A stretch of DNA of 64,000 nucleotides from Streptomyces sp. NBC_01231 (GTDB lineage Bacteria; Actinomycetota; Actinomycetes; Streptomycetales; Streptomycetaceae): contig CP108521.1 in NCBI GenBank assembly GCA_035999765.1, positions 8,370,001-8,434,000 of the forward strand, given 5' to 3'. The notes below the pieces were generated by a model, which ran no database searches, had not been told where the DNA came from, and worked only from the letters and a program-made list of their open reading frames with translations. Position 1 is the stretch's first letter; each line of letters begins with the position of its first letter. Shown here in pieces: positions 1-64,000 of the stretch. A program made the position numbers and the translations under genes.

Positions 1-472
1 CCACGGTGGCCCTGCGTGCGTCGACTGACTCCGGCCCGCGCAGCGGGCACAACTCGATGCCGTCGGCGCACAGCAGGAGCTGGGTGCCGTACTCCTGGTC
101 GCGCCCGCTGGTGATGAGGGCGCGGTCGTGCAGGTGTGCCCAGTGCTGGACCAGCGCGTCGCCGGCCTGGACCGCACGTCCCAGCAGGGTGGCGGCGGCG
201 CGCTGGAAGTCGGGTTCGTCGTCGCTGTGCAGGGCGATGCTCCACGCGGCACGGGCCGCGTCGGGGCCGACGAGGCGGTGGCCGGGCCAGTCGTGGTCGG
301 CCAGGATGCGGCGCAGCACCTTGGTGTTGACGTGGTCGGTGTGCCGGCCCTGTCCGAGTTGGACGGCGTCGAGCTGGTCGCGCACGCGCTTAGCCCGGTG
401 CGTGGCCGATTCCGTGGCGCGGGCGATCAGCTCGCGGGCGAGGTCGGGCCGCTGCGGTTCGTCAGTTGTCAC
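1..472 (-). CDS. DUF6624-like protein, C-terminus beyond window edge
   Basis: The reading frame is open from a GTG at 472 to the left edge, giving 157 visible residues and no stop. The middle (WPG...GPDAARAAW...HSDDEPDFQRA) and the later YGTQLL and VDARRA stretches resemble the DUF6624 family of unknown function; I recognise the pattern but cannot search it. The GTG overlaps the TGA of the upstream gene as GTGA (472-469), so translation is probably coupled. It is the last visible gene of a three-gene minus-strand operon with a GNAT-like protein and a LuxR-type HTH protein. Confidence 0.7.
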   Translation of the reverse strand, partial: MTTDEPQRPDLARELIARATESATHRAKRVRDQLDAVQLGQGRHTDHVNTKVLRRILADHDWPGHRLVGPDAARAAWSIALHSDDEPDFQRAAATLLGRAVQAGDALVQHWAHLHDRALITSGRDQEYGTQLLLCADGIELCPLRGPESVDARRATV

Positions 473-1119
473 GCGTTGCTCCGATCATCCGGAGCCGGCT
501 GAGGCGCGTGGACCTGGCAGCTGATCAGCGCGCGGAGCCCGGCGCGGTGCTCGGCGGGGAGTTCGAGGCGGGCGACTCGATTGCCGTCGCGTCCGGGGCC
601 GGATCCGCACACGTCCCAGCCGTTGTCGGTGAGCCGACGCAGGAGGGCAGCGAGGGGTTCGGCTTCGAGAGTGTGGCGGGCCAGCGTCTCGGCCCGTACG
701 ACTTGGAGGTCGAGTCGGGCGGCGAAGTCGGACGCCCACAGGGTGATCAGGCGGGTGATGTCATCGGACTGGCCGGGCAGGGTGTGGACGCTTTGGAGGA
801 AGAGGCACGGACCCTGGCCCCATCCGAGGTCGGGGTCACGCTCGGGGATCATGCAGGCCAGCAGCTTTCCGTCCTCGTACAGTCCGGCGGACATGGTCTG
901 CGCCTCGCGGAAGAGTGCCGGGATGTCGGCGCGGGCGGGTACGGGCAGGCCGTGCATTGTGAGCCAGCGCTGGCGGTCCTGGACGAGGGCCGCAGCTTCC
1001 TCACGCTCGGCCGCCGTGCGCAGCATGCGCATCTCGTAGATAGCGGTCGGCGGCGTCTGCGTGAAGGGGACGGAGGCGGAGCGGTACTCGCTGGCCGCTG
1101 AGGTCGTAGGCCGGGTCAC
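469..1119 (-). CDS. GNAT-like hypothetical protein, 216 aa
   Basis: No function is assigned. I place the start at the GTG at 1119, not the upstream ATG at 1176, because this GTG overlaps the stop of the preceding gene as GTGA; the longer form would overlap it by 60 bases. The body alternates helix and strand, with an R-E-A-Q helix, a 'GLYEDGKLLACMI' strand-like segment and a later 'LITLWASDFAARL' helix. That layout resembles an acetyltransferase fold, but no acetyl-CoA loop is certain. It is coupled at both ends to neighbours, so the three products are probably made together. Confidence 0.65.
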   Translation of the reverse strand: MTRPTTSAASEYRSASVPFTQTPPTAIYEMRMLRTAAEREEAAALVQDRQRWLTMHGLPVPARADIPALFREAQTMSAGLYEDGKLLACMIPERDPDLGWGQGPCLFLQSVHTLPGQSDDITRLITLWASDFAARLDLQVVRAETLARHTLEAEPLAALLRRLTDNGWDVCGSGPGRDGNRVARLELPAEHRAGLRALISCQVHAPQPAPDDRSNA

Positions 1120-1610
1120 CGGCTTGCCCCGTTTCGCGTCGCGTGGGCTGCCTGCTCGGGCGGCAGCAGCTGCCATCCGTGCGCCAGGACCACCAGTTCG
1201 GTGGTGTCCTGTGCGCCCGTGTCGGCGAGGAGCTGGTCGAGCGCGGCGCGCTGGTCGGCCGGGGCGAGTTTGGCGGCGACGGCGATGTCGCGCGTATCGC
1301 TGTGCTCAGCGACGGCTCGCAACAGCAGCAGCTGCTCGGGGCTGAGCTTCGGAGCTGGCCTGTCCGCAGTGGGAGAGGCCACCTGCTGGGTGGTGAACAG
1401 GCGGTGCACGATGACGGGGGGCTTGCAGCGGGGCGGGCAGTGGAGGCTCGCGCGGATGTCGCGGATGTACTGGCGGACGGTGACCGCCGAGAGCCCTGTC
1501 TTCGCGGCGATCTCTTGGGATGCACAGCCGTTCGCGAGGTGTTGGGCGACGCGCTGCAGCGTCGGCGTCAGAGGGGTGATCGGTGCGCTGGTCGTCACGG
1601 GCGGGGTCAC
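1116..1610 (-). CDS. LuxR-type helix-turn-helix regulator, 164 aa
   Basis: A GTG at 1610 follows a purine-rich GAAAGAGA ribosome site and is preferred to the much longer open frame that starts at 1976 and overlaps the acyl-CoA dehydrogenase gene. Residues about 14-57 form a LuxR/GerE-like HTH (LANG.ASQEIAAKTGLS followed by VTVRQYIRDI). No receiver or sensor domain is present; the rest is a helical tail with Leu- and Ala-rich segments. It heads the operon that continues leftward through GTGA overlaps, so it may regulate its own operon. The effector is unknown. Confidence 0.7.
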   Translation of the reverse strand: MTPPVTTSAPITPLTPTLQRVAQHLANGCASQEIAAKTGLSAVTVRQYIRDIRASLHCPPRCKPPVIVHRLFTTQQVASPTADRPAPKLSPEQLLLLRAVAEHSDTRDIAVAAKLAPADQRAALDQLLADTGAQDTTELVVLAHGWQLLPPEQAAHATRNGASR

Positions 1611-1738
1611 GGTGTCTCTTTCTCGGCTGGAACGGACGGTCACCGGGGTGGGTGCTGCCGGTCCCCGCGGGGGACGGGGACCGGCAGCACCGGCCCGTGC
1701 GCGGCGGTCGGGATTCACGGGGTGCCGCGTACGGGGGC

Positions 1739-2992
1739 TCATGCGGCGGTCGGGTCGGGGCGTGCCCAGGCGGCTTCGGCGGCGAGGCGTTCGGACCACT
1801 GGATGTGGTCCTCGTCGAAAGCGGCGTCGGCTAGGCGTATGCGCTGGACCTCGCCGGTGCCGGCGGGCGGGTAGGTGTGCTGGATGTCGCGCCACAAGCG
1901 CTGGAGGACGTAGTCGCGGTCGAGGGCGTGGGCGCCGTGCAGTTCCATGGCGTCCTGGGCCGACTGCGCGGCCCACTGGTGGCCGAGGTACTTGGCGTTG
2001 ATCAGGTCGGCGTCGCAGGGCAGGCCCTGGTCGAGAAGGTGCACGGACTGGTAGGCGAGTACCCGGCCGGCGCGCAGACGGGCCTCCATGCCACCGATGC
2101 GGTCCCGCAGTACGGGCAGGTCGGACAGGCTGCCCCGATAGCGAGGACGGGTCTTGAGACGAGCAGTAGTGGCGGCCACGACCGCTTCGTGAATGCCGAG
2201 GCTCACGGCGGCCAGGTTGGGACGGCCGTACAGAATGCTGCTGCTCTGGGCCACGCTCAGCCCCTGGCCGATCTCTCCGACCACGTTGTCCTCGGGAACA
2301 CGGACGTGGTCGAGGTCGAGTCGGCCGGCGGAGAAGCCGTGCAGACCAAGGCCGGGGCGGTGCTCGGGGACCGAGAGCCCGCGGCGGCTTGATTCGACCA
2401 TGAACGCGGTCAGCGCCTGGGAGGCGCTCACACCCGCTTCGGCGGTGCGGGCGACGACGAGGTGGGCACCGGCGAGGTGACTATTGCCGATATGGACCTT
2501 GCGGCCGGTGATCACCCACTCGCTGCCGGCGCGTTCGGCTGTGGTTTCGATGCCACCGATGTGCCCGCCGGCCTGTGGTTCGGTCACGGCGATCGATAGC
2601 AGCAGGGAACCGTCCGCGACACGGGGCAGCCAGCGGCCCTTCTGCTCGTAGGTGGCGAAGTGCAGCAGGGCGCCGACGGGGATCAGGGTGGCCTGCAGGA
2701 TGGCTGCGGCAGCCGCCGAGATCCGCGCGATGCGGTGGACCAGGATGGTCTTGGCCACATGTCCGGCACCCAGCCCGCCGAAGGAGGCCGGGATGGTGAC
2801 GGCGAACCAGCCCCGTGCGGCCATCAGGTCGGCGACCTTGCGCTCCACCCTGCCCGGAGCGGCCTCCATACGCGCGACGCGCGACGCGATGTGCTCGGCC
2901 GCGAAGGCGTCCGCCTCGTCCCACAGCACTTCGTGGCGGGCGGTGAGGTAGGGGCGCAGCGCCGGTGGCGGTGTAGTGGGTGTGGCGGACAT
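1739..2992 (-). CDS. acyl-CoA dehydrogenase family protein
   Basis: This 417-residue flavoprotein follows the acyl-CoA dehydrogenase layout: helical N-domain (RGWFAVTIPASFGGLGAG), beta middle domain (AVTEPQAGGHIGG, then VITGRKVHIGNS) and helical C-domain (MELHGAHALDRDY). The ATG at 2992 has a strong GGGAGAGGGAGA site. In the motif where medium-chain enzymes read YEGT-x-x-I-Q-R with the catalytic Glu, this protein reads PAGTGEVQR, so the Glu is Ala. It may use another base, as isovaleryl-CoA dehydrogenase does, or act as an oxidase, an N-hydroxylase-like or an inactive paralogue. The substrate is unknown and no CoA ligase is adjacent. Confidence 0.85.
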   Translation of the reverse strand: MSATPTTPPPALRPYLTARHEVLWDEADAFAAEHIASRVARMEAAPGRVERKVADLMAARGWFAVTIPASFGGLGAGHVAKTILVHRIARISAAAAAILQATLIPVGALLHFATYEQKGRWLPRVADGSLLLSIAVTEPQAGGHIGGIETTAERAGSEWVITGRKVHIGNSHLAGAHLVVARTAEAGVSASQALTAFMVESSRRGLSVPEHRPGLGLHGFSAGRLDLDHVRVPEDNVVGEIGQGLSVAQSSSILYGRPNLAAVSLGIHEAVVAATTARLKTRPRYRGSLSDLPVLRDRIGGMEARLRAGRVLAYQSVHLLDQGLPCDADLINAKYLGHQWAAQSAQDAMELHGAHALDRDYVLQRLWRDIQHTYPPAGTGEVQRIRLADAAFDEDHIQWSERLAAEAAWARPDPTAA

Positions 2993-3075
2993 GGTCTCCC
3001 TCTCCCTGGGCGAAGGTCGCAACGTGGGGCGGCCGGGGATCGACTACGGCTCCCGGGTGGGGGTGGTGGAACGAC

Positions 3076-3714
3076 CTAGCGGACGGGGGCGCGGACCATG
3101 TGGTCCACCACCTGGGCACCGGCGTTGATGACGATGTCCCTGAGCCGTCGGGCCTCGCTCAGGGGGCGCTTCTCGGGGTCGATGACGCACACCGTGCCCA
3201 GCACGGTGCCGCTGTCATGGACGAGCGGGGCGCCGAAGTAGGAGCGGATCCCGACGGCGTCGACCACGTGGTTGCCGCTGAAGCGCGGACTGGCGTGCAC
3301 GTCGTGCAGCGGGAGAGCCTTCTTGCGGGCCATGACGTCCGGGCACCAGCCGTGGTCGCGGCTCATGGTGCGGCCGACGATGAAGTACCCGCTGTCCGCC
3401 GGCGGCTGGTGCAGCCCGACGAAGGTCTGCTCCTCCAGGAAGAGATTGACGAACCCGTACAGGAACCCGGCCTTGGCGGCCATGTCGCGGGCCAGGTCGT
3501 CGAAGTCCTCGCCCGCCACGGTAGGCACGCCCAGGCGGTTGAGCAGCTCGTACCGCTGCGCCAGCTCCGGTGCCTGCTGGGTCTGTGGCCCGGTGACGGC
3601 GGTGGCGGGCGGGGTGATCAGCCCGCGGTCGGCGTCCCGCGGGCCGCGTCGCGGCAGGGACAGGGCGGGTGGGGCGGTCGGCGATGCGAGGTAGGGGTTG
3701 GGGTGATGTGACAT
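3076..3714 (-). CDS. GAF domain protein, fifth conservon gene
   Basis: The 212-residue protein has a proline-rich N-terminus of about 50 residues and then one GAF domain (LNRLGVP..., GFVNLFLEEQTFVGL, SYFGAPLVHDSGTVLGTVCVID). Conserved Trp/Cys (HGWCPDV) and the D.R.S.N core are typical of GAF proteins in actinobacteria. Its ATG shares one base with the stop of the GTPase gene (TGATG), so it is co-translated with the conservon. It probably senses a small ligand or redox signal and works with the CvnA-D proteins. It carries no output domain. Confidence 0.85.
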   Translation of the reverse strand: MSHHPNPYLASPTAPPALSLPRRGPRDADRGLITPPATAVTGPQTQQAPELAQRYELLNRLGVPTVAGEDFDDLARDMAAKAGFLYGFVNLFLEEQTFVGLHQPPADSGYFIVGRTMSRDHGWCPDVMARKKALPLHDVHASPRFSGNHVVDAVGIRSYFGAPLVHDSGTVLGTVCVIDPEKRPLSEARRLRDIVINAGAQVVDHMVRAPVR

Positions 3715-4385
3715 CAGGCGTCCTGGAGGGTGGTAGTGGGCGTGTGGTGAACGCGGCTCGCGGAGGCGTTCTTCACGGCGTGGCCGACGAGGGTCAGCAG
3801 GACGCTGGCGACGTGGTTCGGGTCGCGGGCGTCACAGGTGATCACCGGTACGGAGGCAGGGAGTTCGAGGGCACTGCGGACCTGCTCGGGCTGGTAACGG
3901 TGCGCTCCGTCGAACTGGTTGATGGCGACGACGAAGGGCAGGCCGATGTCTTCGAAGAAGCTGATGGGAGTGAAGCTGCTCTCCAGACGGCGGGTGTCGA
4001 CCAGGACGACCGCCCCGACGGCGCCGCGGGAGAGGTCGTACCAGAGGTCGACGAACCGGTCCTGGCCGGGCGTGCCGAACAGGAACAGTTCCAGGGGTAC
4101 GGGCGCGTCGGGCAGGCTGAGGCGGCCGAAGTCGAAGGCGACCGTGGTGGTCTGCTTCGCCTCGATGCCCGCCAGGCTGTCCACGTCTGCGCTCGCCTCG
4201 GTCAGGTACTCCTCCGTGGTCAGCGGCGCGATCTCGCTGACGGCGCCTACGGCGGTGGTCTTGCCCGCGCCGAAGCCCCCGGCGATCACGACCTTCAGCA
4301 CGGTCGGCGCGGCGCCGGCGCGCGGGTGCGGCGAAGTACGCAGCACCGCGCCCGGATCATCCGGCCTGGGGGTAGGCGATGGCAT
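3714..4385 (-). CDS. cvnD: conservon GTPase CvnD-type
   Basis: This is a 223-residue small GTPase of the Streptomyces conservon family. The P-loop GGFGAGKTT lies at residues 36-44, the G3-like region reads FGTPGQDRF, and the guanine-recognition motif is degenerate (NQFD in place of NKxD), as is normal for this family. In studied conservons CvnD forms a membrane-associated complex with the CvnA kinase-like protein, CvnB and CvnC, analogous to eukaryotic GPCR/Ras-like switches. It overlaps cvnC by 29 bases and shares one base with the GAF gene. Confidence 0.92.
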   Translation of the reverse strand: MPSPTPRPDDPGAVLRTSPHPRAGAAPTVLKVVIAGGFGAGKTTAVGAVSEIAPLTTEEYLTEASADVDSLAGIEAKQTTTVAFDFGRLSLPDAPVPLELFLFGTPGQDRFVDLWYDLSRGAVGAVVLVDTRRLESSFTPISFFEDIGLPFVVAINQFDGAHRYQPEQVRSALELPASVPVITCDARDPNHVASVLLTLVGHAVKNASASRVHHTPTTTLQDA

Positions 4386-4764
4386 CAGGCCACTTCCTCT
4401 TCAAGCCCGCTGAAAGGGCTGCCAGCAGTTGGGTAGACGGACCGGATTCCGCGCCCGTATCGGCATAGGGGTGGGCGAGGGGGACGACCAAGGCGTCGGC
4501 GTCCAGGAGGTCCGAGACGAGGATCTTGACGGCGGTGACGGGCCGGCCAAGTCGTCCCGCCAGTTCGACCACCGATTGTCGGCGCTCCCGGCACAGGGCG
4601 AGGATCTCCTCGCATTCCTCGGCCTGGGCCGGGCCGGGCCTTCCCCGTCCTGCTTCCAGCACGGTTTCCAGACCGAGCAGGTGCCGCGGCCTGGTCCGCC
4701 CGCGCGTCAGGGTGTAGGTCCGCACGAACATCGACTCCTCGGTCGCGCGGCCGTGTGTGCTCAC
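4357..4764 (-). CDS. cvnC: conservon DUF742 protein CvnC-type
   Basis: A 135-residue DUF742 protein. It shows the typical 'VRTYTLTRGRTRP' opening, a central winged-helix-like part (EECEEILALCRERRQSVVELAGRLGRPVTAVKILVSDLLDADAL read in pieces) and a short variable tail. It starts at a GTG that overlaps the stop of the roadblock gene as GTGA (4764-4761). In characterised conservons this protein bridges the roadblock protein and the GTPase. Function here is inferred from synteny and family. Confidence 0.9.
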   Translation of the reverse strand: MSTHGRATEESMFVRTYTLTRGRTRPRHLLGLETVLEAGRGRPGPAQAEECEEILALCRERRQSVVELAGRLGRPVTAVKILVSDLLDADALVVPLAHPYADTGAESGPSTQLLAALSAGLKRKWPDAIAYPQAG

Positions 4765-5276
4765 CGGACCTCTCCGCCCGTGCCGACGCGGACCGGGATC
4801 AGCATGTAGGGGGCGAACTTCTGGACGAGGCGCCCCATCTCGAATCCGACGGTGCCCGCATCGGCGTCCGTGGTTGCGATGACGGCGAGAATCGTGTCCA
4901 CCTCACCGCGTTCGTTGCCGGGGTGGTTGTCGAAGGCCGCGCTGCGCCCGGCGCTTTGAACGAAGAAGAGGCAGTCGTCGCGCTCGATGATGACCTGCCG
5001 GGCCGGCCTCTTCTTGTGGCTGGGGCCGGTGATGTTCGCCGCGAGGGAGGCAACTCCGCTGAGGGCGGCCGACAGTTCGTCCGCCCAGTCCTTGTCGACG
5101 TCGCTGTCCAGCAGCCGCAGTCCGTCGCGCGACAGCAGGACGGCGTGCGTGACGCCCGGGACGTCGGAGGCGAACTGACGCAGCAGCCAGGCCATGTTGT
5201 CCCGCTGTCCGCTTGCCGTTGTCTCGGTTACGGGCGCGTCGCCGGTCACGTTGTCCATCGCGGGGTGGGTGCTCAT
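4761..5276 (-). CDS. cvnB: conservon roadblock/LC7 protein CvnB-type
   Basis: A 171-residue Roadblock/LC7 domain protein with the usual core (MAWLLRQFASDVPGVTHAVL, SRDGLRLL, LAANITGPS and a beta segment ending in CLFFVQSAG). Roadblock proteins act as GTPase partners. It is the second gene of the conservon, following the kinase-like gene by 72 bases and overlapping cvnC by four bases. Confidence 0.92.
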   Translation of the reverse strand: MSTHPAMDNVTGDAPVTETTASGQRDNMAWLLRQFASDVPGVTHAVLLSRDGLRLLDSDVDKDWADELSAALSGVASLAANITGPSHKKRPARQVIIERDDCLFFVQSAGRSAAFDNHPGNERGEVDTILAVIATTDADAGTVGFEMGRLVQKFAPYMLIPVRVGTGGEVR

Positions 5277-5348
5277 AGGGATCGCTCCAGAAGGGGGAAG
5301 GGCGCCCGTGGATGTAACGGGCCACCGGGAACGTCGAGGGGCGGGGGC

Positions 5349-6863
5349 TCAGGGCGCGGGCTGCTCTGTCGAAGCGGCGGAAGAACCGGCTCTCCCGCCG
5401 GCCTGGATGCCGTTGCGGAAGGCGGCTGCGAGCCCTGGCGTTGCCCCGGTCACGGGGGCTTGCTCCCGCTCGCGCGATGGACGGAACGAGCCGGCCTGAC
5501 GTCTACGCGTGGGAAGAGCGGGTGCATCAGCAGAGTGACCTGCCTCTACGGCTCCTGGTGCCCCCACATTGCCGGGGTGTGTGACCTTGCCTGCCGTCGG
5601 GACGGCTGGAGCCGCGGCGACCTGCTGCGGCGGAGCGGATGGGCGGGCTTCCTGGTGCCGCGCGGTCGCATCGTCGACAGAGGGAATCGCTACCAGGAGC
5701 CGTGCCGGGATGACGACGAGGGCGGTGGTCCCTCCTGTTACGTTCTCCTGCAGGAGAACGGACAGCCCGTGCGACTGGGCGATCTTCGCGGCGACCAGCA
5801 ATCCGAGTTGGCCGGCCCGGACTTGGCCGCTGACGTCGACTTCGTCGGGGGCTTTGAGCAGGTGATTCATCTGCGCCCGCGTCTGCGGATGCATGGGAAT
5901 AGCCCGGTCCTCGACTTCGACCGCCAGCCCGTTCGCCACGCGCTGCGCACGCACCATCACCTTCGTCGCGGGATCGGAGCACTCGCAGGCGTTCTCGATC
6001 AGCTCGGCCAGCAGGTGCGTCAGGTCCGGGCCCACATGGCCGGGAAGACCTAGCTCGGCGCCCACGGACCCGGCGGCGACGGACACACGTGGATACTGCA
6101 CGACCTCGGACACGGCGCCGCGCAGTGCCGTCGCGACGGGAACGGGCCGGCGCACGCTGCGCAGGGACTGGCCGCCCAGCACCGCAGTGCTCTCGACCTG
6201 GCGACGCATCCGTGTCACGAGGTGATCGATCTCGAAGATCTTGGCCAGTAGCTCCGGGTCGTCGGTCAGCATCTCCAGCTCGCTCAGTGCCTGAAGCGCC
6301 TTGCCGACCAGTGCGTGCTCGCGCATGGCCAGACGGCGCAGCACTTCCAGGAGGACGACGGACTGGGACTCGTCGTGCACCCGTATCAGCGACGCGATGG
6401 CCTGCACCTGGAGGGCACTCAACGCCGTGTTGATCTCGGCGTTCGGACTGGCCGACGTTGGCGCCTGCAGGTCCGGCAGCGGCGGGCGTCCCCCGCGGCA
6501 CAGCTCATCCGCCGACCACTGCACCGACTTCTCGACGGCCGCCGCTGCCCCCGCAACCGCTGCCAGTGCCGCTGCCCAGTCCTCCGCCGCGGTCGCCTGC
6601 ACGGCACCTGCCGCCATGCGCGCTCCGCGAGCCGCCGCCGTGGCGACCCCGGCCAGTCCGCAGACCAGGCCGGCCAGGAGCCACCCGGGGCCTACGGCGG
6701 ACACCGACCAGAGGGGGAAGGCGGCACCCAGCAGCGCGGCTAGCAGCACCAGGGGCAATGCCACGGCGCGGCGGACACGATGCAGCGTGAACGCGTCGAT
6801 CGGAGGCCGCCGTCTGCGGTGGCCGGTAGCGGCCGGCCGTGCCGGGAAGGCGCTGTCAGGCAT
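5349..6863 (-). CDS. cvnA: conservon sensor kinase-like protein CvnA-type
   Basis: A 504-residue membrane ATPase heading the conservon. Two hydrophobic helices lie at about residues 31-85, followed by a helical nitrate/sensor-like stretch and a HATPase_c domain (N-box 'ENACECSDPATKVMVRA', G-box 'GQLGLLVAAKIAQSHGL'). A long Pro/Ala-rich tail follows. CvnA proteins resemble histidine kinases but do not need the classical phospho-accepting His, and none is obvious here. It probably passes an envelope signal to CvnB-D. No response regulator is adjacent. Confidence 0.9.
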   Translation of the reverse strand: MPDSAFPARPAATGHRRRRPPIDAFTLHRVRRAVALPLVLLAALLGAAFPLWSVSAVGPGWLLAGLVCGLAGVATAAARGARMAAGAVQATAAEDWAAALAAVAGAAAAVEKSVQWSADELCRGGRPPLPDLQAPTSASPNAEINTALSALQVQAIASLIRVHDESQSVVLLEVLRRLAMREHALVGKALQALSELEMLTDDPELLAKIFEIDHLVTRMRRQVESTAVLGGQSLRSVRRPVPVATALRGAVSEVVQYPRVSVAAGSVGAELGLPGHVGPDLTHLLAELIENACECSDPATKVMVRAQRVANGLAVEVEDRAIPMHPQTRAQMNHLLKAPDEVDVSGQVRAGQLGLLVAAKIAQSHGLSVLLQENVTGGTTALVVIPARLLVAIPSVDDATARHQEARPSAPPQQVAAAPAVPTAGKVTHPGNVGAPGAVEAGHSADAPALPTRRRQAGSFRPSREREQAPVTGATPGLAAAFRNGIQAGGRAGSSAASTEQPAP

Positions 6864-6888
6864 GGGAATCCTCGTCAGGTGGGGGTGA

Positions 6889-8790
6889 CTAAGCGTGTTG
6901 CGGCGTCAGGTCTGCGCGGATCTGGCGTGTGCTGCGTGGGGCCGAACGGGGCGTCGGAACCGCGACCGCGCCGCGGTGGTGTGAGGACTGCGTCGACTGG
7001 AGCTGAAGGAGCCGGGCGCTCTGGATCAGGCCCATGTGGCTGAACGCCTGCGGAAAGTTGCCGAGCTGGCGCTGTTGGACGGGGTCGTACTCCTCGGCAA
7101 GGAGCCCGAGGTCGTTGCGCAGAGCGAGGAGGCGTTCGAACACGGCGTGGGCCTCGTTGAGGCGGCCGATCAGAGCCAGGGCATCGACGAGCCAGAAGGA
7201 GCAGAGGACGAAGGTGCCCTCATCGCCCTTCAGGCCGTCCACCCCGGTACGGTCACCGACGGTCGGGTAACGGCGCACGAGCCCGTCCGGCGAGGAGAGT
7301 TCACGGCGCACTGCGTCCACGGTGCCGAGGACGCGGGGGTCGTCGGGCGGCAGGAAGCCGACGCGGGGGATCAGCAGCGTGGCGGCATCCAGCTCTTGGG
7401 AACCGTAGGACTGGGTGAAGGTGTTACGCACCGGATCGAAGCCCTTGGTGCAGACCTCGTGGTGGATGGTTGCCCGCAGCTCGATCAGCGGGGCTACGTC
7501 GATGTGGAGGGCACCGGCCTCGGCCAGGCGGATGGTGCGGTCGACCGCCACCCAGGCCATCACCTTGGAGTGGACGAAGTGCCGGCGTGCTCCGCGGATC
7601 TCCCAGATGCCCTCGTCGGGCTCCTGCCAGCGCTGTTCCAGGTGCTCGATGAGTCGCTGGTGCAGCACGGCGGTGTCGGCGCAGCGGGCGACACCGCTCT
7701 CGTGTGCGAGGTACAGGGTCTCGATGACCTCGCCGTACACGTCGAGCTGCAGTTGATCCGCCGCCCCATTGCCGACCCGTACCGGGGTCGAGCCCTCGTA
7801 GCCGGGCAGCCAGGACAGCTCCCGTTCCCGCAGGTCACGCTCTCCGGTGATCCCGTACATGATCTGCAGCTTTTCCGGATCACCGGCCACGGCCCGCAAG
7901 AGCCATCGCCGCCATGCCTGCGCCTCCTGCCGGTACCCGGTCCCCAGGAGCGCGGCCAGCGTCGTGGAGGCGTCCCGCAACCAAGTGAAGCGATAGTCCC
8001 AGTTCCGGTTTCCGCCGATCTCCTCTGGCAGCGACGTGGTCGGCGCCGCGACGATCCCACCGCTCGGCTCGTACGTCATCGCCTTCAGCGCGATCAAGGA
8101 TCGAACCACGGCCTCGCGATATGGCGCCTCGTAGGTGCACTCCCGTGTCCAGTCCTGCCAGAACGTGAGTGTCTCGGTCAGCGCGGCCTCGGGGTCGGGA
8201 ACGTCGGGCGCCGCTGCGTGGGACGGGCACCAGCTGAGGACGAACGCCACGCTCTGCCCGGCGGCGACGGAGAAGGCACTGACCATGACGCCGTCCTTCT
8301 CCACCTGCGGGACGCAGGTGTCGAGCCACAGAGCGTCCGCGCCGGCCTCCGCGACCATGCGCCCACCGACTTCGTGAATCCACGGGCTGACGCTGCCGTA
8401 CCCCGGCCGTGGACGCATGGCCGAGATCATGGAGACCTCACCGGTCAGGCCCTCGACGATCCGGATCACCTGCGGTGCCCCGTCGCGCGGTGGCATGAAG
8501 TCCCGGACACGGACCGAACCGGCCTCGGTGCGCCATACCGATTCGAGGACGAGCGAGTCACCGCGGTACCGGCGCTCGGCGACTGCTTCGGAGCTGGAAC
8601 GGTCGGCAGGAGCGGCCGGAGCGATCCGCCAGGTGCCGTGTTTCTGCGTGCCGAGCAAGCCGGTGAAGACGGCCGGCGAGTCGAACCGGGGCAGGCACAG
8701 CCAGTCGATCGAACCGTCATCGCAGACGTGGGCACTGGTCTGCATGTCGCCGATCAATCCGTACTGCTCGATGCGCGGAATCCGTTTCAT
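6889..8790 (-). CDS. glycoside hydrolase family 15 protein (trehalase/glucoamylase)
   Basis: A 633-residue cytoplasmic GH15 enzyme. The N-terminal beta-domain opens with 'IEQYGLIGDMQTSAHVCDDGSIDWLCLPRFDSP', typical of actinobacterial trehalases and glucoamylases and read here in pieces. The (alpha/alpha)6 barrel carries the hallmark GGNRNWDYRFTWLRDAS near residue 275 and ends with EEYDP...GNFPQAFSHMGLI. The start is the ATG at 8790; an open frame extends to 9543 but its upstream part overlaps another gene and lacks family sequence. No signal peptide is visible. Trehalose or alpha-glucosides are the likely substrates; I cannot choose between them from sequence. Confidence 0.9.
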   Translation of the reverse strand: MKRIPRIEQYGLIGDMQTSAHVCDDGSIDWLCLPRFDSPAVFTGLLGTQKHGTWRIAPAAPADRSSSEAVAERRYRGDSLVLESVWRTEAGSVRVRDFMPPRDGAPQVIRIVEGLTGEVSMISAMRPRPGYGSVSPWIHEVGGRMVAEAGADALWLDTCVPQVEKDGVMVSAFSVAAGQSVAFVLSWCPSHAAAPDVPDPEAALTETLTFWQDWTRECTYEAPYREAVVRSLIALKAMTYEPSGGIVAAPTTSLPEEIGGNRNWDYRFTWLRDASTTLAALLGTGYRQEAQAWRRWLLRAVAGDPEKLQIMYGITGERDLRERELSWLPGYEGSTPVRVGNGAADQLQLDVYGEVIETLYLAHESGVARCADTAVLHQRLIEHLEQRWQEPDEGIWEIRGARRHFVHSKVMAWVAVDRTIRLAEAGALHIDVAPLIELRATIHHEVCTKGFDPVRNTFTQSYGSQELDAATLLIPRVGFLPPDDPRVLGTVDAVRRELSSPDGLVRRYPTVGDRTGVDGLKGDEGTFVLCSFWLVDALALIGRLNEAHAVFERLLALRNDLGLLAEEYDPVQQRQLGNFPQAFSHMGLIQSARLLQLQSTQSSHHRGAVAVPTPRSAPRSTRQIRADLTPQHA

Positions 8791-9011
8791 CGTGTGGATC
8801 TCCGTGAGCCCCGCAGGTCCGGGGCGGTATCGGGGCCGCCGCAGCGGCCGGGAACGGTGGGAAGAGGAGAGGCCGGTGGTTACCGGAGTGAGGAAGGGGC
8901 GTTCCGGGGCGGCGGCAAGTCCTCGTCGGCCCCTGCAGGGCTGGCCGCGCGCTCGCCGCGAAGAACCAGCCAGGCCATCGGCCCGAGGACTGACGACGGC
9001 CCCGGTCACCG
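8791..9011. other. intergenic region, no gene seen
   Basis: These 221 bases separate the GH15 gene from the DUF6415-like gene. The open frames crossing the stretch are GC-driven shadows. It may hold the GH15 promoter, but I see no convincing -35/-10 pair. Confidence 0.4.
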
Positions 9012-9515
9012 TCATGTCCGCGGTACCGAAGCGGCGAAGACCAGACAGGCCAGGGCGACGGCGAAGACCGCCCCGCGCAGCACGTTGATCTGCGGCTTCC
9101 GCCAGCGCCGCCCGCGCTTCGATCGGATCGGCCCGGGACCGCCCCGTTCCACGTGTGCCATCAGCTCCTGGGTGGCTTCGGCAAGCTTGACCAGGTACAC
9201 CCGGCTCGGCACGTAGCCCTCGGGGATGCTGTCGGAGCAGAGCCGCTGCGCGCGCAGCAGGGCGGGAACCCCCGGAGTGGTCCGTGCGCCCAACTGGGCA
9301 ACGTGGCCCCGCAGAAGACGAACGAGGTCCTCCACATCGGCAGCGCACTCGGGCAGTGGCGAATCCTCGCCCAGCACCAGCGTCACCGTCTCCGACGCGG
9401 CCACCACGTGATCGCGCTCCGGCGCCGGCGCCACAGCTACGGACTCTCGCCGCCCGCGCCCGCCCACGAACTGGCTGCCGTCGAGGCGAGGGCGAGGGTC
9501 CAGCGAAAGACGCAT
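9012..9515 (-). CDS. DUF6415-like protein with C-terminal membrane helix
   Basis: A 167-residue protein. The start is the ATG at 9515, seven bases after an AGGAG site. The middle (TVTLVLGEDSPLPECAADVEDL, LVRLLRGHVAQL, then GYVPSRVYLVKLAEATQELM) matches my memory of the DUF6415 family, seen near natural-product and regulatory loci in Streptomyces. A basic stretch (RSKRGRRWRK) precedes a single hydrophobic helix at the extreme C-terminus (GAVFAVALACLVFAA), which suggests a tail-anchored protein. Function is unknown. Confidence 0.75.
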   Translation of the reverse strand: MRLSLDPRPRLDGSQFVGGRGRRESVAVAPAPERDHVVAASETVTLVLGEDSPLPECAADVEDLVRLLRGHVAQLGARTTPGVPALLRAQRLCSDSIPEGYVPSRVYLVKLAEATQELMAHVERGGPGPIRSKRGRRWRKPQINVLRGAVFAVALACLVFAASVPRT

Positions 9516-9704
9516 GACACAACTCCTGTTCGGAACAAGCCAAAGTGAGCCGAGACTGCCGGTCGGAGCCGACGGCTGGCGTGCGAAGTGAGTGATCTGG
9601 CAGCTACGTTGAGCGAACCGTGAAACCCGTCCGAGGGGTATGCCTGTGCGGACGGGAAGGCCGCCAAAGGCGCCAAAGATCATTTCAGAACCGAGGGGCA
9701 GTCC

Positions 9705-11093
9705 ATGGCCCGTGAACGAAACGTCGCCCTCGCCGCACTCCTGCGCTAAGCAGGCTGGTCCCAGCCGCAAGCAGCCGCCGCTGTTGCCCGCGTGGCCGCG
9801 GAGTGCGGAGTCCGTGAGCTGGAAGCGATCTCCCGCTCGCACATCTCCATGTGGGTGCTCGGCACGAAGCCGAGTGGCAGAGCGCCGCATATCCTGCGCG
9901 AGACGCTGTCCCGCAAGCTCGGCCGCCGCCTCACCCTGGCCGACCTCGGGCTGGAAGAAGAGCCGACAGGCACGACCGACACCGGATCCGACTGGAGGGT
10001 CGACCCTCTGACCGCACTGGCCGAGTTGGGAAGCGACGATCTCGACATGCACCGACGCAAGCTGCTGGCCACCGCCGCATACTCCGCAGCCGGCCTCGCC
10101 CTGCCCACCACCTAGTGGTGGGCAGCCGCCCCCGCCGCAGCGGCGAACCGCCGACCGGCCTCCTCGCGCTCGGTGACCCAGACGGACATCGACGACATCC
10201 GCGATCTCACGGTCTACTACTCCGCGCGCGACCAGCAGCGAGGCGGCGCATCCGGCCGCAACGCCCTCGCCAGCCACCTGCTCGACGGTGCGGTACCGCT
10301 GCTCGGCGGCCGATTCCGTACAGATCAGCTCCGCCGCGGCACGTACTCCGCCGTGGCGGAGATGACGTATCTCGCCGGCTGGATGGCCTTCGACGCCAGC
10401 GAACACCGAACTGCCCAGCGCTACCTCACCATCGCCGCCCGGATCGCGGCGGAAGCCGGAGACGGACCGCTCGGCGGCCACGTCTTGCGCGCCCTCGCCC
10501 ACCAGGCCGTGGACCTCAGGCACCCACGGAGGGCGCTCGCCCTGGCCGACGCCTCGATGTCCCGCGACCGCTACGGCCAGGCCAGCCATCGTGAGAAGGC
10601 ACTGCTGGCGATCGTCCACGCCCGCGCACTCGCGGCCGACGGTGACCGAGCCGGCACCCTCGCGGCCATCAGCCGCGCAGAGCGAGACCTCGCCCGCGCC
10701 GACACCAACGAAGCGCCCGCCCGCGTCGGCTTCTTCCAGGAAGCCTCCCTCGCCCACGAGACGGCCTGCGCTCTGCGCGACATAGGTCAGCCCCTCGACG
10801 CGGAGGTCCACTTCAAGCGCAGCGTGGCCACGCGCCGACGTCAGCAGTTCGCCCGTACCCACAGCGTGACGCTTGGCTACCTCGGCGCCGTCCAGGTCCA
10901 ACGGGGGAACCTCGACGAGGCGTGCGCAACCTGGAACGAGGCACTCGACGCTATGGCAGGTATCCAGTCCGGCCGGGCGCGTGACGTCATTGTCCGCATT
11001 CAGAGCGGCCTCTCGCCCGTCCGGCAACGCGGAGGCCGCCATGTCACCGAACTGGATCACCGGGCACGCGGCATGCTTCGGGCCATAGGCTGA
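9705..11093 (+). pseudogene. XRE/TPR-type regulator broken by two in-frame stop codons
   Basis: One uninterrupted frame runs from the ATG at 9705 (GAGGGG site upstream) to 11093, but it carries a TAA at 9747-9749 (codon 15) and a TAG at 10113-10115. Before the TAA it reads MARERNVALAALLR and continues AGWSQPQAAAAVARVAAE, where related proteins would have a Glu (GAA to TAA is one change). The HTH-like region (HISMWVLGTKPSGRAPHIL), a twin-arginine-like RRKLLATAAYS and a TPR-like C-terminal part are all intact. No frameshift is needed. Restart at the GTGs at 9792 and about 10173 could yield 107- and 306-residue pieces. Confidence 0.8.
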
Positions 11094-11165
11094 TCGCGAC
11101 GCGGACGTTCGATGTCCCACGGCAGCCCGCGGATCAGCATCCCCCAGGGAGAGGAAGCAGTACCG

Positions 11166-11663
11166 GTGACGACGTACGAGGTCGGATCGATCGCAACGGT
11201 CGTCGGCGGCCACACCCGCGTTCAGGACGATTACCAGGGCGGGGTCCAGTCGGTGATTCGACTCAACGAGGCATACCCCCTGGAAACGTTGCAAGGTATC
11301 GAGGAGTTCTCCCACCTGACGGTGACGTGGCGCTTCCACCTGGCGCAGCCCGAGGACGTCCAGCTCCACGCCCGCAGTCCCAGGGGCAACGCGCAGTGGC
11401 CGGCGACCGGAACATTCGTCCATCGAAACCATCGGCGCCCAAATCAGTTGGCTGTCAGCTACCCGAGGCTGCTGGGCGTGGACGGCCGCGACCTTCTGGT
11501 GACCGATCTCGACGCAGTCGACGGGACGCCAGTGGTTGACCTGGCCCCCTACTTCGAGGAGATGGGGCCCAGAGGCTCCGTCCGCCAGCCGGCCTGGCCG
11601 GGCGAGATGCTCGTCGACTACTGGCGCGACGCGGCGGAGCGCCCGGAGACAGGCTTGCCGTAA
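11166..11663 (+). CDS. TrmO-like tRNA methyltransferase family protein
   Basis: A 165-residue protein of the TrmO/YaeB (UPF0066) beta-barrel family, which methylates N6-threonylcarbamoyladenosine 37 of tRNA using SAM. Family features are the N-terminal 'VGSIATVVGGHTRVQDDYQGG', the 'HLTVTWRFH' strand, 'RNHRRPNQLAVSYPRLLGVDGRDLLV' (read in pieces) and 'DLDAVDGTPVVDLAPYF'. I chose the GTG at 11166, preceded by AGGGAGAGG, over the upstream ATG at 11112. It follows the broken regulator by 72 bases. Only the core domain is present. Confidence 0.8.
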   Translation: MTTYEVGSIATVVGGHTRVQDDYQGGVQSVIRLNEAYPLETLQGIEEFSHLTVTWRFHLAQPEDVQLHARSPRGNAQWPATGTFVHRNHRRPNQLAVSYPRLLGVDGRDLLVTDLDAVDGTPVVDLAPYFEEMGPRGSVRQPAWPGEMLVDYWRDAAERPETGLP

Positions 11664-11695
11664 CTCCTCGACGCTGGAGTCTCTAAGGGCATACA

Positions 11696-11899
11696 TCACG
11701 CCCTGCCCGCGGGGATACGGAAGGTAGACCAGGAAGTACGAGCGTCCTCGCTAACGTCTCCCTCCCAAAAGAGGTTCTGCGCGAGGGCCGAGCCCCAACC
11801 CGAAGCCGCATTCGAGTTTTCCGAACTCAGCGTCGCTGGCGATGAACCGCCGTCGGCCTTCGCGTCGGCCCTGGGGAACGGCGGCGAGTTCCGGCACAT
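11696..11899 (-). CDS. small hypothetical protein, 67 aa
   Basis: No family is recognised. The ATG at 11899 has a GAAAGGA site eight bases upstream, and the frame sits directly downstream of the anti-sigma-type ATPase gene on the same strand (45 bases). Small proteins commonly follow such ATPases in Streptomyces, often DUF397 proteins; this sequence (ENSNAASGWGSALAQNLFW) does not carry a clear DUF397 core. Composition is polar with one Trp-rich end. It could be a chance frame. Confidence 0.4.
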   Translation of the reverse strand: MCRNSPPFPRADAKADGGSSPATLSSENSNAASGWGSALAQNLFWEGDVSEDARTSWSTFRIPAGRA

Positions 11900-11943
11900 G
11901 GTGGTGGTCCTTTCGGTTCTCGTGAGAGGCAGGGAAACTGCGG

Positions 11944-12405
11944 CTACGCGGAGTGCAGGATCGTGGCCCAAACGTCCTTGCCGTGCGCAGTGGACGAGCA
12001 GCCGTATCTGTCGCTGAGCTTCTTGATCAGCATCAGGCCGCGACCGCCCTCTTCGTTGTCGCCAGCCGAGACGGGGGCTGGGAGCCAGGGGTGCGGGTCA
12101 CTGACGCACAGGAAGACCCCGTCGGGGGTGCGGGTGAGGACGACCTTCACTGGAACCGAGGACTCATCCTCCTTGCGGGCGTGCTGGAAGGCGTTCGTCA
12201 GTAGTTCGGACGCGGTGAGAGTGACCCGCCAGTCGAGTTCGGTCAGGCCCCACAGACGTAGGCACGCACTGACGAGGTCACGCACGCCCGAGACGGCAGC
12301 GGCTGTCAGAGCGACGTCGATTTCGCATGCTCCGGAACTCGTCCGGACCGCAGCGCTTGTGCCTTCCGTAGCGGGCTGTTGAGCCTCCATCAGGTGTGCC
12401 TTCAC
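11944..12405 (-). CDS. anti-sigma-type ATP-binding protein (HATPase_c_2)
   Basis: A 153-residue RsbW/SpoIIAB-like ATPase. It has the N-box 'WRVTLTASELLTNAFQHA', the G1 region 'VSDPHPWLPAP' and the G2 region 'GGRGLMLIKKLSDRYG'. I chose the GTG at 12405, which follows GAGGGA; the ATG at 12390 lacks such a site. These proteins usually bind or phosphorylate anti-anti-sigma factors, or act as orphan regulators next to XRE proteins. It is divergent from the XRE gene at 12564, with 158 bases between. Confidence 0.85.
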   Translation of the reverse strand: MKAHLMEAQQPATEGTSAAVRTSSGACEIDVALTAAAVSGVRDLVSACLRLWGLTELDWRVTLTASELLTNAFQHARKEDESSVPVKVVLTRTPDGVFLCVSDPHPWLPAPVSAGDNEEGGRGLMLIKKLSDRYGCSSTAHGKDVWATILHSA

Positions 12406-12563
12406 GGGGAGTCCCTCGTTCGACGAAATCTCTCCAACCGGCGCCGGATGCGGTGTGTACTGGGGTGGCGGCCGTGAGCAACCATTGAGCCAGGCCGACA
12501 GAACTGCGTGCAGATCTTGATTCGGAAACCTCGGTCTTCCGTTACGCGAGCGAGGAACAGCCC

Positions 12564-13967
12564 ATGCCAAGACCCGAGAAGCAGTTGACTCCGGACGCGT
12601 CTCCGCGTGACTGGTTCGGTCATGAACTGCGGACCTGGCGCAAGAAGCGCGGCCCTCTCACTCACGCCGAGTTGGGTGCGAAAGTGCAGGTCAGCGGTTC
12701 ACTCATTGAGAAGATCGAGAAGGGGACTGCTACCTGCTCGAAGGACTTGGCTGAGCGCTTGGACGAGGTCCTGCAGACGGGCGGAGTCCTCACCCGGGCG
12801 TGGGGGATGGTGTTCGGGCAAACGGAAAAACCCCGCCCCGAAACGGAAAGTGCACCCCCTGGCAGGGCGGAGGCGTCGGATCAGATCCATGAAGGCCGCA
12901 TCCTGGGCAGAGGTAGTACAACACCTCCAAGCGGGAGCCCTGCCTCTGTGGACCGTCGCGCCTTCCTCGCCACGAGCGGCCTTGCCGCCATCGCCCCCAT
13001 AGACCTGGTCCACCTCGTGACCCCAGCCGCCTCCCGGGAGATACCGACTCAGATCCGCCCGCGGGAGATCGGGCAGCTGAAGTCGCTGGCCGATGTCATC
13101 CATCGCCAGGACAACGAGTACGGAGGCGGCGGCGCGGTGCGAGAACTGGCCCGCGGTGCCATCATGTGGGGCGCCTCCCTGCTGCCGGTGCCCTGCCCCG
13201 AGCCCCTGCGGCCTGAACTCCTAGCCTCTGTAGCCCGGTTAGGGATCGTCGTCGGTGCCTCGCAGTTCGACGCGTACGCTCACGGCGATGCCCGAGTCAG
13301 CTTCCGGTTAGCCGCTGAGTGCGCGGAAGAAGCCGGGGAGTGGCACCTGCGCGCCAAGACGTACTCGTTCATGGCCCGGCAGGAAATCTGGGTGGGAGAT
13401 CCGGATACTGGCCTAACTCACGCAGAGAAGGGTCTGGTGCGCTCCGACCGACTCACCGGGACCGAGCGTGCCATGCTGCACACCGCACGCGCCCGCGCCT
13501 TCGGCAAGATGCGCGATGTAGCCAACACCCTGCGCGCGGTTGGAGAAGCCGACGCCGCGTTCGAACAGTCCGACCCGGCACAGGATCCGCCGTGGATGGC
13601 CTACTACGACTACGCCCAGCACCACGGCGACACCGCCCACGCGCTGTTCGATCTCGCGGTCCACGCGGACCAGGACCCTGGGCAGGCGGCCCGCCGCTTC
13701 GAAATCGCGGTGAAAGGACACGGCAACGCTTTCGCCCGCTCGCGCGCCATCTCTGAGACAAAACTTGCTTCCCTGGTCATGGCCAAGGGCGACGATCCGC
13801 GGCACGCGGTCGTGCTCGGCCACCGAGCGCTGGACGACGTCGGCAAGCTGACCTCCTGCCGGGCCGCCGAGGACCTGCGGGAACTCGCCCGGTTCGCAGG
13901 CCGGTACCGGAAGCTCCCCGAGGCCAGCGACCTGCGCGAGCGCATCGCGGCTACGGTGCAGGCGTGA
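12564..13967 (+). CDS. XRE-family regulator with TPR-like C-domain
   Basis: A 467-residue protein. The HTH lies at about residues 15-70 (LTHAELGAKVQVSGSLIEKIEKG), followed by a linker, a tat-like hydrophobic patch (DRRAFLATSGLAAIAPID) and a long TPR-like helical domain. Two TTA codons (13239-13241 and 13308-13310) suggest translation depends on the developmentally timed bldA tRNA; this inference is standard in Streptomyces. It overlaps the kinase gene downstream by four bases (GTGA), so the two work as a unit. The HTH operator is unknown. Confidence 0.88.
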   Translation: MPRPEKQLTPDASPRDWFGHELRTWRKKRGPLTHAELGAKVQVSGSLIEKIEKGTATCSKDLAERLDEVLQTGGVLTRAWGMVFGQTEKPRPETESAPPGRAEASDQIHEGRILGRGSTTPPSGSPASVDRRAFLATSGLAAIAPIDLVHLVTPAASREIPTQIRPREIGQLKSLADVIHRQDNEYGGGGAVRELARGAIMWGASLLPVPCPEPLRPELLASVARLGIVVGASQFDAYAHGDARVSFRLAAECAEEAGEWHLRAKTYSFMARQEIWVGDPDTGLTHAEKGLVRSDRLTGTERAMLHTARARAFGKMRDVANTLRAVGEADAAFEQSDPAQDPPWMAYYDYAQHHGDTAHALFDLAVHADQDPGQAARRFEIAVKGHGNAFARSRAISETKLASLVMAKGDDPRHAVVLGHRALDDVGKLTSCRAAEDLRELARFAGRYRKLPEASDLRERIAATVQA

Positions 13968-14845
13968 CCACTTCGCCCACGCCCACCCAAGCCGTACTTG
14001 AGGAGGCGTGCCTCGCCGCCGGCCTCGACGCGACCAACGCCGATCCGATACGGATCGCCGAGAACGCCATATGGCGTCTGCCCGGGGGGATGGTGGTGCG
14101 CATCGCTCGGCCCGGCCAGTCCGCCGCCGCAACGCGCGAGGTTCAGGTCGCCCGCTGGCTGGCCGCCCAGGGCGTGCCCGCCGTACGCGCCCTTGACCTG
14201 CGGCAGCCGGTAGCAGCCAGCGGGCACCCGGTGACGTTCTGGCAGGAGCTGCCGCCACACGAAATCGGAACCGTCACCGATGTCGTCGTGCTACTCAAGC
14301 AACTGCACGCCCTGCCAAAACCAGACCTGCCATTGGGAGAGCTAGACCCGTTCGTCCGGCTGGTTGAGCGCATCGACGCAGCGAGCACAATTTCTGACGA
14401 TGACCGGCAGTGGCTGAACGGCCGGCTTGAAGATCTCAAGCAGCAATGGGCTTCGAGGCCGAAGGGACTGCCCGAGTGCGTAGTCCACGGGGATGCATGG
14501 GTCGGCAACGTGGCGCGCACGGAGGCCGGCCCGTTGTTGATGGACTTCGAGCGCGCTTCGTTTGGCCCGCCGGAGTGGGATCTCGTGTCGACCGCGGTGA
14601 AGCTCACGACGACCGGCGCGGTGTCTGCAGAGGAGTATGCCGCGTTCTGCGAGACCTACGGCGTTGACGTCACGGAGTGGGAAGGGTATGAACTCCTCGC
14701 TGGCGCACGCGAGTTGCGTATGGCGACATACGCCGCGCAGCACGCTGCCAGCCGGCCGGAGTGGAGGCGCGAGGCGCAATACCGCATTGACTGCTTGCGC
14801 GGCCGGGCCGGGGCGCCGCCGTGGCGATGGAAGGGGATCATGTAG
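13964..14845 (+). CDS. APH-type phosphotransferase family protein
   Basis: A 293-residue kinase-fold protein of the aminoglycoside phosphotransferase/choline kinase group. The Brenner-type catalytic motif VVHGDAWVGN is near residue 170 and the metal-binding DFE (LLMDFERASFGPPEWDL) near residue 190. The N-lobe is degenerate (ENAIWRLPGGMVVRIARPG). GTG start at 13964, coupled to the XRE regulator by GTGA. Substrates of such proteins range from antibiotics to sugars or amino alcohols; nothing here shows resistance. Confidence 0.88.
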   Translation: MTTSPTPTQAVLEEACLAAGLDATNADPIRIAENAIWRLPGGMVVRIARPGQSAAATREVQVARWLAAQGVPAVRALDLRQPVAASGHPVTFWQELPPHEIGTVTDVVVLLKQLHALPKPDLPLGELDPFVRLVERIDAASTISDDDRQWLNGRLEDLKQQWASRPKGLPECVVHGDAWVGNVARTEAGPLLMDFERASFGPPEWDLVSTAVKLTTTGAVSAEEYAAFCETYGVDVTEWEGYELLAGARELRMATYAAQHAASRPEWRREAQYRIDCLRGRAGAPPWRWKGIM

Positions 14846-15451
14846 CCAACGACCGGGCTCACTTCCAGCTACGCACGCCTGTACGCAAGAACGTCACCTT
14901 CGGGTCTACGTCGCGCGCTGTGCTCGGATCGCCCCGGACCTGGCGGCCAGAGCTATGCCGCAAGTAGGCGGGTAATCGACCGCAATCGGTCAGCTCTTCG
15001 GCGGCGGGCTGAGTGGCAAACGGCTCTGGAGAGAGTGGGCTGATCAAGCAATTTAGCGTCGCTGACCTGCGACGGAGTCTGGTGGGCGGTCCTTTATGGC
15101 CACGGCGTGTCGGAGGCGTGTCGTGTTCCGGCCATGGTGCGCTCGGCTGGAGTAGCCAGTGCCTGCTCGGCCCTCACCCACCGACGTCCGCCGAAGTGGG
15201 ATTCCACTCCAGGTGGACGGCAGCATTGACCAACTTCAGTGGAGCGAAGCGTCTGTCATCCCACTCGCTTCGAGCGCAGATGAGGCAGCGATGCTCTGCG
15301 CTCAAGCGGAGAGAGCGGCTGCGATCTTTTCCGCAACGACAGGATCGCTGAGGTAGCCCACGATGCCGTGCGGATTATCTTGCGGATTTTTTACGTAGAG
15401 GTGGTTCTCGATCGGCCGGACGCCCCGGGATGTCTCCCGGCTGGGCGAATG
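14846..15451. other. 606-base gap, possible relic of a minus-strand gene
   Basis: No well-supported gene. On the minus strand a stretch ending at a TGA at 15302-15304 reads IENHLYVKNPQDNPHGIVGY and then LSDPVVAEKIAAALSA, which looks protein-like, but it has no start codon before the stop of the HTTM frame at 15452. It may be a truncated remnant. A plus-strand frame (15159-15356) overlaps it and is less gene-like. An inverted repeat CCGGGA-TGTC-TCCCGG at about 15427-15442, just past the RiPP operon end, could be its terminator. Confidence 0.35.
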
Positions 15452-16305
15452 TCAGGCGGCGAAGGCGAAGTAGGTGCCGATGGTGAGGCCGGAGAAGGTG
15501 AGGAGCTGGCGGGGCTTGAGGCAGGTGAAGGCTGTGTGCATTCCGATGCCGGCTGCGATGGCATACGGCATCGTCTCCGGGATGAGCAGCGCGGGGGCAG
15601 TGCGATCTCCGCCGTGATGACGGTGGCCGCGACCGCACGCCAGAGGCGGACGTCTCGGGCGGTGAGATTGCCCGCGTGGCGGCGGACGAGGCCGGGGATG
15701 GCGTACTGGCGCCGGTAGGGGAGTTTCTCCCTGACCTGGGTGTAGACGTGCACCCACTGTGCAAGGTAGAGCCCGCTGCGGAATTGAGTGGAGCGGATTT
15801 TCTGCCAGGCGCTGTTCCAGTAGATGTCGGTGGTGATCAGCACGAGGAGGCACTGTGCCCAGGTGTTCGCCGTGCTCAGGCCGTGTTCGACGTGCAGGCC
15901 GTGGCCGAGGTCGCCGGCGAGCAGGAGGCAGGCGCCGGTCAGCAGGGTGTAGCGGACTGCGTTGGGGCTCTTGAGATAGAGGAGTTCCATGGCAGCTCCA
16001 GCCAGGACCAGCAGGAGTGCCAGCCGGGAGGCGATGCCGGAGGCCAGGGCGAGGGCGGCGGCCGTACGGGCGATCAGTGTGGACCGGTAGACGGTGATCA
16101 AGAAGCGGGCCCGGGCGGGGCCGAGGCGCTGTTCTGCCAGGTGGGAGCTGAGGGACCCAGGAGTGAACCGGTCCCAGCCGCCCTGTCCGAAGGCGAGCGC
16201 GAACCGCAGGGTGCACACGGTCCCGAAGACGATCCGGAACCACTGGAGCCGTCCGGGGTCGGTGGGGTGCTGGAAACCGGAGGCGAGGGCGTCAAAGAAC
16301 CACAC
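15452..16305 (-). pseudogene. HTTM/SdpB-type membrane protein with a one-base frameshift
   Basis: The first about 237 codons from the ATG at 16305 encode a multi-helix membrane protein with the HTTM look: 'PTDPGRLQWFRIVFG' opening, helices around LARALALASGIASRLALLLVLAG-like segments, and 'TTDIYWNSAWQKIRSTQFRSG'. At a run of five Gs (plus strand 15593-15597) the frame breaks. The other frame continues ALLIPETMPYAIAAGIGMHT and ends TYFAFAA at 15452. Adding one base to the run restores the gene at about 285 aa. HTTM proteins include vitamin-K-dependent gamma-carboxylases and SdpB, the SdpC-toxin maturation factor. Sequencing error cannot be excluded. Confidence 0.7.
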
Positions 16306-16648
16306 GGCTGCCCCTCACCTCCACGGGCTGCTCACCGTGCGCGGACAGGACGCGGCCGTGTCCGTCGATCCGGTCGTACTGGCCGCTGCGGGTGAGGTGG
16401 TCGATGATCGCCTGGAGCTGGGGCGGGCCGAGGATGAAGCTGCCCGGGGAGAGATGGTCGTAGACGTTCACGGGCTCGGTGCGTCCGTCCTTGGTGGTGC
16501 CGGTGAGCGAGATGACCGTGAAGGTGGCCCGGCAGAACATCTTCCAGCGCAACCAGCGGCCGGGCAGCCGGGTGAAGCCGGTGATCATCCACGCCACGAG
16601 GGCGGCGGTGACGGCGATCTGGACAGCGGACGGCACGGAGATGAGCAT
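16292..16648 (-). CDS. small membrane-anchored protein, 118 aa
   Basis: One N-terminal membrane helix (PSAVQIAVTAALVAWMITGF) is followed by a soluble part with RWLRWKMFC, VISLTGTTKDGRTEPVNVYD and a basic helical tail. No family is recognised with confidence. It overlaps the start of the HTTM gene by 14 bases, so the two are tightly coupled. In the SDP toxin system a small SdpA protein with one N-terminal helix accompanies the HTTM protein SdpB in maturing the peptide; size and order here are similar, but this analogy is inference. Confidence 0.75.
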   Translation of the reverse strand: MLISVPSAVQIAVTAALVAWMITGFTRLPGRWLRWKMFCRATFTVISLTGTTKDGRTEPVNVYDHLSPGSFILGPPQLQAIIDHLTRSGQYDRIDGHGRVLSAHGEQPVEVRGSRVVL

Positions 16649-16714
16649 CGGCAGGAGCCTCCGGGTGGGGAGGATGAAAGTGTTGGGCGGCCCCGTGACC
16701 GGGGGCGCCGGGGG

Positions 16715-17728
16715 TCAGCGCTCGGGCTTGGGGGGCCGCTGCATCAGCGCGGCGGCGGCCTCGTCGAGGGTGACCTTCTCGTGCAGCAGGGCGGAGATCA
16801 CTTCCGTGATCGGCATCTCGACGCCGTGGGCGTGAGCCAGGGCGAGAATCGCCTCGGCGGATTTGACGCCCTCGGTGGTCTGCCGGGTGGCGGTCGTCGC
16901 CTGTTCGACGCTCAGGCCGTGACCGAGGTGAGTGCCGAAGGTGCGGTTGCGGGAGAGCGGAGACGAGCAGGTGGCCACCAGGTCGCCGAGGCCGGCCAGA
17001 CCGGCGAGGGTGGCCGGGTGGGCGCCCATGGCCACAGCCAGCCGGGTGGTCTCCGCCAGCCCGCGCGTGATGAGCATCGCCGAGGCGTTGTCGCCCATAC
17101 CCATGCCCGAGGCGATACCGACCGCGAGCGCGATGACGTTCTTCACCGCGCCGCCCAGCTCGCAGCCGGTCACGTCGGTGCTGGTGTAGGGCCGGAAGTA
17201 GGTGGTGTGGCATGCCTGCTGGAAGCGGCAGGCGGCGTCCTCGTCGGGGCAGGCAACGGTGGCGGCGGCGGGCTGGCCGTCCATGATCTCGCGGGCGAGG
17301 TTGGGGCCCGACAGCACCGCGACCCGGTCCGCGCTCACGCCGGTCACCTCGGTGATGACCTGGCTCGCCCGTTCCCCGCTGCCCAGCTCGATGCCCTTCA
17401 TCAGCGACACGATCACGGTGTCGGGCCCGATGTGCGGCGCCCACGCGGCGAGGTTGGTCCGCAGGGACTGCGCAGGGATGGACAGCACGAGGTAGTCCGC
17501 GCCGTGAAGCGCGGCGGCCGGGTCGGTCGTGGCCGTCAGCGAGGCGGGCAGCTCGACGTCCGGGAAGTAGCCAGGGTTGCGGTGAACCGTGTTGATCGCG
17601 TTGACGATCTCGTCCCGGCGAGCGTGCACGATGACGTCAGTGCCGGCGTCGGCGAGGATCTTGGCGACGGCGGTACCCCAGGACCCGGCTGAGAACACCG
17701 CCGCACGGGCGGAACGGTGCTGGCTCAC
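16715..17728 (-). CDS. NAD(P)-dependent glycerol-3-phosphate dehydrogenase family protein
   Basis: A 337-residue GpsA-type dehydrogenase. The N-terminal Rossmann loop reads VFSAGSWGTAVAK (the first Gly of GxGxWG is Ser-Ala-Gly shifted). It also has 'SLMKGIE', 'SGPNLAREI' and the catalytic Lys in 'ELGGAVKNVIALAVGI', then 'GLAGLGDLVATCSS'. The housekeeping enzyme reduces dihydroxyacetone phosphate for phospholipids. Being inside a peptide operon, with its ATG overlapping the methyltransferase stop as ATGA, this copy may be a tailoring enzyme or supply glycerol phosphate; that role is unproven. Confidence 0.88.
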   Translation of the reverse strand: MSQHRSARAAVFSAGSWGTAVAKILADAGTDVIVHARRDEIVNAINTVHRNPGYFPDVELPASLTATTDPAAALHGADYLVLSIPAQSLRTNLAAWAPHIGPDTVIVSLMKGIELGSGERASQVITEVTGVSADRVAVLSGPNLAREIMDGQPAAATVACPDEDAACRFQQACHTTYFRPYTSTDVTGCELGGAVKNVIALAVGIASGMGMGDNASAMLITRGLAETTRLAVAMGAHPATLAGLAGLGDLVATCSSPLSRNRTFGTHLGHGLSVEQATTATRQTTEGVKSAEAILALAHAHGVEMPITEVISALLHEKVTLDEAAAALMQRPPKPER

Positions 17729-18606
17729 TGCGGGGTCCTCTCGCTGGACGCGGGCCCATCACCGGGGCGGCTGCTGGGCCCGGACATCCTATCGGCCGCG
17801 CCAGGCCCGGCCGGAACACGTGCAGGGTGCTGCAGGGTCAGCAGGACGGCGCGACGGCCCGGCAGCGTGGGCAGCACTTGGTGCGCTTCGCGCAGCATGT
17901 TCTGTGCCTGTAGCTTGCCCAGCTCATGCCGCAGCTCGTCAGCGTGGGCGATCCACAGCCGGTAGAGCCGGTCCCACATCGCGGGCTCGGCGGGACGCTC
18001 ATCCACGTGTTCCACCGCGAGTCCGGCGGCGCGTGCCTGCTCCTCCCAGAGGGGTTCCGCGCCGCGCCGCAGCGATCGGGTCAGGACCAGCCGGCCGCCC
18101 GGGGCCAGGACGCGACCGAGCTCGCGTACCGCCGTTTCCCGGTCGGCGGCGCGACCGAGGGCGTCCACGCACACGATGCCGTGGGCACTGGAGTCGGGCA
18201 GGCCGTTGTCCTCCAGCTCGGCAACGCGGAAGGCGGCACGGTCGGCGGACATGCCGAAGCGGGCGCGGCGGTCGGTGGCCTGGGCGATGGCGACGTGGGA
18301 GAGGTCGAAGCCCTCCAGGCGCAGGGCTAGGGCGCGGGCCAGCCACAGGCCGATGCCGCCGGTGCCGCAGCCCGCGTCCACGAGAAGCTGGCCCGGCCGC
18401 GTCCGCAGCCGCCCTGTCATAAGCCCGAGCAGGGGCCAGTCGCAGGAGCTGGAGGCGGCGACCTCGGCGGGGTAGTCCTCGCCCATCGCTGTGGCGTACA
18501 GGCGGGAGACCAGATCGGTGCGGGCCCGGGCGGTGTGGAAGGCGTCGTAGTGGGCGGAGCGCTGTTCGCCGGACGCGGGCGGCGCCGTCGTGGGGGTGGG
18601 GTTCAT
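17725..18606 (-). CDS. class I SAM-dependent methyltransferase
   Basis: A 293-residue methyltransferase. Motif I (LLVDAGCGTGGIGLWLA) lies near residue 75, with an acidic residue ending the next strand (LEGFDLS) and a motif IV-like CVDALGR. The start ATG at 18606 shares bases with the YcaO stop (ATGA), so the long open frame reaching 19362 is not the gene. Tight overlap with ycaO and the gpsA-like gene puts it in the RiPP pathway. It could methylate the peptide terminus, a backbone amide or side chain. Its C-terminal 30 residues are Pro/Ser-rich and probably disordered. Confidence 0.88.
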   Translation of the reverse strand: MNPTPTTAPPASGEQRSAHYDAFHTARARTDLVSRLYATAMGEDYPAEVAASSSCDWPLLGLMTGRLRTRPGQLLVDAGCGTGGIGLWLARALALRLEGFDLSHVAIAQATDRRARFGMSADRAAFRVAELEDNGLPDSSAHGIVCVDALGRAADRETAVRELGRVLAPGGRLVLTRSLRRGAEPLWEEQARAAGLAVEHVDERPAEPAMWDRLYRLWIAHADELRHELGKLQAQNMLREAHQVLPTLPGRRAVLLTLQHPARVPAGPGAADRMSGPSSRPGDGPASSERTPQ

Positions 18607-19745
18607 CGAGGCATCGACCTCCTGATTCGCGAACGGGTGCCGGGGCAGACGACCTGCACGGCGTGGAGCGGGTCGGCCGGGTCGGACAGGTCCAGGGCCA
18701 CCGGCTCGTACCCGGTGACGTGCGCGATCTGCCTCGCCACATCCTCGGCCTGTTGGGGGAAGCCGCCGTCGGCGAATGGGGCCGTCACCTCCGGCCACGG
18801 TGCAAGCCCGGTGGTATGCGCCGGCCGGAAGGGCGGAGTGTCGAAGCTGCCAGGGTCGCTGGGGAGGTCGTCCCGGGTTCCGGTGATGGCGGTCAACCGG
18901 GACTGCGCGGCCTCGGTCAGCGCTCGGGTCAGCGCGATCGCCGGGTCGCTGTGGCAGCCGCCGCCGGCGAAGACGACCGGATAGTCCTCCGACCACAGGT
19001 AGGCCAGGCATACCGGCAGCCCGTAAGGGCCGTCCACCAGTGCGATCTCCAGCGCCATGCTCGCGGCTACGAGCCGGTCGATCACCTCCCGGCCATGGGG
19101 GTCGTCGACTGTCCCGGGCGCGATGAGAGTGCGCCGCCTCCCGCTCGACTGCCCGTCCCGGTGCAGCACGTCCCGCTCCACCACCTCGAACAGCGCGTGC
19201 AGCAGCGCCTCGTCCCGCGTGTTCCCGCATGCCAGGCCGGTGCTGGTCGCACGCAGCAGATCCGGGCTCCACTCCGGCCGCTGCACCCGGCGCCGGACAA
19301 GATCGACCGGCAGCAGCACCTTCTCCCCGCCCACCAAGCCGGCGCCAGGCGTCCACTCCCACACCATCCGGGCCAGGATGCGGTCGGGATACGGGACCGT
19401 CAGCGGAAGCGCGGCCACGGGGCAGTTGGGGGCGACCTCGGCGGCCGGGCCGCGCTCGGCGACGGGCAGCGGTTGCTCAACGTGCCACAGCTCGATGGCC
19501 TCCATCACGGCCGACAGCTTCGCCAGCAGGCTGGTGGCGCCCTTGCCCTGGGAGGTGCTCAGGGTCAGCGAGGCGGGCCGGATCGCCGTGAAGACCGGCA
19601 GCCCGATGCAGTCCAGGCCGGTCAGGTCCGCGACCCGGGTGATGCCGAATTCCGGCAGGCGCCCGGCCACCGCCTCCCACGTCTGCTCGGGGCCCCGGGC
19701 GCGCACCGTGCCCGGCAGAGCCACCAGATCCTCAACGCCCGCCAC
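18603..19745 (-). CDS. ycaO: YcaO domain protein, RiPP maturation enzyme
   Basis: A 380-residue YcaO enzyme. YcaO proteins phosphorylate backbone amide oxygens with ATP to form azolines, amidines or thioamides. The family features are TSQGKGATSLLAKLSAVMEAIE near residue 65 (read in pieces), the ATP/Mg segment ACGNTRDEALLHALFEVVERD near 170, and ALTEAAQSRLTAI near 275. No C-terminal PxPxP tail of azoline-type YcaOs is present. GTG start at 19745 with a GGAGG site, overlapping tfuA by 14 bases. Together with TfuA and a Cys-free precursor, thioamidation is the best-supported activity. Confidence 0.93.
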   Translation of the reverse strand: MAGVEDLVALPGTVRARGPEQTWEAVAGRLPEFGITRVADLTGLDCIGLPVFTAIRPASLTLSTSQGKGATSLLAKLSAVMEAIELWHVEQPLPVAERGPAAEVAPNCPVAALPLTVPYPDRILARMVWEWTPGAGLVGGEKVLLPVDLVRRRVQRPEWSPDLLRATSTGLACGNTRDEALLHALFEVVERDVLHRDGQSSGRRRTLIAPGTVDDPHGREVIDRLVAASMALEIALVDGPYGLPVCLAYLWSEDYPVVFAGGGCHSDPAIALTRALTEAAQSRLTAITGTRDDLPSDPGSFDTPPFRPAHTTGLAPWPEVTAPFADGGFPQQAEDVARQIAHVTGYEPVALDLSDPADPLHAVQVVCPGTRSRIRRSMPR

Positions 19746-21000
19746 AGGTCGCCTCCGTCACCTCGGTCGTCGCGGTCATCTCGTCCAGCAGCCCGGGTAC
19801 GAGCCGCTTGGCCGTCTCGACGGCGCGCGCCCCGCATACCAGCCCGCGCGCGGACGCCTCCGCGTCGAACCGCTCCACGGGGCACTGCCACACACGCAAC
19901 AGGTGTCGGCGGGTGAGGTCGTCGCGCACCGCTGCGGTCGAGAACCCGGGCCGGCGGCGGCGTTCGCGCGCGAGGGCGTCTGCATACCGGGCGACCGCCT
20001 GGCGGTCCATCTCGGTCTCGCCTGCCAGCAGCAGGGCCACGGTCGCCTCGTTGCGCAGGTCGATCGCCGGGTGGAACACGCGGTCGGCGGGCAGGTCGTT
20101 GCCGGTGACCTCGGCCAGCCGCTCGGCCAGTGGTAGGCCCGGCCCGCCGTCGGCGGCGGGGTGGAGTGAGCGGTGTTCGAGGTAGGCCGCCCACGTCTCG
20201 TGGAACGCTGGGTCGAACACCTGCTGGTAGACGAGGCGGTCCTCGGTGGACAGGTCTAGCCCGTCCACGCATGTCCGGGCGAAGGCGTTGGACCAGCGCC
20301 GGAAGTACGTCGTCTCCCACACCACCGGCGCTGGCTGGGTGTCCGGCTGTGGTGCCTGGCCGCCGACTGCCATGCGTACGGCCGCTAGGGCGTCGGCGCG
20401 TTTGAGATCGCCGAAGTGCCGGTCCTGCTCGCGCTGTTCGGCCAGCCACCCCGCGAACTCCGTCTCGCCCTGGCGGCGGCAGACGGACCGCACCGCGGCC
20501 GTGGTGCGCTGCGGATAGTAGACCGCGCGCAGCGCCGCCAGCAGACGGGCGGCCCGCTCGCCGTCGAGCACCGCGGCCGACCGGGCCAGCTGAAGGACGT
20601 GCCGGAGGTTGACCACCGGCCAGGTCAGCGCGTCCCACTCCCCGTCCGGGGCCTGTCCGACCGCCACCTCGTCGTCGCCGTCGATCTCCCCCGAAGCGTA
20701 GGCGCTGTAGATGCGGCCGACCCCGAGCATCCCGTACGGCGCCAGTTCGGCCGCCCGCAGCGCGCCGATGCTCGCTGCCCCGACCACCCGGACCTCTCGG
20801 CCCATCACGGCCAGGATCTCCTTATGACGCAGCGCCGGCGCCTGGTGATACGCCCCGTCGATGACCACCACCGTGTCTCCGCCTCGGATCGCAGAATCGA
20901 ACAGGTCTCCGTGCCGTGCTGGCGGCCACACCCGCACATCCGGAGCGGCAAGCTGCGGCTCGGACCGCGGCAGGGTCGGCCCGACGAACACGTGAATCAC
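19732..21000 (-). CDS. tfuA: TfuA-like protein
   Basis: A 422-residue TfuA protein. The TfuA core lies at residues about 1-150: IHVFVGPTLP, DTVVVIDGAYHQAPALRHKEIL, GAASIGALRAAELAPYGMLGVG and IYSAYASGEIDGDDEVAV. A helical C-terminal half follows, longer than in minimal TfuA proteins. TfuA partners help YcaO enzymes install thioamides, as in methyl-CoM reductase and actinobacterial thioamidated peptides. The GTG at 21000 follows a GGAGG; the ORF continues upstream to 21219 but over the precursor gene. It lies 91 bases downstream of the precursor stop. Confidence 0.93.
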   Translation of the reverse strand: MIHVFVGPTLPRSEPQLAAPDVRVWPPARHGDLFDSAIRGGDTVVVIDGAYHQAPALRHKEILAVMGREVRVVGAASIGALRAAELAPYGMLGVGRIYSAYASGEIDGDDEVAVGQAPDGEWDALTWPVVNLRHVLQLARSAAVLDGERAARLLAALRAVYYPQRTTAAVRSVCRRQGETEFAGWLAEQREQDRHFGDLKRADALAAVRMAVGGQAPQPDTQPAPVVWETTYFRRWSNAFARTCVDGLDLSTEDRLVYQQVFDPAFHETWAAYLEHRSLHPAADGGPGLPLAERLAEVTGNDLPADRVFHPAIDLRNEATVALLLAGETEMDRQAVARYADALARERRRRPGFSTAAVRDDLTRRHLLRVWQCPVERFDAEASARGLVCGARAVETAKRLVPGLLDEMTATTEVTEATCGGR

Positions 21001-21029
21001 TGTGACCTCCAGACAGGTGAAGCGTGGCG

Positions 21030-21069
21030 GGCGCCCCTCCCGGGCCCGATAGGGACAGGGAGGGACGCC
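21030..21069 (-). terminator. 12-bp stem hairpin between precursor and tfuA
   Basis: Arms at 21030-21041 and 21058-21069 pair over 12 positions with one G-U wobble, around a 16-base loop. There is no U tract. In RiPP operons such a hairpin after the precursor gene commonly gives partial termination or mRNA protection, so more precursor than enzyme is made. Confidence 0.65.
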
Positions 21070-21091
21070 GGTCAGAACGAGCGCGAGGGTG

Positions 21092-21202
21092 CTACTCCTC
21101 GTCTTCGACGTCGACCGCGACCACGACGGCTCCGGTGATCTCCCCGGTCTCCTCCGTCGAAGCCGAGGCGCTGACTGTGGCGACAGATTTGGGCTGTTCC
21201 AT
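21092..21202 (-). CDS. 36-residue RiPP precursor peptide, candidate
   Basis: The ATG at 21202 has an exceptionally good AAGGAGGAGG site (21206-21215) and the frame ends at a TAG at 21092-21094. The peptide begins MEQPKSVATVSASAS, continues TEETGEITG and ends in a hydrophobic then acidic tail (AVVVAVDVEDEE). It has no Cys, so YcaO cannot make thiazoles; backbone thioamides, or oxazolines on Ser/Thr, remain possible. It is the first gene of the operon with tfuA and ycaO. There is no double-Gly or obvious leader cut site. Which end is the core is unknown; the Val/Ala-rich C-terminus is my first guess. Confidence 0.8.
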   Translation of the reverse strand: MEQPKSVATVSASASTEETGEITGAVVVAVDVEDEE

Positions 21203-21594
21203 GGGCCTCCTCCTTCCATGCTGGGGTTGCGGACAGTGCGGGCGATTCCCGCCCGTACCGGTGGTGCTGCGGGCCCGGGGCTGCTCGCGGGGCCCGCCTG
21301 CCCGCCCCTGGCCGGGACGGGAAGTGTGGGGTTCAGCCCTTGGCGAGGGTGCGATGGTCAGCGACGATCCCGTCCGTACCACCGCCCTCGGGGCTCAGGA
21401 AGCACATCGCACACCGCTGTAGCGAATCCAGACAGGCGGGCGTCGCGGTCCGTCGCGAACTGTGCGCGACGGTCCGTCGCGCACGCTGTCGCGCGTCGTC
21501 GCGAATCAACTCGTCGTAGACACATAGGAGTTGGAGGCCGATACGGTGGGGGCCCATCACCGCTGCGCCACCTGCGCCGGAGAGGAATCCCCAG
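21203..21594. promoter_or_regulatory. divergent control region of RiPP operon and its regulator
   Basis: A 392-base gap between the precursor gene (minus) and the TTA-containing regulator (plus). It holds a perfect 23-base palindrome at 21462-21484 with a one-base centre, flanked by repeated GTCGCG hexamers at 21442, 21452, 21476, 21488 and 21498 (and CGCGAC at 21465). CGTCGCGAA occurs twice, at 21451 and 21497. It is a likely operator for the adjacent regulator. No gene is evident. Confidence 0.65.
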
Positions 21595-22971
21595 GTGACC
21601 CGTCCTCAGCAGCGCCCGCAAAAGCTTCCCAACACGGCCTTAGCAGGTTGGATCACCAGGTCTGGGAGGAGCTACGGCGCCCTAGCCCTCGAATTGAAGA
21701 ACGACTTGTGGATCACGGGCCACACCGACGCCCGCCCACCGCACCGCACCCGGATCGGCCACTGGGTCCGCGACGGCGAGATTCCCAGAGACCCCTTACC
21801 GGTGGTCCTTGCCTACACCCTCACCCGCCTCTGCGGGCTCTCCCAAGCTCTGACGCCCGCTGATCTGGGTATGGACCCAAACGCGGCATCCGGCCGTGGC
21901 CCTGACCATCCTGCGTCGCCTGCCGCGACGCCCGACGAAGCAGGTGATCCCACGAAGCGACGCACCGCCCTCGCGCTGATCGGCGGCACGGCCCTGGCTC
22001 CGCTCATGAACCCTGGCTCCGCGAGCGCCGCCACTGCGCGCGCCTACGCCCAGCATGCGACGCTCACAGAGCTCGACCCTTCCGATATCGCGGAACTCGA
22101 AACGGCCGTCGACGGCTTAGGCACCACGTACTCCTCCCAGCCGCCGCGCGAATTGTGGCCGACGGCCGCACGCATGAGGCACCGCGTCTTCACGTTCCAG
22201 CACGAACACCGGCACACCCTGCGCGAGGCCCGCGAACTCGCCCGCCACGCCGGCATGCTCTCGGTGATCCTCGCCTGGGTCGCACACGACCTCGGCGAAG
22301 GTGACCTGGTCCAGGCTTACTGCGATGACGCCTGGGCGCAGGGTGAGCAGGCCGACCTCCCCGAGGTCGGCGCCTGGGCCGAAGACGTCCGCAGCACCCA
22401 CGCTCTCTACGACAGCCGCCCCTTGGACGCGCTGCTCGCGGCAACCCGCGGCCTGGCCGTCGCTCCCCGGGACGGCAACGCCGCTGTACGCCTGTCCGCT
22501 CAAGTCGCCCGCGCCCACGCCCGGCTCGGCAACCACCACGAGTTCGAACGAGCCGCCGTACGCGCCCGTGATTACCAGGCGCAGCTGCCGCTCCACGGCA
22601 CCGGGCTGTTCGGCGTCGACGCGGTGCGCATCACTTCCTATGACGCCTCCTCGTACGGCTGGCTCGGCCACGCCAACCGTGCACGCGCAGCTGCCGAAGA
22701 AGCCATCGGCCACTACCGCAGCTTCCCCCGCCTTCTCCAAGCCCCCACCCGGCTTGCGATCGCCCAGCTCGACTTGGCCCAAGCGCACTCAGCGCTCGGC
22801 GAACCGGACGCCGCCGTTGCCACCGCCCGCCAAGCCCTCACCAGCGGCCGACTGGTCGACTCCGTCCGAGGCCGCGCCCAGCAACTCGACCGCACCCTGC
22901 AGCGCCGTTACCCCCAAGCCCACGCCGTGACGGAGTTCGAGGAGGAACTAAAGGTCCTCCTCGCCGTGTGA
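21595..22971 (+). CDS. XRE/TPR-type regulator next to RiPP operon
   Basis: A 458-residue protein of the Streptomyces regulator type with an N-terminal HTH-like part (SYGALALELKNDLWITGHTD, RTRIGHWVRDGEIP), an 'RRTALALIGGTALAP' patch and a TPR-like C-terminal half (many Ala/Arg helices, e.g. AAVRLSAQVARAHARLGNHHEFERA in pieces). GTG start at 21595. Three TTA codons (21640, 21796 and 22117) make bldA-dependent translation likely. It is divergent from the RiPP operon, so it is the natural candidate for its control. Same architecture as the broken gene at 9705. Confidence 0.85.
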   Translation: MTRPQQRPQKLPNTALAGWITRSGRSYGALALELKNDLWITGHTDARPPHRTRIGHWVRDGEIPRDPLPVVLAYTLTRLCGLSQALTPADLGMDPNAASGRGPDHPASPAATPDEAGDPTKRRTALALIGGTALAPLMNPGSASAATARAYAQHATLTELDPSDIAELETAVDGLGTTYSSQPPRELWPTAARMRHRVFTFQHEHRHTLREARELARHAGMLSVILAWVAHDLGEGDLVQAYCDDAWAQGEQADLPEVGAWAEDVRSTHALYDSRPLDALLAATRGLAVAPRDGNAAVRLSAQVARAHARLGNHHEFERAAVRARDYQAQLPLHGTGLFGVDAVRITSYDASSYGWLGHANRARAAAEEAIGHYRSFPRLLQAPTRLAIAQLDLAQAHSALGEPDAAVATARQALTSGRLVDSVRGRAQQLDRTLQRRYPQAHAVTEFEEELKVLLAV

Positions 22972-22981
22972 GACGACCAGA

Positions 22982-23563
22982 TCACCAGCTAGATGTCACG
23001 TATGGACGCACGTCAATCGCGTCCATCCCTGCGGCTCGAGCTGCCGCCAGCCCCTCCTCAGCGTCCTCAACCACGAGGCACCGCTGCGGCGGCACTCGAA
23101 GGCGCCGCGCAGCCTCCAGAAACAGGTCAGGCGCCGGCTTACCCAGGACTGCGTCCTCGCGGGTCACCACAACATCGAACAGGTGTGTCAACCCCACGGC
23201 TTCGACACCAGCGCGGACCACGGCGCCTCCGCCGCCGGACGCCACTGCAGAGGCCAGCCCACCCTCACGAGCGCGCTCCAGCCACTCGACCACCATCGGG
23301 AACGCCTTCAACGACGGTAACTCGTGGATGATCAGTTCGCCACAGCGGTCGAGAACGTCGCTGAGAGGTACCGAGACGCCGAGCTCAGCTATCAGCCCGT
23401 CCACTGACGTCCCTAATCGCTCGCGGTACCAACCCACCCGTAACCGCACCCCATACGCTTTCAGTACCTCCGCCAGGCAGCGGAAGTTCACGGGCTGCGA
23501 GTCCACGACCGTGCCGTCCCAGTCCATGATGACCGCGTCATACGCCGTTAGATCCGACCTCAT
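22982..23563 (-). CDS. HAD-family hydrolase
   Basis: A 193-residue haloacid dehalogenase-like phosphatase of the beta-phosphoglucomutase/phosphatase group. Motif I DWDGTVVDSQ, motif II 'AVASGG', motif III 'GKPAPDLF' and motif IV 'CLVVEDAEEGLAAARAAGM' are complete. One TTA codon lies in RERLGTS. Its ATG overlaps the stop of a 57-residue gene upstream (ATGA). The substrate is unknown; the cap is small and helical, typical of broad sugar-phosphate phosphatases. Confidence 0.9.
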   Translation of the reverse strand: MRSDLTAYDAVIMDWDGTVVDSQPVNFRCLAEVLKAYGVRLRVGWYRERLGTSVDGLIAELGVSVPLSDVLDRCGELIIHELPSLKAFPMVVEWLERAREGGLASAVASGGGGAVVRAGVEAVGLTHLFDVVVTREDAVLGKPAPDLFLEAARRLRVPPQRCLVVEDAEEGLAAARAAGMDAIDVRPYVTSSW

Positions 23564-23733
23564 GGGCGGACACTGCCCCGATCCTCACCCTGCCACTCGC
23601 GCAAAGACACTTCACGGGCACTCGATAGCGCCCACTGGATCTCGGCCTTCAGCTCACGGCAGACGAGAAACAGCCCCACAGGACTGGAACCATCCCTCAG
23701 GTTCATGTCAACGTACAACGAACCCGAAAGCAT
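23560..23733 (-). CDS. small hypothetical protein coupled to HAD gene, 57 aa
   Basis: This short frame starts at the ATG at 23733 (MLSGSLYVDM...) and ends in TGA at 23562-23560, sharing ATGA with the HAD start. It contains 'VGLFLVCRELKAEIQWALSS', which looks like a real helical segment. No strong ribosome site is visible, and a second ATG at residue 10 is possible. No family is recognised. The overlap and the protein-like sequence are the main support. Confidence 0.55.
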   Translation of the reverse strand: MLSGSLYVDMNLRDGSSPVGLFLVCRELKAEIQWALSSAREVSLREWQGEDRGSVRP

Positions 23734-23846
23734 CAGGTCAGAGAGGTGAAGCGCGCTCGGGGAGACTGAATCCTCTGCCGTTTCGGAACCCGTTCCCGGC
23801 TACATCCGTCACTGCGACTCATGCTCCCCACCAAGGAGGGCTCGTC

Positions 23847-24335
23847 CTGCCGAGACCCACACTTCGATCCATCCGCGTCACCGCCCCGATCCTCCTCACG
23901 CTCGGCGCCATCAACGCCTGGACCCCCCAGGAGGCCGGCGAGTACGACTCCCTGTCCACATCCCCGTGTCTTTGCGCCTGCGCTGCCGGTCTGTTTGGCG
24001 AGGAGCTCCTCCCAAGCGGCTACCGCCGTGACCGCGTGTTGCGTGCGTTGCCGTTCACCCCGGCGCCGCGACTTGCAGCGTTGCCCGAGCGGTCGGCGCC
24101 GCCGAGCGCGCAGTGGCCGCAACCTCATGCGCACGTCGCGGCGTACCTCGGAGCTACCACTCGCCACGTAGCCCGAATCGTCGGCACCTCCGAGCGTGTC
24201 GTCGCTCAGAACCTCGCCAGGCTTACCGACGACGGGCTGCTGGTACTCACCACCGATAGTGCGACTCCTGAGCTGCGGTCCTTCCGACTGGCGTCCCGCC
24301 CGGCGCCGGGCGGGTCTGCTAAACGAACGGTGTAA
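23847..24335 (+). CDS. uncertain ORF with possible CTG start, winged-helix-like
   Basis: A plus-strand frame of 163 codons whose first half uses Streptomyces-type codons (LPRPTLRSIRVTAPILLTLG). A late part reads HVAAYLGATTRHVARIVGTS followed by ERVVAQNLARLTDDGLL, which resembles a winged helix. There is no ATG/GTG/TTG; a CTG at 23847 sits seven bases after AAGGAGG. It may be a real gene with a rare start, or a decayed one. The rest of 23734-24550 shows nothing else I can support. Confidence 0.3.
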   Translation: MPRPTLRSIRVTAPILLTLGAINAWTPQEAGEYDSLSTSPCLCACAAGLFGEELLPSGYRRDRVLRALPFTPAPRLAALPERSAPPSAQWPQPHAHVAAYLGATTRHVARIVGTSERVVAQNLARLTDDGLLVLTTDSATPELRSFRLASRPAPGGSAKRTV

Positions 24336-24550
24336 CCAGGGTGGTTGGGGTTCTGGTGGGCCACAAAGAGGCGGGTTTCCTGGCCTGGTGTCGATGGCAG
24401 ATAGAGGCGGGGTGCGGGCGGAACATAGCCGACGATCGCCGGTTAACCAAACCGGCAATCCTGAAGACCATTGAGGGTGTTCGCACTCGGCTGTGCTTGG
24501 CGGTGGAGCCGTAGCGGACGCAGGGTGGCGCTGCTGAGGCGAGAGGAGAC

Positions 24551-24658
24551 ATGGAGCGGCGCTGGCCTGATGACACGGACAGCAGCTGCACCGTACGCGG
24601 CGACATCTTCGCGTGGTGTCGATGCTGTCGATCCCGCTCTGTCGCTCTCGGGCTCTGA
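24551..24658 (+). CDS. possible 35-residue Cys-rich peptide
   Basis: The ATG at 24551 directly follows GAGAGGAGAC, a good ribosome site. The product (MERRWPDDTDSSCTVRGDIF then AWCRCCRSRSVALGL) has four Cys and a basic end, which could be a small zinc-binding protein. It lies upstream of xis and int, where integrative elements often encode tiny proteins. It may be chance. Confidence 0.3.
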   Translation: MERRWPDDTDSSCTVRGDIFAWCRCCRSRSVALGL

Positions 24659-24676
24659 ACAAGGAACTCCCAAGTC

Positions 24677-24790
24677 ATGTGCCGAACCACAGTACCCCCT
24701 GTCCTTTTCCACTACTGGCTGACGGCCGACCCTCACCGCTCTGCCTCTGTTGCACGTCACCGAGAGAGCAAGGCTGCGTCGTGGCGGTAG
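24677..24790 (+). CDS. possible 37-residue leader overlapping xis
   Basis: The ATG at 24677 follows AAGGAAC by nine bases. The frame (MCRTTVPPVLFHYWLTADP...) ends in a TAG at 24788, ten bases inside the xis gene, which would couple translation. No family is recognised; it could be a leader peptide or chance. Confidence 0.3.
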   Translation: MCRTTVPPVLFHYWLTADPHRSASVARHRESKAASWR

Positions 24791-25023
24791 GGGCAAGGCG
24801 CGGACGGAAGCTGACGGCGGACGAGGTCTGTGTGAACTTGGAAGGCCGTCTAGCACTCGCCACCCCCGCAGATCTCGCCAAATATCTGGGCATTCCGGAA
24901 GCGACGCTTGCCCAGTGGCGCTATCTCAGTAAGGGGCCGCGATGGATAAAGGTTGGACGTCATTGCCGCTATCGGTGGAGCGAAATTGACGCCTGGCTGG
25001 ATGAGAATGCCGGTGCCGCATAA
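24781..25023 (+). CDS. xis: excisionase-like HTH protein
   Basis: An 80-residue MerR/AlpA-type winged-helix protein: ATPADLAKYLGIPEATLAQW, then RYLSKGPRWIKVGRHCRYRW and SEIDAWLDEN. This is the standard excisionase/DNA-binding partner placed before actinobacterial integrases. GTG start at 24781 after GAGAGAGCAAGG. It lies 37 bases before int. Codon use is more AT-rich than the surroundings, as for the integrase, which supports horizontal origin. Confidence 0.85.
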   Translation: MAVGARRGRKLTADEVCVNLEGRLALATPADLAKYLGIPEATLAQWRYLSKGPRWIKVGRHCRYRWSEIDAWLDENAGAA

Positions 25024-25060
25024 TGCGTCGCTTAATCGCTGCAGGAAGGAGGGCTGAGAC

Positions 25061-26275
25061 GTGGCCCAAGTAGTTGATAGATGGCACCTTGTGAACTCCG
25101 AGGCAGGAGCAGTGGCCTGTCGGGAACATTCCACTAAGGCGCGCCGTCTCGTGGCCAGCGCTGCCCACGGGAAAGGGAAGCGCTGGCAGGTTCGGTATCG
25201 GGATGCCAGCGGTAAGCAGAAGAAGGAAAACTTCGCTCGGCGTGGTGAAGCAGATGCGCGCGCGGCAGAAGTGGAGACGGATCTCAACCGTGGGCAGTAT
25301 GTGGATCCGAGGGAGCAGCGCATCACGTTCAAGGAGTACGCAGAACCGTGGCGTCAGATGCAGCCGCACCGAGGCGGGACGGCCGCGAACGTCGAGCGGT
25401 GCCTGCGGCTCCACGCCTATCCCGTATTCGGCGACCGTCGATTGGTGTCGATACGGCCGAGTGAGATCCAAGCCTGGGTCACAGGGCTTGTCGAAGTGCA
25501 CGGCTTCACGGCGCAGACAGCCCGGAACAGTGCTGCAAAGGTGAAGCAGGTCTTCAATGCTGCGGTTCGCGATGGTGTAGTCCCGCGGAGTCCCTGCGTA
25601 GGCGTCAAACTGCCCTCGGTGCCGCACACTGAAATTGTGCCGCTAACGGCTGGCCAGGTGGGCGATTTGACTGGTGTTCTACCACGCCGATATCGCGCCC
25701 TCGTCATCCTGGGTGCGGGTACCGGCCTTCGCCCAGGAGAGCTTTTTGGGCTGCAGGTGAAGCACATCGACTTCACTGGCCGCACGGTCAAGGTGGAGCA
25801 GCAGCTTCAGCGAGTGCCGGGCGGAAAGGGGGTTCACGTGTGCCCTCCGAAGACGAGGAGGTCTCATCGCAGGGTTCCCTTGCCTGGAATTGTTGCGACA
25901 TCACTCAAGGCGCATCTCGATAATTTCCCTGCCCATGGGGAAGATTTTCTGTTTCGGAATGACAGGGGTGAACCAATTCACTCATCCCGCTTCTATGAGC
26001 AGATCTGGCGTCCAGCCATCGCCAAGGTTAAGCTCCCCAAGGGCACTGGACCCCACGCCTTGCGGCACTCCTATGCATCTCTGCTGATCGCCGCGGGGGA
26101 GTCCGTTAAGGTCGTGTCGGAGCGACTGGGGCACACCAACGCTGCGATGACCCTGAACGTCTACAGCCACCTCTTCCCTGAGTCGGAGGACCGAACCAGG
26201 GCAGCGGTCGACACGGCGTTCGGTGCCCTCGCTGGGGAATGTGCCCCAGATGTGCCCTCTCAGTCGGAGGACTGA
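25061..26275 (+). CDS. int: tyrosine site-specific integrase
   Basis: A 404-residue phage/AICE-type tyrosine recombinase. It has an N-terminal arm-type region (GKGKRWQVRYRDASGKQKKEN), a SAM-like core-binding domain (TFKEYAEPWRQMQPHRGGTA), and a catalytic domain with Arg in GAGTGLRPGELFGL, H332-x-x-R335 (HALRHSYAS), H358 (LGHTN) and nucleophile Y368. All catalytic residues are present. GC content is visibly lower than in neighbours. It marks the edge of an integrated element; the urate locus to the right looks like host core. Confidence 0.95.
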   Translation: MAQVVDRWHLVNSEAGAVACREHSTKARRLVASAAHGKGKRWQVRYRDASGKQKKENFARRGEADARAAEVETDLNRGQYVDPREQRITFKEYAEPWRQMQPHRGGTAANVERCLRLHAYPVFGDRRLVSIRPSEIQAWVTGLVEVHGFTAQTARNSAAKVKQVFNAAVRDGVVPRSPCVGVKLPSVPHTEIVPLTAGQVGDLTGVLPRRYRALVILGAGTGLRPGELFGLQVKHIDFTGRTVKVEQQLQRVPGGKGVHVCPPKTRRSHRRVPLPGIVATSLKAHLDNFPAHGEDFLFRNDRGEPIHSSRFYEQIWRPAIAKVKLPKGTGPHALRHSYASLLIAAGESVKVVSERLGHTNAAMTLNVYSHLFPESEDRTRAAVDTAFGALAGECAPDVPSQSED

Positions 26276-26313
26276 GAGAACGCACAGGTCAGAGCCGATG
26301 TCATGGGAGTGCA

Positions 26314-26565
26314 GTGCGATTGCGAGTGGAGTTCACGACGGAGCCCTTCGACCTCGATGAGGCACCCGCGCATGCGGTGGTGGCCCGCCAGGTCGTCGAG
26401 ACTGCCGGGCTGGACGCGGTGGACGTCGGCCCGTTCGGCAACACGGCCGAGGGGGGCGCCGACGCCGTGCTCACCGCCGTGGACGCCCTGCTGCGCAGGA
26501 CCCTGGAGTCCGGCGCCACCCGTATCTCGCTCCAGCTCAACGTGATCGGAGAGGGTGCGGAGTGA
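26314..26565 (+). CDS. DUF77/MTH1187-type thiamine-binding-like protein
   Basis: An 83-residue ferredoxin-like protein (LRVEFTTEPFDLDEAPAHAV, VGPFGNTAEGGADAVLTAV, ISLQLNVIGEG) resembling the MTH1187/YkoF family, some of which bind thiamine. GTG start at 26314, only 38 bases past the integrase stop. It overlaps the HTH gene by GTGA. In Streptomyces this pair precedes urate genes, so it may modulate the regulator. Confidence 0.75.
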   Translation: MRLRVEFTTEPFDLDEAPAHAVVARQVVETAGLDAVDVGPFGNTAEGGADAVLTAVDALLRRTLESGATRISLQLNVIGEGAE

Positions 26566-26930
26566 CCGGCGCCGGAGGCGAGTCCTTCATCGGGGCCGTC
26601 AAGCCGCTGGTCGACGCCATGGGCGGCGAGATACTGGCGCCCGACGAGGCGGGCCCCGACGACGTGGTGCTCTCCTGGGAGGGGGCGGAGGTCGTCGCCG
26701 TGCGGCTGCCGCAGCTCGCGGACTCCCTCGACCACATCCTGGCCGCCCTGGAGCGCAAGAAGGGCAAGCCCCTGGCGGACCTGGACCGCAAGGCCAAGCA
26801 GGAGGTCGTCCGCATGCTCGAGGTGCGTGGCGCCTTCTCCGTACGGCACGGCGTGGAAACCGTCGCGGGGGCGCTCGGGGTGAGCCGCTTCACGGTCTAC
26901 AACTACCTGAATCGCGACAAAGAGGGCTGA
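26562..26930 (+). CDS. HTH regulator upstream of urate operon
   Basis: A 122-residue DNA-binding protein. The C-terminal HTH reads VETVAGALGVSRFTVYNYLNR (pieces of a Fis/PucR-type motif). The N-terminal half (VVLSWEGAEVVAVRLPQLADSLDHIL) may bind a ligand. GTG start at 26562 overlaps the previous stop as GTGA. It lies 134 bases before uraD, on the same strand, and is a second candidate besides AllR to act on the palindrome at 26974-26990. Confidence 0.8.
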   Translation: MTGAGGESFIGAVKPLVDAMGGEILAPDEAGPDDVVLSWEGAEVVAVRLPQLADSLDHILAALERKKGKPLADLDRKAKQEVVRMLEVRGAFSVRHGVETVAGALGVSRFTVYNYLNRDKEG

Positions 26931-26973
26931 GTGAAGGGCTGAGCGAAGCCCGAGGGTTTCGTTACCCCGAATT

Positions 26974-26990
26974 TTCAACAAAGTGTTGAC
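26974..26990. promoter_or_regulatory. TTCAA-N7-TTGAC operator and -35 of urate operon
   Basis: The inner part TCAACA-AAG-TGTTGA (26975-26989) is a perfect palindrome and overlaps a TTGACG -35 hexamer (26986-26991). A weak -10 (TTAGCT at 27010) is possible. It lies 75 bases before uraD. The same TTCAA-N7-TTGA pattern recurs before aceB and allB. Confidence 0.6.
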
Positions 26991-27064
26991 GTGGTGTCGC
27001 GGAGGGGCGTTAGCTGGCCCCAGTCCGTTCAGCACGAAGGCCCTTCGCGGCCACGGAGGCTCCC

Positions 27065-27574
27065 GTGACGTCGACTCCCACGCCCCCGGGCCTGGCCCGG
27101 TTCAACGCCCTGGGCGAGCACGCGGCCTTCGCCGCACTCCATGAGGCGTGCGCGTCCGCGGCCTGGGTGAAGCGACTGCTCGCCGCACGCCCGTACGCCG
27201 ACACCGGCAGTCTCTACGCCGCCAGTGACACGGCGATGGCCGAGCTGACCTCCGACGACCTCGCGGAGGCGATGGCCGGGCACCCGCCGATCGGCCGCCC
27301 CGAGCCGGGCGACCCCACGTCGACGCGCGAACAGCGCGGCATGGCCGGCGCCTCCGAGGAACTCAGGGCGGAGATGCTCGAACTGAACCTGGCCTACCAG
27401 GACAGGTTCGGCCATGTCTTCCTGATCTGCGCCACCGGACGGACCGGCGAACAGATGCGGGACGCGGTCAAGGAGCGGATCGGGAACTCGCCGGAGCAGG
27501 AGCGGGAGATCGTCCGCACCGAGCTGGGCAAGATCAACCGTATCCGCCTGGCCCGACTGGTCGACGAAGACTGA
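27065..27574 (+). CDS. uraD: OHCU decarboxylase
   Basis: 2-oxo-4-hydroxy-4-carboxy-5-ureidoimidazoline decarboxylase, third step of urate oxidation, making (S)-allantoin. 169 residues. Family features are 'FNALGEHAAFAALHEACASAAWVKRLLAARPY' (read in pieces), the catalytic His/Glu region 'AGHPPIGRP...STREQRGM', and 'FGHVFLICATGRTGEQM'. GTG start at 27065. The stop sits in the first unit of a short tandem repeat. It starts the urate operon with uraH and urate oxidase. Confidence 0.93.
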   Translation: MTSTPTPPGLARFNALGEHAAFAALHEACASAAWVKRLLAARPYADTGSLYAASDTAMAELTSDDLAEAMAGHPPIGRPEPGDPTSTREQRGMAGASEELRAEMLELNLAYQDRFGHVFLICATGRTGEQMRDAVKERIGNSPEQEREIVRTELGKINRIRLARLVDED

Positions 27575-27653
27575 AGTCGACGGACCTGAAGTCGACGGAC
27601 CTGAAGTCGACGAGACCTGAGTCGACGAAGACTGAAGTCGACGACTGATGAGG
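27561..27653 (+). repeat. 15/16-bp tandem repeat at uraD 3' end
   Basis: About six units beginning TCGACGA/GG start at 27561, 27577, 27592, 27607, 27622 and 27638. Units 1 and 5 are identical 16-mers and units 2 and 3 identical 15-mers. Unit 1 encodes the last residues and stop of UraD, so the array looks like a duplication of the gene end. It fills the uraD-uraH gap. Confidence 0.85.
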
Positions 27654-27663
27654 ACGCCTGACC

Positions 27664-28074
27664 ATGAGCACCAGCACCAGCACCAGCACGAGCACCACCG
27701 CCTCGGTGTCGACCCACATCCTCGACACCAGCGTCGGCCGCCCCGCCGTGGGCGTCCCCGTCCAGCTCGCCGCCCGCTCCGGGCGCGACGCGCACTTCCA
27801 GGCGCTCGGCGGCTCCGCGACGGACGCGGACGGGCGGTGCAGGGACCTGCCGGCGCTGCCGGAGGGCACCACACACGTACGGCTCGACTTCGCGGTGGAG
27901 CCGTACTTCGAGAAGAAGCAAGCCGATGCGCAGCAGGACGCCCCCGCGAATCGGGACAGCGGTGCCGTGTTCTTCCCCGAGGTGGCCATCACCTTCGCGG
28001 TGAGGCCCGGCGAGCACTACCACGTACCGCTGCTGCTCAACCCGTTCGGCTACTCCGTATACCGAGGGAGCTAG
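27664..28074 (+). CDS. uraH: 5-hydroxyisourate hydrolase
   Basis: A 136-residue transthyretin-like hydrolase, second step of urate oxidation. It has the family start 'STHILDTSVGRPAVGVPVQL' and the signature C-terminal 'YHVPLLLNPFGYSVYRGS' with the YRGS tail. A Ser/Thr repeat (STSTSTSTST) forms the first 12 residues and is likely disordered. It starts five codons after the tandem repeat and lies just before the urate oxidase gene. Confidence 0.95.
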   Translation: MSTSTSTSTSTTASVSTHILDTSVGRPAVGVPVQLAARSGRDAHFQALGGSATDADGRCRDLPALPEGTTHVRLDFAVEPYFEKKQADAQQDAPANRDSGAVFFPEVAITFAVRPGEHYHVPLLLNPFGYSVYRGS

Positions 28075-28078
28075 CTAA

Positions 28079-29008
28079 ATGACAGACACTTCCCGCCCTT
28101 CCCGCCCTGTGATCCTGGGACAGAACCAGTACGGCAAGGCCGAGAACCGAGTCGTCAAGATCACGCGGGACGGCTCCACCCACCACATCAAGGACCTGAA
28201 CGTCTCGGTGTCGCTGAGCGGCGACATGGACGAGGTCCACCACTCCGGCTCCAACGCCAACGTCCTGCCGACCGACACCACCAAGAACACGGTGTACGCG
28301 TTCGCCAAGGAGTACGGCATCGAGTCGGCCGAGCAGTTCGGCATCCACCTCGCCCGCCACTTCGTGACGAGCCAGGAGCCGATCCACCGAGCCCGCATCC
28401 GCATCGAGGAGTACGCCTGGGAACGGATCGAGCACACTGGGCCAGGCGAGCACTCGTTCGTCCGCAAAGGCCAGGAGACCCGTCTCGCTCAGATCACGTA
28501 CGGCGGTTCGTCGTGGGAGGTCGTCTCCGGTCTCAAGGATCTGACCGTCATGAACTCGACCGACTCCGAGTTCTGGGGTTACGTCAAGGACAAGTACACC
28601 ACTCTTCCCGAGGCCCGCGACCGCATCCTGGCCACCGAGGTCTCAAGCCGCTGGCGCTTCAACTGGACCGAGGACGCGCAGCAGATGCCGGTCTGGGACG
28701 AGTCGTACGCACAGGTCAAGGGGCACCTTCTGCGAGCCTTCGCGGAGACGTACTCCCTGTCGCTCCAGCAGAGCCTGTACGCCATGGGCGCGCGCATCAT
28801 CGACCACCGCGGCGAGATCGACGAGGTCCGCTTCTCGCTCCCGAACAAGCACCACTTCCTCGTGGACCTGGAGCCGTTCGGGCTCAAGAACGCGACCGAA
28901 GACGGTGCTGTGTACCTCGCCGCCGACCGTCCCTACGGCCTGATCGAGGCCACCGTCCTGCGGGACGGCTGCGAGGCGAAGATCCCGGTGGACCTCACCA
29001 ACCTCTGA
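28079..29008 (+). CDS. pucL: factor-independent urate oxidase
   Basis: A 309-residue uricase with two T-fold domains, converting urate and O2 to 5-hydroxyisourate and H2O2. The active-site Lys and Thr lie in 'NQYGKAENRVVKITRDG' and 'DTTKNTVYAFAKEYG', with 'IHLARHFV', 'LKDLTVMNSTDSEFWGYVKD' and a C-terminal 'PFGLKNATEDGAVYLAADRPYG' (read in pieces). No peroxide-scavenging gene is adjacent. It follows uraH by four bases. Confidence 0.96.
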   Translation: MTDTSRPSRPVILGQNQYGKAENRVVKITRDGSTHHIKDLNVSVSLSGDMDEVHHSGSNANVLPTDTTKNTVYAFAKEYGIESAEQFGIHLARHFVTSQEPIHRARIRIEEYAWERIEHTGPGEHSFVRKGQETRLAQITYGGSSWEVVSGLKDLTVMNSTDSEFWGYVKDKYTTLPEARDRILATEVSSRWRFNWTEDAQQMPVWDESYAQVKGHLLRAFAETYSLSLQQSLYAMGARIIDHRGEIDEVRFSLPNKHHFLVDLEPFGLKNATEDGAVYLAADRPYGLIEATVLRDGCEAKIPVDLTNL

Positions 29009-29085
29009 GCCGACCTGTGAACCAACCGCCGACTTCAGGGTCATGCCGTGCCCTTCCCTGAGTCCACGAGCGAAAAGGACGCATC

Positions 29086-30462
29086 ATGGCAGCAGACCGG
29101 CGCCTCGTCATCGAGAACTGTTCGATCGCGACCGTCGACGCCCACGACACCGAGTACGAGAGCGGGCATGTCGTCGTCGCCGGTAACCGCATCGAGGCGG
29201 TCGGCGCGGGCAGGGCACCGGAGGGCCTGGCGAACGTCGAACGCAGGATCGATGCCGACGGCCACCTCGTGACCCCTGGCCTCGTCAACACCCACCACCA
29301 CTACTACCAGTGGATCACCCGGGGGCTGGCCACCGACCACAACCTGTTCGACTGGCTCGTCGCGCTGTACCCGACCTGGGCGCGCATCGACGAGCAGATG
29401 GTCCGCGCGGCCGCCCAGGGTTCGCTCGCGATGATGGCCCGCGGCGGTGTCACCACGGCCATGGACCACCACTACGTCTTCCCGCGGGGCTCCGGCGACC
29501 TGTCCGGCGCGATCATCGGCGTCGCCCGTGAGATGGGTGTCCGTTTCACCCTCGCCCGCGGTTCCATGGACCGCAGTGAGAAGGACGGCGGGCTGCCGCC
29601 CGACTTCGCCGTGGAGACCCTGGACGGTGCCCTCGCCGCCACCGAGGAAACCGTCGGGCAGCACCATGACGCCTCCTTCGACGCGATGACCCAGGTCGCC
29701 GTCGCGCCCTGCTCGCCCTTCTCCGTGTCCACCGAACTGATGAGGCAGGGCGCCGAGTTGGCCCGACGCCTCGGCGTACGGCTGCACACCCACGGCTCGG
29801 AGACCGTGGAGGAGGAGCAGTTCTGCAAGGAACTGTTCGGCATGGGCCCCACCGACTACTTCGAATCCACCGGCTGGCTCGGCGAGGACGTGTGGATGGC
29901 GCACTGCGTCCACATGAACGACTCCGACATCGACGCCTTCGCCCGGACGAGGACCGGCGTCGCCCACTGCCCCTCGTCCAACGCCCGCCTGGCCGCCGGA
30001 ATCGCCCGCGTCCCCGACATGCTCGCCGCCGGCATTCCGGTCGGCCTGGGGGTCGACGGCACCGCGTCGAACGAGTCCGGCGAACTCCACACCGAGTTGC
30101 GCAACGCGCTCCTGATCAACCGCCTGGGCGCCCACCGAGAAGCCGCCCTGAACGCCCGTCAGGCACTGCGCCTGGGCACCTACGGCGGCGCCCAAGTCCT
30201 GGGCCGCGCAAGCGAGATCGGGTCCCTGGAGCCCGGCAAGCTCGCCGACCTGGTGCTCTGGAAGCTCGACACCCTCGCCCACGCCTCGATCGCCGACCCG
30301 GTGACCGCGCTGGTCTTCGGCGCGGCGGCCCCGGTCACCGCGTCCTTCGTGAACGGCCGCCAGATCGTCGAGGACAACCGGCTGCTCACCGCCGACGAGG
30401 ACGCGATCGCCCGCTCCACGCGCGCCGAGGCGCGACGGCTGGCGGAGATCGCCGGAAGCTGA
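29086..30462 (+). CDS. 8-oxoguanine deaminase (amidohydrolase)
   Basis: A 458-residue amidohydrolase of the TrzN/AtzA-like group, very close in pattern to bacterial 8-oxoguanine deaminases that give urate. Metal ligands are in 'GLVNTHHHYYQW' (HxH), 'LHTHGSETVEE', 'HCVHMND' and 'VGLGVDGTASNESGEL'. It has the usual beta-sandwich ends. 77 bases after uricase on the same strand, so it feeds urate to the pathway. Guanine deaminase is the main alternative. Confidence 0.9.
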   Translation: MAADRRLVIENCSIATVDAHDTEYESGHVVVAGNRIEAVGAGRAPEGLANVERRIDADGHLVTPGLVNTHHHYYQWITRGLATDHNLFDWLVALYPTWARIDEQMVRAAAQGSLAMMARGGVTTAMDHHYVFPRGSGDLSGAIIGVAREMGVRFTLARGSMDRSEKDGGLPPDFAVETLDGALAATEETVGQHHDASFDAMTQVAVAPCSPFSVSTELMRQGAELARRLGVRLHTHGSETVEEEQFCKELFGMGPTDYFESTGWLGEDVWMAHCVHMNDSDIDAFARTRTGVAHCPSSNARLAAGIARVPDMLAAGIPVGLGVDGTASNESGELHTELRNALLINRLGAHREAALNARQALRLGTYGGAQVLGRASEIGSLEPGKLADLVLWKLDTLAHASIADPVTALVFGAAAPVTASFVNGRQIVEDNRLLTADEDAIARSTRAEARRLAEIAGS

Positions 30463-30621
30463 CCCCGTACCCACGTACGGCAGGTGGTCTCCGGTCGGGA
30501 GGGACGGCTCCCGGCCGGTGGCCGTGGACCCGAGCGGGGTCCATGGCCACTGGGTCCGGGCCGGTCTGGACCAGGTAGGACATGACCCGTCCGGTGGAGG
30601 CGGGCGAGGGGATCGCGGGCG

Positions 30622-31425
30622 TCACACCCGCGTGACCGCCTGGCAGGGCCGGGGGGCCGGCAGCCGGCCGGTGAAGAACGACCCGGGCGGCACACCCATC
30701 ACGGTACGGAAGTCGGACGTCATGTGTGACTGGTCGTAGTAGCCGGTGGCGGCGGCCAGCTCCGCCCAGCGAGCGTCGGTCGCGTGCGTGAGCAGATGGC
30801 GTACGCGGCTGATGCGGGCGTAGTGCTTCGGCGACAGGCCGACGCCCTCGGCGAAGAGGTTGCGTAACTGACGCTCGCTGACGGCGAGCTCGCGGGCCAC
30901 GTCGCGCACGGTGGCGGGGGCGCGGCCGGGCCGGGTCGACAGGGCGTCGACGGCGGCCCGCAGCAGCCGGGTGCGTGTGCCGTCGGCGACCGGGGCGAGC
31001 CGGTCGAGCAGCGCCTCCGCCAGACGCGCGGTCATCTCCTCCGGCCCCAGGTCGACCAGCTCGCGAGCGAGTCGCCGGGCCGTCCTCGTCGGCAGGGCAC
31101 CCAACGGCACGACGTGGCCGACGAGTTCGACGGCCGGTGTGCCGAGCAGGGGGCGCACGGTGCCCGGGCCCAGACGCACCTGGACGCAGGACACCACCCG
31201 CTTGTCCGCGTCCGCGTGGTAGGAGGCACGGGTGCGCGGACCGATCACAAGGGTGTCGCGCCGCCCCGTGTCCTCGACCCGGACGACCAACTTGGTCGCG
31301 GTGTCCGGCACATGGGTGAACGACTCGGGCAGCGGGCCCGCCACGGCCATCGCCGCGATGTCGGCGATCCATGGCCGCAGGGCGTCGGGGACGGGCAGGA
31401 GGCGTTCGGTCAGGGCGGTCGTCAC
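30622..31425 (-). CDS. AraC-family transcriptional regulator
   Basis: A 267-residue regulator. The C-terminal double HTH is complete (TVRDVARELAVSERQLRNLF, then GLSPKHYARISRVRHLL and AAATGYYDQSHMTSDFRTVM, ending GVPPGSFF). The N-terminal domain is the small DUF6597-like/cupin-like type. The GTG at 31425 is preferred; the 604-codon frame from 32436 crosses the NmrA gene. Divergent from the NmrA-type gene with 96 bases between, so it may control it. Confidence 0.9.
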   Translation of the reverse strand: MTTALTERLLPVPDALRPWIADIAAMAVAGPLPESFTHVPDTATKLVVRVEDTGRRDTLVIGPRTRASYHADADKRVVSCVQVRLGPGTVRPLLGTPAVELVGHVVPLGALPTRTARRLARELVDLGPEEMTARLAEALLDRLAPVADGTRTRLLRAAVDALSTRPGRAPATVRDVARELAVSERQLRNLFAEGVGLSPKHYARISRVRHLLTHATDARWAELAAATGYYDQSHMTSDFRTVMGVPPGSFFTGRLPAPRPCQAVTRV

Positions 31426-31521
31426 CCGACCACGGTAAGCGCGCCGGCTGCCCGCGCGGGCGCCCCAACCGTGCCGGAATCTCCTAGAGTCCGGCGCCGG
31501 CCGCCCGCCACCGTGGTCAGC

Positions 31522-32373
31522 ATGTTTCTTGTGACGGGTGCCACGGGCACCATCGGCAGTGAAGTCGTACGACAACTCGCGGCGCGTGGCGAGAAGGTGC
31601 GCGCCCTGACCCGCGACCCGGCGAAGGCTGTGGTGCCGCCGGGCGTGGAGGTGCTGCGCGGGGACTACCGGGATCCGGGCTCCCTGGAGGTGGCGATGTC
31701 CGGGGTGACGGCCGCGTTCCTGGTGGGCGTACCCGCCCCGGGGACGTGGCACGACCAGGCGCTGGTGGCGGCGGCGCGGGCGGCCGGCGTGTCCCGCCTG
31801 GTGAAGCTCTCCGCCATCGGCACCGGTGATCCCGAGCTGGGTCCGTCCGGCTCCTGGCACCTCGACGGCGAACGCGCCGTCCGGGACAGCGGCGCGCGGT
31901 GGACGATCCTGCGGCCCTCCGCGTACGCGTCCAACACACTGAGCTGGGCGGACCCCATCAAGGCGGGCGAGCCGGTGCCGAACCTGACCGGAGACGGGTT
32001 GCAGGGCGTGGTCGACCCGCGGGATGTCTCCGAAGTGGCGACCCGGGCCTTGGTCGACCCCGGGCACGAGGGACGGACGTACACACTGACCGGACCGGAG
32101 ACGATCGGCGTGCCCGGCCAGGCCGCCGTACTCGCGGACATCATCGGCCGCCGCGTCACCGCGCGCGACCTCTCGGCGCCGGAGGTCCGGCAGTACGTGC
32201 TCGGTTGGGGCCTCGAGGAGAAGGCCGCGGACGGTGTCCTGGCGGGCACCGCCTACGTCCGGCGGGGCGGGAACGCCGTCGTCACCGGGGATGTGTCCGA
32301 GGTGCTGGGGCGCACGGCGCGTACCTACCGGGAGTGGGCCGAGGACCACAAGGGGGTGTTCGGGGCGGGGTGA
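31522..32373 (+). CDS. NmrA-type NAD(P)-binding protein
   Basis: A 283-residue atypical SDR of the NmrA/HSCARG group. It has the Rossmann motif GATGTIGSEVV at the N-terminus, 'RDPAKA', 'LVKLSAIGTG' and 'ILRPSAYASN', typical of redox-sensing or quinone oxidoreductase-like proteins. The ATG at 31522 has no clear ribosome site, so a leaderless mRNA is possible. Regulation by the divergent AraC protein is likely. Confidence 0.88.
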   Translation: MFLVTGATGTIGSEVVRQLAARGEKVRALTRDPAKAVVPPGVEVLRGDYRDPGSLEVAMSGVTAAFLVGVPAPGTWHDQALVAAARAAGVSRLVKLSAIGTGDPELGPSGSWHLDGERAVRDSGARWTILRPSAYASNTLSWADPIKAGEPVPNLTGDGLQGVVDPRDVSEVATRALVDPGHEGRTYTLTGPETIGVPGQAAVLADIIGRRVTARDLSAPEVRQYVLGWGLEEKAADGVLAGTAYVRRGGNAVVTGDVSEVLGRTARTYREWAEDHKGVFGAG

Positions 32374-32544
32374 CCGGTTGAGAGCCGCAGTCGAGCGATC
32401 TGAGGGGGCGGCCGATCGGGACACTGAGGGGCACAAAGGGGCATAAGGGCGTGCGGAGGAACAGGGGAGGAGCGCCGACGGGCCGGCCGGGGGCCGTTTC
32501 CGAGTGTCGGCCCCGCCTCTCGCGGCCCCCGCCTCGCCCCAGTC

Positions 32545-32967
32545 CTACAGCCCGAACAGGCCCGGATCCGCCGCCAGTTCCCTGAAGTACTCCCGTGGAT
32601 CCGCCACCAGCCTGCGCTCCTTGAGGTCCAGCAGGCCTCCGACGGCCGTGATCTCGGCGGCCACCGTGCCGTCCGCCTTGCGGATCGTCTGCTCGATCCG
32701 GAAGGTCTTGCCCTCGCCCCAGGCGAAGCCGCACGTCACCTCGATCTCGTCGCCGGCCACTAACTCGCGGCGGTAGCGGATGGTGGTCTCCAGGGTCACC
32801 GGGCCCACGCCGCTTCCGATGAGACCGGACTGGCTGATCCCGGCCGCCTTCAGCAGCGACCAGCGGGCGTGTTCCGCGTAGTTGAGGTAGACGCTCTGGT
32901 TGAGATGGCCCTGCACGTCCGTCTCGTACCCGCGGACGGTCACCGGGACGGAAAACGCTTCGGTCAC
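32545..32967 (-). CDS. acyl-CoA thioesterase, hotdog fold
   Basis: A 140-residue 4-hydroxybenzoyl-CoA thioesterase-like protein with 'YETDVQGHLNQSVYLNYAEHARW' near residue 14 (the catalytic Asp is in DVQGH), 'IRYRRELVAGDEIEV' and 'FRIEQTIRKADGTVAAEI'. Single-domain hotdog enzymes of this type hydrolyse acyl-CoAs. No pathway partner is adjacent. Confidence 0.9.
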   Translation of the reverse strand: MTEAFSVPVTVRGYETDVQGHLNQSVYLNYAEHARWSLLKAAGISQSGLIGSGVGPVTLETTIRYRRELVAGDEIEVTCGFAWGEGKTFRIEQTIRKADGTVAAEITAVGGLLDLKERRLVADPREYFRELAADPGLFGL

Positions 32968-33019
32968 GGCTTTCCCTTCTCGTCATGGATGCTCTGATCG
33001 ACCGATCTTGGCATGCCCA

Positions 33020-33664
33020 TCACGCCCGACGCGGGGACGCCAGCAGATAGCGCGCTCTCGTCCGTGGTTGCGTGTGCTCGCCGGCCTGCCAGCCCGCCTT
33101 CTCCAGCGTGGCCGCACAGGCACGCAGCTCCTCGGTGTCCGGCGCGTGCACGGCGACGGCCTCCGGCTGCGGGGTCGCGCGCACCCGGTAGCCCCCGGTG
33201 CCGTCCCGCCCGGCGGGGCGGAGTCCGGCCGCCTCCAGGGCCAGGGCGGCGGCCTGGACCAGGTGGGTGCGCTCCCAGGCGCAGGGCCGTTCCGTGGCGC
33301 CGTGCGGGTTGGTCATCCGGCGCAGCTCCAGGAGCCCCTCCCAGGCGCTGTGCACCTCACGGGCCCGGGCCGGACCGGCCACCTGGGCGCCGTCGGGCGC
33401 GTCGTCCTCGCCGCCGATGCGGGCAGTGAAGACGCCCGGTGCCGGGGGTGGTGCGACGGCGGGGGCGGGAGCCTCCGGGGCCGCCTCGCGTATCCGGTGT
33501 CCGGCCGGGGTCAGGAAGTGGTCGTGCGGCGGCCGCGGGTGCCGGAAGGCGAGGCCTCGCGCGACCAGCGCCGCGAGTTGCGCGTCCGTCCCCCTGAGCC
33601 GCCCGGTGACGGGATCGGCGGCGTCGATGACACGCCGCTGCGCGGCGGTCGGCGGTCGGGTCAC
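33020..33664 (-). CDS. hypothetical protein with wHTH-like and repeat-like segments, 214 aa
   Basis: No family is recognised with confidence. GTG at 33664 follows GGGGAGGAG; the ORF itself extends to 33709 into the tandem repeat. The N-terminal part (PPTAAQRRVIDAADPVTGRL, LVARGLAFRHPRPPHDHFLT PAG in pieces) reads like a winged helix with a hairpin wing. The C-terminal part (GLRPAG...YRVRATP, then LRACAATLEKAGWQ) could be a small alpha/beta domain. It ends near the right side of the thioesterase gene. Confidence 0.75.
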   Translation of the reverse strand: MTRPPTAAQRRVIDAADPVTGRLRGTDAQLAALVARGLAFRHPRPPHDHFLTPAGHRIREAAPEAPAPAVAPPPAPGVFTARIGGEDDAPDGAQVAGPARAREVHSAWEGLLELRRMTNPHGATERPCAWERTHLVQAAALALEAAGLRPAGRDGTGGYRVRATPQPEAVAVHAPDTEELRACAATLEKAGWQAGEHTQPRTRARYLLASPRRA

Positions 33665-33706
33665 GGCCTGCTCCTCCCCGTCGGGGCCTTCTCGAAGGCG
33701 TCGGAT

Positions 33707-33914
33707 CACTGCGACCTGCCAGGCACCTCACTGCGACCTGCCAGGCACCTCACTGCGACGTCCCCAGGCACGCCACTGCGCCGTCCCAGGCACGCCATGA
33801 CGGCGCCCCAAAGCCTGCCACCTGCGGCGTCCTAGTGCCTGCCACCTGCGGCCCCCCTGTGCCTGTCACCTGCGGCGCCCCAAGACCTGTCACCTGCGAC
33901 GCCCCGTCGCGGAT
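33707..33914. repeat. degenerate tandem repeat, nine 22-27-bp units
   Basis: Units begin CACTGCG or CACCTGCG at 33707, 33729, 33751, 33774, 33796 (diverged), 33819, 33843, 33867 and 33891. The first two 22-base units are identical and later ones drift, most ending in GGCACCT/GCC TGC-like blocks. The array lies just upstream of the 214-aa minus-strand gene and downstream of the phosphatase gene, with no gene inside. Confidence 0.85.
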
Positions 33915-33986
33915 CGCTGCGTGGCCCCAGGCCGTGACGCACCGCGGCGGTCCCCCGGTCGCCTCACTGCGGTCACCCTTCGAAGA

Positions 33987-34586
33987 CTACGACGGGGCTC
34001 TGACATTCCACCCCGCGATCACCGGCCGCCCGTGCTCCGTGCCGAGTCGGCCGAGCGCGCCCGTCGCCAGCTGGAACAGTGCCCCGCCCGACGGCGGCAG
34101 CCCGAGCCGACGGGCCGTGAGGACGCGTAGGAAGTGGCCGTGTGCCACCAGGACCACACAGCCCTCGGTGTTGGCGAACGCGGCGTCGACCCTGGCCAGC
34201 ACGCGATCGGCCCGCTCACCGACCTGCTCCGGGGTCTCCCCGGGGTGGTCCGGCGGCCCGGGTGCGACCCCGTCCGTGAACAGGAACCAGTCCGGTCGGG
34301 TGCGCTGGATCTCGACGGTCGTGACCCCCTCGTAGCCGCCGTAGTCCCACTCGTAGAGGTCGGTGTCGACCCGCGCGTCGTGCAGCCCGATCAGCTCCGC
34401 GGTCTCCCGGGCGCGCTGCAGCGGGCTGACGAAGGCGGCCCCGATCCGGTGCGACCGGATCAGCGGGACCAGCCGCCGCGCCTCGGCACGGCCGTGCCCG
34501 GTCAGCGGGACGTCCGTCCGTCCGGTGTGCCGTCCCGACCGCGACCACTCGGTCTCACCGTGCCGCACCAGGAAGAGATCACTCAT
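33987..34586 (-). CDS. histidine phosphatase family protein
   Basis: A 199-residue phosphoglycerate-mutase-like phosphatase. The phospho-accepting His is in LVRHGETEW (residue 8 region), followed by 'LTGHGRAEARRL', 'VSPLQRARETAEL', the acid 'LYEWDYGGYEGV' and the second His in 'VLVAHGHFLRVL'. Cofactor-independent, broad sugar-phosphate or signalling roles are possible. It reads on the same strand as the split aminotransferase gene, 21 bases after it. Confidence 0.92.
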   Translation of the reverse strand: MSDLFLVRHGETEWSRSGRHTGRTDVPLTGHGRAEARRLVPLIRSHRIGAAFVSPLQRARETAELIGLHDARVDTDLYEWDYGGYEGVTTVEIQRTRPDWFLFTDGVAPGPPDHPGETPEQVGERADRVLARVDAAFANTEGCVVLVAHGHFLRVLTARRLGLPPSGGALFQLATGALGRLGTEHGRPVIAGWNVRAPS

Positions 34587-34607
34587 ACGACCCAGGCTAG
34601 GAGGCCA

Positions 34608-35815
34608 CTACTGCCGGTACCCGCCGAGGAACCGCCCGATCCGCCCGATCGCCGCCTCCAGGTCGTCCGCGTGGGGGAGGGTGAGGATGCGGAAGTGATC
34701 GGGGGTCGGCCAGTTGAAGCCGGTGCCCTGGACCACCTGGATCTTCTCCCGCAGCAGCAGGTCCAGGACGAACTTCTCGTCGTCGTGGATCTTGTGGACC
34801 TTGGGGTCGAGGCGTGGGAACGCGTACAGCGAGCCCTTCGGCTTCACGCAGGACACGCCGGGGATCTCGTTGAGCTTCTCCCAGGCCACGGTGCGCTGTT
34901 CGTGCAGACGGCCGCCCGGCGCGGTCAGCTCGTGAATGGACTGGCGACCGCCGAGCGCGGCCTGGATGGCGTACTGCGCGGGCGCGTTGGCGCACAGCCG
35001 CATGGAGGCCAGCATGGTCAGGCCCTCCAGATAGTTTTTGGCGTGCTGCTTCGGACCGGTGACCACCAGCCAGCCCGACCGGAAGCCGGCCACCCGGTAC
35101 GTCTTCGACAGGCCGCAGAAGGTCAGGACCACCAGGTCGGGGGCGAGCGCGGCGACCGAGTGGTGCACGGCGTCGTCGTACAGGATCTGGTCGTAGATCT
35201 CGTCGGCGAAGACCATCAGGCGTGCCGGCGGGCGAGGTCGAGGATGCCCTCGATGACCTCCTTCGGGTAGACCGCGCCGGTGGGGTTGTTCGGGTTGATG
35301 ATGACGACGGCCTTGGTGCGGGCCGTGATCTTCGACGCCATGTCGTCCAGGTCGGGGTACCAGTTGGCCTGTTCGTCGCAGAGGTAGTGCACCGCCTTGC
35401 CGCCGGCAAGGGTGGTGACGGCCGTCCAGAGGGGGAAGTCGGGGGCCGGGATGAGGATCTCGTCGCCGTCCTCGACCAGTGCCTGTACGGACATGGAGAT
35501 CAGCTCGGAGATGCCGTTGCCGAGGAAGACGTCGTCGACGCCGACCTCCAGGCCCAGCGTCTGGTACCGCCCCGCCACCGCGCGGCGGGCGGAGAGGACG
35601 CCGCGCGAGTCGGTGTAGCCGTGCGCCTGGGGCAGCATGCGGATCATGTCCTGGAGGATCTCCTCCGGCGCCTCGAAGCCGAACAGCGCGGGGTTGCCGG
35701 TGTTCAGGCGCAGCACGCTGTGGCCCGCCGCCTCCAGTGCGTCGGCGTGCTCGATCACCGGGCCGCGGATCTCGTAACAGACCTCGCTCAGCTTGTTCGA
35801 CTGCCGGAACTCCAT
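34608..35815 (-). pseudogene. PLP-dependent aminotransferase with a one-base deletion
   Basis: Two adjacent frames (35815-35216, 199 aa, and 35216-34608, 202 aa) together make one AlaT-type class I aminotransferase. The first half holds 'NTGNPALFGFEAPEEIL', 'GYTDSRG', 'NGISELISM' and 'INPNNPTGAVY'; the second holds 'VFADEIYDQI', the PLP lysine in 'CGLSKTYRVAGFRSGW', and the substrate Arg region. At 35219-35221 the family HGLM would need one more G. The break leaves TGATG, so re-initiation could still give two chains. A sequencing error is quite possible. Confidence 0.85.
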
Positions 35816-35845
35816 GCGCTTACGCCCCTCCGGTTCGTGGTGTTG

Positions 35846-35895
35846 CTTGGTTTTACCAAGTATGAGCTTGGAAAGTCCAACAACGTGTTTAGACT
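35846..35895 (+). promoter_or_regulatory. HxlR operator pair and leaderless promoter
   Basis: Two copies of CTTGG-N5-CCAA(G/C), at 35846-35860 and 35867-35881, lie 21 bases apart in the 87-base divergent gap. The second covers a -35-like TTGGAA; a -10-like TAGACT at 35890-35895 is seven bases before the ATG at 35903, so the mRNA is probably leaderless. Confidence 0.65.
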
Positions 35896-35902
35896 GCGTC
35901 GC

Positions 35903-36529
35903 ATGTCACCTCGCCGAAGCTACGACCAGTACTGTTCCGCGGCCCGGGCGCTCGACGTCGTCGGCGACCGCTGGACCCTGCTGATCGTCCGCGAACTCCT
36001 GGCCGGCCCGCGCCGCTACACGGACCTGCACGCCGACCTGCCGGGCGTGAGCACGGACGTCCTCGCCTCACGGCTGAAGGACATGGAGCGGGAGGGGCTG
36101 ACGACCCGACGCAGGCTGCCACCGCCGGGGGCCGCGTACGTCTACGAACTCACCGGTCGGGGGCGCGAGTTGCTGCCCGTACTTCAGGCGCTGGGGCAGT
36201 GGGGGCAGACCGAGTTGGGTGAGCGGCGGCCCACCGACGCCGTACGGGCGCACTGGTTCGCGCTGCCGCTGCTGCGTTCGCTGGAGGTCGAGGGGCTCGT
36301 CGAAGTCCGTCTGGAGGAGGGGGACTTCCATCTGTATGTCGGCGCCGAGCAAGGGCCCGTGTACGGCGATGGGCCCGCCCCGCGGGAGCCGGACGCCCGG
36401 CTGGCGATGGATACCGACACGTGCCTGCTCGTCGGGCGGGGGGAGTTGAGTGTGCCGGACGCGGTGCGAGCCGGGCGTATCGAGGTGACCGGTGACGGGG
36501 CTCCGGCGAAGGCCTTGCGGGAGGCCTGA
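35903..36529 (+). CDS. HxlR-family regulator
   Basis: A 208-residue HxlR/MarR-like regulator. The winged helix (SYDQYCSAARALDVVGDRWT, LLIVRELLAGPRRYTDLHAD, VSTDVLASRLKDMEREGL) fills residues 5-110. A C-terminal extension (FALPLLRSLEVEGLVEVRLEEGDFHLYVG in pieces) resembles an SCP2-like lipid-binding fold. ATG at 35903. It faces the aminotransferase gene across paired operator-like repeats. Confidence 0.9.
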   Translation: MSPRRSYDQYCSAARALDVVGDRWTLLIVRELLAGPRRYTDLHADLPGVSTDVLASRLKDMEREGLTTRRRLPPPGAAYVYELTGRGRELLPVLQALGQWGQTELGERRPTDAVRAHWFALPLLRSLEVEGLVEVRLEEGDFHLYVGAEQGPVYGDGPAPREPDARLAMDTDTCLLVGRGELSVPDAVRAGRIEVTGDGAPAKALREA

Positions 36530-36565
36530 CGGCGGGGGAGGCCTGGGGGACCGGAAAGGCGAGGA

Positions 36566-36594
36566 GGGCCCGCCGCACAGGTGCGGCGGGTCCC
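36566..36594. terminator. bidirectional hairpin terminator
   Basis: A stem of at least ten G/C pairs (CCCGCCGCAC with GTGCGGCGGG) around an AG loop, plus three more pairs past a one-base bulge. It lies between the convergent HxlR and 36607 genes. Confidence 0.75.
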
Positions 36595-36606
36595 CTTGAC
36601 GCACCG

Positions 36607-37410
36607 TCAGGCGCTCGGCGGCACCCGCGACGGACGCCCCGACCCGCGCGTCAGCGCGTACCCGCCGATACCCGCGAGTGCGGCCAGCACCCCGCCGATC
36701 GCGGTCCACACCCACCGGTCGGACCACCAGCCGGAGGACCAGCCGTCGTCCGGCTCGATGCTGGACAGTACGGCGGAGTCCGACGAATTGCCTTCCTCTG
36801 CCTCGGACTTGACCGCGATGCCCGGCACCAGGGGCTGGGACAGTGAGCCGTCCACCGCGGCCGAACCGCCGATGTCCTTCGAGTCGACCCGCACCTCCGT
36901 GTCGACGGGGAGACCCAGGTCGGCCGTGGTGAGGTCGACGACCGTCAGCCGGACGTAGTACGTGCCGGGCAGCGGGTCGTTCGCCCACTGCTCCGACCAG
37001 GCGCGGACCGTGCGCAGGACGCAGGTCAGCCGCACGGAGGCGGTGCCCGCCGCGGCGGTGCGCGTCTGCGCGCCGTACTGGCAGGACTGGCGCCGGCGCA
37101 GACCGTCGTACACGTCGATCTGCCAGGTCTGGGCGGCGTGCGCCGCGGGCAGCTTCACCGTCGCCCCGACGGTGGGGCGCTGGCCGGCGTCCGCCGGGAA
37201 CGACCAGTACATGTAGTCGCCCGCGGACCCGTTCGCGGTGGCCGTCCGGCCCTGCTCGATCTCGGTCGCGGTACGGAACGAGGTGCCCGCGGCGGCGGGC
37301 GCCGAGCTGTCGTCGGACGCGCTCGGGGACGGCGAGGAGTCGGCGGCGGCCGGGGACACCGCCAGCCCGAGCATCAGCAGCGAAGCGCTCAACACGCGTG
37401 TGATCCGCAT
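36607..37410 (-). CDS. secreted or membrane-anchored hypothetical protein, VWA partner
   Basis: A 267-residue protein with a clear signal peptide (MRITRVLSASLLMLGLAVSP, cut near AAADSS), a Ser/Pro linker, a beta-rich domain with two Cys (QSCQY, RLTCVL) and a C-terminal membrane helix (WTAIGGVLAALAGIGGYAL) with a basic tail. No family is recognised. Its ATG shares a base with the VWA gene stop (TGATG), so it probably acts with the VWA protein at the cell surface. Confidence 0.85.
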   Translation of the reverse strand: MRITRVLSASLLMLGLAVSPAAADSSPSPSASDDSSAPAAAGTSFRTATEIEQGRTATANGSAGDYMYWSFPADAGQRPTVGATVKLPAAHAAQTWQIDVYDGLRRRQSCQYGAQTRTAAAGTASVRLTCVLRTVRAWSEQWANDPLPGTYYVRLTVVDLTTADLGLPVDTEVRVDSKDIGGSAAVDGSLSQPLVPGIAVKSEAEEGNSSDSAVLSSIEPDDGWSSGWWSDRWVWTAIGGVLAALAGIGGYALTRGSGRPSRVPPSA

Positions 37411-38684
37411 CAGTTGGTCCTCCAGACCGCGAGCCGCCAGCGCGACAGCCAGCCCCAGACGAGACCGGCGAGGAAGCCGGTGAGGATCAGTGCGCCGAGC
37501 AGCCACCAGCCGCGTCCGAGGCCGAAGGAGGCCACGTCGCTCGCCTGGCTCGGCCCGTCCACCACGTCCACGGTCAGCTCCAGCGGCAGACCCGGCGTGG
37601 TCTTGACCCCGGAGGCCGCCGAGAAGGAGTTGGTGACCTGGAGGCAGACGGTCTCGGCGGCCGGCTTGTCGCTGTCGTCGTCGTCCCGCTCGGGCTTCGG
37701 GTAGCGCAGTCCGGTGGAGATGACGTCCGTACGGCCGATTCCGGCGGCCTCGCCGCGCACGATCTCGCGGCCGTGCACCGTGACGGCCCGCAGCAGTGTC
37801 CCATAGTCCGGGTTCACCGTCCGGTCGGCCGTCACGCTCACGGAGGCGCGCAGCTCCTGGCCCGCCGGGACGTCCACCCGGTACCAGCGCTGCTGCCCGA
37901 ACTCCTCCCGGTCGGTGTACAGGCCGGACTTGAGGGTCGGCGCCTTCGCGCACTCCGTCGCGCCCTGGGTGGCCACCGGCGTCACCACCGGATCGGCCGC
38001 CCGGTCCACCAACTGGTTGACCCGGTCGGTGAGTTCGTCGGTGTGCTCCACCGAGGTGTACGTCCCGCCGGTCGCCTCCGCGATACAGCTGAGCTGCTGC
38101 CGCATCTTGGCGTTCGGGACCAGACCGAGGGTGTCGATGGTCAGGCCGATGCCCTTGGCGGCGATCTCGCGGGCCACCTCGCACGGGTCGAGCGGGGCGC
38201 AGGTGTCCTCACCGTCGCTGATCAGCACGATCCGCTTGGAGCCGTCGCCGCCGTCGAGGTCGCCGGCCGCCTTCAGCAGCGCCGGGCCGATCGGCGTCCA
38301 GCCGGTGGGGGAGAGGGTCGCGACCGCCGTCTTGGCCTCGGTGCGGTCCAGCGGGCCGACCGGGTAGAGCTGCGCGGTGTCCTTGCAGCCCGTCTTCTGG
38401 TTGTCGCCGGGGTAGTCGGCGCCGAGGGTGCGGATGCCGAGTTCGACCTCCTCGGGCGTCGCGTCCAGCACCTCGTTGAACGCCTGCTTCGCCGCTGCCA
38501 TCCGGGTGCCGCCGTCGATGTCCCGGGTCCGCATGGAACCGCTGACGTCGAGGACGAGGTCGACCTTGGGCGCGGTCCCGCCCGTGGGTTCACCGGCGAC
38601 CGCCGCGGCCGGGAAGGCGATCCCGGCCGTCAGGGCGGCGAGCAGGGCGCACACTCCCGCCGCCAGCTGTTTACTTGTGATCAT
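37410..38684 (-). CDS. secreted VWA domain protein with C-terminal anchor
   Basis: A 424-residue protein. Signal peptide at residues 1-31; VWA domain from about 40 to 225 with an intact MIDAS (LVLDVSGSMRTRD, the later T in GWTPIGPAL, and SDGEDTC). A beta-rich domain follows, then a membrane helix (GWWLLGALILTGFLAGLVWG) near the end. VWA proteins bind metal and partner proteins. It is co-translated with the 267-residue secreted protein; together they look like a surface complex of unknown function. Confidence 0.9.
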   Translation of the reverse strand: MITSKQLAAGVCALLAALTAGIAFPAAAVAGEPTGGTAPKVDLVLDVSGSMRTRDIDGGTRMAAAKQAFNEVLDATPEEVELGIRTLGADYPGDNQKTGCKDTAQLYPVGPLDRTEAKTAVATLSPTGWTPIGPALLKAAGDLDGGDGSKRIVLISDGEDTCAPLDPCEVAREIAAKGIGLTIDTLGLVPNAKMRQQLSCIAEATGGTYTSVEHTDELTDRVNQLVDRAADPVVTPVATQGATECAKAPTLKSGLYTDREEFGQQRWYRVDVPAGQELRASVSVTADRTVNPDYGTLLRAVTVHGREIVRGEAAGIGRTDVISTGLRYPKPERDDDDSDKPAAETVCLQVTNSFSAASGVKTTPGLPLELTVDVVDGPSQASDVASFGLGRGWWLLGALILTGFLAGLVWGWLSRWRLAVWRTN

Positions 38685-38794
38685 CGGCGGATCTTATTGA
38701 TCAGGAGGGCCGGGCTCCAAAACGGCCGATCAGATCGGTGGCACCGGCCCCTCGGCGCAGGGCATCGGGCAACCGCCGCAGCGCCTCGGGCAGT

Positions 38795-40315
38795 TCAGTG
38801 AAGGGGATGGGGCAGTCCGGCCCACTGGTCCCCCGGCGTCCCCGGCGACAGCCGCATCAGCGTCAACGCCTTGGCGGGCACCGGCTCTTCGAGGAGTGCG
38901 ACGAGGTCCGGCGTGCGCGGCAGATCCCGTACGGCGCTTTCCAGCGCCCCCCGCAACACCGCCGTCGAGCCCGCCGTACCGGCGAGCGCTCCGGCCACCA
39001 GCGAGCCGAACAGCTTGCGGCGCAGGGCCGTCACGTCGTCGGTGACGATGCGTCCGGTCAGCTCCGGGACCGGGATGCCGTGCCGGGCCAGCCGGGCCGG
39101 GCTCACCCGGATGTCGGCGAGGTCCCGGTAGACCAGCCGCACGGGCGCGCCCGTCGGGGACAGCACCACCAGGAGGTTCTGACCATGCGCCTCCAGCGCC
39201 ACCCCCAGGTCCAGCAGCCGCAGGCCCACCGTGAGCGCGAGACGGGTGAAGTCGGCGAGCCAGGCCGGGGATTCGGGCAGCCCGGTGGTGGCGAGCGCGG
39301 CCACCGGCACCACACGCTCACCACTGCCCGGGGCCGCATACGCCCGCGGTGACTCCCGCAACACCGCCGCCACATCGGGGGAGTTGGCGGTGACCGCGCC
39401 CAGCGTGCGGGTGATGTGCAGCAGACCGTCCAGCCGGGCGGCCAACGTCTCCGCGAACGCCGACAGGGTCGCGGACAGCGCGATCGAGTACCCGGAGATG
39501 TCCCGCACCGACGACGTCAGCCGGGCGCTCAGCGCGGTCTTCACATGCGGTCCGCAGGGCTGCTGGAACCCGCCGGGCAGCTCCAGCGTGCGCAGGGACA
39601 TCAGCGGACGCGCGTCGATCCCGGTGTCGCACGCCCGCTTGAGCACATGCTCCGCCTGCCAGGGATGCGTCGGCACCAACAGCCGCTCCCCGTCCCGCAG
39701 TTCGTCCGGCCAGTCACCGGTCACCAGGCACTCGCCCGCCGGTACCGGCAGCAGCCCAAGCCGCACCAGCGGACCGTGCTCGGGACCGTAGGCGAGCTGT
39801 TCGGCCACCGAGAAGCCGGGACGGGAGCGGCAACCGGGGTGGTACGGATGCCCGTCGACCACCCGCCGCTCCCACTCCCAGTCGTACACCGGCCGTTCCT
39901 CCGCCGCGGGCCGCTCCTGCCCGGCCCGGGACAGCGCCAACGAGGCGACGCTGTGGCCGAGTTCGACGGCGAAGGCCGTACCGTGCGCTACGGCGAGGTC
40001 GGTCATCAGCCGCGCCGGATCGTCGTACGCCACCTCGTCGAGTCGTACGACGGAGACGTACGCGGCGGTGGCGTAGGGGTCCGGACGCGGGCCGTGCAGC
40101 CGGCGGCCGTCCGACAGGCGCAGGGTGCACCCGTCGGGGCCGTCCGCGCGGTCCGTGAGCCAGGGGAGCGGCTCATGGGTGAGACCGCGCCACAACCGGG
40201 TCAGGACGGCCGCGCGGGCACCGGGCAGTTCGGCCGTGTACCGCGGCACGAGGCCGGGACGTACGGCGGCCAGCTCCTCGGCGACCTCGGCCTCGGCGGT
40301 GGGGGGACGGTGCAC
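38795..40315 (-). CDS. IucA/IucC siderophore synthetase A
   Basis: A 506-residue NIS synthetase, which joins citrate-type acids to amines or alcohols with ATP. Family motifs: 'GHPYHPGCRSRPGFS', 'LLVPTHPWQ', 'LMSLRTLEL', 'HVKTALSARLTSSVRDIS' and 'LEAHGQNLLVVL...VYRDLADIR'. I chose GTG at 40315, which has a CGAGGAG site, instead of the ATG at 40348. Divergent from a second synthetase with 92 bases between. No exporter, receptor or precursor-making gene is adjacent. Confidence 0.93.
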   Translation of the reverse strand: MHRPPTAEAEVAEELAAVRPGLVPRYTAELPGARAAVLTRLWRGLTHEPLPWLTDRADGPDGCTLRLSDGRRLHGPRPDPYATAAYVSVVRLDEVAYDDPARLMTDLAVAHGTAFAVELGHSVASLALSRAGQERPAAEERPVYDWEWERRVVDGHPYHPGCRSRPGFSVAEQLAYGPEHGPLVRLGLLPVPAGECLVTGDWPDELRDGERLLVPTHPWQAEHVLKRACDTGIDARPLMSLRTLELPGGFQQPCGPHVKTALSARLTSSVRDISGYSIALSATLSAFAETLAARLDGLLHITRTLGAVTANSPDVAAVLRESPRAYAAPGSGERVVPVAALATTGLPESPAWLADFTRLALTVGLRLLDLGVALEAHGQNLLVVLSPTGAPVRLVYRDLADIRVSPARLARHGIPVPELTGRIVTDDVTALRRKLFGSLVAGALAGTAGSTAVLRGALESAVRDLPRTPDLVALLEEPVPAKALTLMRLSPGTPGDQWAGLPHPLH

Positions 40316-40407
40316 GGGCGGGCTCCTCGGGTAACCATGGGATGTCACGACAGGTGGTGACGGCAGACATACTGATCATCGCCGCCCGAACGGACCGTAG
40401 AGAACGA

Positions 40408-41958
40408 GTGGAACGCGTGGATCCCTTCCCCCCGCCCGACGCAGCCGACGCCGCCCCGCGCGCCGGCGCCCCGCACGACATCGGTGACCGCGCCGACGCC
40501 TACGCGGCGGCGCCCCTGCTGAACTGCCTGCTGCGGGAGGTGGCCGAGCCCCTCGAGCCGTCCGCCGCACAGGGCGCCCACCGCGTGTACCGGCTGCCCG
40601 GAGGCAGACTGCTGCGCGTGCGCGGGCAGCGACGGCCCGCCGAACCCGAGGTCCACACGGAAGGCGGCTGGCGGCGTGTCGGCCATCCCGAACTCGTGAA
40701 ACTCGTCGCCGAGGAACTGGTCCGGCACACCGGGCTGTCCAACCCCGAGCTGCCCACCGAGATGATCGACAGCCGGGACGCGGTGGCTGCGCTGCTCACC
40801 GCCCGCGCCCGAGTGACCCCGCCGGACGACCCCTACCTGCGCTCCGAGCAGTCCCTCATCACCGGCCACCCCCACCATCCGGCTCCCAAGGCGCGCGGCG
40901 GCGGCCCCGTCGCCGACTGGCTGCCCTACGCCCCCGAGGCGCACGCCCGCTTCCCGCTGACCCTGCTGGGACTCCGGGAGGACGCGGTCGTCGACGAGGG
41001 CGACACCTCGGCCCTGGACGCGCTGGGCGAGGCCCCGCCCGGCTACCGACTGCTGCCCGCGCACCCCTGGCAGCTCGACCTGGTTGCCCCCGCCCTCGCA
41101 CCGGCCTTCGCGGACGGCCGCCTGATCCGGCTCGGCGACACCGCGTTCGAGACCTGGCCGACCGCCGCGATCCGCACGGTGTACGCCCCGGGTCGCGACC
41201 TCTTCCTGAAGTTCAGCCTGGACGTCCGCATCACCAACGACATCCGCCGGCTGTGGCGGCACGACCTGTTGAAGCTCCGCCGGACGGACACGGCGGCACG
41301 CGAGGCCCTCGCCTCGTTCGGCGGCCGGGCGGCCTGGCTGAGCGACACGGGGTACCGGACCGCGGACTTCGCCTACGAGGAACTCGCCGTCCTCGTACGC
41401 GACGGGCTGCGCGGCCACCTCGTGCCCGGCGCGACCCCGCTGCTGGCGGCGGGGCTGGTGGAGGGCTTCGAGGGCAGCCCGCTCGACGGGGTGAGGGACC
41501 CGGCGGCATGGTGGGAGGCGTACCTGGCCCAGGTGGTGCCCCCGGCCCTGGCGGCCTTCGCCGACCACGGCGTCGTACTCGAAGCACATCTGCAGAACAC
41601 CCTGGTCGCCGTCGACGCCGACGGCACACCCGTGCAGGCCCTGTTCCGGGACGCCGAGGGTGTGAAGCTGCTGCCGGAGGTGTCCCGGGCGGCCGGCTGG
41701 GAGCGACTCGTGTACTGCCTGGTCGTCAACCACCTCGTCGAGATCGCCGCGGCTCTGGCCGAACGCATGCCCGGCCTCGATCCCTGGCCCGCCGTCCGCC
41801 GTGAGCTGTCCCGGCACGACCTCCCGGAGATCGCCGCCCTGCTCACCTCGCCCACCCTGCCCGGCAAGACGAACCTGCTGCTGCGCTGGACCGGCGCGGA
41901 CGGCGCCGACGCCCGCTACCGACCGCTGCCCAACCCCCTCGCCGGGCTGACCGACTGA
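40408..41958 (+). CDS. IucA/IucC siderophore synthetase B
   Basis: A 516-residue NIS synthetase, partner of the divergent gene. Motifs: 'ITGHPHHPAPKARGG', 'LLPAHPWQLDLV', 'AIRTVYAPGRDLFLKFSLDVRITNDIR' (in pieces) and 'VLEAHLQNTLVAVDADG'. Start is uncertain between GTG at 40408 and 40417; the upstream ATG at 40342 would overlap the divergent gene. Two different synthetases usually mean two ligations per molecule. The Lys/Arg pattern of subtypes A/B/C cannot be settled by eye. Confidence 0.9.
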   Translation: MERVDPFPPPDAADAAPRAGAPHDIGDRADAYAAAPLLNCLLREVAEPLEPSAAQGAHRVYRLPGGRLLRVRGQRRPAEPEVHTEGGWRRVGHPELVKLVAEELVRHTGLSNPELPTEMIDSRDAVAALLTARARVTPPDDPYLRSEQSLITGHPHHPAPKARGGGPVADWLPYAPEAHARFPLTLLGLREDAVVDEGDTSALDALGEAPPGYRLLPAHPWQLDLVAPALAPAFADGRLIRLGDTAFETWPTAAIRTVYAPGRDLFLKFSLDVRITNDIRRLWRHDLLKLRRTDTAAREALASFGGRAAWLSDTGYRTADFAYEELAVLVRDGLRGHLVPGATPLLAAGLVEGFEGSPLDGVRDPAAWWEAYLAQVVPPALAAFADHGVVLEAHLQNTLVAVDADGTPVQALFRDAEGVKLLPEVSRAAGWERLVYCLVVNHLVEIAAALAERMPGLDPWPAVRRELSRHDLPEIAALLTSPTLPGKTNLLLRWTGADGADARYRPLPNPLAGLTD

Positions 41959-42019
41959 GCGCCGTAGTTCACGTTCCGCCCCTTGTCCGACACCACCCAC
42001 GGTGCCATGCTCACGACCA

Positions 42020-42037
42020 CATGTTTGCGTAAACATG
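42020..42037 (+). promoter_or_regulatory. LacI-type operator
   Basis: CATGTTT-GCGT-AAACATG is an 18-base inverted repeat with a central CG, like LacI/GalR-family operators. It lies 112 bases before the secreted GH43-like gene. No LacI gene is adjacent in the window. Confidence 0.55.
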
Positions 42038-42148
42038 CCATGGGTGTGATGACGTCCGGGCACCGACCGATCCGGCCCGCGGCAGACGACACTCCGCACG
42101 GCAGACGACAGCCCGCACAGCACACGACAGAGGGGATCTGACTCAGAC

Positions 42149-44704
42149 ATGCCCAGACCTGGAAGGGCGGCGGCAGTGGTGGTGACCGCCGCCGCCCTGC
42201 TGACCGGCCTGCTTCCCGCCGTCGCGGGGGCCTCCGCCTCCGGGGGCGTCGCCTCGCGTCCCCAGTACGACGCCATCCCGAACGGCCAGACGTACTACGA
42301 CACGAACGGCGACCCCATCGAGGCCCACGGAGGCGGCTTCCTCAAGAGAGGAGACACCTACTACTGGGTGGGGGAGGACAAGTCCCAGGGCAGTGCCCGG
42401 TTCAACGGACTGAATCTGTACAAGTCCAAGGACCTGGAGAACTGGCAGAAGGTCAGGCAGATCCTCACGGTGGACTCCGAGGACACCCGGGGCAACAAGA
42501 TCCTCACCCACGCGAAGGTGGAGCGCCCGAAGCTGCTCTACAACGAGAAGACGAAGAAGTACGTCCTGTGGGGTCACTGGGAGATGGCCGCGGACTACTC
42601 CGCCTCGGAAGTCCTCGTGGCGACCTCCAGCACCATCGACGGCCCCTACACGATCACCTCGAAGGGCCATTTCCGCCCCGGCGCGGGAAACACCGAAGCG
42701 GAGGCGATGGGCGACCGCGTCGGGCAGCCGACCGAGGACTTCGACACCTCGGCCAAGGACGCCGCGAACAAGAAGCACGCCTACAAGCCCGTGCAGGCCG
42801 ACTATCCGGCGAAGATCCTCCAGTACAAGGCCCCGGACGCCCGCGCCCCCGAGAAGCTGTCGTACGTCGGTGACGACGACTACGGCACGAGCCAGGCCGG
42901 GAACTCGTGGACGTACCAGCTGAACGACATCACGCACGACACGACGGTGAAGGCGAAGGCGGTCCGGATGACCGGCTTCGACACGTCGGCGTACGACCGG
43001 TACGCGAAGGACTACAACGTCTCCACCAGCGGCTACATCGTGCGGTATCCGACGGAAAACGCGTCCGGCATGATGACGGCCCGGTACACGATCGGCGATC
43101 CGGGGACCTCCCACGATCAGCTGGTGGCGCCGGTGGTGTCTCCCACGCTGAAGGAGTCGTCCGATCCGTCGGTGGTGCTGGTCAACAGCCAGGACGTCGC
43201 GTTCGTCACCAGTGCGACCGCCGACGCGATCTCGTACTTCACGACGGACGGGTCCGACCCGGCCGACCCGGACAACCCCCAGCGCCGGCGATACCAGGAC
43301 GGGACGCGGATACCCCTGGCGGGCGCCCCGGGCAAGCGGACCGTCGTCAAGGCGGTCACCGAGAAGGACGGCAAGGCCAGTGAGGTTACGTCGGTGACGT
43401 ACCAGGTGGCCGAGGCCGCGTCGGACGTGCCCGTGTTCACCCCGGTCATCAACCGCGTCCCCGGCACGTACGGCACCTTCGGCTACAAGGAGTTGCGGAT
43501 CCTCTCCCCCTCCTACGGTGCGGAGACGTACTACACCATGGACGGTCAGGACCCGGCCCCCGCGCGCAAGGGCGACAACATCGGGTACGGCTCACGTGAC
43601 TTCACCGTCCACCAGGACGAGAAGACCGGCGAGGCCTACCTCGTCACCGCGCAGGACCACATCTACATGCGGGTGTGGAAGCTGAACGACTCCTTCACGG
43701 ACGTGGTGCCCGACAAGGAGTACGACATGTATGTCGGCGAGCACCGCGAGGCTCCCGCCCTCGTCCGCAACGGCGGAAAGAACGGCAGATACGTCTACCT
43801 CATGACGTCCTACCAGTCCGGCTGGTACCCCAACCAGGCCCAGTACGGGCGCACCGAGGACCTGGACGCGGGCTTCGGTGAGCCGCGGGACGCGTACGGC
43901 TACCGCAACGGCCAGAAGGCGTGGAGTTCCCTGCAACTCGTCGGTGACAACACCACCTACGGTTCCCAGCCCACCAAGATCCTCAACATCGGTACCGACC
44001 GCAAGCCGAGTTACGTGTACATCGGCGACCGCTGGCGCCCGGACCTCCTGCTGAAGTCGACGTATGTGGCCATGCCCCTGACCATCAGCGACAGCGGCAA
44101 CGGCGGCAAGGGTCTGATGAGGCTCCAGCCCACCCCGCGACTCGACCTCGACGCCAAGAACGGCAAGGTCAAGCAGCCGGACTGGAAGCTGCTCTCCCTG
44201 AACAAGCCGGTGACCGCCTCCCCCAAGGTCCGTGCCGCCGTCGGCGCGCCCACCGAGAGCCTGAGCGACTGGGAGACCACCCCCGAACAGGAGGCGACCG
44301 GGATCTACCGGCACTACGACGCCACCGAGGCCAATGACGGCAAGGACGGGGACGTCAGCGTCTATGACGACACGGAGCAGTACTACAAGAGCGCAGGGCT
44401 CCCCTTCTCCTGGCAGGTCGACCTCGGCGGGCGCCACAAGCTGGCCTGGATCGGGCTCTCGTTCAAGACCGTCGGCGGTTCGGACAACGTCCACCGCTAC
44501 ACCGTCTCCGGCAGTACCGACGGACAACGCTGGACGGAACTCGTCGACAACACCCAGAACAACCGGGTCGGCCACCAGAGCCACGAGCTGACCGGTTCGT
44601 ACCGGTACGTCAAGCTCGACGTGTACAAGTCGTTCGACCTCGCGCACGGCAAGGACGCCGACTGGTCCCGCGGGCTCTACGAGGTCTCCGTCTACGGAAA
44701 GTGA
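42149..44704 (+). CDS. secreted GH43-like glycan hydrolase, split propeller
   Basis: An 851-residue secreted protein. Signal peptide at residues about 1-29. The first half of a five-bladed propeller (YYDTNGDPIEAHGGGFLKRG, YYWVGEDK, LNLYKSKDLENW) matches exo-beta-1,3-galactanase-type GH43. It is interrupted by chitobiase-like segments with 'ISYFTTDGSDPADP' (about residue 365) and 'AETYYTMDGQDPAP' (about 457). Propeller blades resume (MYVGEHREAPALVRNGGK...), and an F5/8C discoidin domain closes the protein (VDLGGRHKLAWIGLSF to YEVSVYGK). The substrate is probably arabinogalactan-like. A LacI operator precedes it. Confidence 0.85.
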   Translation: MPRPGRAAAVVVTAAALLTGLLPAVAGASASGGVASRPQYDAIPNGQTYYDTNGDPIEAHGGGFLKRGDTYYWVGEDKSQGSARFNGLNLYKSKDLENWQKVRQILTVDSEDTRGNKILTHAKVERPKLLYNEKTKKYVLWGHWEMAADYSASEVLVATSSTIDGPYTITSKGHFRPGAGNTEAEAMGDRVGQPTEDFDTSAKDAANKKHAYKPVQADYPAKILQYKAPDARAPEKLSYVGDDDYGTSQAGNSWTYQLNDITHDTTVKAKAVRMTGFDTSAYDRYAKDYNVSTSGYIVRYPTENASGMMTARYTIGDPGTSHDQLVAPVVSPTLKESSDPSVVLVNSQDVAFVTSATADAISYFTTDGSDPADPDNPQRRRYQDGTRIPLAGAPGKRTVVKAVTEKDGKASEVTSVTYQVAEAASDVPVFTPVINRVPGTYGTFGYKELRILSPSYGAETYYTMDGQDPAPARKGDNIGYGSRDFTVHQDEKTGEAYLVTAQDHIYMRVWKLNDSFTDVVPDKEYDMYVGEHREAPALVRNGGKNGRYVYLMTSYQSGWYPNQAQYGRTEDLDAGFGEPRDAYGYRNGQKAWSSLQLVGDNTTYGSQPTKILNIGTDRKPSYVYIGDRWRPDLLLKSTYVAMPLTISDSGNGGKGLMRLQPTPRLDLDAKNGKVKQPDWKLLSLNKPVTASPKVRAAVGAPTESLSDWETTPEQEATGIYRHYDATEANDGKDGDVSVYDDTEQYYKSAGLPFSWQVDLGGRHKLAWIGLSFKTVGGSDNVHRYTVSGSTDGQRWTELVDNTQNNRVGHQSHELTGSYRYVKLDVYKSFDLAHGKDADWSRGLYEVSVYGK

Positions 44705-44752
44705 GAACCGACGCGCCACCCCGCGCCCGCGCGCTGGCTTACGCTGACCGGT

Positions 44753-45667
44753 GTGCTGCGTGAAGTGACTGCTGTTCGATACGTGACTCCGCTACGGTCC
44801 GGTGGCTCCGTGCCCGGTGTCGTCGAGGCCGACGACCTGGGCACGTACGTCGTCAAGTTCACCGGCTCCGCGCAGGGCAGGAAGGCGCTGGTCGCCGAGG
44901 TGATCGTGGGCGAGCTGGCGCGCGCCCTGGGGCTGCGGTTCCCCGAGCTGGTCCTCGTGCACTTCGATCCGGCCGTCGCCGACAGCGAGCCCCACCAGGA
45001 GGTGCGGGAACTCCACGGCGCGAGCGCGGGAGTCAACCTCGGCATGGACTACCTGCCGGGCGCCGCGGACTTCACCCCGGAGATCGCCGAGACCTTCCGC
45101 GTCGACCCACTGGAGGCGGGCCGGATCGTCTGGCTGGACGCGCTGACCGTCAACGTCGACCGTACGGTCCATAGCTCCAACCTGATGGTCTGGCCGACCC
45201 TCGGCGTCGCACCCCCGCGGCTGTGGCTGATCGACCACGGTGCCGCGCTCGTCTTCCACCACCGTTGGGACGGCTCGGACCCCGAGAAGGCGTACGACTT
45301 CCGCCACCACGCGCTCGGTCACAGCGCGCCCGACGTGCGGGCCGCCGACGCGGAGCTGGCGCCCCAGGTCACACGGGAGCTGCTGCGGGGGATCGCCGAC
45401 GAGGTCCCGGACGCCTGGCTGGCCGCGGAGGCGGGGTTCCGGACCCCGGACGACGTCCGTGCGGCGTACGTCGACTATCTGCACGCGCGCGTGCGGGCCT
45501 CCGCCGCCTGGCTGCCCACCGACTTCCCCACCAGGGAGGAACGCGCCGCCGAGGAGGCCCAGCGGGCGGCGAGGACGGAACGAGGACGGCCGAACTGGCT
45601 CAAGCGGGTCCCCGACCTGCACGGCGAACCGGCCGCGGAACAGGATTGGTCGGTGCACCTGGGATGA
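44753..45667 (+). CDS. HipA-family kinase-like protein
   Basis: A 304-residue protein of the HipA-like/PI3-4-kinase-like group: 'YVVKFTGSAQGRKALVAEVIVGELARAL' (pieces), catalytic-loop 'WLDALTVNVDRTVHSSNLMVW' and 'LWLIDHGAALVFHH' with the metal-binding DHG. No HipB antitoxin is adjacent, so it is not a classical toxin pair. Its stop overlaps the SelT/W/H start as ATGA. Confidence 0.85.
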   Translation: MLREVTAVRYVTPLRSGGSVPGVVEADDLGTYVVKFTGSAQGRKALVAEVIVGELARALGLRFPELVLVHFDPAVADSEPHQEVRELHGASAGVNLGMDYLPGAADFTPEIAETFRVDPLEAGRIVWLDALTVNVDRTVHSSNLMVWPTLGVAPPRLWLIDHGAALVFHHRWDGSDPEKAYDFRHHALGHSAPDVRAADAELAPQVTRELLRGIADEVPDAWLAAEAGFRTPDDVRAAYVDYLHARVRASAAWLPTDFPTREERAAEEAQRAARTERGRPNWLKRVPDLHGEPAAEQDWSVHLG

Positions 45668-45954
45668 CAGTTCAGCCGGATGCCCAGCGGGTCGAGATCG
45701 AGTACTGCACGCAGTGCCGCTGGCTGCCGCGTGCCGCCTGGCTGGCCCAGGAACTCCTGACGACCTTCGAGGCCGAGCTCACCGAGCTGTCCCTGAAGCC
45801 CGGCGAGGGCGGTGTCTTCGTCGTCCGGGTGAACGACGAGGTGGTGTGGGACCGCCGGGAGCAGGGCTTCCCGGAGCCGACCGCCGTGAAGCAGGCGGTA
45901 CGCGACCGAGTGGCCCCGGAAAAGTCCCTGGGCCACTCGGACAAACCGGAGTGA
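45664..45954 (+). CDS. SelT/SelW/SelH (Rdx) family protein
   Basis: A 96-residue thioredoxin-like protein with the CxxC redox motif in VEIEYCTQCRWLPRAAW, then 'GGVFVVRVNDEVVWDRREQGFPE'. The Cys form is used; no selenocysteine. Probably a thiol-redox partner. Coupled to the HipA-like gene by ATGA. Confidence 0.92.
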   Translation: MTVQPDAQRVEIEYCTQCRWLPRAAWLAQELLTTFEAELTELSLKPGEGGVFVVRVNDEVVWDRREQGFPEPTAVKQAVRDRVAPEKSLGHSDKPE

Positions 45955-45957
45955 GCG

Positions 45958-47592
45958 TCAGCCCCTGAGCTGCTCGTACGCCGGCAGGGTCAGGAAGTCC
46001 GCGTAGTCCTCGTCGAGGGCGACCTCCAGGAGCAGGTCGTGGGCCTGCTGCCAGTGACCGGCCGCGAAGGCCTCCTCGCCGAGTTCCACGCGGATGTTCC
46101 GCAGCTCCTCGGCGGCGACCTCGCGGGCCAGCTCCGGCGTGACCTTCACCGTGTTCCCGGCGTGCTCGAACTCGACGCCCGCGTTGATCCACTGCCAGAT
46201 CTGCGAGCGGGAGATCTCGGCGGTCGCCGCGTCCTCCATGAGGTTGAAGATGGCGACCGCGCCGAGCCCGCGCAGCCAGGCCTCGATGTAACGGATGCCG
46301 ACCTGGACGGCGTTGACGAGTCCGTCGTACGTCGGCCTGGCGTCCAGCGAGTCGACGGCGATCAGGTCGGCCGCCTCGACGTGGACGTCCTCGCGGAGGC
46401 GGTCCTTCTGGTTCGGCTTGTCGCCGAGGACCTTGTCGAAGGACTCCATGGCGATCGGGACCAGGTCGGGGTGGGCGACCCAGGAGCCGTCGAAGCCGTC
46501 GCCCGCCTCACGGTCCTTGTCGGCGCGGACCTTCTCGAAGGCGACCTTGTTGACCTCGGCGTCCCGGCGGGACGGGATGAACGCCGCCATGCCGCCGATC
46601 GCGTGCGCGCCGCGCTTGTGGCAGGTACGGACGAGGAGTTCGGTGTACGCCCGCATGAACGGGGCGGTCATCGTCACGGCGTTGCGGTCCGGGAGGACGA
46701 ACCTGGCGCCGCCGTCACGGAAGTTCTTGACGATGGAGAACAGGTAGTCCCAGCGGCCCGCGTTCAACCCGGAGGCGTGGTCGCGGAGTTCGTAGAGGAT
46801 CTCCTCCATCTCGTACGCGGCCGTGATCGTCTCGATCAGGACGGTCGCGCGGACGGTGCCCTGGGGGACGCCCACGTAGTCCTGCGCGAAGACGAAGACG
46901 TCGTTCCAGAGGCGGGCCTCCAGGTGCGACTCCGTCTTGGGGAGGTAGAAGTACGGGCCCTTGCCGAGGTCGAGCAGTCGCTGGGCGTTGTGGAAGAAGT
47001 AGAGCCCGAAGTCGACGAGGGCGCCGGGGACCTGGGTGCCGTCGGCGTCGACGAGATGCCGCTCGTTCAGATGCCATCCGCGCGGACGCATGACGACGGT
47101 GGCGAGCTCGCTGTCGTCCTTCAGGGCGTACGACTTGCCCGACCCCGCGTCGGTGAAGTCGATGTTCCGGGTGTACGCGTCGATCAGGTTGCGCTGTCCG
47201 AGGACGACGTTCTCCCAGGTCGGTGCCGAGGCGTCCTCGAAGTCCGCCAGCCAGACCCGGGCGCCCGAGTTGAGGGCGTTGATGGTCATCTTGCGGTCGG
47301 TGGGGCCGGTGATCTCGACCCGCCGGTCGTCGAGCGCGGCCGGGGAGGGGGCCACCTTCCAGGAGTCGTCCGCACGGATCGCGGCCGTCTCCGGGAGGAA
47401 GTCGAGTGTGGAGGTGCGGGCGATCTCGGCGCGGCGCTCGGCGCGGCGGGCGAGGAGCTCGTCACGCCGGGGCGTGAACCGGCGGTGCAGTTCGGCCACG
47501 AAGGCGAGGGCCGCCTCGGTGAGGACCTCCTCCTGCCGGGGCAGGGGCTCGGCGTCGACGATGGCCAGCGGGGACGGCGCTGGTGCGGACAT
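45958..47592 (-). CDS. aceB: malate synthase A
   Basis: A 544-residue malate synthase, condensing glyoxylate and acetyl-CoA to malate. Motifs: '[12 protein letters not shown]' (catalytic Asp/Glu near residue 116), '[15 protein letters not shown]', '[22 protein letters not shown]' and the C-terminal acid in '[20 protein letters not shown]'. In the allantoin pathway, allantoicase releases ureidoglycolate and hence glyoxylate, which this enzyme consumes. It shares operator motifs with allB. Confidence 0.97.
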
Positions 47593-47698
47593 GAGCTGTC
47601 ACTTCCTTCAGCGAGCTTGGCGCCGGGCGCCGGGCGACCCGGGTGGGGCGAGGAACACCCGGGGAGGGACCGGGCGCTTCTGAACAGTGGATACTAGT

Positions 47699-47731
47699 TT
47701 CCTCATCGTGGAACTTCAATGGTTTGTTGAT
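47699..47731 (-). promoter_or_regulatory. composite TTCAA/TTCC operator upstream of aceB
   Basis: Read in the aceB direction, a TCAA-N7-TTGAA box and, one base later, a TTCC-N7-GGAA box (47699-47713) lie 107-139 bases before the aceB start. The same pair is in front of allB. Confidence 0.65.
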
Positions 47732-47797
47732 ATCAAGACTCTCCGCGCCGAGGCAAGGCGGCGCTCGGTGTCGTCCCGTTCACCCAAGTCACCCAAG

Positions 47798-48397
47798 TCA
47801 CCCAAGGTGCTTCAGGTCCGCGACGGTGTCGATGTCGTACGGCTTTGCCACATCCGCGCACTCGACGAGCGTGATCGCCTCCTCACGCGCCTTCAGATAG
47901 GCGCGTGCCCCCCGGTCGCCGGTCGCAGTCGCGGTGACGCCCGTCCAGTGGGCGGCGCCGAGCAGGACGGGATGCCCCCGCACCCCCTCATAGGCGGCCG
48001 CGACCAGCGACGTCTCGTCCGGCCCGGCGGCGAGCACCCGGGCCATCGCCGCCGCCCCGATGCCGGGCTGGTCGACGAGCGAGACCAGCGTGGCCCGCGC
48101 CCCCGTCCCGGCGAGCGAGCCGAGCCCGGCCCGCAGCGACGAGCCCATGCCGTCGGCCCAGTCGGGGTTCTCCACGAGCACGCAGTCACCGAGCTCCGCC
48201 TGTTCCCGTACGGCGGCGGCAGCGGCCCCGAGGACCACATGCACGCGGGTGCAGCCGGCCGCGCGCAGTTCTCCGACCACGTACTCGACGAGGGGTCGCC
48301 CCCGGTACGGCAGCAGAGCCTTGGGCCGTCCGCCGAGTCGCCGTCCGCCGCCGGCCGCGAGAAGCAGTCCGGCCGGCCGCTGTTCGTTCTCCGTCAT
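47798..48397 (-). CDS. MobA/MocA-like nucleotidyltransferase
   Basis: A 199-residue nucleotidyltransferase. Signature 'LLLAAGGGRRLGGRPKALLPYRGRPLVEYV' (pieces) at residues 10-40, 'GMGSSLRAGL', 'VSLVDQPGI' and 'GHPVLLG' mark the molybdenum-cofactor (MocA/CTP:Mo-cofactor) subgroup linked to xanthine dehydrogenases. That fits purine breakdown nearby. Start is the ATG at 48397 with a GCAGGA site. Confidence 0.88.
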   Translation of the reverse strand: MTENEQRPAGLLLAAGGGRRLGGRPKALLPYRGRPLVEYVVGELRAAGCTRVHVVLGAAAAAVREQAELGDCVLVENPDWADGMGSSLRAGLGSLAGTGARATLVSLVDQPGIGAAAMARVLAAGPDETSLVAAAYEGVRGHPVLLGAAHWTGVTATATGDRGARAYLKAREEAITLVECADVAKPYDIDTVADLKHLG

Positions 48398-48588
48398 GCG
48401 TCCTGCATACCTGACGCCCAGGAGGACGCCCGGTTCCGTAGGGCTGAATTTCGGTCCTGACAGTGGCGCATCCGTCATCGCGTGGCGTTTACTGACCCGC
48501 GTCCCCCGGCGCTCGACCAGCGCCCAGGGGTAGCGCTCGGTGGGACGGGAATGTGCGGGCGCACAACGGTGTGCGAGGGGGGACGGCT

Positions 48589-48933
48589 GTGTTGCGGAGC
48601 TTGGGACAGAGACCGGTGACCGGCGCCGACGAGGATCTCAAAGTGGCGGAACTGCGGACCGCGGTGTCCCGGTTGCGCCGCGAACTCGCCGCGTATCCGG
48701 CCGAGTTCCCCGACCGCGCGATCGCGGAGGACGAACTCGCCACCCTGGCGGCGATGGCCGTCGACGGGTCGCATGAGATCCCGCGGCTGCGCCGGTCGCT
48801 GCTGTTGATCGCCGCGGCGATCGGGTCCGTCAGCGCGCTCGCGCGGGGCCTGTCGGAGGTGCGCAAGGCGGTGGACCTGTTCAGCGAGCCGCCGCGCTCG
48901 CCGGTCCAGGAACCGCCGCGCGGGCAGGGCTGA
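48589..48933 (+). CDS. DUF5955-like helical protein
   Basis: A 114-residue protein of a family I recognise as DUF5955 without known function. It is mostly helical (VAELRTAVSRLRRELAAYP, AEDELATLAAMA, LRRSLLLIAAAIGSVSALA). GTG at 48589 follows GAGGGGGGA. It may be membrane-associated through the Leu/Ile-rich helix. Proximity to phage-like or AllR genes is not informative. Confidence 0.75.
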   Translation: MLRSLGQRPVTGADEDLKVAELRTAVSRLRRELAAYPAEFPDRAIAEDELATLAAMAVDGSHEIPRLRRSLLLIAAAIGSVSALARGLSEVRKAVDLFSEPPRSPVQEPPRGQG

Positions 48934-49088
48934 GCCCTACGTCGCCGGTCCTCGGTAGGGGAGCGCGCCTGTGCCGCCCACGAAGCGGACGTCCCGTGGT
49001 ACGGATCAGCTCCCGACGTCCGGCTCGAAGGCGACCTCTTCCGAGCCGTGCCCGTCGGTGAACCGGCCGCCACGGCATCGCGCGGCGC

Positions 49089-49883
49089 TCACGCCGAGTT
49101 CTGGCTCGCCAGCGCCTGGGAAAGCTCCACCGCGACCTGCTGGAGCACCGGCACGATCTTTTCCGTCGCCGCCTCCGTGACCCGGCCCGCCGGGCCGGAG
49201 ATGGAGATCGCGGCGGCGGTGGGGGAGTCGGGGACGGACACCGCGAGGCAACGGACGCCGATCTCCTGCTCGTTGTCGTCGACCGCGTAGCCGGCTTGGC
49301 GTACGACCTCCAGCGCCGTGAGGAAGCCGTCCGGCGTGGTGATCGTCTTCTCCGTGGCGGCGGGCATGCCCGTGCGGGCCAGCAGGGCGCGCACCTCGCC
49401 GTCCGGGGTGTTGGCGAGCAGCGCCTTGCCGACGCCGGTCGAGTGCGGCAGCACCCGGCGGCCCACCTCGGTGAACATGCGCATCGAGTGCTTGGACGGC
49501 ACCTGTGCCACGTAGACGATCTCGTCCCCGTCCAGCAGTGCCATGTTCGCCGTCTCGCCGGTCTCCTCGACCAGGCGGGCGAGATAGGGACGCGCCCAGG
49601 TGCCGAGCAGGCGGGAGGCGGACTCGCCGAGCCGGATCAGGCGCGGGCCGAGCGCGTAGCGGCGGTTGGCCTGCTGGCGGACGTACCCGCACACCACGAG
49701 GGTGCGCATCAGTCGGTGGATGGTCGGCAGCGGCAGCCCGCTGCTCGCGGAGAGCTCGCTCAGCCCCACCTCGCCCCCCGCATCCGCCATCCGCTCGAGC
49801 AGATCGAAGGCGCGCTCGAGGGACTGGACTCCGCCGCTGGCGGACTTCGCGGAGTCGGTGGTGCTGGCGCTGGACGTCGGCAC
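49089..49883 (-). CDS. allR: IclR-family regulator AllR-type
   Basis: A 264-residue IclR regulator. The wHTH (QSLERAFDLLERMADAGGEVGLSELS, LPTIHRLMRTLVVCGYV in pieces) fills residues 19-80; the effector domain holds 'ALLDGDEIVYVAQVPS', 'STGVGKALLA' and 'AVSVPDSPTAAAISISGPAGRV'. In Streptomyces coelicolor AllR represses the allantoin genes and responds to allantoate/glyoxylate (established for that organism). Here it is divergent from allB with operator-like boxes between. Confidence 0.93.
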   Translation of the reverse strand: MPTSSASTTDSAKSASGGVQSLERAFDLLERMADAGGEVGLSELSASSGLPLPTIHRLMRTLVVCGYVRQQANRRYALGPRLIRLGESASRLLGTWARPYLARLVEETGETANMALLDGDEIVYVAQVPSKHSMRMFTEVGRRVLPHSTGVGKALLANTPDGEVRALLARTGMPAATEKTITTPDGFLTALEVVRQAGYAVDDNEQEIGVRCLAVSVPDSPTAAAISISGPAGRVTEAATEKIVPVLQQVAVELSQALASQNSA

Positions 49884-49983
49884 GGCGCGTTCCTTTCGGC
49901 GCAGGCGGGAAGAGCAGAATCCTACCCGCCAGTCGGTTGACTCCCTGCTTGGACGTGGTTACGTTCTGCGTGCCGGAACCCTA

Positions 49984-50000
49984 TTTCCACTTTGTGGAAA
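49984..50000. promoter_or_regulatory. TTTCCAC-TTT-GTGGAAA operator
   Basis: A perfect 17-base palindrome in the allR-allB gap, containing the TTCC-N7-GGAA box also seen at 50103 and 47699. It lies about 100 bases before allR, so it could serve autoregulation. Confidence 0.7.
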
Positions 50001-50085
50001 CGTCCAGAGTGGGCGCTACGTTTTCCCTCAGGGGGCGTGCTCTTGGCGGCACTCTTGACGGCATGGAGCCGGAAGTGAAGACTCC

Positions 50086-50117
50086 TTCAACAGAACGTTG
50101 AATTCCGTTACGTGGAA
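50086..50117 (+). promoter_or_regulatory. composite TTCAA/TTCC operator upstream of allB
   Basis: TTCAA-N7-TTGAA (50086-50102) is directly followed by TTCC-N7-GGAA (50103-50117), ending 27 bases before the allB GTG. The order and spacing match the aceB site within one base. Confidence 0.7.
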
Positions 50118-50144
50118 GTAAACAGCGGAGCGAAAGAGGCCCGG

Positions 50145-51488
50145 GTGTCCGACGTAGAACTGGTGCTGCGCTCGACGCGCGTCATCACCCCGGAGGGGAC
50201 GCGCGCCGCCTCGGTCGCGGTCAGCGCCGGGACGATCACCGCCGTCCTGCCGTACGACGCTCCCGTACCCGAGAGGGCCCGCCTGGAGGACGTCGGCGAC
50301 GACGTCCTGTTGCCCGGCCTGGTCGACACCCACGTGCATGTCAACGACCCCGGCCGCACCGACTGGGAGGGCTTCTGGACCGCCACCCGCGCAGCGGCCG
50401 CCGGCGGCATCACCACCCTCGTCGACATGCCGCTCAACTCCCTCCCGCCGACGACCACCGTCGACCATCTCCGTACGAAGCGGGACGTGGCCGCCGACAA
50501 GGCGCACATCGACGTCGGCTTCTGGGGCGGAGCGCTGCCCGACAACGTCAAGGACCTGCGTCCGCTGCACGAGGCCGGTGTCTTCGGCTTCAAGGCGTTC
50601 CTGTCGCCGTCCGGCGTGGACGAGTTCCCGCACCTCGGGCAGGACCAACTCGCCCGCTCCCTCGCGGAGATCGCGTCCTTCGGCGGCCTGCTGATCGTGC
50701 ACGCCGAGGACCCGCACCACCTGGACGCGGCCCCACAGCACGGCGGCCCCAGGTACGCCGACTTCCTGGCCTCCCGCCCGCGCGACGCCGAGGACACCGC
50801 GATCGCCCAGCTCATCGCCCAGGCGAAGCGCCTCGACGCGCGCGTGCACATCCTCCATCTGTCCTCGTCGAACGCGCTGCCGCTGATCGCCGCCGCCAAG
50901 GCCGAGGGGGTCCGCGTCACGGTCGAGACCTGCCCGCACTACCTCACCCTCACCGCGGAGGAAGTCCCGGACGGCGCCAGCGAGTTCAAGTGCTGCCCGC
51001 CGATCCGTGAGTCCGCGAACCAGGACCTGCTGTGGCAGGCGCTGGCGGACGGCACCATCGACTGCGTGGTCACGGACCACTCCCCGTCCACGGCCGACCT
51101 GAAGACCGACGACTTCGCCACCGCCTGGGGCGGTATCTCCGGCCTCCAGCTGAGCCTGGCCGCGGTGTGGACCGAGGCGCGCAGGCGCGGGCACGGCCTG
51201 GAGGACGTGGTCCGCTGGATGTCCACGCGGACGGCCGATCTGGTGGGCCTTCGGCAGAAGGGCGCCATCGAGGCCGGTCGCGACGCCGACTTCGCGGTCC
51301 TCGCACCCGACGACACCTTCACCGTGGACCCGGCCGCCCTCCAGCACCGTAACCGCGTGACGGCGTACGCGGGCAGGACACTGCACGGCGTGGTGAGGTC
51401 CACCTGGCTGCGCGGCGAACGTGTCGTCGCGGGCGGCGAGTTCACCGAACCGAAGGGGCACCTGCTCACGCGGACCCCGACTCCCTGA
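50145..51488 (+). CDS. allB: allantoinase
   Basis: A 447-residue cyclic amidohydrolase opening allantoin to allantoate. Metal ligands: '[19 protein letters not shown]' (HxH), the carboxylated Lys in '[11 protein letters not shown]', 'IVHAEDP', 'HILHLSS' and 'VVTDHSPS'. The GTG at 50145 follows AAGAGG. It is followed by allantoicase in the same direction after a small hairpin. Confidence 0.96.
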
Positions 51489-51493
51489 ACCGC

Positions 51494-51519
51494 GGGGCCA
51501 CCTGCCCAGCCGTGGCCCC
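51494..51519 (+). terminator. hairpin between allB and allantoicase
   Basis: GGGGCCAC and GTGGCCCC form an 8-bp stem around a 10-base loop, without a U tract. It may trim or attenuate the operon mRNA. Confidence 0.55.
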
Positions 51520-51601
51520 CGGGGATCCACCCCGTTGTCTCCGCACCCGCACCCGTATCCGCACCCGCGGCGGCCGACTCCGAAAGGCAGACCTGATCAC
51601 C

Positions 51602-52717
51602 GTGACGGCGATTGAAAGTTTCACCGGCGACGCGAACCCCTACGGAGGCGGTGACCCGTACGCGGACTACCGCACCGCCGCGTTTCCCTTCACCCAGTAC
51701 GCCAACCTGGCCGACCGGCAGCTGGGCGCCGGAGTCATCGCCGCCAACGACGAGTTCTTCGCCCAGCGTGAGAACCTGCTGCTTCCCGGCCCCGCCGAGT
51801 TCGACCCCGAACACTTCGGGCACAAGGGCAAGATCATGGACGGCTGGGAGACCAGGCGCCGGCGGGGTGCCTCCGCCGACCACCCGTGGCCGACGGCCGA
51901 GGACCAGGACTGGGCGCTGGTCCGCCTCGGCGCGCCGGGCGTGATCCGCGGCATCGTCGTCGACACCGCCCACTTCCGCGGCAACTACCCGCAGGCGGTG
52001 TCGATCGAGGGCACGTCGGTGCGGGGGTGCCCGTCCCCGGCGGAACTCATCGAGGGCGACGTGAAGTGGACGACGCTCGTCCCGCGCACACCGGTCGGCG
52101 GCCACGCGGCGAACGGCTTCGCCGTATCGGTCGAACAGCGCTTCACGCACCTGCGTGTCAACCAGCACCCCGATGGCGGCATCGCGCGGCTGCGGGTGTA
52201 CGGCGAGGTCGTACCCGACCCGAAGTGGCTGGAGGTCCTGGGCACCTTCGACGTGGTCGCCCTGGAGAACGGCGGCCGGGCCGAGGACGCCTCCAACCTC
52301 TTCTACTCACCGGCGTCCAACACCATCCAGCCGGGCCGCTCCCGCAAGATGGACGACGGCTGGGAGACCCGCCGCCGCCGCGACCAGGGCAACGACTGGA
52401 TCCGCTACCGGCTGGTGGCCCGGTCCCGGATCCGCGCGCTCGAGATCGACACGGCGTACCTGAAGGGCAACAGCGCGGGCTGGGCGTCCGTCTCGGTCCG
52501 GGACGGTGAGGAAGGCGAGTGGACGGAGATCCTCCCGCGCACCCGCCTCCAGCCCGACACCAACCACCGCTTCGTCCTCCCGACCCCGGCCGTCGGCACG
52601 CACGCGCGCGTGGACATCTATCCCGACGGCGGCATCTCCCGCCTACGCCTGTTCGGCTCCCTGACGGAAGAGGGCACGGCGACCCTGACGGCCCGCCATC
52701 AGGAGCTGGGCGACTGA
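51602..52717 (+). CDS. alc: allantoicase
   Basis: A 371-residue allantoicase, hydrolysing allantoate to ureidoglycolate and urea. It has the two homologous jelly-roll repeats: 'IMDGWETRRRRGASADHPW' with 'GVIRGIVVDTAHFRGNYP', and 'MDDGWETRRRRDQGNDW' with 'RIRALEIDTAYLKGNSAG'; each ends in a 'YPDGGISRLRLFG'-like strand. GTG at 51602 is a tentative start after GAAAGGCAG. No ureidoglycolate lyase or urease is in view. Confidence 0.95.
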   Translation: MTAIESFTGDANPYGGGDPYADYRTAAFPFTQYANLADRQLGAGVIAANDEFFAQRENLLLPGPAEFDPEHFGHKGKIMDGWETRRRRGASADHPWPTAEDQDWALVRLGAPGVIRGIVVDTAHFRGNYPQAVSIEGTSVRGCPSPAELIEGDVKWTTLVPRTPVGGHAANGFAVSVEQRFTHLRVNQHPDGGIARLRVYGEVVPDPKWLEVLGTFDVVALENGGRAEDASNLFYSPASNTIQPGRSRKMDDGWETRRRRDQGNDWIRYRLVARSRIRALEIDTAYLKGNSAGWASVSVRDGEEGEWTEILPRTRLQPDTNHRFVLPTPAVGTHARVDIYPDGGISRLRLFGSLTEEGTATLTARHQELGD

Positions 52718-53048
52718 GAGGGCGGAGCCCGCGTGCGGGGTCTTGGGGCTGAGCCCGGACCCGGGTCCGGGACGGAGGCCCCGCGCAAGCTGAGGGGGAC
52801 CGCACCTCACGCCCGGGACAGCCCGCGCCCGGAGTCCCGGGCTGAGCCCGCGCCCGGGGCCCGGGGCGGAGCCCTGCAAAGGCGCCCGGGCGCGTAGCCC
52901 GCCCCGGGTTCAGAGGCCGCCCCCTCAAGTGGCCCGGGGATCGCGGTGTGCCCCGGGGTCCAGGGGCGGAGCCCCGGCCGGGTCGAAGGGGCAGTGCCCC
53001 TGGGGAGGGGACGGGTAGGGGCGGCGGGGGCGAAAAGGCCCCCGCTCG
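52718..53048. repeat. GC-rich intergenic repeat region
   Basis: A 331-base gap without a gene. It is built of inverted GGGGCGGAGCCC-like blocks; the part from about 52930 (CCCCGGGGTCCAGGGGCGGA..., a GGTCGAAGGGGCAGTGCCCC hairpin and GGGGCGGCGGGGGCGAAAA) matches the family of intergenic hairpin repeats I know to be scattered through Streptomyces genomes. It probably acts as a convergent terminator. Confidence 0.65.
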
Positions 53049-53798
53049 TCACGCCGCATGCCCCCCGTCCACGGAGAACTCGCCCCCCGTCACATACTCC
53101 GCCCCCGCCAGATACGCCACCGTCCCCGCCACTTCCGACGCCGTCCCGAACCGCCCCAGCGCCGTCATCGACGCCTGCCCCTCCGCATACGGCCCGTCCG
53201 CCGGATTCATGTCCGTGTCGATCGGCCCGGGATGCACGATGTTCGCCGTGATCCCCCGCGCCCCCAGTTCCCTGGCCAGCGCCTTCGTGAGCCCGATCAA
53301 CGCCGACTTGCTCATCGCGTAGAGCGTCCCGCCCGGCCCCGGAACCCGCTGCGACATACACGAACCGATGGTGATGATCCGGCCCCCCGCGCCCATCCGG
53401 GAGGCGGCCGCCTGGGACGCCAGAAAGACCCCGCGCACATTCACGGCCAGCACCCGGTCCACCTCACCGATCGACAGGCTCTCCATGGGCCCCAACAGCC
53501 CCACTCCCACGTTGTTCACCAGCACGTCCAGCCGTCCGTCGAGCGCCTCCGCCGCCCGCTCCACCGCTCCCGCCGCCTCGTCCGCGTCCGCGGAGTCCGC
53601 CCGCAGCGCCACCGCCCGCCGCCCCAGCGCCCGCACGGCCCGTGCGACGTCCTCGGCCGCCTCCTTGCCACTCACGTAGGTGACGGCCACGTCCGCGCCC
53701 TCCTGGGCGAGCCGCAGGGCCGTCGCCGCGCCGATACCCCGGCTGCCGCCGGTCACCAGAGCCACCTTGCCGTTCAGAGATCCGTAACTCGTCGTCAT
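53049..53798 (-). CDS. SDR family oxidoreductase
   Basis: A 249-residue classical short-chain dehydrogenase. Cofactor loop TGGSRGIG near residue 17, NNVG near 95, catalytic Ser (GSCMSQ) and YAMSK near 163, then 'VHPGPIDTDMNP' and a C-terminal 'YVTGGEFSVDGGHAA'. The substrate is unknown. Convergent with the allantoicase operon. Confidence 0.93.
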   Translation of the reverse strand: MTTSYGSLNGKVALVTGGSRGIGAATALRLAQEGADVAVTYVSGKEAAEDVARAVRALGRRAVALRADSADADEAAGAVERAAEALDGRLDVLVNNVGVGLLGPMESLSIGEVDRVLAVNVRGVFLASQAAASRMGAGGRIITIGSCMSQRVPGPGGTLYAMSKSALIGLTKALARELGARGITANIVHPGPIDTDMNPADGPYAEGQASMTALGRFGTASEVAGTVAYLAGAEYVTGGEFSVDGGHAA

Positions 53799-54008
53799 GC
53801 GTCCATCTCAGCGGCCCCCGCCCCGCAGCACCGGCGGCGAACGGACATCGACGTCAGCCGCCCGAAGTGAACCGGAACGGCGCCCGCCGCCGAAGCATCC
53901 GGCATCCGTCCTCTGGTCGGCGAACTGCGGGGCCTGTCCTGTTGAGTCGCTGTCGAGGACTGCGAACTTCTCACCACCCGAGGGGCAACAGGGCTCTGAA
54001 ACGTTCGA

Positions 54009-54035
54009 CCGGGTCGACCACGGCTGTCGACCCGG
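54009..54035 (-). terminator. 10-bp stem hairpin terminator
   Basis: CCGGGTCGAC and GTCGACCCGG pair perfectly around a 7-base loop, just past the small membrane gene. A second GC-rich palindrome follows at about 54041. The remainder of 53799-54063 holds no gene I can support. Confidence 0.6.
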
Positions 54036-54063
54036 GTGGTCCCGGCCGGGAGCCGGCCCGGAT

Positions 54064-54264
54064 TCAGCCGGGCCTCCGGCTCTCGGCCACGGCGAACAGT
54101 GCGAACGCCAACACGATCAGGGCGACGCTCGCGTAGATCTCGTAGCCGTCGAGGAGACCGATCCGCTGTACGAGACCGACGTGCCAGTCGGTGAACTCGT
54201 GCAGCAGGCCCACCGCACCCTGCACCAGGGCCAGGAACCCGAGTAGTTCCAGCAACTGTTTCAT
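54064..54264 (-). CDS. small membrane protein, 66 aa
   Basis: Two hydrophobic helices (LLELLGFLALVQGAVGLLHE and EIYASVALIVLAFALFAVAE) around a short polar loop, with a charged end (ESRRPG). ATG start at 54264. No family is recognised; many Streptomyces encode such proteins near kinases. Function is unknown. Confidence 0.75.
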   Translation of the reverse strand: MKQLLELLGFLALVQGAVGLLHEFTDWHVGLVQRIGLLDGYEIYASVALIVLAFALFAVAESRRPG

Positions 54265-54443
54265 GGGTAAGACCCTCGCCCCGCGGACCCCTCACGGACA
54301 TCGGCCGCGGGGCGAGGCACGTCCGACGTGAGCCTCGCTCCCGTCGGGGCGGACGCGTCGAAAGTCTCCGACGCCGCGACTTTGGTCGACGATGCCGTGC
54401 GCGCGGGGGTACCCCGCCCCCGTACTGCGTAGATTTGTCGGCC

Positions 54444-55694
54444 GTGAGTGGTGACGAGAACGTGACCGTGCCGCAGCCCCTCTCGGGGCGGCGATGGCTC
54501 CTGCCGTCGGCCCTGCTGGCGGAGTTCGACCCGGACGACGACCGGCCCGGGCGGCGGCCCCGGCGCACCGGGCGGGACTGGATCGTCGACTTCTCCTGCT
54601 TCTTCCTTGCCGTCTTCGTCGGGCTGCTGGGCGCCGACGCGGTGAGCGGCAATCCGCACGTCTCCCACGACCTCGCCGTCCTGGACCAGTGGATCGGCGC
54701 CCTGGCCTGCGCCGCGGTGTGGCTGCGCCGCCGCTGGCCGGTCGGACTGGCCGTGGCGACGATCCCCATCGAGACCTTTTCGGACACCGCGGGCGGCGCG
54801 TGCATGATCGCCCTGTTCACGCTCGCCGTGCACCGCCCCTTCCGGTACGTGGCCTGGGTGGGCGGCATCAGCATGGCGCTGATCCCGGTCTACTTCTGGC
54901 TTCGCCCCGACCCCGACCTGCCGTATGTCCTCGCGGTCGCCATCCTCGTGCTGCTGACCGCCGCGGTGGTCGGCTGGGGCATGCTGGTGCGCGCCAAGCG
55001 GCAGCTGATGCTGAGCCTGCGCGACCGCGCCCGGCGCGCCGAGACGGAGGCGCGACTGCGCGCCGAGCAGGCGCAGCGGCTCGCCCGTGAGGCCATCGCC
55101 CGGGAGATGCACGACGTGCTCGCGCACCGGCTGACGCTGCTGAGCGTGCACGCGGGCGCCCTGGAGTTCCGGCCGGACGCGCCCCGCGAGGAGGTCGTCC
55201 GAGCGGCCGGGGTCATCCGGGAGAGCGCGCACGAGGCCCTCCAGGACCTGCGGGAGATCATCGGCGTGCTGCGGACGGGCGACTCCGACGACGCGGGCCG
55301 CCCGCAGCCGACGCTGGTCGCGTTGGACGTGCTGGTCGCCGAGTCCCGCGAGGCCGGCATGAAGGTCACCCTCGACAGTCATGTCACCGACCCCGGTGCG
55401 GTCCCCGCCTCGGTCGGCCGCACCGCCTACCGCATCGCCCAGGAGGGCCTGACCAACGCCCGCAAGCACGCCCCCGGCGCCGAGGTCACGGTGTCCGTCA
55501 CCGGCACCTCGGGGGAGGGCCTCACCGTGTCCGTACGCAACCCCGCTCCCGAGGGCGAGGTCCCGCACGTCCCCGGCTCCGGTCAGGGACTGATCGGCCT
55601 GACCGAACGCGCGACGCTCACCGGCGGCCGGCTGGAACACGGGCCGCAGGCGGACGGGGGGTTCGGGCTGCGGGCGTGGTTGCCGTGGGCCTGA
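54444..55694 (+). CDS. NarL-type sensor histidine kinase
   Basis: A 416-residue kinase. About four to five membrane helices lie at residues 45-195, then a coiled coil (AETEARLRAEQAQRLAREA), the HisKA_3 phospho-acceptor in AREMHDVLAHRLTLLSVHAG and a HATPase (QEGLTNARKHAPGAEV, 'GQGLIGLTERA'). GTG at 54444 is preferred to the TTG at 54435. It is followed by its cognate NarL regulator 91 bases later. The signal is unknown. Confidence 0.93.
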   Translation: MSGDENVTVPQPLSGRRWLLPSALLAEFDPDDDRPGRRPRRTGRDWIVDFSCFFLAVFVGLLGADAVSGNPHVSHDLAVLDQWIGALACAAVWLRRRWPVGLAVATIPIETFSDTAGGACMIALFTLAVHRPFRYVAWVGGISMALIPVYFWLRPDPDLPYVLAVAILVLLTAAVVGWGMLVRAKRQLMLSLRDRARRAETEARLRAEQAQRLAREAIAREMHDVLAHRLTLLSVHAGALEFRPDAPREEVVRAAGVIRESAHEALQDLREIIGVLRTGDSDDAGRPQPTLVALDVLVAESREAGMKVTLDSHVTDPGAVPASVGRTAYRIAQEGLTNARKHAPGAEVTVSVTGTSGEGLTVSVRNPAPEGEVPHVPGSGQGLIGLTERATLTGGRLEHGPQADGGFGLRAWLPWA

Positions 55695-55785
55695 GCGCCG
55701 ACGCCCGTCAACTCCCGCGGCACCACCGCGACTCCGCGTCGCGCAACCCTGATCAGGCACGCCACTACCGTGGTTACGTAGGCTC

Positions 55786-56448
55786 ATGACTGCGATCAGA
55801 CTGCTCCTCGTCGACGACGACCCACTGGTCAGAGCCGGCCTGTCCCTGATGTTGGGCGGCGCCGACGACATCGAGATCGTCGGCGAGGCGGCCGACGGCA
55901 GCGAGGTCGAGGCGCTCGTCGACCGCACCCGGCCCGAGGTCGTCCTGATGGACATCCGGATGCCCGCGATGGACGGCCTGACCGCCACGGAGCGGCTGCG
56001 CCGCCGGGCCGAGGCCCCGCAGGTCGTGGTCCTGACCACCTTCCACGCCGACGAGCAGGTGCTGCGGGCCCTGCGCGCGGGCGCCGCCGGCTTCGTCCTC
56101 AAGGACACCCCGCCGGCCGAGATCCTCGACGCCGTACGCCGGGTCGCGGCCGGCGACCCCGTGCTGTCGCCCACCGTGACCCGCCGGCTGATGGACCAGG
56201 CGGCCGGCACCACCGCCGACACGCGCCGCACGCGCGCGCGGGAGCGCATCGCAGCCCTCAACGACCGTGAACGCGAGGTCGCCGTCGCGGTCGGCCGGGG
56301 CCTGGCCAACGCCGAGATCGCCACCGGTCTCTTCATGAGCGTCGCCACGGTCAAGACCCATGTCTCCCGCATCCTGGCCAAGCTCGACCTCAACAACCGT
56401 GTCCAGGTCGCCCTGTTGGCGTACGACGCGGGGCTTCTGGACGAATAG
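55786..56448 (+). CDS. NarL-type response regulator
   Basis: A 220-residue regulator. Receiver domain with acidic pocket (LLVDDDPLVRAG), phospho-Asp in 'VVLMDIRMPAMDG' and Lys in 'FVLKDTPP'; LuxR HTH at the end (LNDREREVAVAVGRGLANAE, 'VATVKTHVSRILAKL'). Partner of the kinase upstream. A P450 gene follows 66 bases later and may be a target. Confidence 0.95.
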   Translation: MTAIRLLLVDDDPLVRAGLSLMLGGADDIEIVGEAADGSEVEALVDRTRPEVVLMDIRMPAMDGLTATERLRRRAEAPQVVVLTTFHADEQVLRALRAGAAGFVLKDTPPAEILDAVRRVAAGDPVLSPTVTRRLMDQAAGTTADTRRTRARERIAALNDREREVAVAVGRGLANAEIATGLFMSVATVKTHVSRILAKLDLNNRVQVALLAYDAGLLDE

Positions 56449-56514
56449 GAACAGGAGGGGAACGGGCACTAACCGCGACGGCCGGGCGTTGGCACAGTGG
56501 TGGAAGGGGGAGCC

Positions 56515-57699
56515 ATGACAGAAGTGATCGACCTGGGGGAGTACGGCGACGCGTTCCGCACGGACCCGCATCCCGTGTACGGGCGCCTGCGCGCCCGCGG
56601 CCCGGTCCACCGGGTGCGACCGCCCGGATCCCGCGCCGACTACTGGACCTGGCTCGTCGTCGGGCACGAGGAGGCGCGCGCGGCGCTCGCCGACTCCCGG
56701 CTGTCCAAGGACAGCCGCGGACTGGGAGCGCCGTTCCTCGACGAGGAGTTGATCGGCAGGTATCTGCTGGGCGCCGACCCGCCCGAGCACACCCGGTTGC
56801 GCGGGCTCGTCACGCGAGCCTTCACCATGCGTCGGGTGGAGGAACTGCGGCCGAGGATCCAGCAGATCACCGACGACCTGCTCGACGCGATGCTGCCGCA
56901 CGGCCGCGCCGACCTCGTGGAGGCGCTGTCCTATCCGCTGCCGATCACCGTCATCTGCGAGCTCCTCGGAGTGCCGGAGATGGACCGGACGGAGTTCCGG
57001 AAGATGTCGACCGAGGTGGTCGCACCCACCGACGGCGACACCGAGTACGAGTCCGTGCTGCGGCTCTCCGAGTACCTCACCGACCTGATCGAGGACAAAC
57101 GAGGGGCCGGACCGAGCGGGGACCTCCTCGGCGACCTGATACGCACCACCGCCGAGGACGGCGACCGCCTCTCCCCGCAGGAACTGCGGGGCATGGCCTT
57201 CATCCTGCTGATCGCCGGCCATGAGACGACGGTCAACCTCATCACCAGCGGAGTCCACGCGCTGCTCACCCACCCCGATCAACTCGCCGCCCTGCGCGCC
57301 GACATGAGCCTGATGGACGGCGCCGTCGAGGAGATGCTGCGCTACGAGGGCCCGGTGGAGAACGCCACGTTCCGGTATGCCGCCGAGCCCCTGGAGATCG
57401 GCGGCACGTCCGTGGAGCGGGGCGACACAGTGATGATCAGCCTCGCCTCGGCCGACCGGGACGCCTCCCGCTACCCGGCCCCGGACCGCTTCGACATCCG
57501 CCGGGACACCCGCGGCCACGTCGCCTTCGGCCACGGCATCCACTTCTGCGTCGGCGCCCCGCTGGCCCGCCTGGAAGCGCGCACGGCGATCCGCTCCCTC
57601 TTGGAGCGCGCCCCCGCCCTCGCCCTCGACGGTCACCCCGGCGACTGGCTTCCCGGCATGCTGATCCGCGGGCTGCGCAGCCTGCCGGTGCGCTGGTAG
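56515..57699 (+). CDS. cytochrome P450
   Basis: A 394-residue soluble P450. I-helix 'FILLIAGHETTVNLIT' with the acid/Thr pair, ExxR in EEMLRYEG, and heme Cys in 'FGHGIHFCVGAPLARLEAR'. ATG at 56515 follows GGAAGGGGGAG. No ferredoxin or pathway genes are adjacent, so the substrate is open. Confidence 0.95.
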   Translation: MTEVIDLGEYGDAFRTDPHPVYGRLRARGPVHRVRPPGSRADYWTWLVVGHEEARAALADSRLSKDSRGLGAPFLDEELIGRYLLGADPPEHTRLRGLVTRAFTMRRVEELRPRIQQITDDLLDAMLPHGRADLVEALSYPLPITVICELLGVPEMDRTEFRKMSTEVVAPTDGDTEYESVLRLSEYLTDLIEDKRGAGPSGDLLGDLIRTTAEDGDRLSPQELRGMAFILLIAGHETTVNLITSGVHALLTHPDQLAALRADMSLMDGAVEEMLRYEGPVENATFRYAAEPLEIGGTSVERGDTVMISLASADRDASRYPAPDRFDIRRDTRGHVAFGHGIHFCVGAPLARLEARTAIRSLLERAPALALDGHPGDWLPGMLIRGLRSLPVRW

Positions 57700-57732
57700 C
57701 GCCCGGTGAACGGCTACGCGTCAGGCGTTCGC

Positions 57733-58755
57733 TCAGCCCGCCATCGGCCAATCCCCGCCCAGGATCTCCGTCAGCCCCACGGCCCGTCTCTCCCGCCGCG
57801 ACACCTCACACGCCTCGGCGATCCGCAACGCCTGCAGGGCCTCCCGGCCGTCGCACGGGTTGGGTCGCCCGCCCCGCACCACATCGACGAACGCGCGCAG
57901 CTCGGCCTCGTAGGCGGGCCCGAACCGCTCCAGGAACCCGGTCCACGGCTTGTCCGCGGCCGGCGGCCCGGTCGGCTCGGTGGACGCGATCGGCGTACGG
58001 TCGTCCAGGCCCACCACGATCTGGTCCAGCTCCCCGGCGAGCTCCATCCGCACGTCGTACCCGGCCCCGTTCAACCGCGTCGCGGTGGCCGTCGCGATCG
58101 TGCCGTCGTCCAGGGTGAGCAGCGCCGCCCCCGTGTCGACGTCGCCCGCCTCCCGGAACATCGCCCCACCGGCGTCGGACCCGGCGGCGTACACGTCGAC
58201 GACCTCGCGCCCCGTCACCCAGCGCAGGATGTCGAAGTCGTGGATCAGGGTGTCCCGGTACAGCCCGCCGGACACCGGCAGATACGCGGCCGACGGCGGC
58301 GCCTGGTCGGACGTCAGCGCCCGCACGGTGTGCAGCCGCCCGAGCCGCCCCGAGCCGACCGCCTCGCGCGCCCCGGAGTAGCCCGCGTCGAAGCGGCGCT
58401 GGAACCCCATCTGCAGGACCGTGCCCGCCGTCTCGACCTCGCCGATCGCCTGTAAGGTGCCGGCGAGGTCGAGGGCGATCGGCTTCTCGCAGAACACGGG
58501 AAGCCCCGAGCGTGCTGCCCGACCGATCAGTTCGGCGTGCGCCGACGTCGTCGTCGTGATCACCACGGCGTCCACGCCCCACCGGAAGATCTCGTCCACC
58601 CCCGGCGCCGCCGTCTCGCCCAGCCGGTGTGCCAGCTCCTGGGCCCGTGCCGGGTCCGCGTCCGTGAGGATCAGGGAGCCGACCTCCCGGTGTTGGCTGA
58701 GGGTGTTCGCATGAATGGTGCCGATGCGACCCGTACCGATGACTCCGATGCGCAT
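57733..58755 (-). CDS. Gfo/Idh/MocA oxidoreductase (inositol dehydrogenase-like)
   Basis: A 340-residue sugar dehydrogenase. Rossmann motif GVIGTGRIGTIHANTL, catalytic Lys in CEKPIALDL near residue 97, and 'GGLYRDTLIHDFDILRW' with the catalytic Asp/His. Closest in pattern to IolG-type inositol 2-dehydrogenases. ATG at 58755. Divergent from GntR; a TGTCCGGACA box lies between. Confidence 0.92.
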   Translation of the reverse strand: MRIGVIGTGRIGTIHANTLSQHREVGSLILTDADPARAQELAHRLGETAAPGVDEIFRWGVDAVVITTTTSAHAELIGRAARSGLPVFCEKPIALDLAGTLQAIGEVETAGTVLQMGFQRRFDAGYSGAREAVGSGRLGRLHTVRALTSDQAPPSAAYLPVSGGLYRDTLIHDFDILRWVTGREVVDVYAAGSDAGGAMFREAGDVDTGAALLTLDDGTIATATATRLNGAGYDVRMELAGELDQIVVGLDDRTPIASTEPTGPPAADKPWTGFLERFGPAYEAELRAFVDVVRGGRPNPCDGREALQALRIAEACEVSRRERRAVGLTEILGGDWPMAG

Positions 58756-58797
58756 GTGAACAAAGTGCGTGCGGACCTGCCGTGATGTCAATGCGTA

Positions 58798-58807
58798 TGT
58801 CCGGACA
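58798..58807. promoter_or_regulatory. TGTCCGGACA operator upstream of gntR
   Basis: A perfect 10-base palindrome in the gap between the divergent dehydrogenase and gntR genes. An identical copy is at 59654-59663, before the ROK gene. Confidence 0.65.
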
Positions 58808-58857
58808 ATCGAACTTCACAACTTCCCGTCAACCACGCACGGAGCTACGCTCGGCCC

Positions 58858-59622
58858 GTGCCGAAACCAGGAGTGGACCCGACCGTGACGCTCGATCTCC
58901 GCGTGGACCGCAGCAGTCCCGTGCCGTTGTACTTCCAGCTGTCCCAGCAGCTGGAGGCCGCGATCGAGCACGGAGCGCTCACCCCCGGCAGCCTGCTGGG
59001 CAACGAGATCGAGCTCGCGGCACGGCTCGGTCTGTCACGTCCCACCGTGCGCCAGGCCATCCAGTCGCTCGTCGACAAGGGTCTGCTGGTGCGCCGCAGG
59101 GGCGTCGGCACCCAGGTCGTGCACAGCCAGGTCAAGCGCCCGCTGGAGCTCAGCAGCCTCTTCGACGACCTGGAGGCGGCCGGCCAGCGCCCCGCGACGA
59201 AAGTCCTCGTCAACACGGTCGTCCCGGCGCCCGCGGAGATCGCGGCCGCCCTCGGTGTGGCCGAGGAAAGCGACGTACACCAGGTGGAACGGCTGCGTCT
59301 CGCGCACGGCGAGCCGATGGCGTACCTGTGCAACTACCTGCCGCCCGGTCTGATGGACCTGGACACCGCGCAGCTGGAGAGCACCGGCCTCTACCGGATG
59401 ATGCGCTCCGCGGGGATCACCCTGCACAGCGCCCGCCAGTCCATCGGAGCCCGCGCGGCCACCGCCACCGAGGCCGAGCGTCTCGCGGAGGAGGCGGGTG
59501 CCCCGCTGCTCACCATGCAGCGCACCACCTTCGACGACACCGGCCGGGCGGTCGAGTTCGGCGATCACACCTACCGGCCGACCCGTTACTCCTTCGAGTT
59601 CCAGTTGCTCGTACGCCCCTGA
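58858..59622 (+). CDS. GntR/UTRA-family regulator
   Basis: A 254-residue regulator. GntR wHTH at residues about 20-85 (PLYFQLSQQLEAAIEHG, NEIELAARLGLSRPTVRQAI) and a UTRA effector domain ('YLCNYLPPGLMDLD', 'TMQRTTFDDTGRAVEFGDHTYR' in pieces). GTG at 58858; a second GTG five codons on is possible. Probably a sugar- or inositol-responsive repressor of its neighbours. Confidence 0.93.
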   Translation: MPKPGVDPTVTLDLRVDRSSPVPLYFQLSQQLEAAIEHGALTPGSLLGNEIELAARLGLSRPTVRQAIQSLVDKGLLVRRRGVGTQVVHSQVKRPLELSSLFDDLEAAGQRPATKVLVNTVVPAPAEIAAALGVAEESDVHQVERLRLAHGEPMAYLCNYLPPGLMDLDTAQLESTGLYRMMRSAGITLHSARQSIGARAATATEAERLAEEAGAPLLTMQRTTFDDTGRAVEFGDHTYRPTRYSFEFQLLVRP

Positions 59623-59653
59623 GGTGTCCACAGACGCCCCGGGTTCGTCGCAA

Positions 59654-59663
59654 TGTCCGGACA
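59654..59663 (+). promoter_or_regulatory. TGTCCGGACA operator upstream of ROK gene
   Basis: Second copy of the 10-base palindrome, 132 bases before the ROK kinase ATG. It shares the flanking AAT/AA context (ATGTCCGGACAA in both). Confidence 0.65.
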
Positions 59664-59795
59664 AGGCGACCGGTGTCTGCGTGTCTGTCGCCGGCCGGCG
59701 CCCGGCCCGCTCACCCGCACTCCGACATCCACAGGAACCGGTCCATTGCGCCCCCATGCCGCACACAGCGTGAGCGTGCGGCAGAATCGGGCGCG

Positions 59796-60944
59796 ATGAG
59801 CACCTACGGCAACTTCAGCGCCCCCATCGGCTCCCGCCGCGCGACAGCGCTCCGCACGGTCGGCACGAGGGAGCGCCGCTCGCACCTCACCGCCCCCCGA
59901 GTGCCCACGGTCGGCATCGACATCGGCGGCACCAAGGTGATGGCGGGCGTCGTCGACGCCGACGGCAACATCCTGGAGATGCTCCGCACGGAGACCCCGG
60001 ACAAGTCCAAGAGCCCCAAGGTGGTCGAGGACACCATCTGCGAGCTGGTCCTGGACCTGTCCGACCGGCACGACGTGCACGCGGTCGGCATCGGCGCGGC
60101 CGGCTGGGTCGACGCCGACCGCAACCGTGTGCTCTTCGCACCCCACCTGTCCTGGCGCAACGAACCCCTGCGTGACCGCATCGCCGGCCGTCTCGCGGTC
60201 CCCGTCCTCGTCGACAACGACGCCAACACCGCCGCCTGGGCCGAGTGGCGCTTCGGCGCCGGCCGCGGCGAGGACCACCTCGTCATGATCACGCTCGGCA
60301 CCGGCATCGGCGGCGCGATCCTGGAGGACGGCCAGGTCAAGCGCGGCAAGTACGGCGTCGCGGGGGAGTTCGGCCATATGCAGGTCGTCCCCGGCGGGCA
60401 CCGCTGCCCGTGCGGCAACCGCGGCTGCTGGGAGCAGTACAGCTCCGGGAACGCGCTGGTCAGGGAGGCCCGCGAACTGGCCGCGGCCGACTCCCCGGTG
60501 GCGTACGGGATCATCGAGCACGTCAAGGGCAGCATCGCCGACATCACCGGCCCGATGATCACCGAGCTGGCCCGCGACGGCGACGCCATGTGCATCGAAC
60601 TGCTCCAGGACATCGGACAGTGGCTCGGCGTCGGCATCGCCAACCTGGCCGCCGCCCTCGACCCGTCCTGCTTCGTGATCGGCGGCGGCGTCTCGGCCGC
60701 CGACGACCTGCTGATCGGGCCCGCGCGGGACGCCTTCAAGCGGCAGCTCACCGGTCGCGGCTACCGCCCCGAGGCCCGCATCGCCCGCGCCCAGCTCGGC
60801 CCCGAGGCCGGCATGGTCGGTGCCGCCGACCTCGCCCGCCTCGTCGCCCGCCGCTTCCGGCGCGCCAACCGCCGCCGGGTGGAGCGCCACGAGCGGTACG
60901 AGCGGTACGTGGAGGCTCGCCGCCCGTCGCAGGGGTCCGCGTGA
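59796..60944 (+). CDS. ROK family glucokinase-like protein
   Basis: A 382-residue sugar kinase. Phosphate motif 'VGIDIGGTKVMAGVVDADG' near residue 38, 'DNDANTAAWAEWRFGAG', 'ITLGTGIGGAI' and the zinc motif CPCGNRGCWEQY near 208. N-terminal 36 residues are Arg/Ser/Thr-rich and not part of the fold; no HTH is present, so it is a kinase and not a ROK repressor. Basic tail at the C-terminus. Coupled to the next gene by GTGA. Confidence 0.93.
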   Translation: MSTYGNFSAPIGSRRATALRTVGTRERRSHLTAPRVPTVGIDIGGTKVMAGVVDADGNILEMLRTETPDKSKSPKVVEDTICELVLDLSDRHDVHAVGIGAAGWVDADRNRVLFAPHLSWRNEPLRDRIAGRLAVPVLVDNDANTAAWAEWRFGAGRGEDHLVMITLGTGIGGAILEDGQVKRGKYGVAGEFGHMQVVPGGHRCPCGNRGCWEQYSSGNALVREARELAAADSPVAYGIIEHVKGSIADITGPMITELARDGDAMCIELLQDIGQWLGVGIANLAAALDPSCFVIGGGVSAADDLLIGPARDAFKRQLTGRGYRPEARIARAQLGPEAGMVGAADLARLVARRFRRANRRRVERHERYERYVEARRPSQGSA

Positions 60945-61519
60945 CCCCTGCGCTCCCCCATCAGGTTTCGTCGGCCTCGGACGAGCCGCCGGCCGAGGGC
61001 CGTCGGCACATGATCCGCCGCAGGGCGCTGACACTGAGCATCATCGTGCTCCTGATCGGCGTCCCGGCCGGCTATCTGGTGATCTCCGCCAACCAGAGCC
61101 GCGACAGCGGCAAGGACAAGGAGGCGAAGTACTCGGCGACCGGCCTCACCGCCGGCTGGCCCTCCAAGGTCCAGCGCCGGCTGTACCAGGTGCCGATCCC
61201 GCACCCCGCGGACCAGATCGCGTACTACGAGACCAACAACTGGAAGACCAGCCGTCTGTACGCCCAGTTCCGCACCTCGAGCGCGGGCCTGGACGCCTTC
61301 CTCACCGGCGTGGGTGTGAACCGGGGCGACCTCAAGCAGGGCAAGATCACCGTCAGCGCCCGGGACCAGCACATCACCGGCTGGTCCTTCAAGACCCCCG
61401 GCCCCTGGTCGGGCCTCGTCCACAGGCAGAAGAACCCGGCCCCCACCCAGGACATCGCCGTCAACCTGTCCAACCCGGCGTCCCCCATGGTGTACGTCGT
61501 CTCGCGCACGGTCCCGTGA
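60941..61519 (+). CDS. single-helix membrane protein, 192 aa
   Basis: GTG at 60941 overlaps the ROK stop as GTGA. One membrane helix (ALTLSIIVLLIGVPAGYLVI) near residue 30 with a basic flank, then an extracytoplasmic domain of about 140 residues ending in 'VYVVSRTVP'. No family is recognised, though similar proteins follow ROK kinases in Streptomyces. Function is unknown. Confidence 0.85.
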   Translation: MTPALPHQVSSASDEPPAEGRRHMIRRRALTLSIIVLLIGVPAGYLVISANQSRDSGKDKEAKYSATGLTAGWPSKVQRRLYQVPIPHPADQIAYYETNNWKTSRLYAQFRTSSAGLDAFLTGVGVNRGDLKQGKITVSARDQHITGWSFKTPGPWSGLVHRQKNPAPTQDIAVNLSNPASPMVYVVSRTVP

Positions 61520-61617
61520 CAGGCGGGCTCCGACCGGTCGCCGGAGCCGAGTGTCAGACCCCGCCCGTAGAGTCGAAGACGACTGATCCGACACACGGGC
61601 GGGAGGTGGCAGGACGT

Positions 61618-64000
61618 ATGAGCGACACGGCTTCGGTGGCCGAGCGGGCGGCGGACACCGTCCCCCTCCGGCTCGCCGCCGTCTTCCTGCCCGCACCCCT
61701 GCCCCGCGACGGCCGCGTCGCGTTCTGGGACCCGGAGGACGGCGAGCTGCCCGTCGCCCGCACCGAGATCACCGTCGTACGACGGCATGGTGCCGGAGTC
61801 CGCCGCAGGACCGCCCCCGCACTGTCGCTGCCCCTCGGCGAGGCCCTGCCCCTGCTCGTGCGCGCTCGCCGGGACCGAGCCGCCCATCCCGCCACCGTCT
61901 GCTGGGGCGCCGCCGCGCTGCACGCGCTGCGGCTCACCGCCCGCGGCCGTCTGCTCCCGGGCCTGACGGCCACCGGACACGACGCCTGGCGGGCCGGCCC
62001 CCTCGACCCGGACGACATCGCCCACCTGCGCGCGGTCGCCGCCGCCCTGCCGTACGAGGGCCACGCGGTCCCGCTGTCCGGCCCGGGCCCGATCCGGCTG
62101 CCCGAACCGGAAGCGCTGATGCGTTCCTTCCTGGACGCGGTGGCGGACACCCTGCCCCGCACCCCGGCCGCGCCCTACGCCTCCGGCAGGCCGTTCGCGG
62201 CGCGCGAGCCCCAGCGACTGCCCGACGCGCAGGACTGGGCCGCGGAGGTCGCCGTCGGCATGGACGCGGGCGTGCGGATCTCGCTGCGCCTCGACCTGTC
62301 GGCGTACGACCTGTTCGACGACCCGGGCGACGGTGTACGCAGCGCGGGCGCCGCGATCGTCCAGGTGCACAGCCTCGCCGACCCCACCCTCATGACGGAC
62401 GCGGCGGATCTGTGGGCGGGCCGGGCGGACGCGGCCTTCGGCCCCCGCGCGCGCGTGGACGCCGCCCTCGCCGTGCGGCGCGCGGCCCGCGTCTGGCCGC
62501 CGCTCGACCGGCTCGCCGAACAGGACGTGCCCGACGTACTGGCCCTGTCCGACGAGGAGTTGGGTGATCTGCTCGGCGTGGCCGCGACCCGGCTCGCGGC
62601 GGCAGGGGTCGCCGTGCACTGGCCCCGGGACCTCGCACAGGACCTCAGCGCGGCCGCGGTCGTCCGACCCGCGCCGGGCTCGGCGACCGACGGGACCGGC
62701 TTCTTCGAGAGCGAGGAACTGCTCCGGTTCCGCTGGCAGTTGGCGCTCGGCGGCGACCCGCTCGACGAAGCCGAGATGGACGCGCTCGCCGAGGCACACC
62801 GCCCCGTCGTCCGCCTCCGGGACCAGTGGGTACTGGTCGACCCGGCACTCGTCCGCAAGGCCCGCAAGCGCGAACTGGGCCTGCTCGACCCGGTCGACGC
62901 GCTCTCCGCCGCCCTCACGGGCAGCGCGGAGGTCGACGGCGAGACGGTGGAGGCGGTACCGGTCGGCGCCCTGGCCACCCTGCGTGACCGCCTCACGACC
63001 GGACTGCGCCCAGCCGAACCGCCCGCCGGTCTGCGCGCCACCCTGCGTGACTACCAACTCCGCGGACTGGCCTGGCTCGACCTCATGACCTCCCTGGGCC
63101 TGGGCGGCTGCCTGGCCGACGACATGGGACTGGGCAAGACGATCACCGTCATCGCCCTGCATCTGCGCCGGGCCCGGCAGGAGCCCACCCTCGTCGTCTG
63201 CCCTGCCTCCCTGCTCGGCAACTGGCAGCGGGAGATCACCCGGTTCGCGCCCGGCGTCCCCGTCCTCCGCTTCCACGGCCCGGACCGCAGCCTGGACGAC
63301 CTCGATGCCGGCGGCTTCGTCCTGACCACATACGGCACCATGAGGTCCACGGCGCCGCGACTGGTCGAGCAGCGCTGGGGCATGGTCGTCGCCGACGAGG
63401 CACAACACGTCAAGAACCCGTACTCGGCCACGGCGAAGGCCCTGCGCACGATCCCGTCCCCCGCGCGCGTGGCCCTGACCGGCACCCCGGTCGAGAACAA
63501 CCTCTCCGAACTGTGGGCGCTGCTGGACTGGACGACACCCGGACTCCTCGGCCCCCTGAAGTCCTTCCGTGCCCGGCACGCCCGCGCGGTGGAGAACGGC
63601 GAGGATGAGGAGGCGGTCGCCCGGCTGGCCCGTCTGGTGCGCCCCTTCCTCCTGCGCCGCAAGAAGTCCGACCCCGGCATCGTCCCCGAGCTGCCCCCCA
63701 AGACCGAGACCGACCACCCCGTCCCGCTCACCCGCGAACAGGCCGCGCTGTACGAGGCGGTGGTCCGCGAGTCCCTGCTCGCCATCGAGACGGCGCAGGG
63801 CATCGCCCGCCGGGGCATGGTGCTGAAGCTGCTGGGCGCGCTGAAGCAGATCTGCGACCACCCCGCGCTGTACCTGAAAGAGGACGTCCCGCCGACGGCC
63901 GGTGATCGACTCGCCGCCCGCTCCGGCAAGCTGGCCCTGCTGGACGAACTGCTGGACACGTTGCTGGCCGAGGACGGCTCGGCGATCGTCTTCACGCAGT
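61618..64000 (+). CDS. SNF2-family helicase, C-terminus beyond window edge
   Basis: An open frame from the ATG at 61618 (upstream GGGAGGTGGCAGGACG) to the window end, 794 visible residues without a stop. The first about 480 residues form the N-terminal region typical of bacterial SNF2/HepA-like proteins. The helicase part begins with 'LRDYQLRGLAWL', Walker A 'DDMGLGKTI', 'VCPASLLGNWQREI', the DEAQH box, 'ALTGTPVENNLSELW' and then the start of the second lobe (LKQICDHP). It probably remodels DNA or RNA-polymerase complexes. Confidence 0.93.
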   Translation, partial: MSDTASVAERAADTVPLRLAAVFLPAPLPRDGRVAFWDPEDGELPVARTEITVVRRHGAGVRRRTAPALSLPLGEALPLLVRARRDRAAHPATVCWGAAALHALRLTARGRLLPGLTATGHDAWRAGPLDPDDIAHLRAVAAALPYEGHAVPLSGPGPIRLPEPEALMRSFLDAVADTLPRTPAAPYASGRPFAAREPQRLPDAQDWAAEVAVGMDAGVRISLRLDLSAYDLFDDPGDGVRSAGAAIVQVHSLADPTLMTDAADLWAGRADAAFGPRARVDAALAVRRAARVWPPLDRLAEQDVPDVLALSDEELGDLLGVAATRLAAAGVAVHWPRDLAQDLSAAAVVRPAPGSATDGTGFFESEELLRFRWQLALGGDPLDEAEMDALAEAHRPVVRLRDQWVLVDPALVRKARKRELGLLDPVDALSAALTGSAEVDGETVEAVPVGALATLRDRLTTGLRPAEPPAGLRATLRDYQLRGLAWLDLMTSLGLGGCLADDMGLGKTITVIALHLRRARQEPTLVVCPASLLGNWQREITRFAPGVPVLRFHGPDRSLDDLDAGGFVLTTYGTMRSTAPRLVEQRWGMVVADEAQHVKNPYSATAKALRTIPSPARVALTGTPVENNLSELWALLDWTTPGLLGPLKSFRARHARAVENGEDEEAVARLARLVRPFLLRRKKSDPGIVPELPPKTETDHPVPLTREQAALYEAVVRESLLAIETAQGIARRGMVLKLLGALKQICDHPALYLKEDVPPTAGDRLAARSGKLALLDELLDTLLAEDGSAIVFTQ

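Follow-up and report, generated by a model that had tools for sequence, protein, structure and literature searches.

Streptomyces sp. NBC_01231 carries, within the 64,000-nucleotide stretch of its genome which we analysed (the window), a tfuA-ycaO pair followed by genes for a methyltransferase (MT), a GpsA-type dehydrogenase and two membrane proteins. This raises the question of whether all of these genes serve one RiPP pathway, and what the dehydrogenase and the membrane proteins would do in it. We found that the operon is a real, conserved gene set which is often plasmid-borne in Streptomyces, and that it probably makes a sulphur-modified small peptide.

Gene content and spread of the operon

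A preliminary description had read the locus as seven genes on one strand with overlaps or short gaps, and the coordinates and Pfam matches bore this out: the genes occupy 15452-21202 on the minus strand. They begin with a precursor peptide gene at 21092..21202 (36 aa, an ORF with a ribosome binding site, ending VVVAVDVEDEE), followed by tfuA at 19732..21000 (422 aa, GTG start; Pfam TfuA, 2.9e-41), ycaO at 18603..19745 (380 aa; Pfam YcaO, 9.2e-58), a class I SAM-dependent MT gene at 17725..18606 (293 aa; Pfam Methyltransf_25, 1e-14) and a second gpsA at 16715..17728, encoding an NAD(P)H-dependent glycerol-3-phosphate dehydrogenase (337 aa; Pfam NAD_Gly3P_dh_C, 3e-52; NCBIfam PRK00094 subfamily, 4.8e-135). 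The last two genes encode a 118-aa protein (16292..16648), with one transmembrane helix and a domain resembling the luminal domain of vitamin-K-dependent gamma-carboxylase (VKGC) by AF2 model and profile match, and an HTTM protein resembling the VKGC membrane half. Overlaps of 14 bp join tfuA to ycaO and the 118-aa gene to the HTTM gene, overlaps of 4 bp join ycaO to MT and MT to gpsA, and the gap between gpsA and the 118-aa gene is 66 bp.

The final gene had been described as HTTM/SdpB-type. An HTTM gene is present, but it is not intact, as its end at 15452 is off the frame in which it starts. A profile of intact relatives matched 16305-15589 in one frame (profile positions 1-239; feature 15589..16305, minus strand) and 15595-15455 in another (238-284; the conserved C-terminal end, feature 15452..15595, minus strand). 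The two frames meet at about 15589-15595, and the first continues to 15391. The gene is broken in the window sequence, by either a real frame loss or a sequencing error, and the product of this strain may therefore lack any step which depends on the membrane pair.

On the other side of the operon lies a divergent regulator-like gene (21595..22971, plus strand, 458 aa; weak Pfam TPR_4 match, 0.0058), which may belong to the pathway; in many relatives its place is taken by HTH/TPR-type genes of several different families. An APH-family phosphotransferase gene (13964-14845) converges on the operon. It was rejected as a pathway member: none of the 29 loci searched had a match close to the cluster, and L239 carries a differently related gene. 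A defence system was also rejected, PADLOC yielding just a generic methyltransferase match (mad2).

Relatives of the TfuA were found in 68 of the 392 Streptomyces genomes searched, and the YcaO search gave 47 loci in GTDB contigs plus 293 plasmid records, 21 of the 293 at ≥ 60% identity. We examined 25 loci of one subgroup (subgroup A) which extend far enough downstream (the window, L034-L043, L080-L084 and L238-L246); L033 was left out of this count because its contig ends in gpsA, and two pairs among the 25 are near-identical (L244/L245 and L034/L243). All 25 contain tfuA (partial in L039 and split in two in L040), ycaO, MT and the second gpsA, while the 118-aa gene was found in 23 and an intact HTTM gene, with copies of 284-286 aa, in 20. 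Of the five loci without an intact HTTM, L039 and L084 have no copy at all, the window has lost the frame, L245 carries an in-frame stop, and the L041 copy (24%) diverges close to where its contig ends. Plasmid records of Streptomyces and Embleya supplied nine of the subgroup-A loci; the gene order is the same in each of these, and their last two products are annotated by NCBI as hypothetical. Five more distant Streptomyces loci (subgroup B: L085, L086, L088, L090 and L092) also contain tfuA-ycaO-MT-gpsA, with no match to the 118-aa protein or the HTTM at E 1e-4.

The genes flanking the operon mostly differ between loci. Median dN/dS, which was computed for four of the genes with tfuA and ycaO left out, was 0.42 for MT (11 loci), 0.30 for gpsA (14), 0.50 for the 118-aa gene (13) and 0.38 for the HTTM gene (12). 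Because the gene set recurs in 25/25 loci, with these dN/dS values and mostly different flanks, a chance arrangement can be excluded. The genes tfuA and ycaO co-occur with MT and gpsA across both subgroups, and the constancy of MT and GpsA makes them pathway members. The suggestion that both unusual parts belong to the pathway thus held for GpsA; the membrane pair, which subgroup B lacks and which has been lost or disrupted in 5 of the 25 subgroup-A loci, is an accessory module rather than part of the core, and marks subgroup A.

The proposed identity as a TfuA-YcaO RiPP-type operon was upheld by the adjacent, overlapping tfuA and ycaO and by a conserved short peptide. A similar precursor with the same N- and C-terminal motifs lies ahead of tfuA in 24/25 subgroup-A loci and was not found in L039. 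Subgroup-A peptides start M(x)SKS or similar, and most end (V/I)V(V/I)A-x-D-V-(E/F)-D-E-E, with L083 and L043 differing after DVE; subgroup-B-type peptides (8 loci) carry VV(R/K)xED(V/T)E followed by varied ends. For 13 subgroup-A peptides, the final 14 codons gave a median pS of 0.37 and a median pN of 0.094. The alignment of the TfuA with the solved structure of TfuA (6xp8) covers residues 23-170 (E = 7.3e-26), and the best solved relative of the YcaO is MJ1094 (6pe3; E = 1.4e-26). It should also be noted that residues from about 210 to 422 of TfuA form a long C-terminal extension with weak helix-turn-helix-like matches only, which could be a peptide-binding domain, and that in L053 and L059 a methyltransferase approximately 49-50% identical to the cluster MT lies beside a differently arranged ycaO-tfuA pair.

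The second glycerol-3-phosphate dehydrogenase

The cluster GpsA matches true glycerol-3-phosphate dehydrogenases across the conserved motifs, and is 61% identical to the other copy in the same genome, at 7.14 Mb. It would be an active enzyme which either makes or uses glycerol 3-phosphate (G3P) or dihydroxyacetone phosphate (DHAP), or serves as a spare copy of the target of the product; the gene could indicate a cellular target or glycerol-phosphate chemistry in a peptide pathway. An alternative for both unusual parts is self-protection: the peptide would hit glycerol-3-phosphate dehydrogenase or the membrane, the GpsA encoded in the operon would be resistant to it, and the membrane pair would be an immunity device. 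Several observations are consistent with this. All 12 genomes with a cluster gpsA hold another gpsA, 35 positions separate cluster-A GpsA from Streptomyces housekeeping GpsA while the catalytic motifs are kept, and the operon contains no dedicated transporter or protease. The trees group the subgroup-A copies with those of B1, while the B2 copies branch next to the Streptomyces housekeeping GpsA, as if the gene had been recruited twice. However, independent recruitment was only suggested by the tree, and a single origin of the cluster copies was not rejected (AU p = 0.088, on 35 of 67 rows, after thinning and the removal of long outgroup rows). Inhibition of GpsA is a postulate of this reading, and plain use of G3P or DHAP by the pathway would look alike. 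We regard self-protection as possible but rather improbable.

The membrane protein pair

It is well supported that the HTTM protein matches the membrane half of VKGC/GGCX: the HTTM membrane fold is present, and the model of an intact relative matched GGCX 37-312, although its pLDDT is only 67. The correspondence of the 118-aa protein to the last helix and luminal domain of VKGC is weaker. Its AF2 model (pLDDT 80) has a weak fold match to GGCX 408-503, and its profile match to bacterial VKGC was equalled by 1 of 300 shuffles. When these two alignments, of the HTTM and of the 118-aa protein, were used by themselves in profile searches of the PDB, GGCX was not found. The VKGC alignment matches GGCX (E = 3e-83), with its invariant lysine on the second lysine of a KK pair, the base K218. 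GGCX is described as using K218 as base, with N159, H160 and Y395 holding the glutamate (PMC12589487). The catalytic-base lysine is kept in the cluster, K169 being invariant in 12/12 HTTMs and aligned to K218 by hhalign, although hmmalign places it in only 5 of the 12 rows. In contrast, the glutamate-binding histidine (GGCX H160), found in 11/11 VKGC rows, is present in 0/12 cluster rows (6 Ala, 6 gap), which weakens the claim of a plain gamma-carboxylase.

The pair also appears to differ from VKGC in its orientation. In VKGC the cytosolic-side loops are positive, whereas in the cluster HTTMs the outer-side-equivalent loops have a mean of 15.7 Lys+Arg and 2.7 Asp+Glu and the cytosol-equivalent loops 1.8 Lys+Arg and 3.7 Asp+Glu (hand-set segments). 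When the segments were set from the VKGC profile, net loop charge was reversed in 18/20 cluster HTTMs, comprising 11/12 alignment rows and 7/8 plasmid copies (one tie), compared to 0/79 control rows: 0/11 VKGC, 0/38 SdpB/DUF5819-type and 0/30 other Streptomyces HTTMs, the latter two sets overlapping slightly. The loop charge thus does not fit the outer (luminal) active site of VKGC/GGCX. In the 118-aa protein, the side following the helix is the more positive one in 14/14 rows, as it is in 10/30 DUF5819 and 1/4 SdpA proteins. By the positive-inside rule, the reversed charges lead to the prediction that the pair, and with it the active site, faces the cytosol.

Taken together, the pair resembles VKGC/GGCX cut in two and apparently turned to face the cell interior. 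The HTTM fold, the catalytic-base lysine and a helix order as expected of a cut protein are shared, and the partner may correspond to the luminal domain; the differences are the use of two genes instead of one, with the luminal half encoded first, the missing glutamate-binding histidine and the reversed charge pattern.

The preliminary description had instead labelled the two genes an SdpA/SdpB-like pair. An ordinary pair of the SdpA/SdpB or DUF5819/HTTM type, acting on an exported peptide, would share the layout of the SDP cannibalism system, in which a small protein with one helix also accompanies an HTTM protein. The cluster HTTM scores 43.0 against the mixed SdpB/HTTM set and 38.4 against VKGC, and the catalytic lysine occurs in 35/38 members of the former set. 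However, the NCBIfam SdpB model (TIGR04033) did not match the cluster HTTM, its sole match in this genome being another gene at 5.27 Mb, the Pfam SdpA model (PF17418) matched nothing in the genome, searches made with the cluster proteins themselves likewise gave no match to these families, and a profile of the 118-aa protein found no alignable SdpA or DUF5819. Charge orientation like that of the cluster is also absent from the SdpB/DUF5819 controls. The cluster HTTM does have the broad HTTM fold in common with SdpB, but its 118-aa partner probably corresponds to the luminal domain of VKGC instead. The label is unsupported beyond the shared HTTM domain, and we dropped this reading as quite unlikely. 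To our knowledge, what the HTTM protein does in SdpAB is an open question in the field. A search for relatives of the cluster HTTM elsewhere, covering 296 genomes of the class, gave three (this genome, one short-frame remnant and one weak match). At C1:5267054-5268654 of the same genome, a DUF5819 gene adjoins another HTTM gene, a common Streptomyces pair.

A proposed pathway and its relation to described systems

Our favoured reading, to which we give about an even chance, is a RiPP operon with thioamidation by TfuA-YcaO, methylation by MT, a GpsA which serves the pathway and a two-piece, cytosol-facing lysine enzyme related to VKGC. Judging from the enzymes encoded, YcaO and TfuA would introduce at least one backbone thioamide into a precursor of 33-45 residues, and the methyltransferase would add a methyl group. 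The two membrane proteins of subgroup A would make up a two-piece enzyme which is descended from, or shares ancestry with, VKGC: the HTTM would supply the membrane half, including the catalytic-base lysine, and the 118-aa protein would correspond to the last helix plus the luminal domain. The two proteins are predicted to be inverted in the membrane, so that the active site would meet the precursor in the cytosol. Most likely the lysine, perhaps with menaquinol, would pull a proton off the peptide and lead to a further modification, for which carboxylation, epimerisation and dehydration are indistinguishable here. A more specific version, in which the two-gene, inside-facing enzyme modifies the conserved acidic tail of the thioamidated peptide in the cytosol (e.g. 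to gamma-carboxyglutamate) by menaquinol-driven proton abstraction, is doubtful; if true, quinone-coupled carbanion chemistry would enter RiPP biosynthesis. It is very unlikely that TfuA-YcaO alone makes the product while the MT, GpsA and membrane genes travel along and act elsewhere, as might be supposed from the related MT of L053 and L059 and from relatives without MT and gpsA (L089), given the 4-bp overlaps from ycaO to gpsA and an order which is constant in 25 subgroup-A and 5 subgroup-B loci.

Several described systems share parts of this layout. TfuA-YcaO clusters for thioamidated RiPPs of actinobacteria were surveyed with RiPPER in 2019 (PMC6511847), and these likewise have adjacent tfuA and ycaO genes and a short peptide at the start of the operon. 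The survey's "Network 2" groups 25 Streptomyces peptides, 6 of them annotated, which are encoded first in a conserved operon (PMC6511847). Our family may be this network, to which we liken it by description only: the main text of the survey does not state which genes make up the Network 2 operon and does not mention SdpA, SdpB, HTTM, glycerol-3-phosphate, methyltransferase or membrane protein. Clusters for thiovarsolin and thioviridamide-like peptides also have YcaO and TfuA, but the thiovarsolin genes varO, varL, varP and varS have no counterpart among the six cluster proteins scanned. HTTM proteins are part of linaridin clusters, where their mechanism "remains unclear" (PMC9927463), and an HTTM in a RiPP cluster is therefore not new in itself. 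CrdG of the corynaridin cluster, which we compared by description only, is likewise an HTTM protein in a RiPP cluster without a leader protease, but linaridin clusters contain LinL and other genes which were not seen here (PMC9927463). Our literature search did not find TfuA, YcaO and glycerol-3-phosphate dehydrogenase together, nor a description of the operon layout among the matches listed.

This peptide family is well bounded and widespread in Streptomyces, and two of its partners still call for an explanation; if the pair is a split, cytosol-facing VKGC relative it would provide a small, soluble-side model for the function of bacterial HTTM proteins. Remnants of the operon, with stops or as fragments only, were also present at L209 (G013), L098, L099 and L091, which suggests frequent gain and decay.
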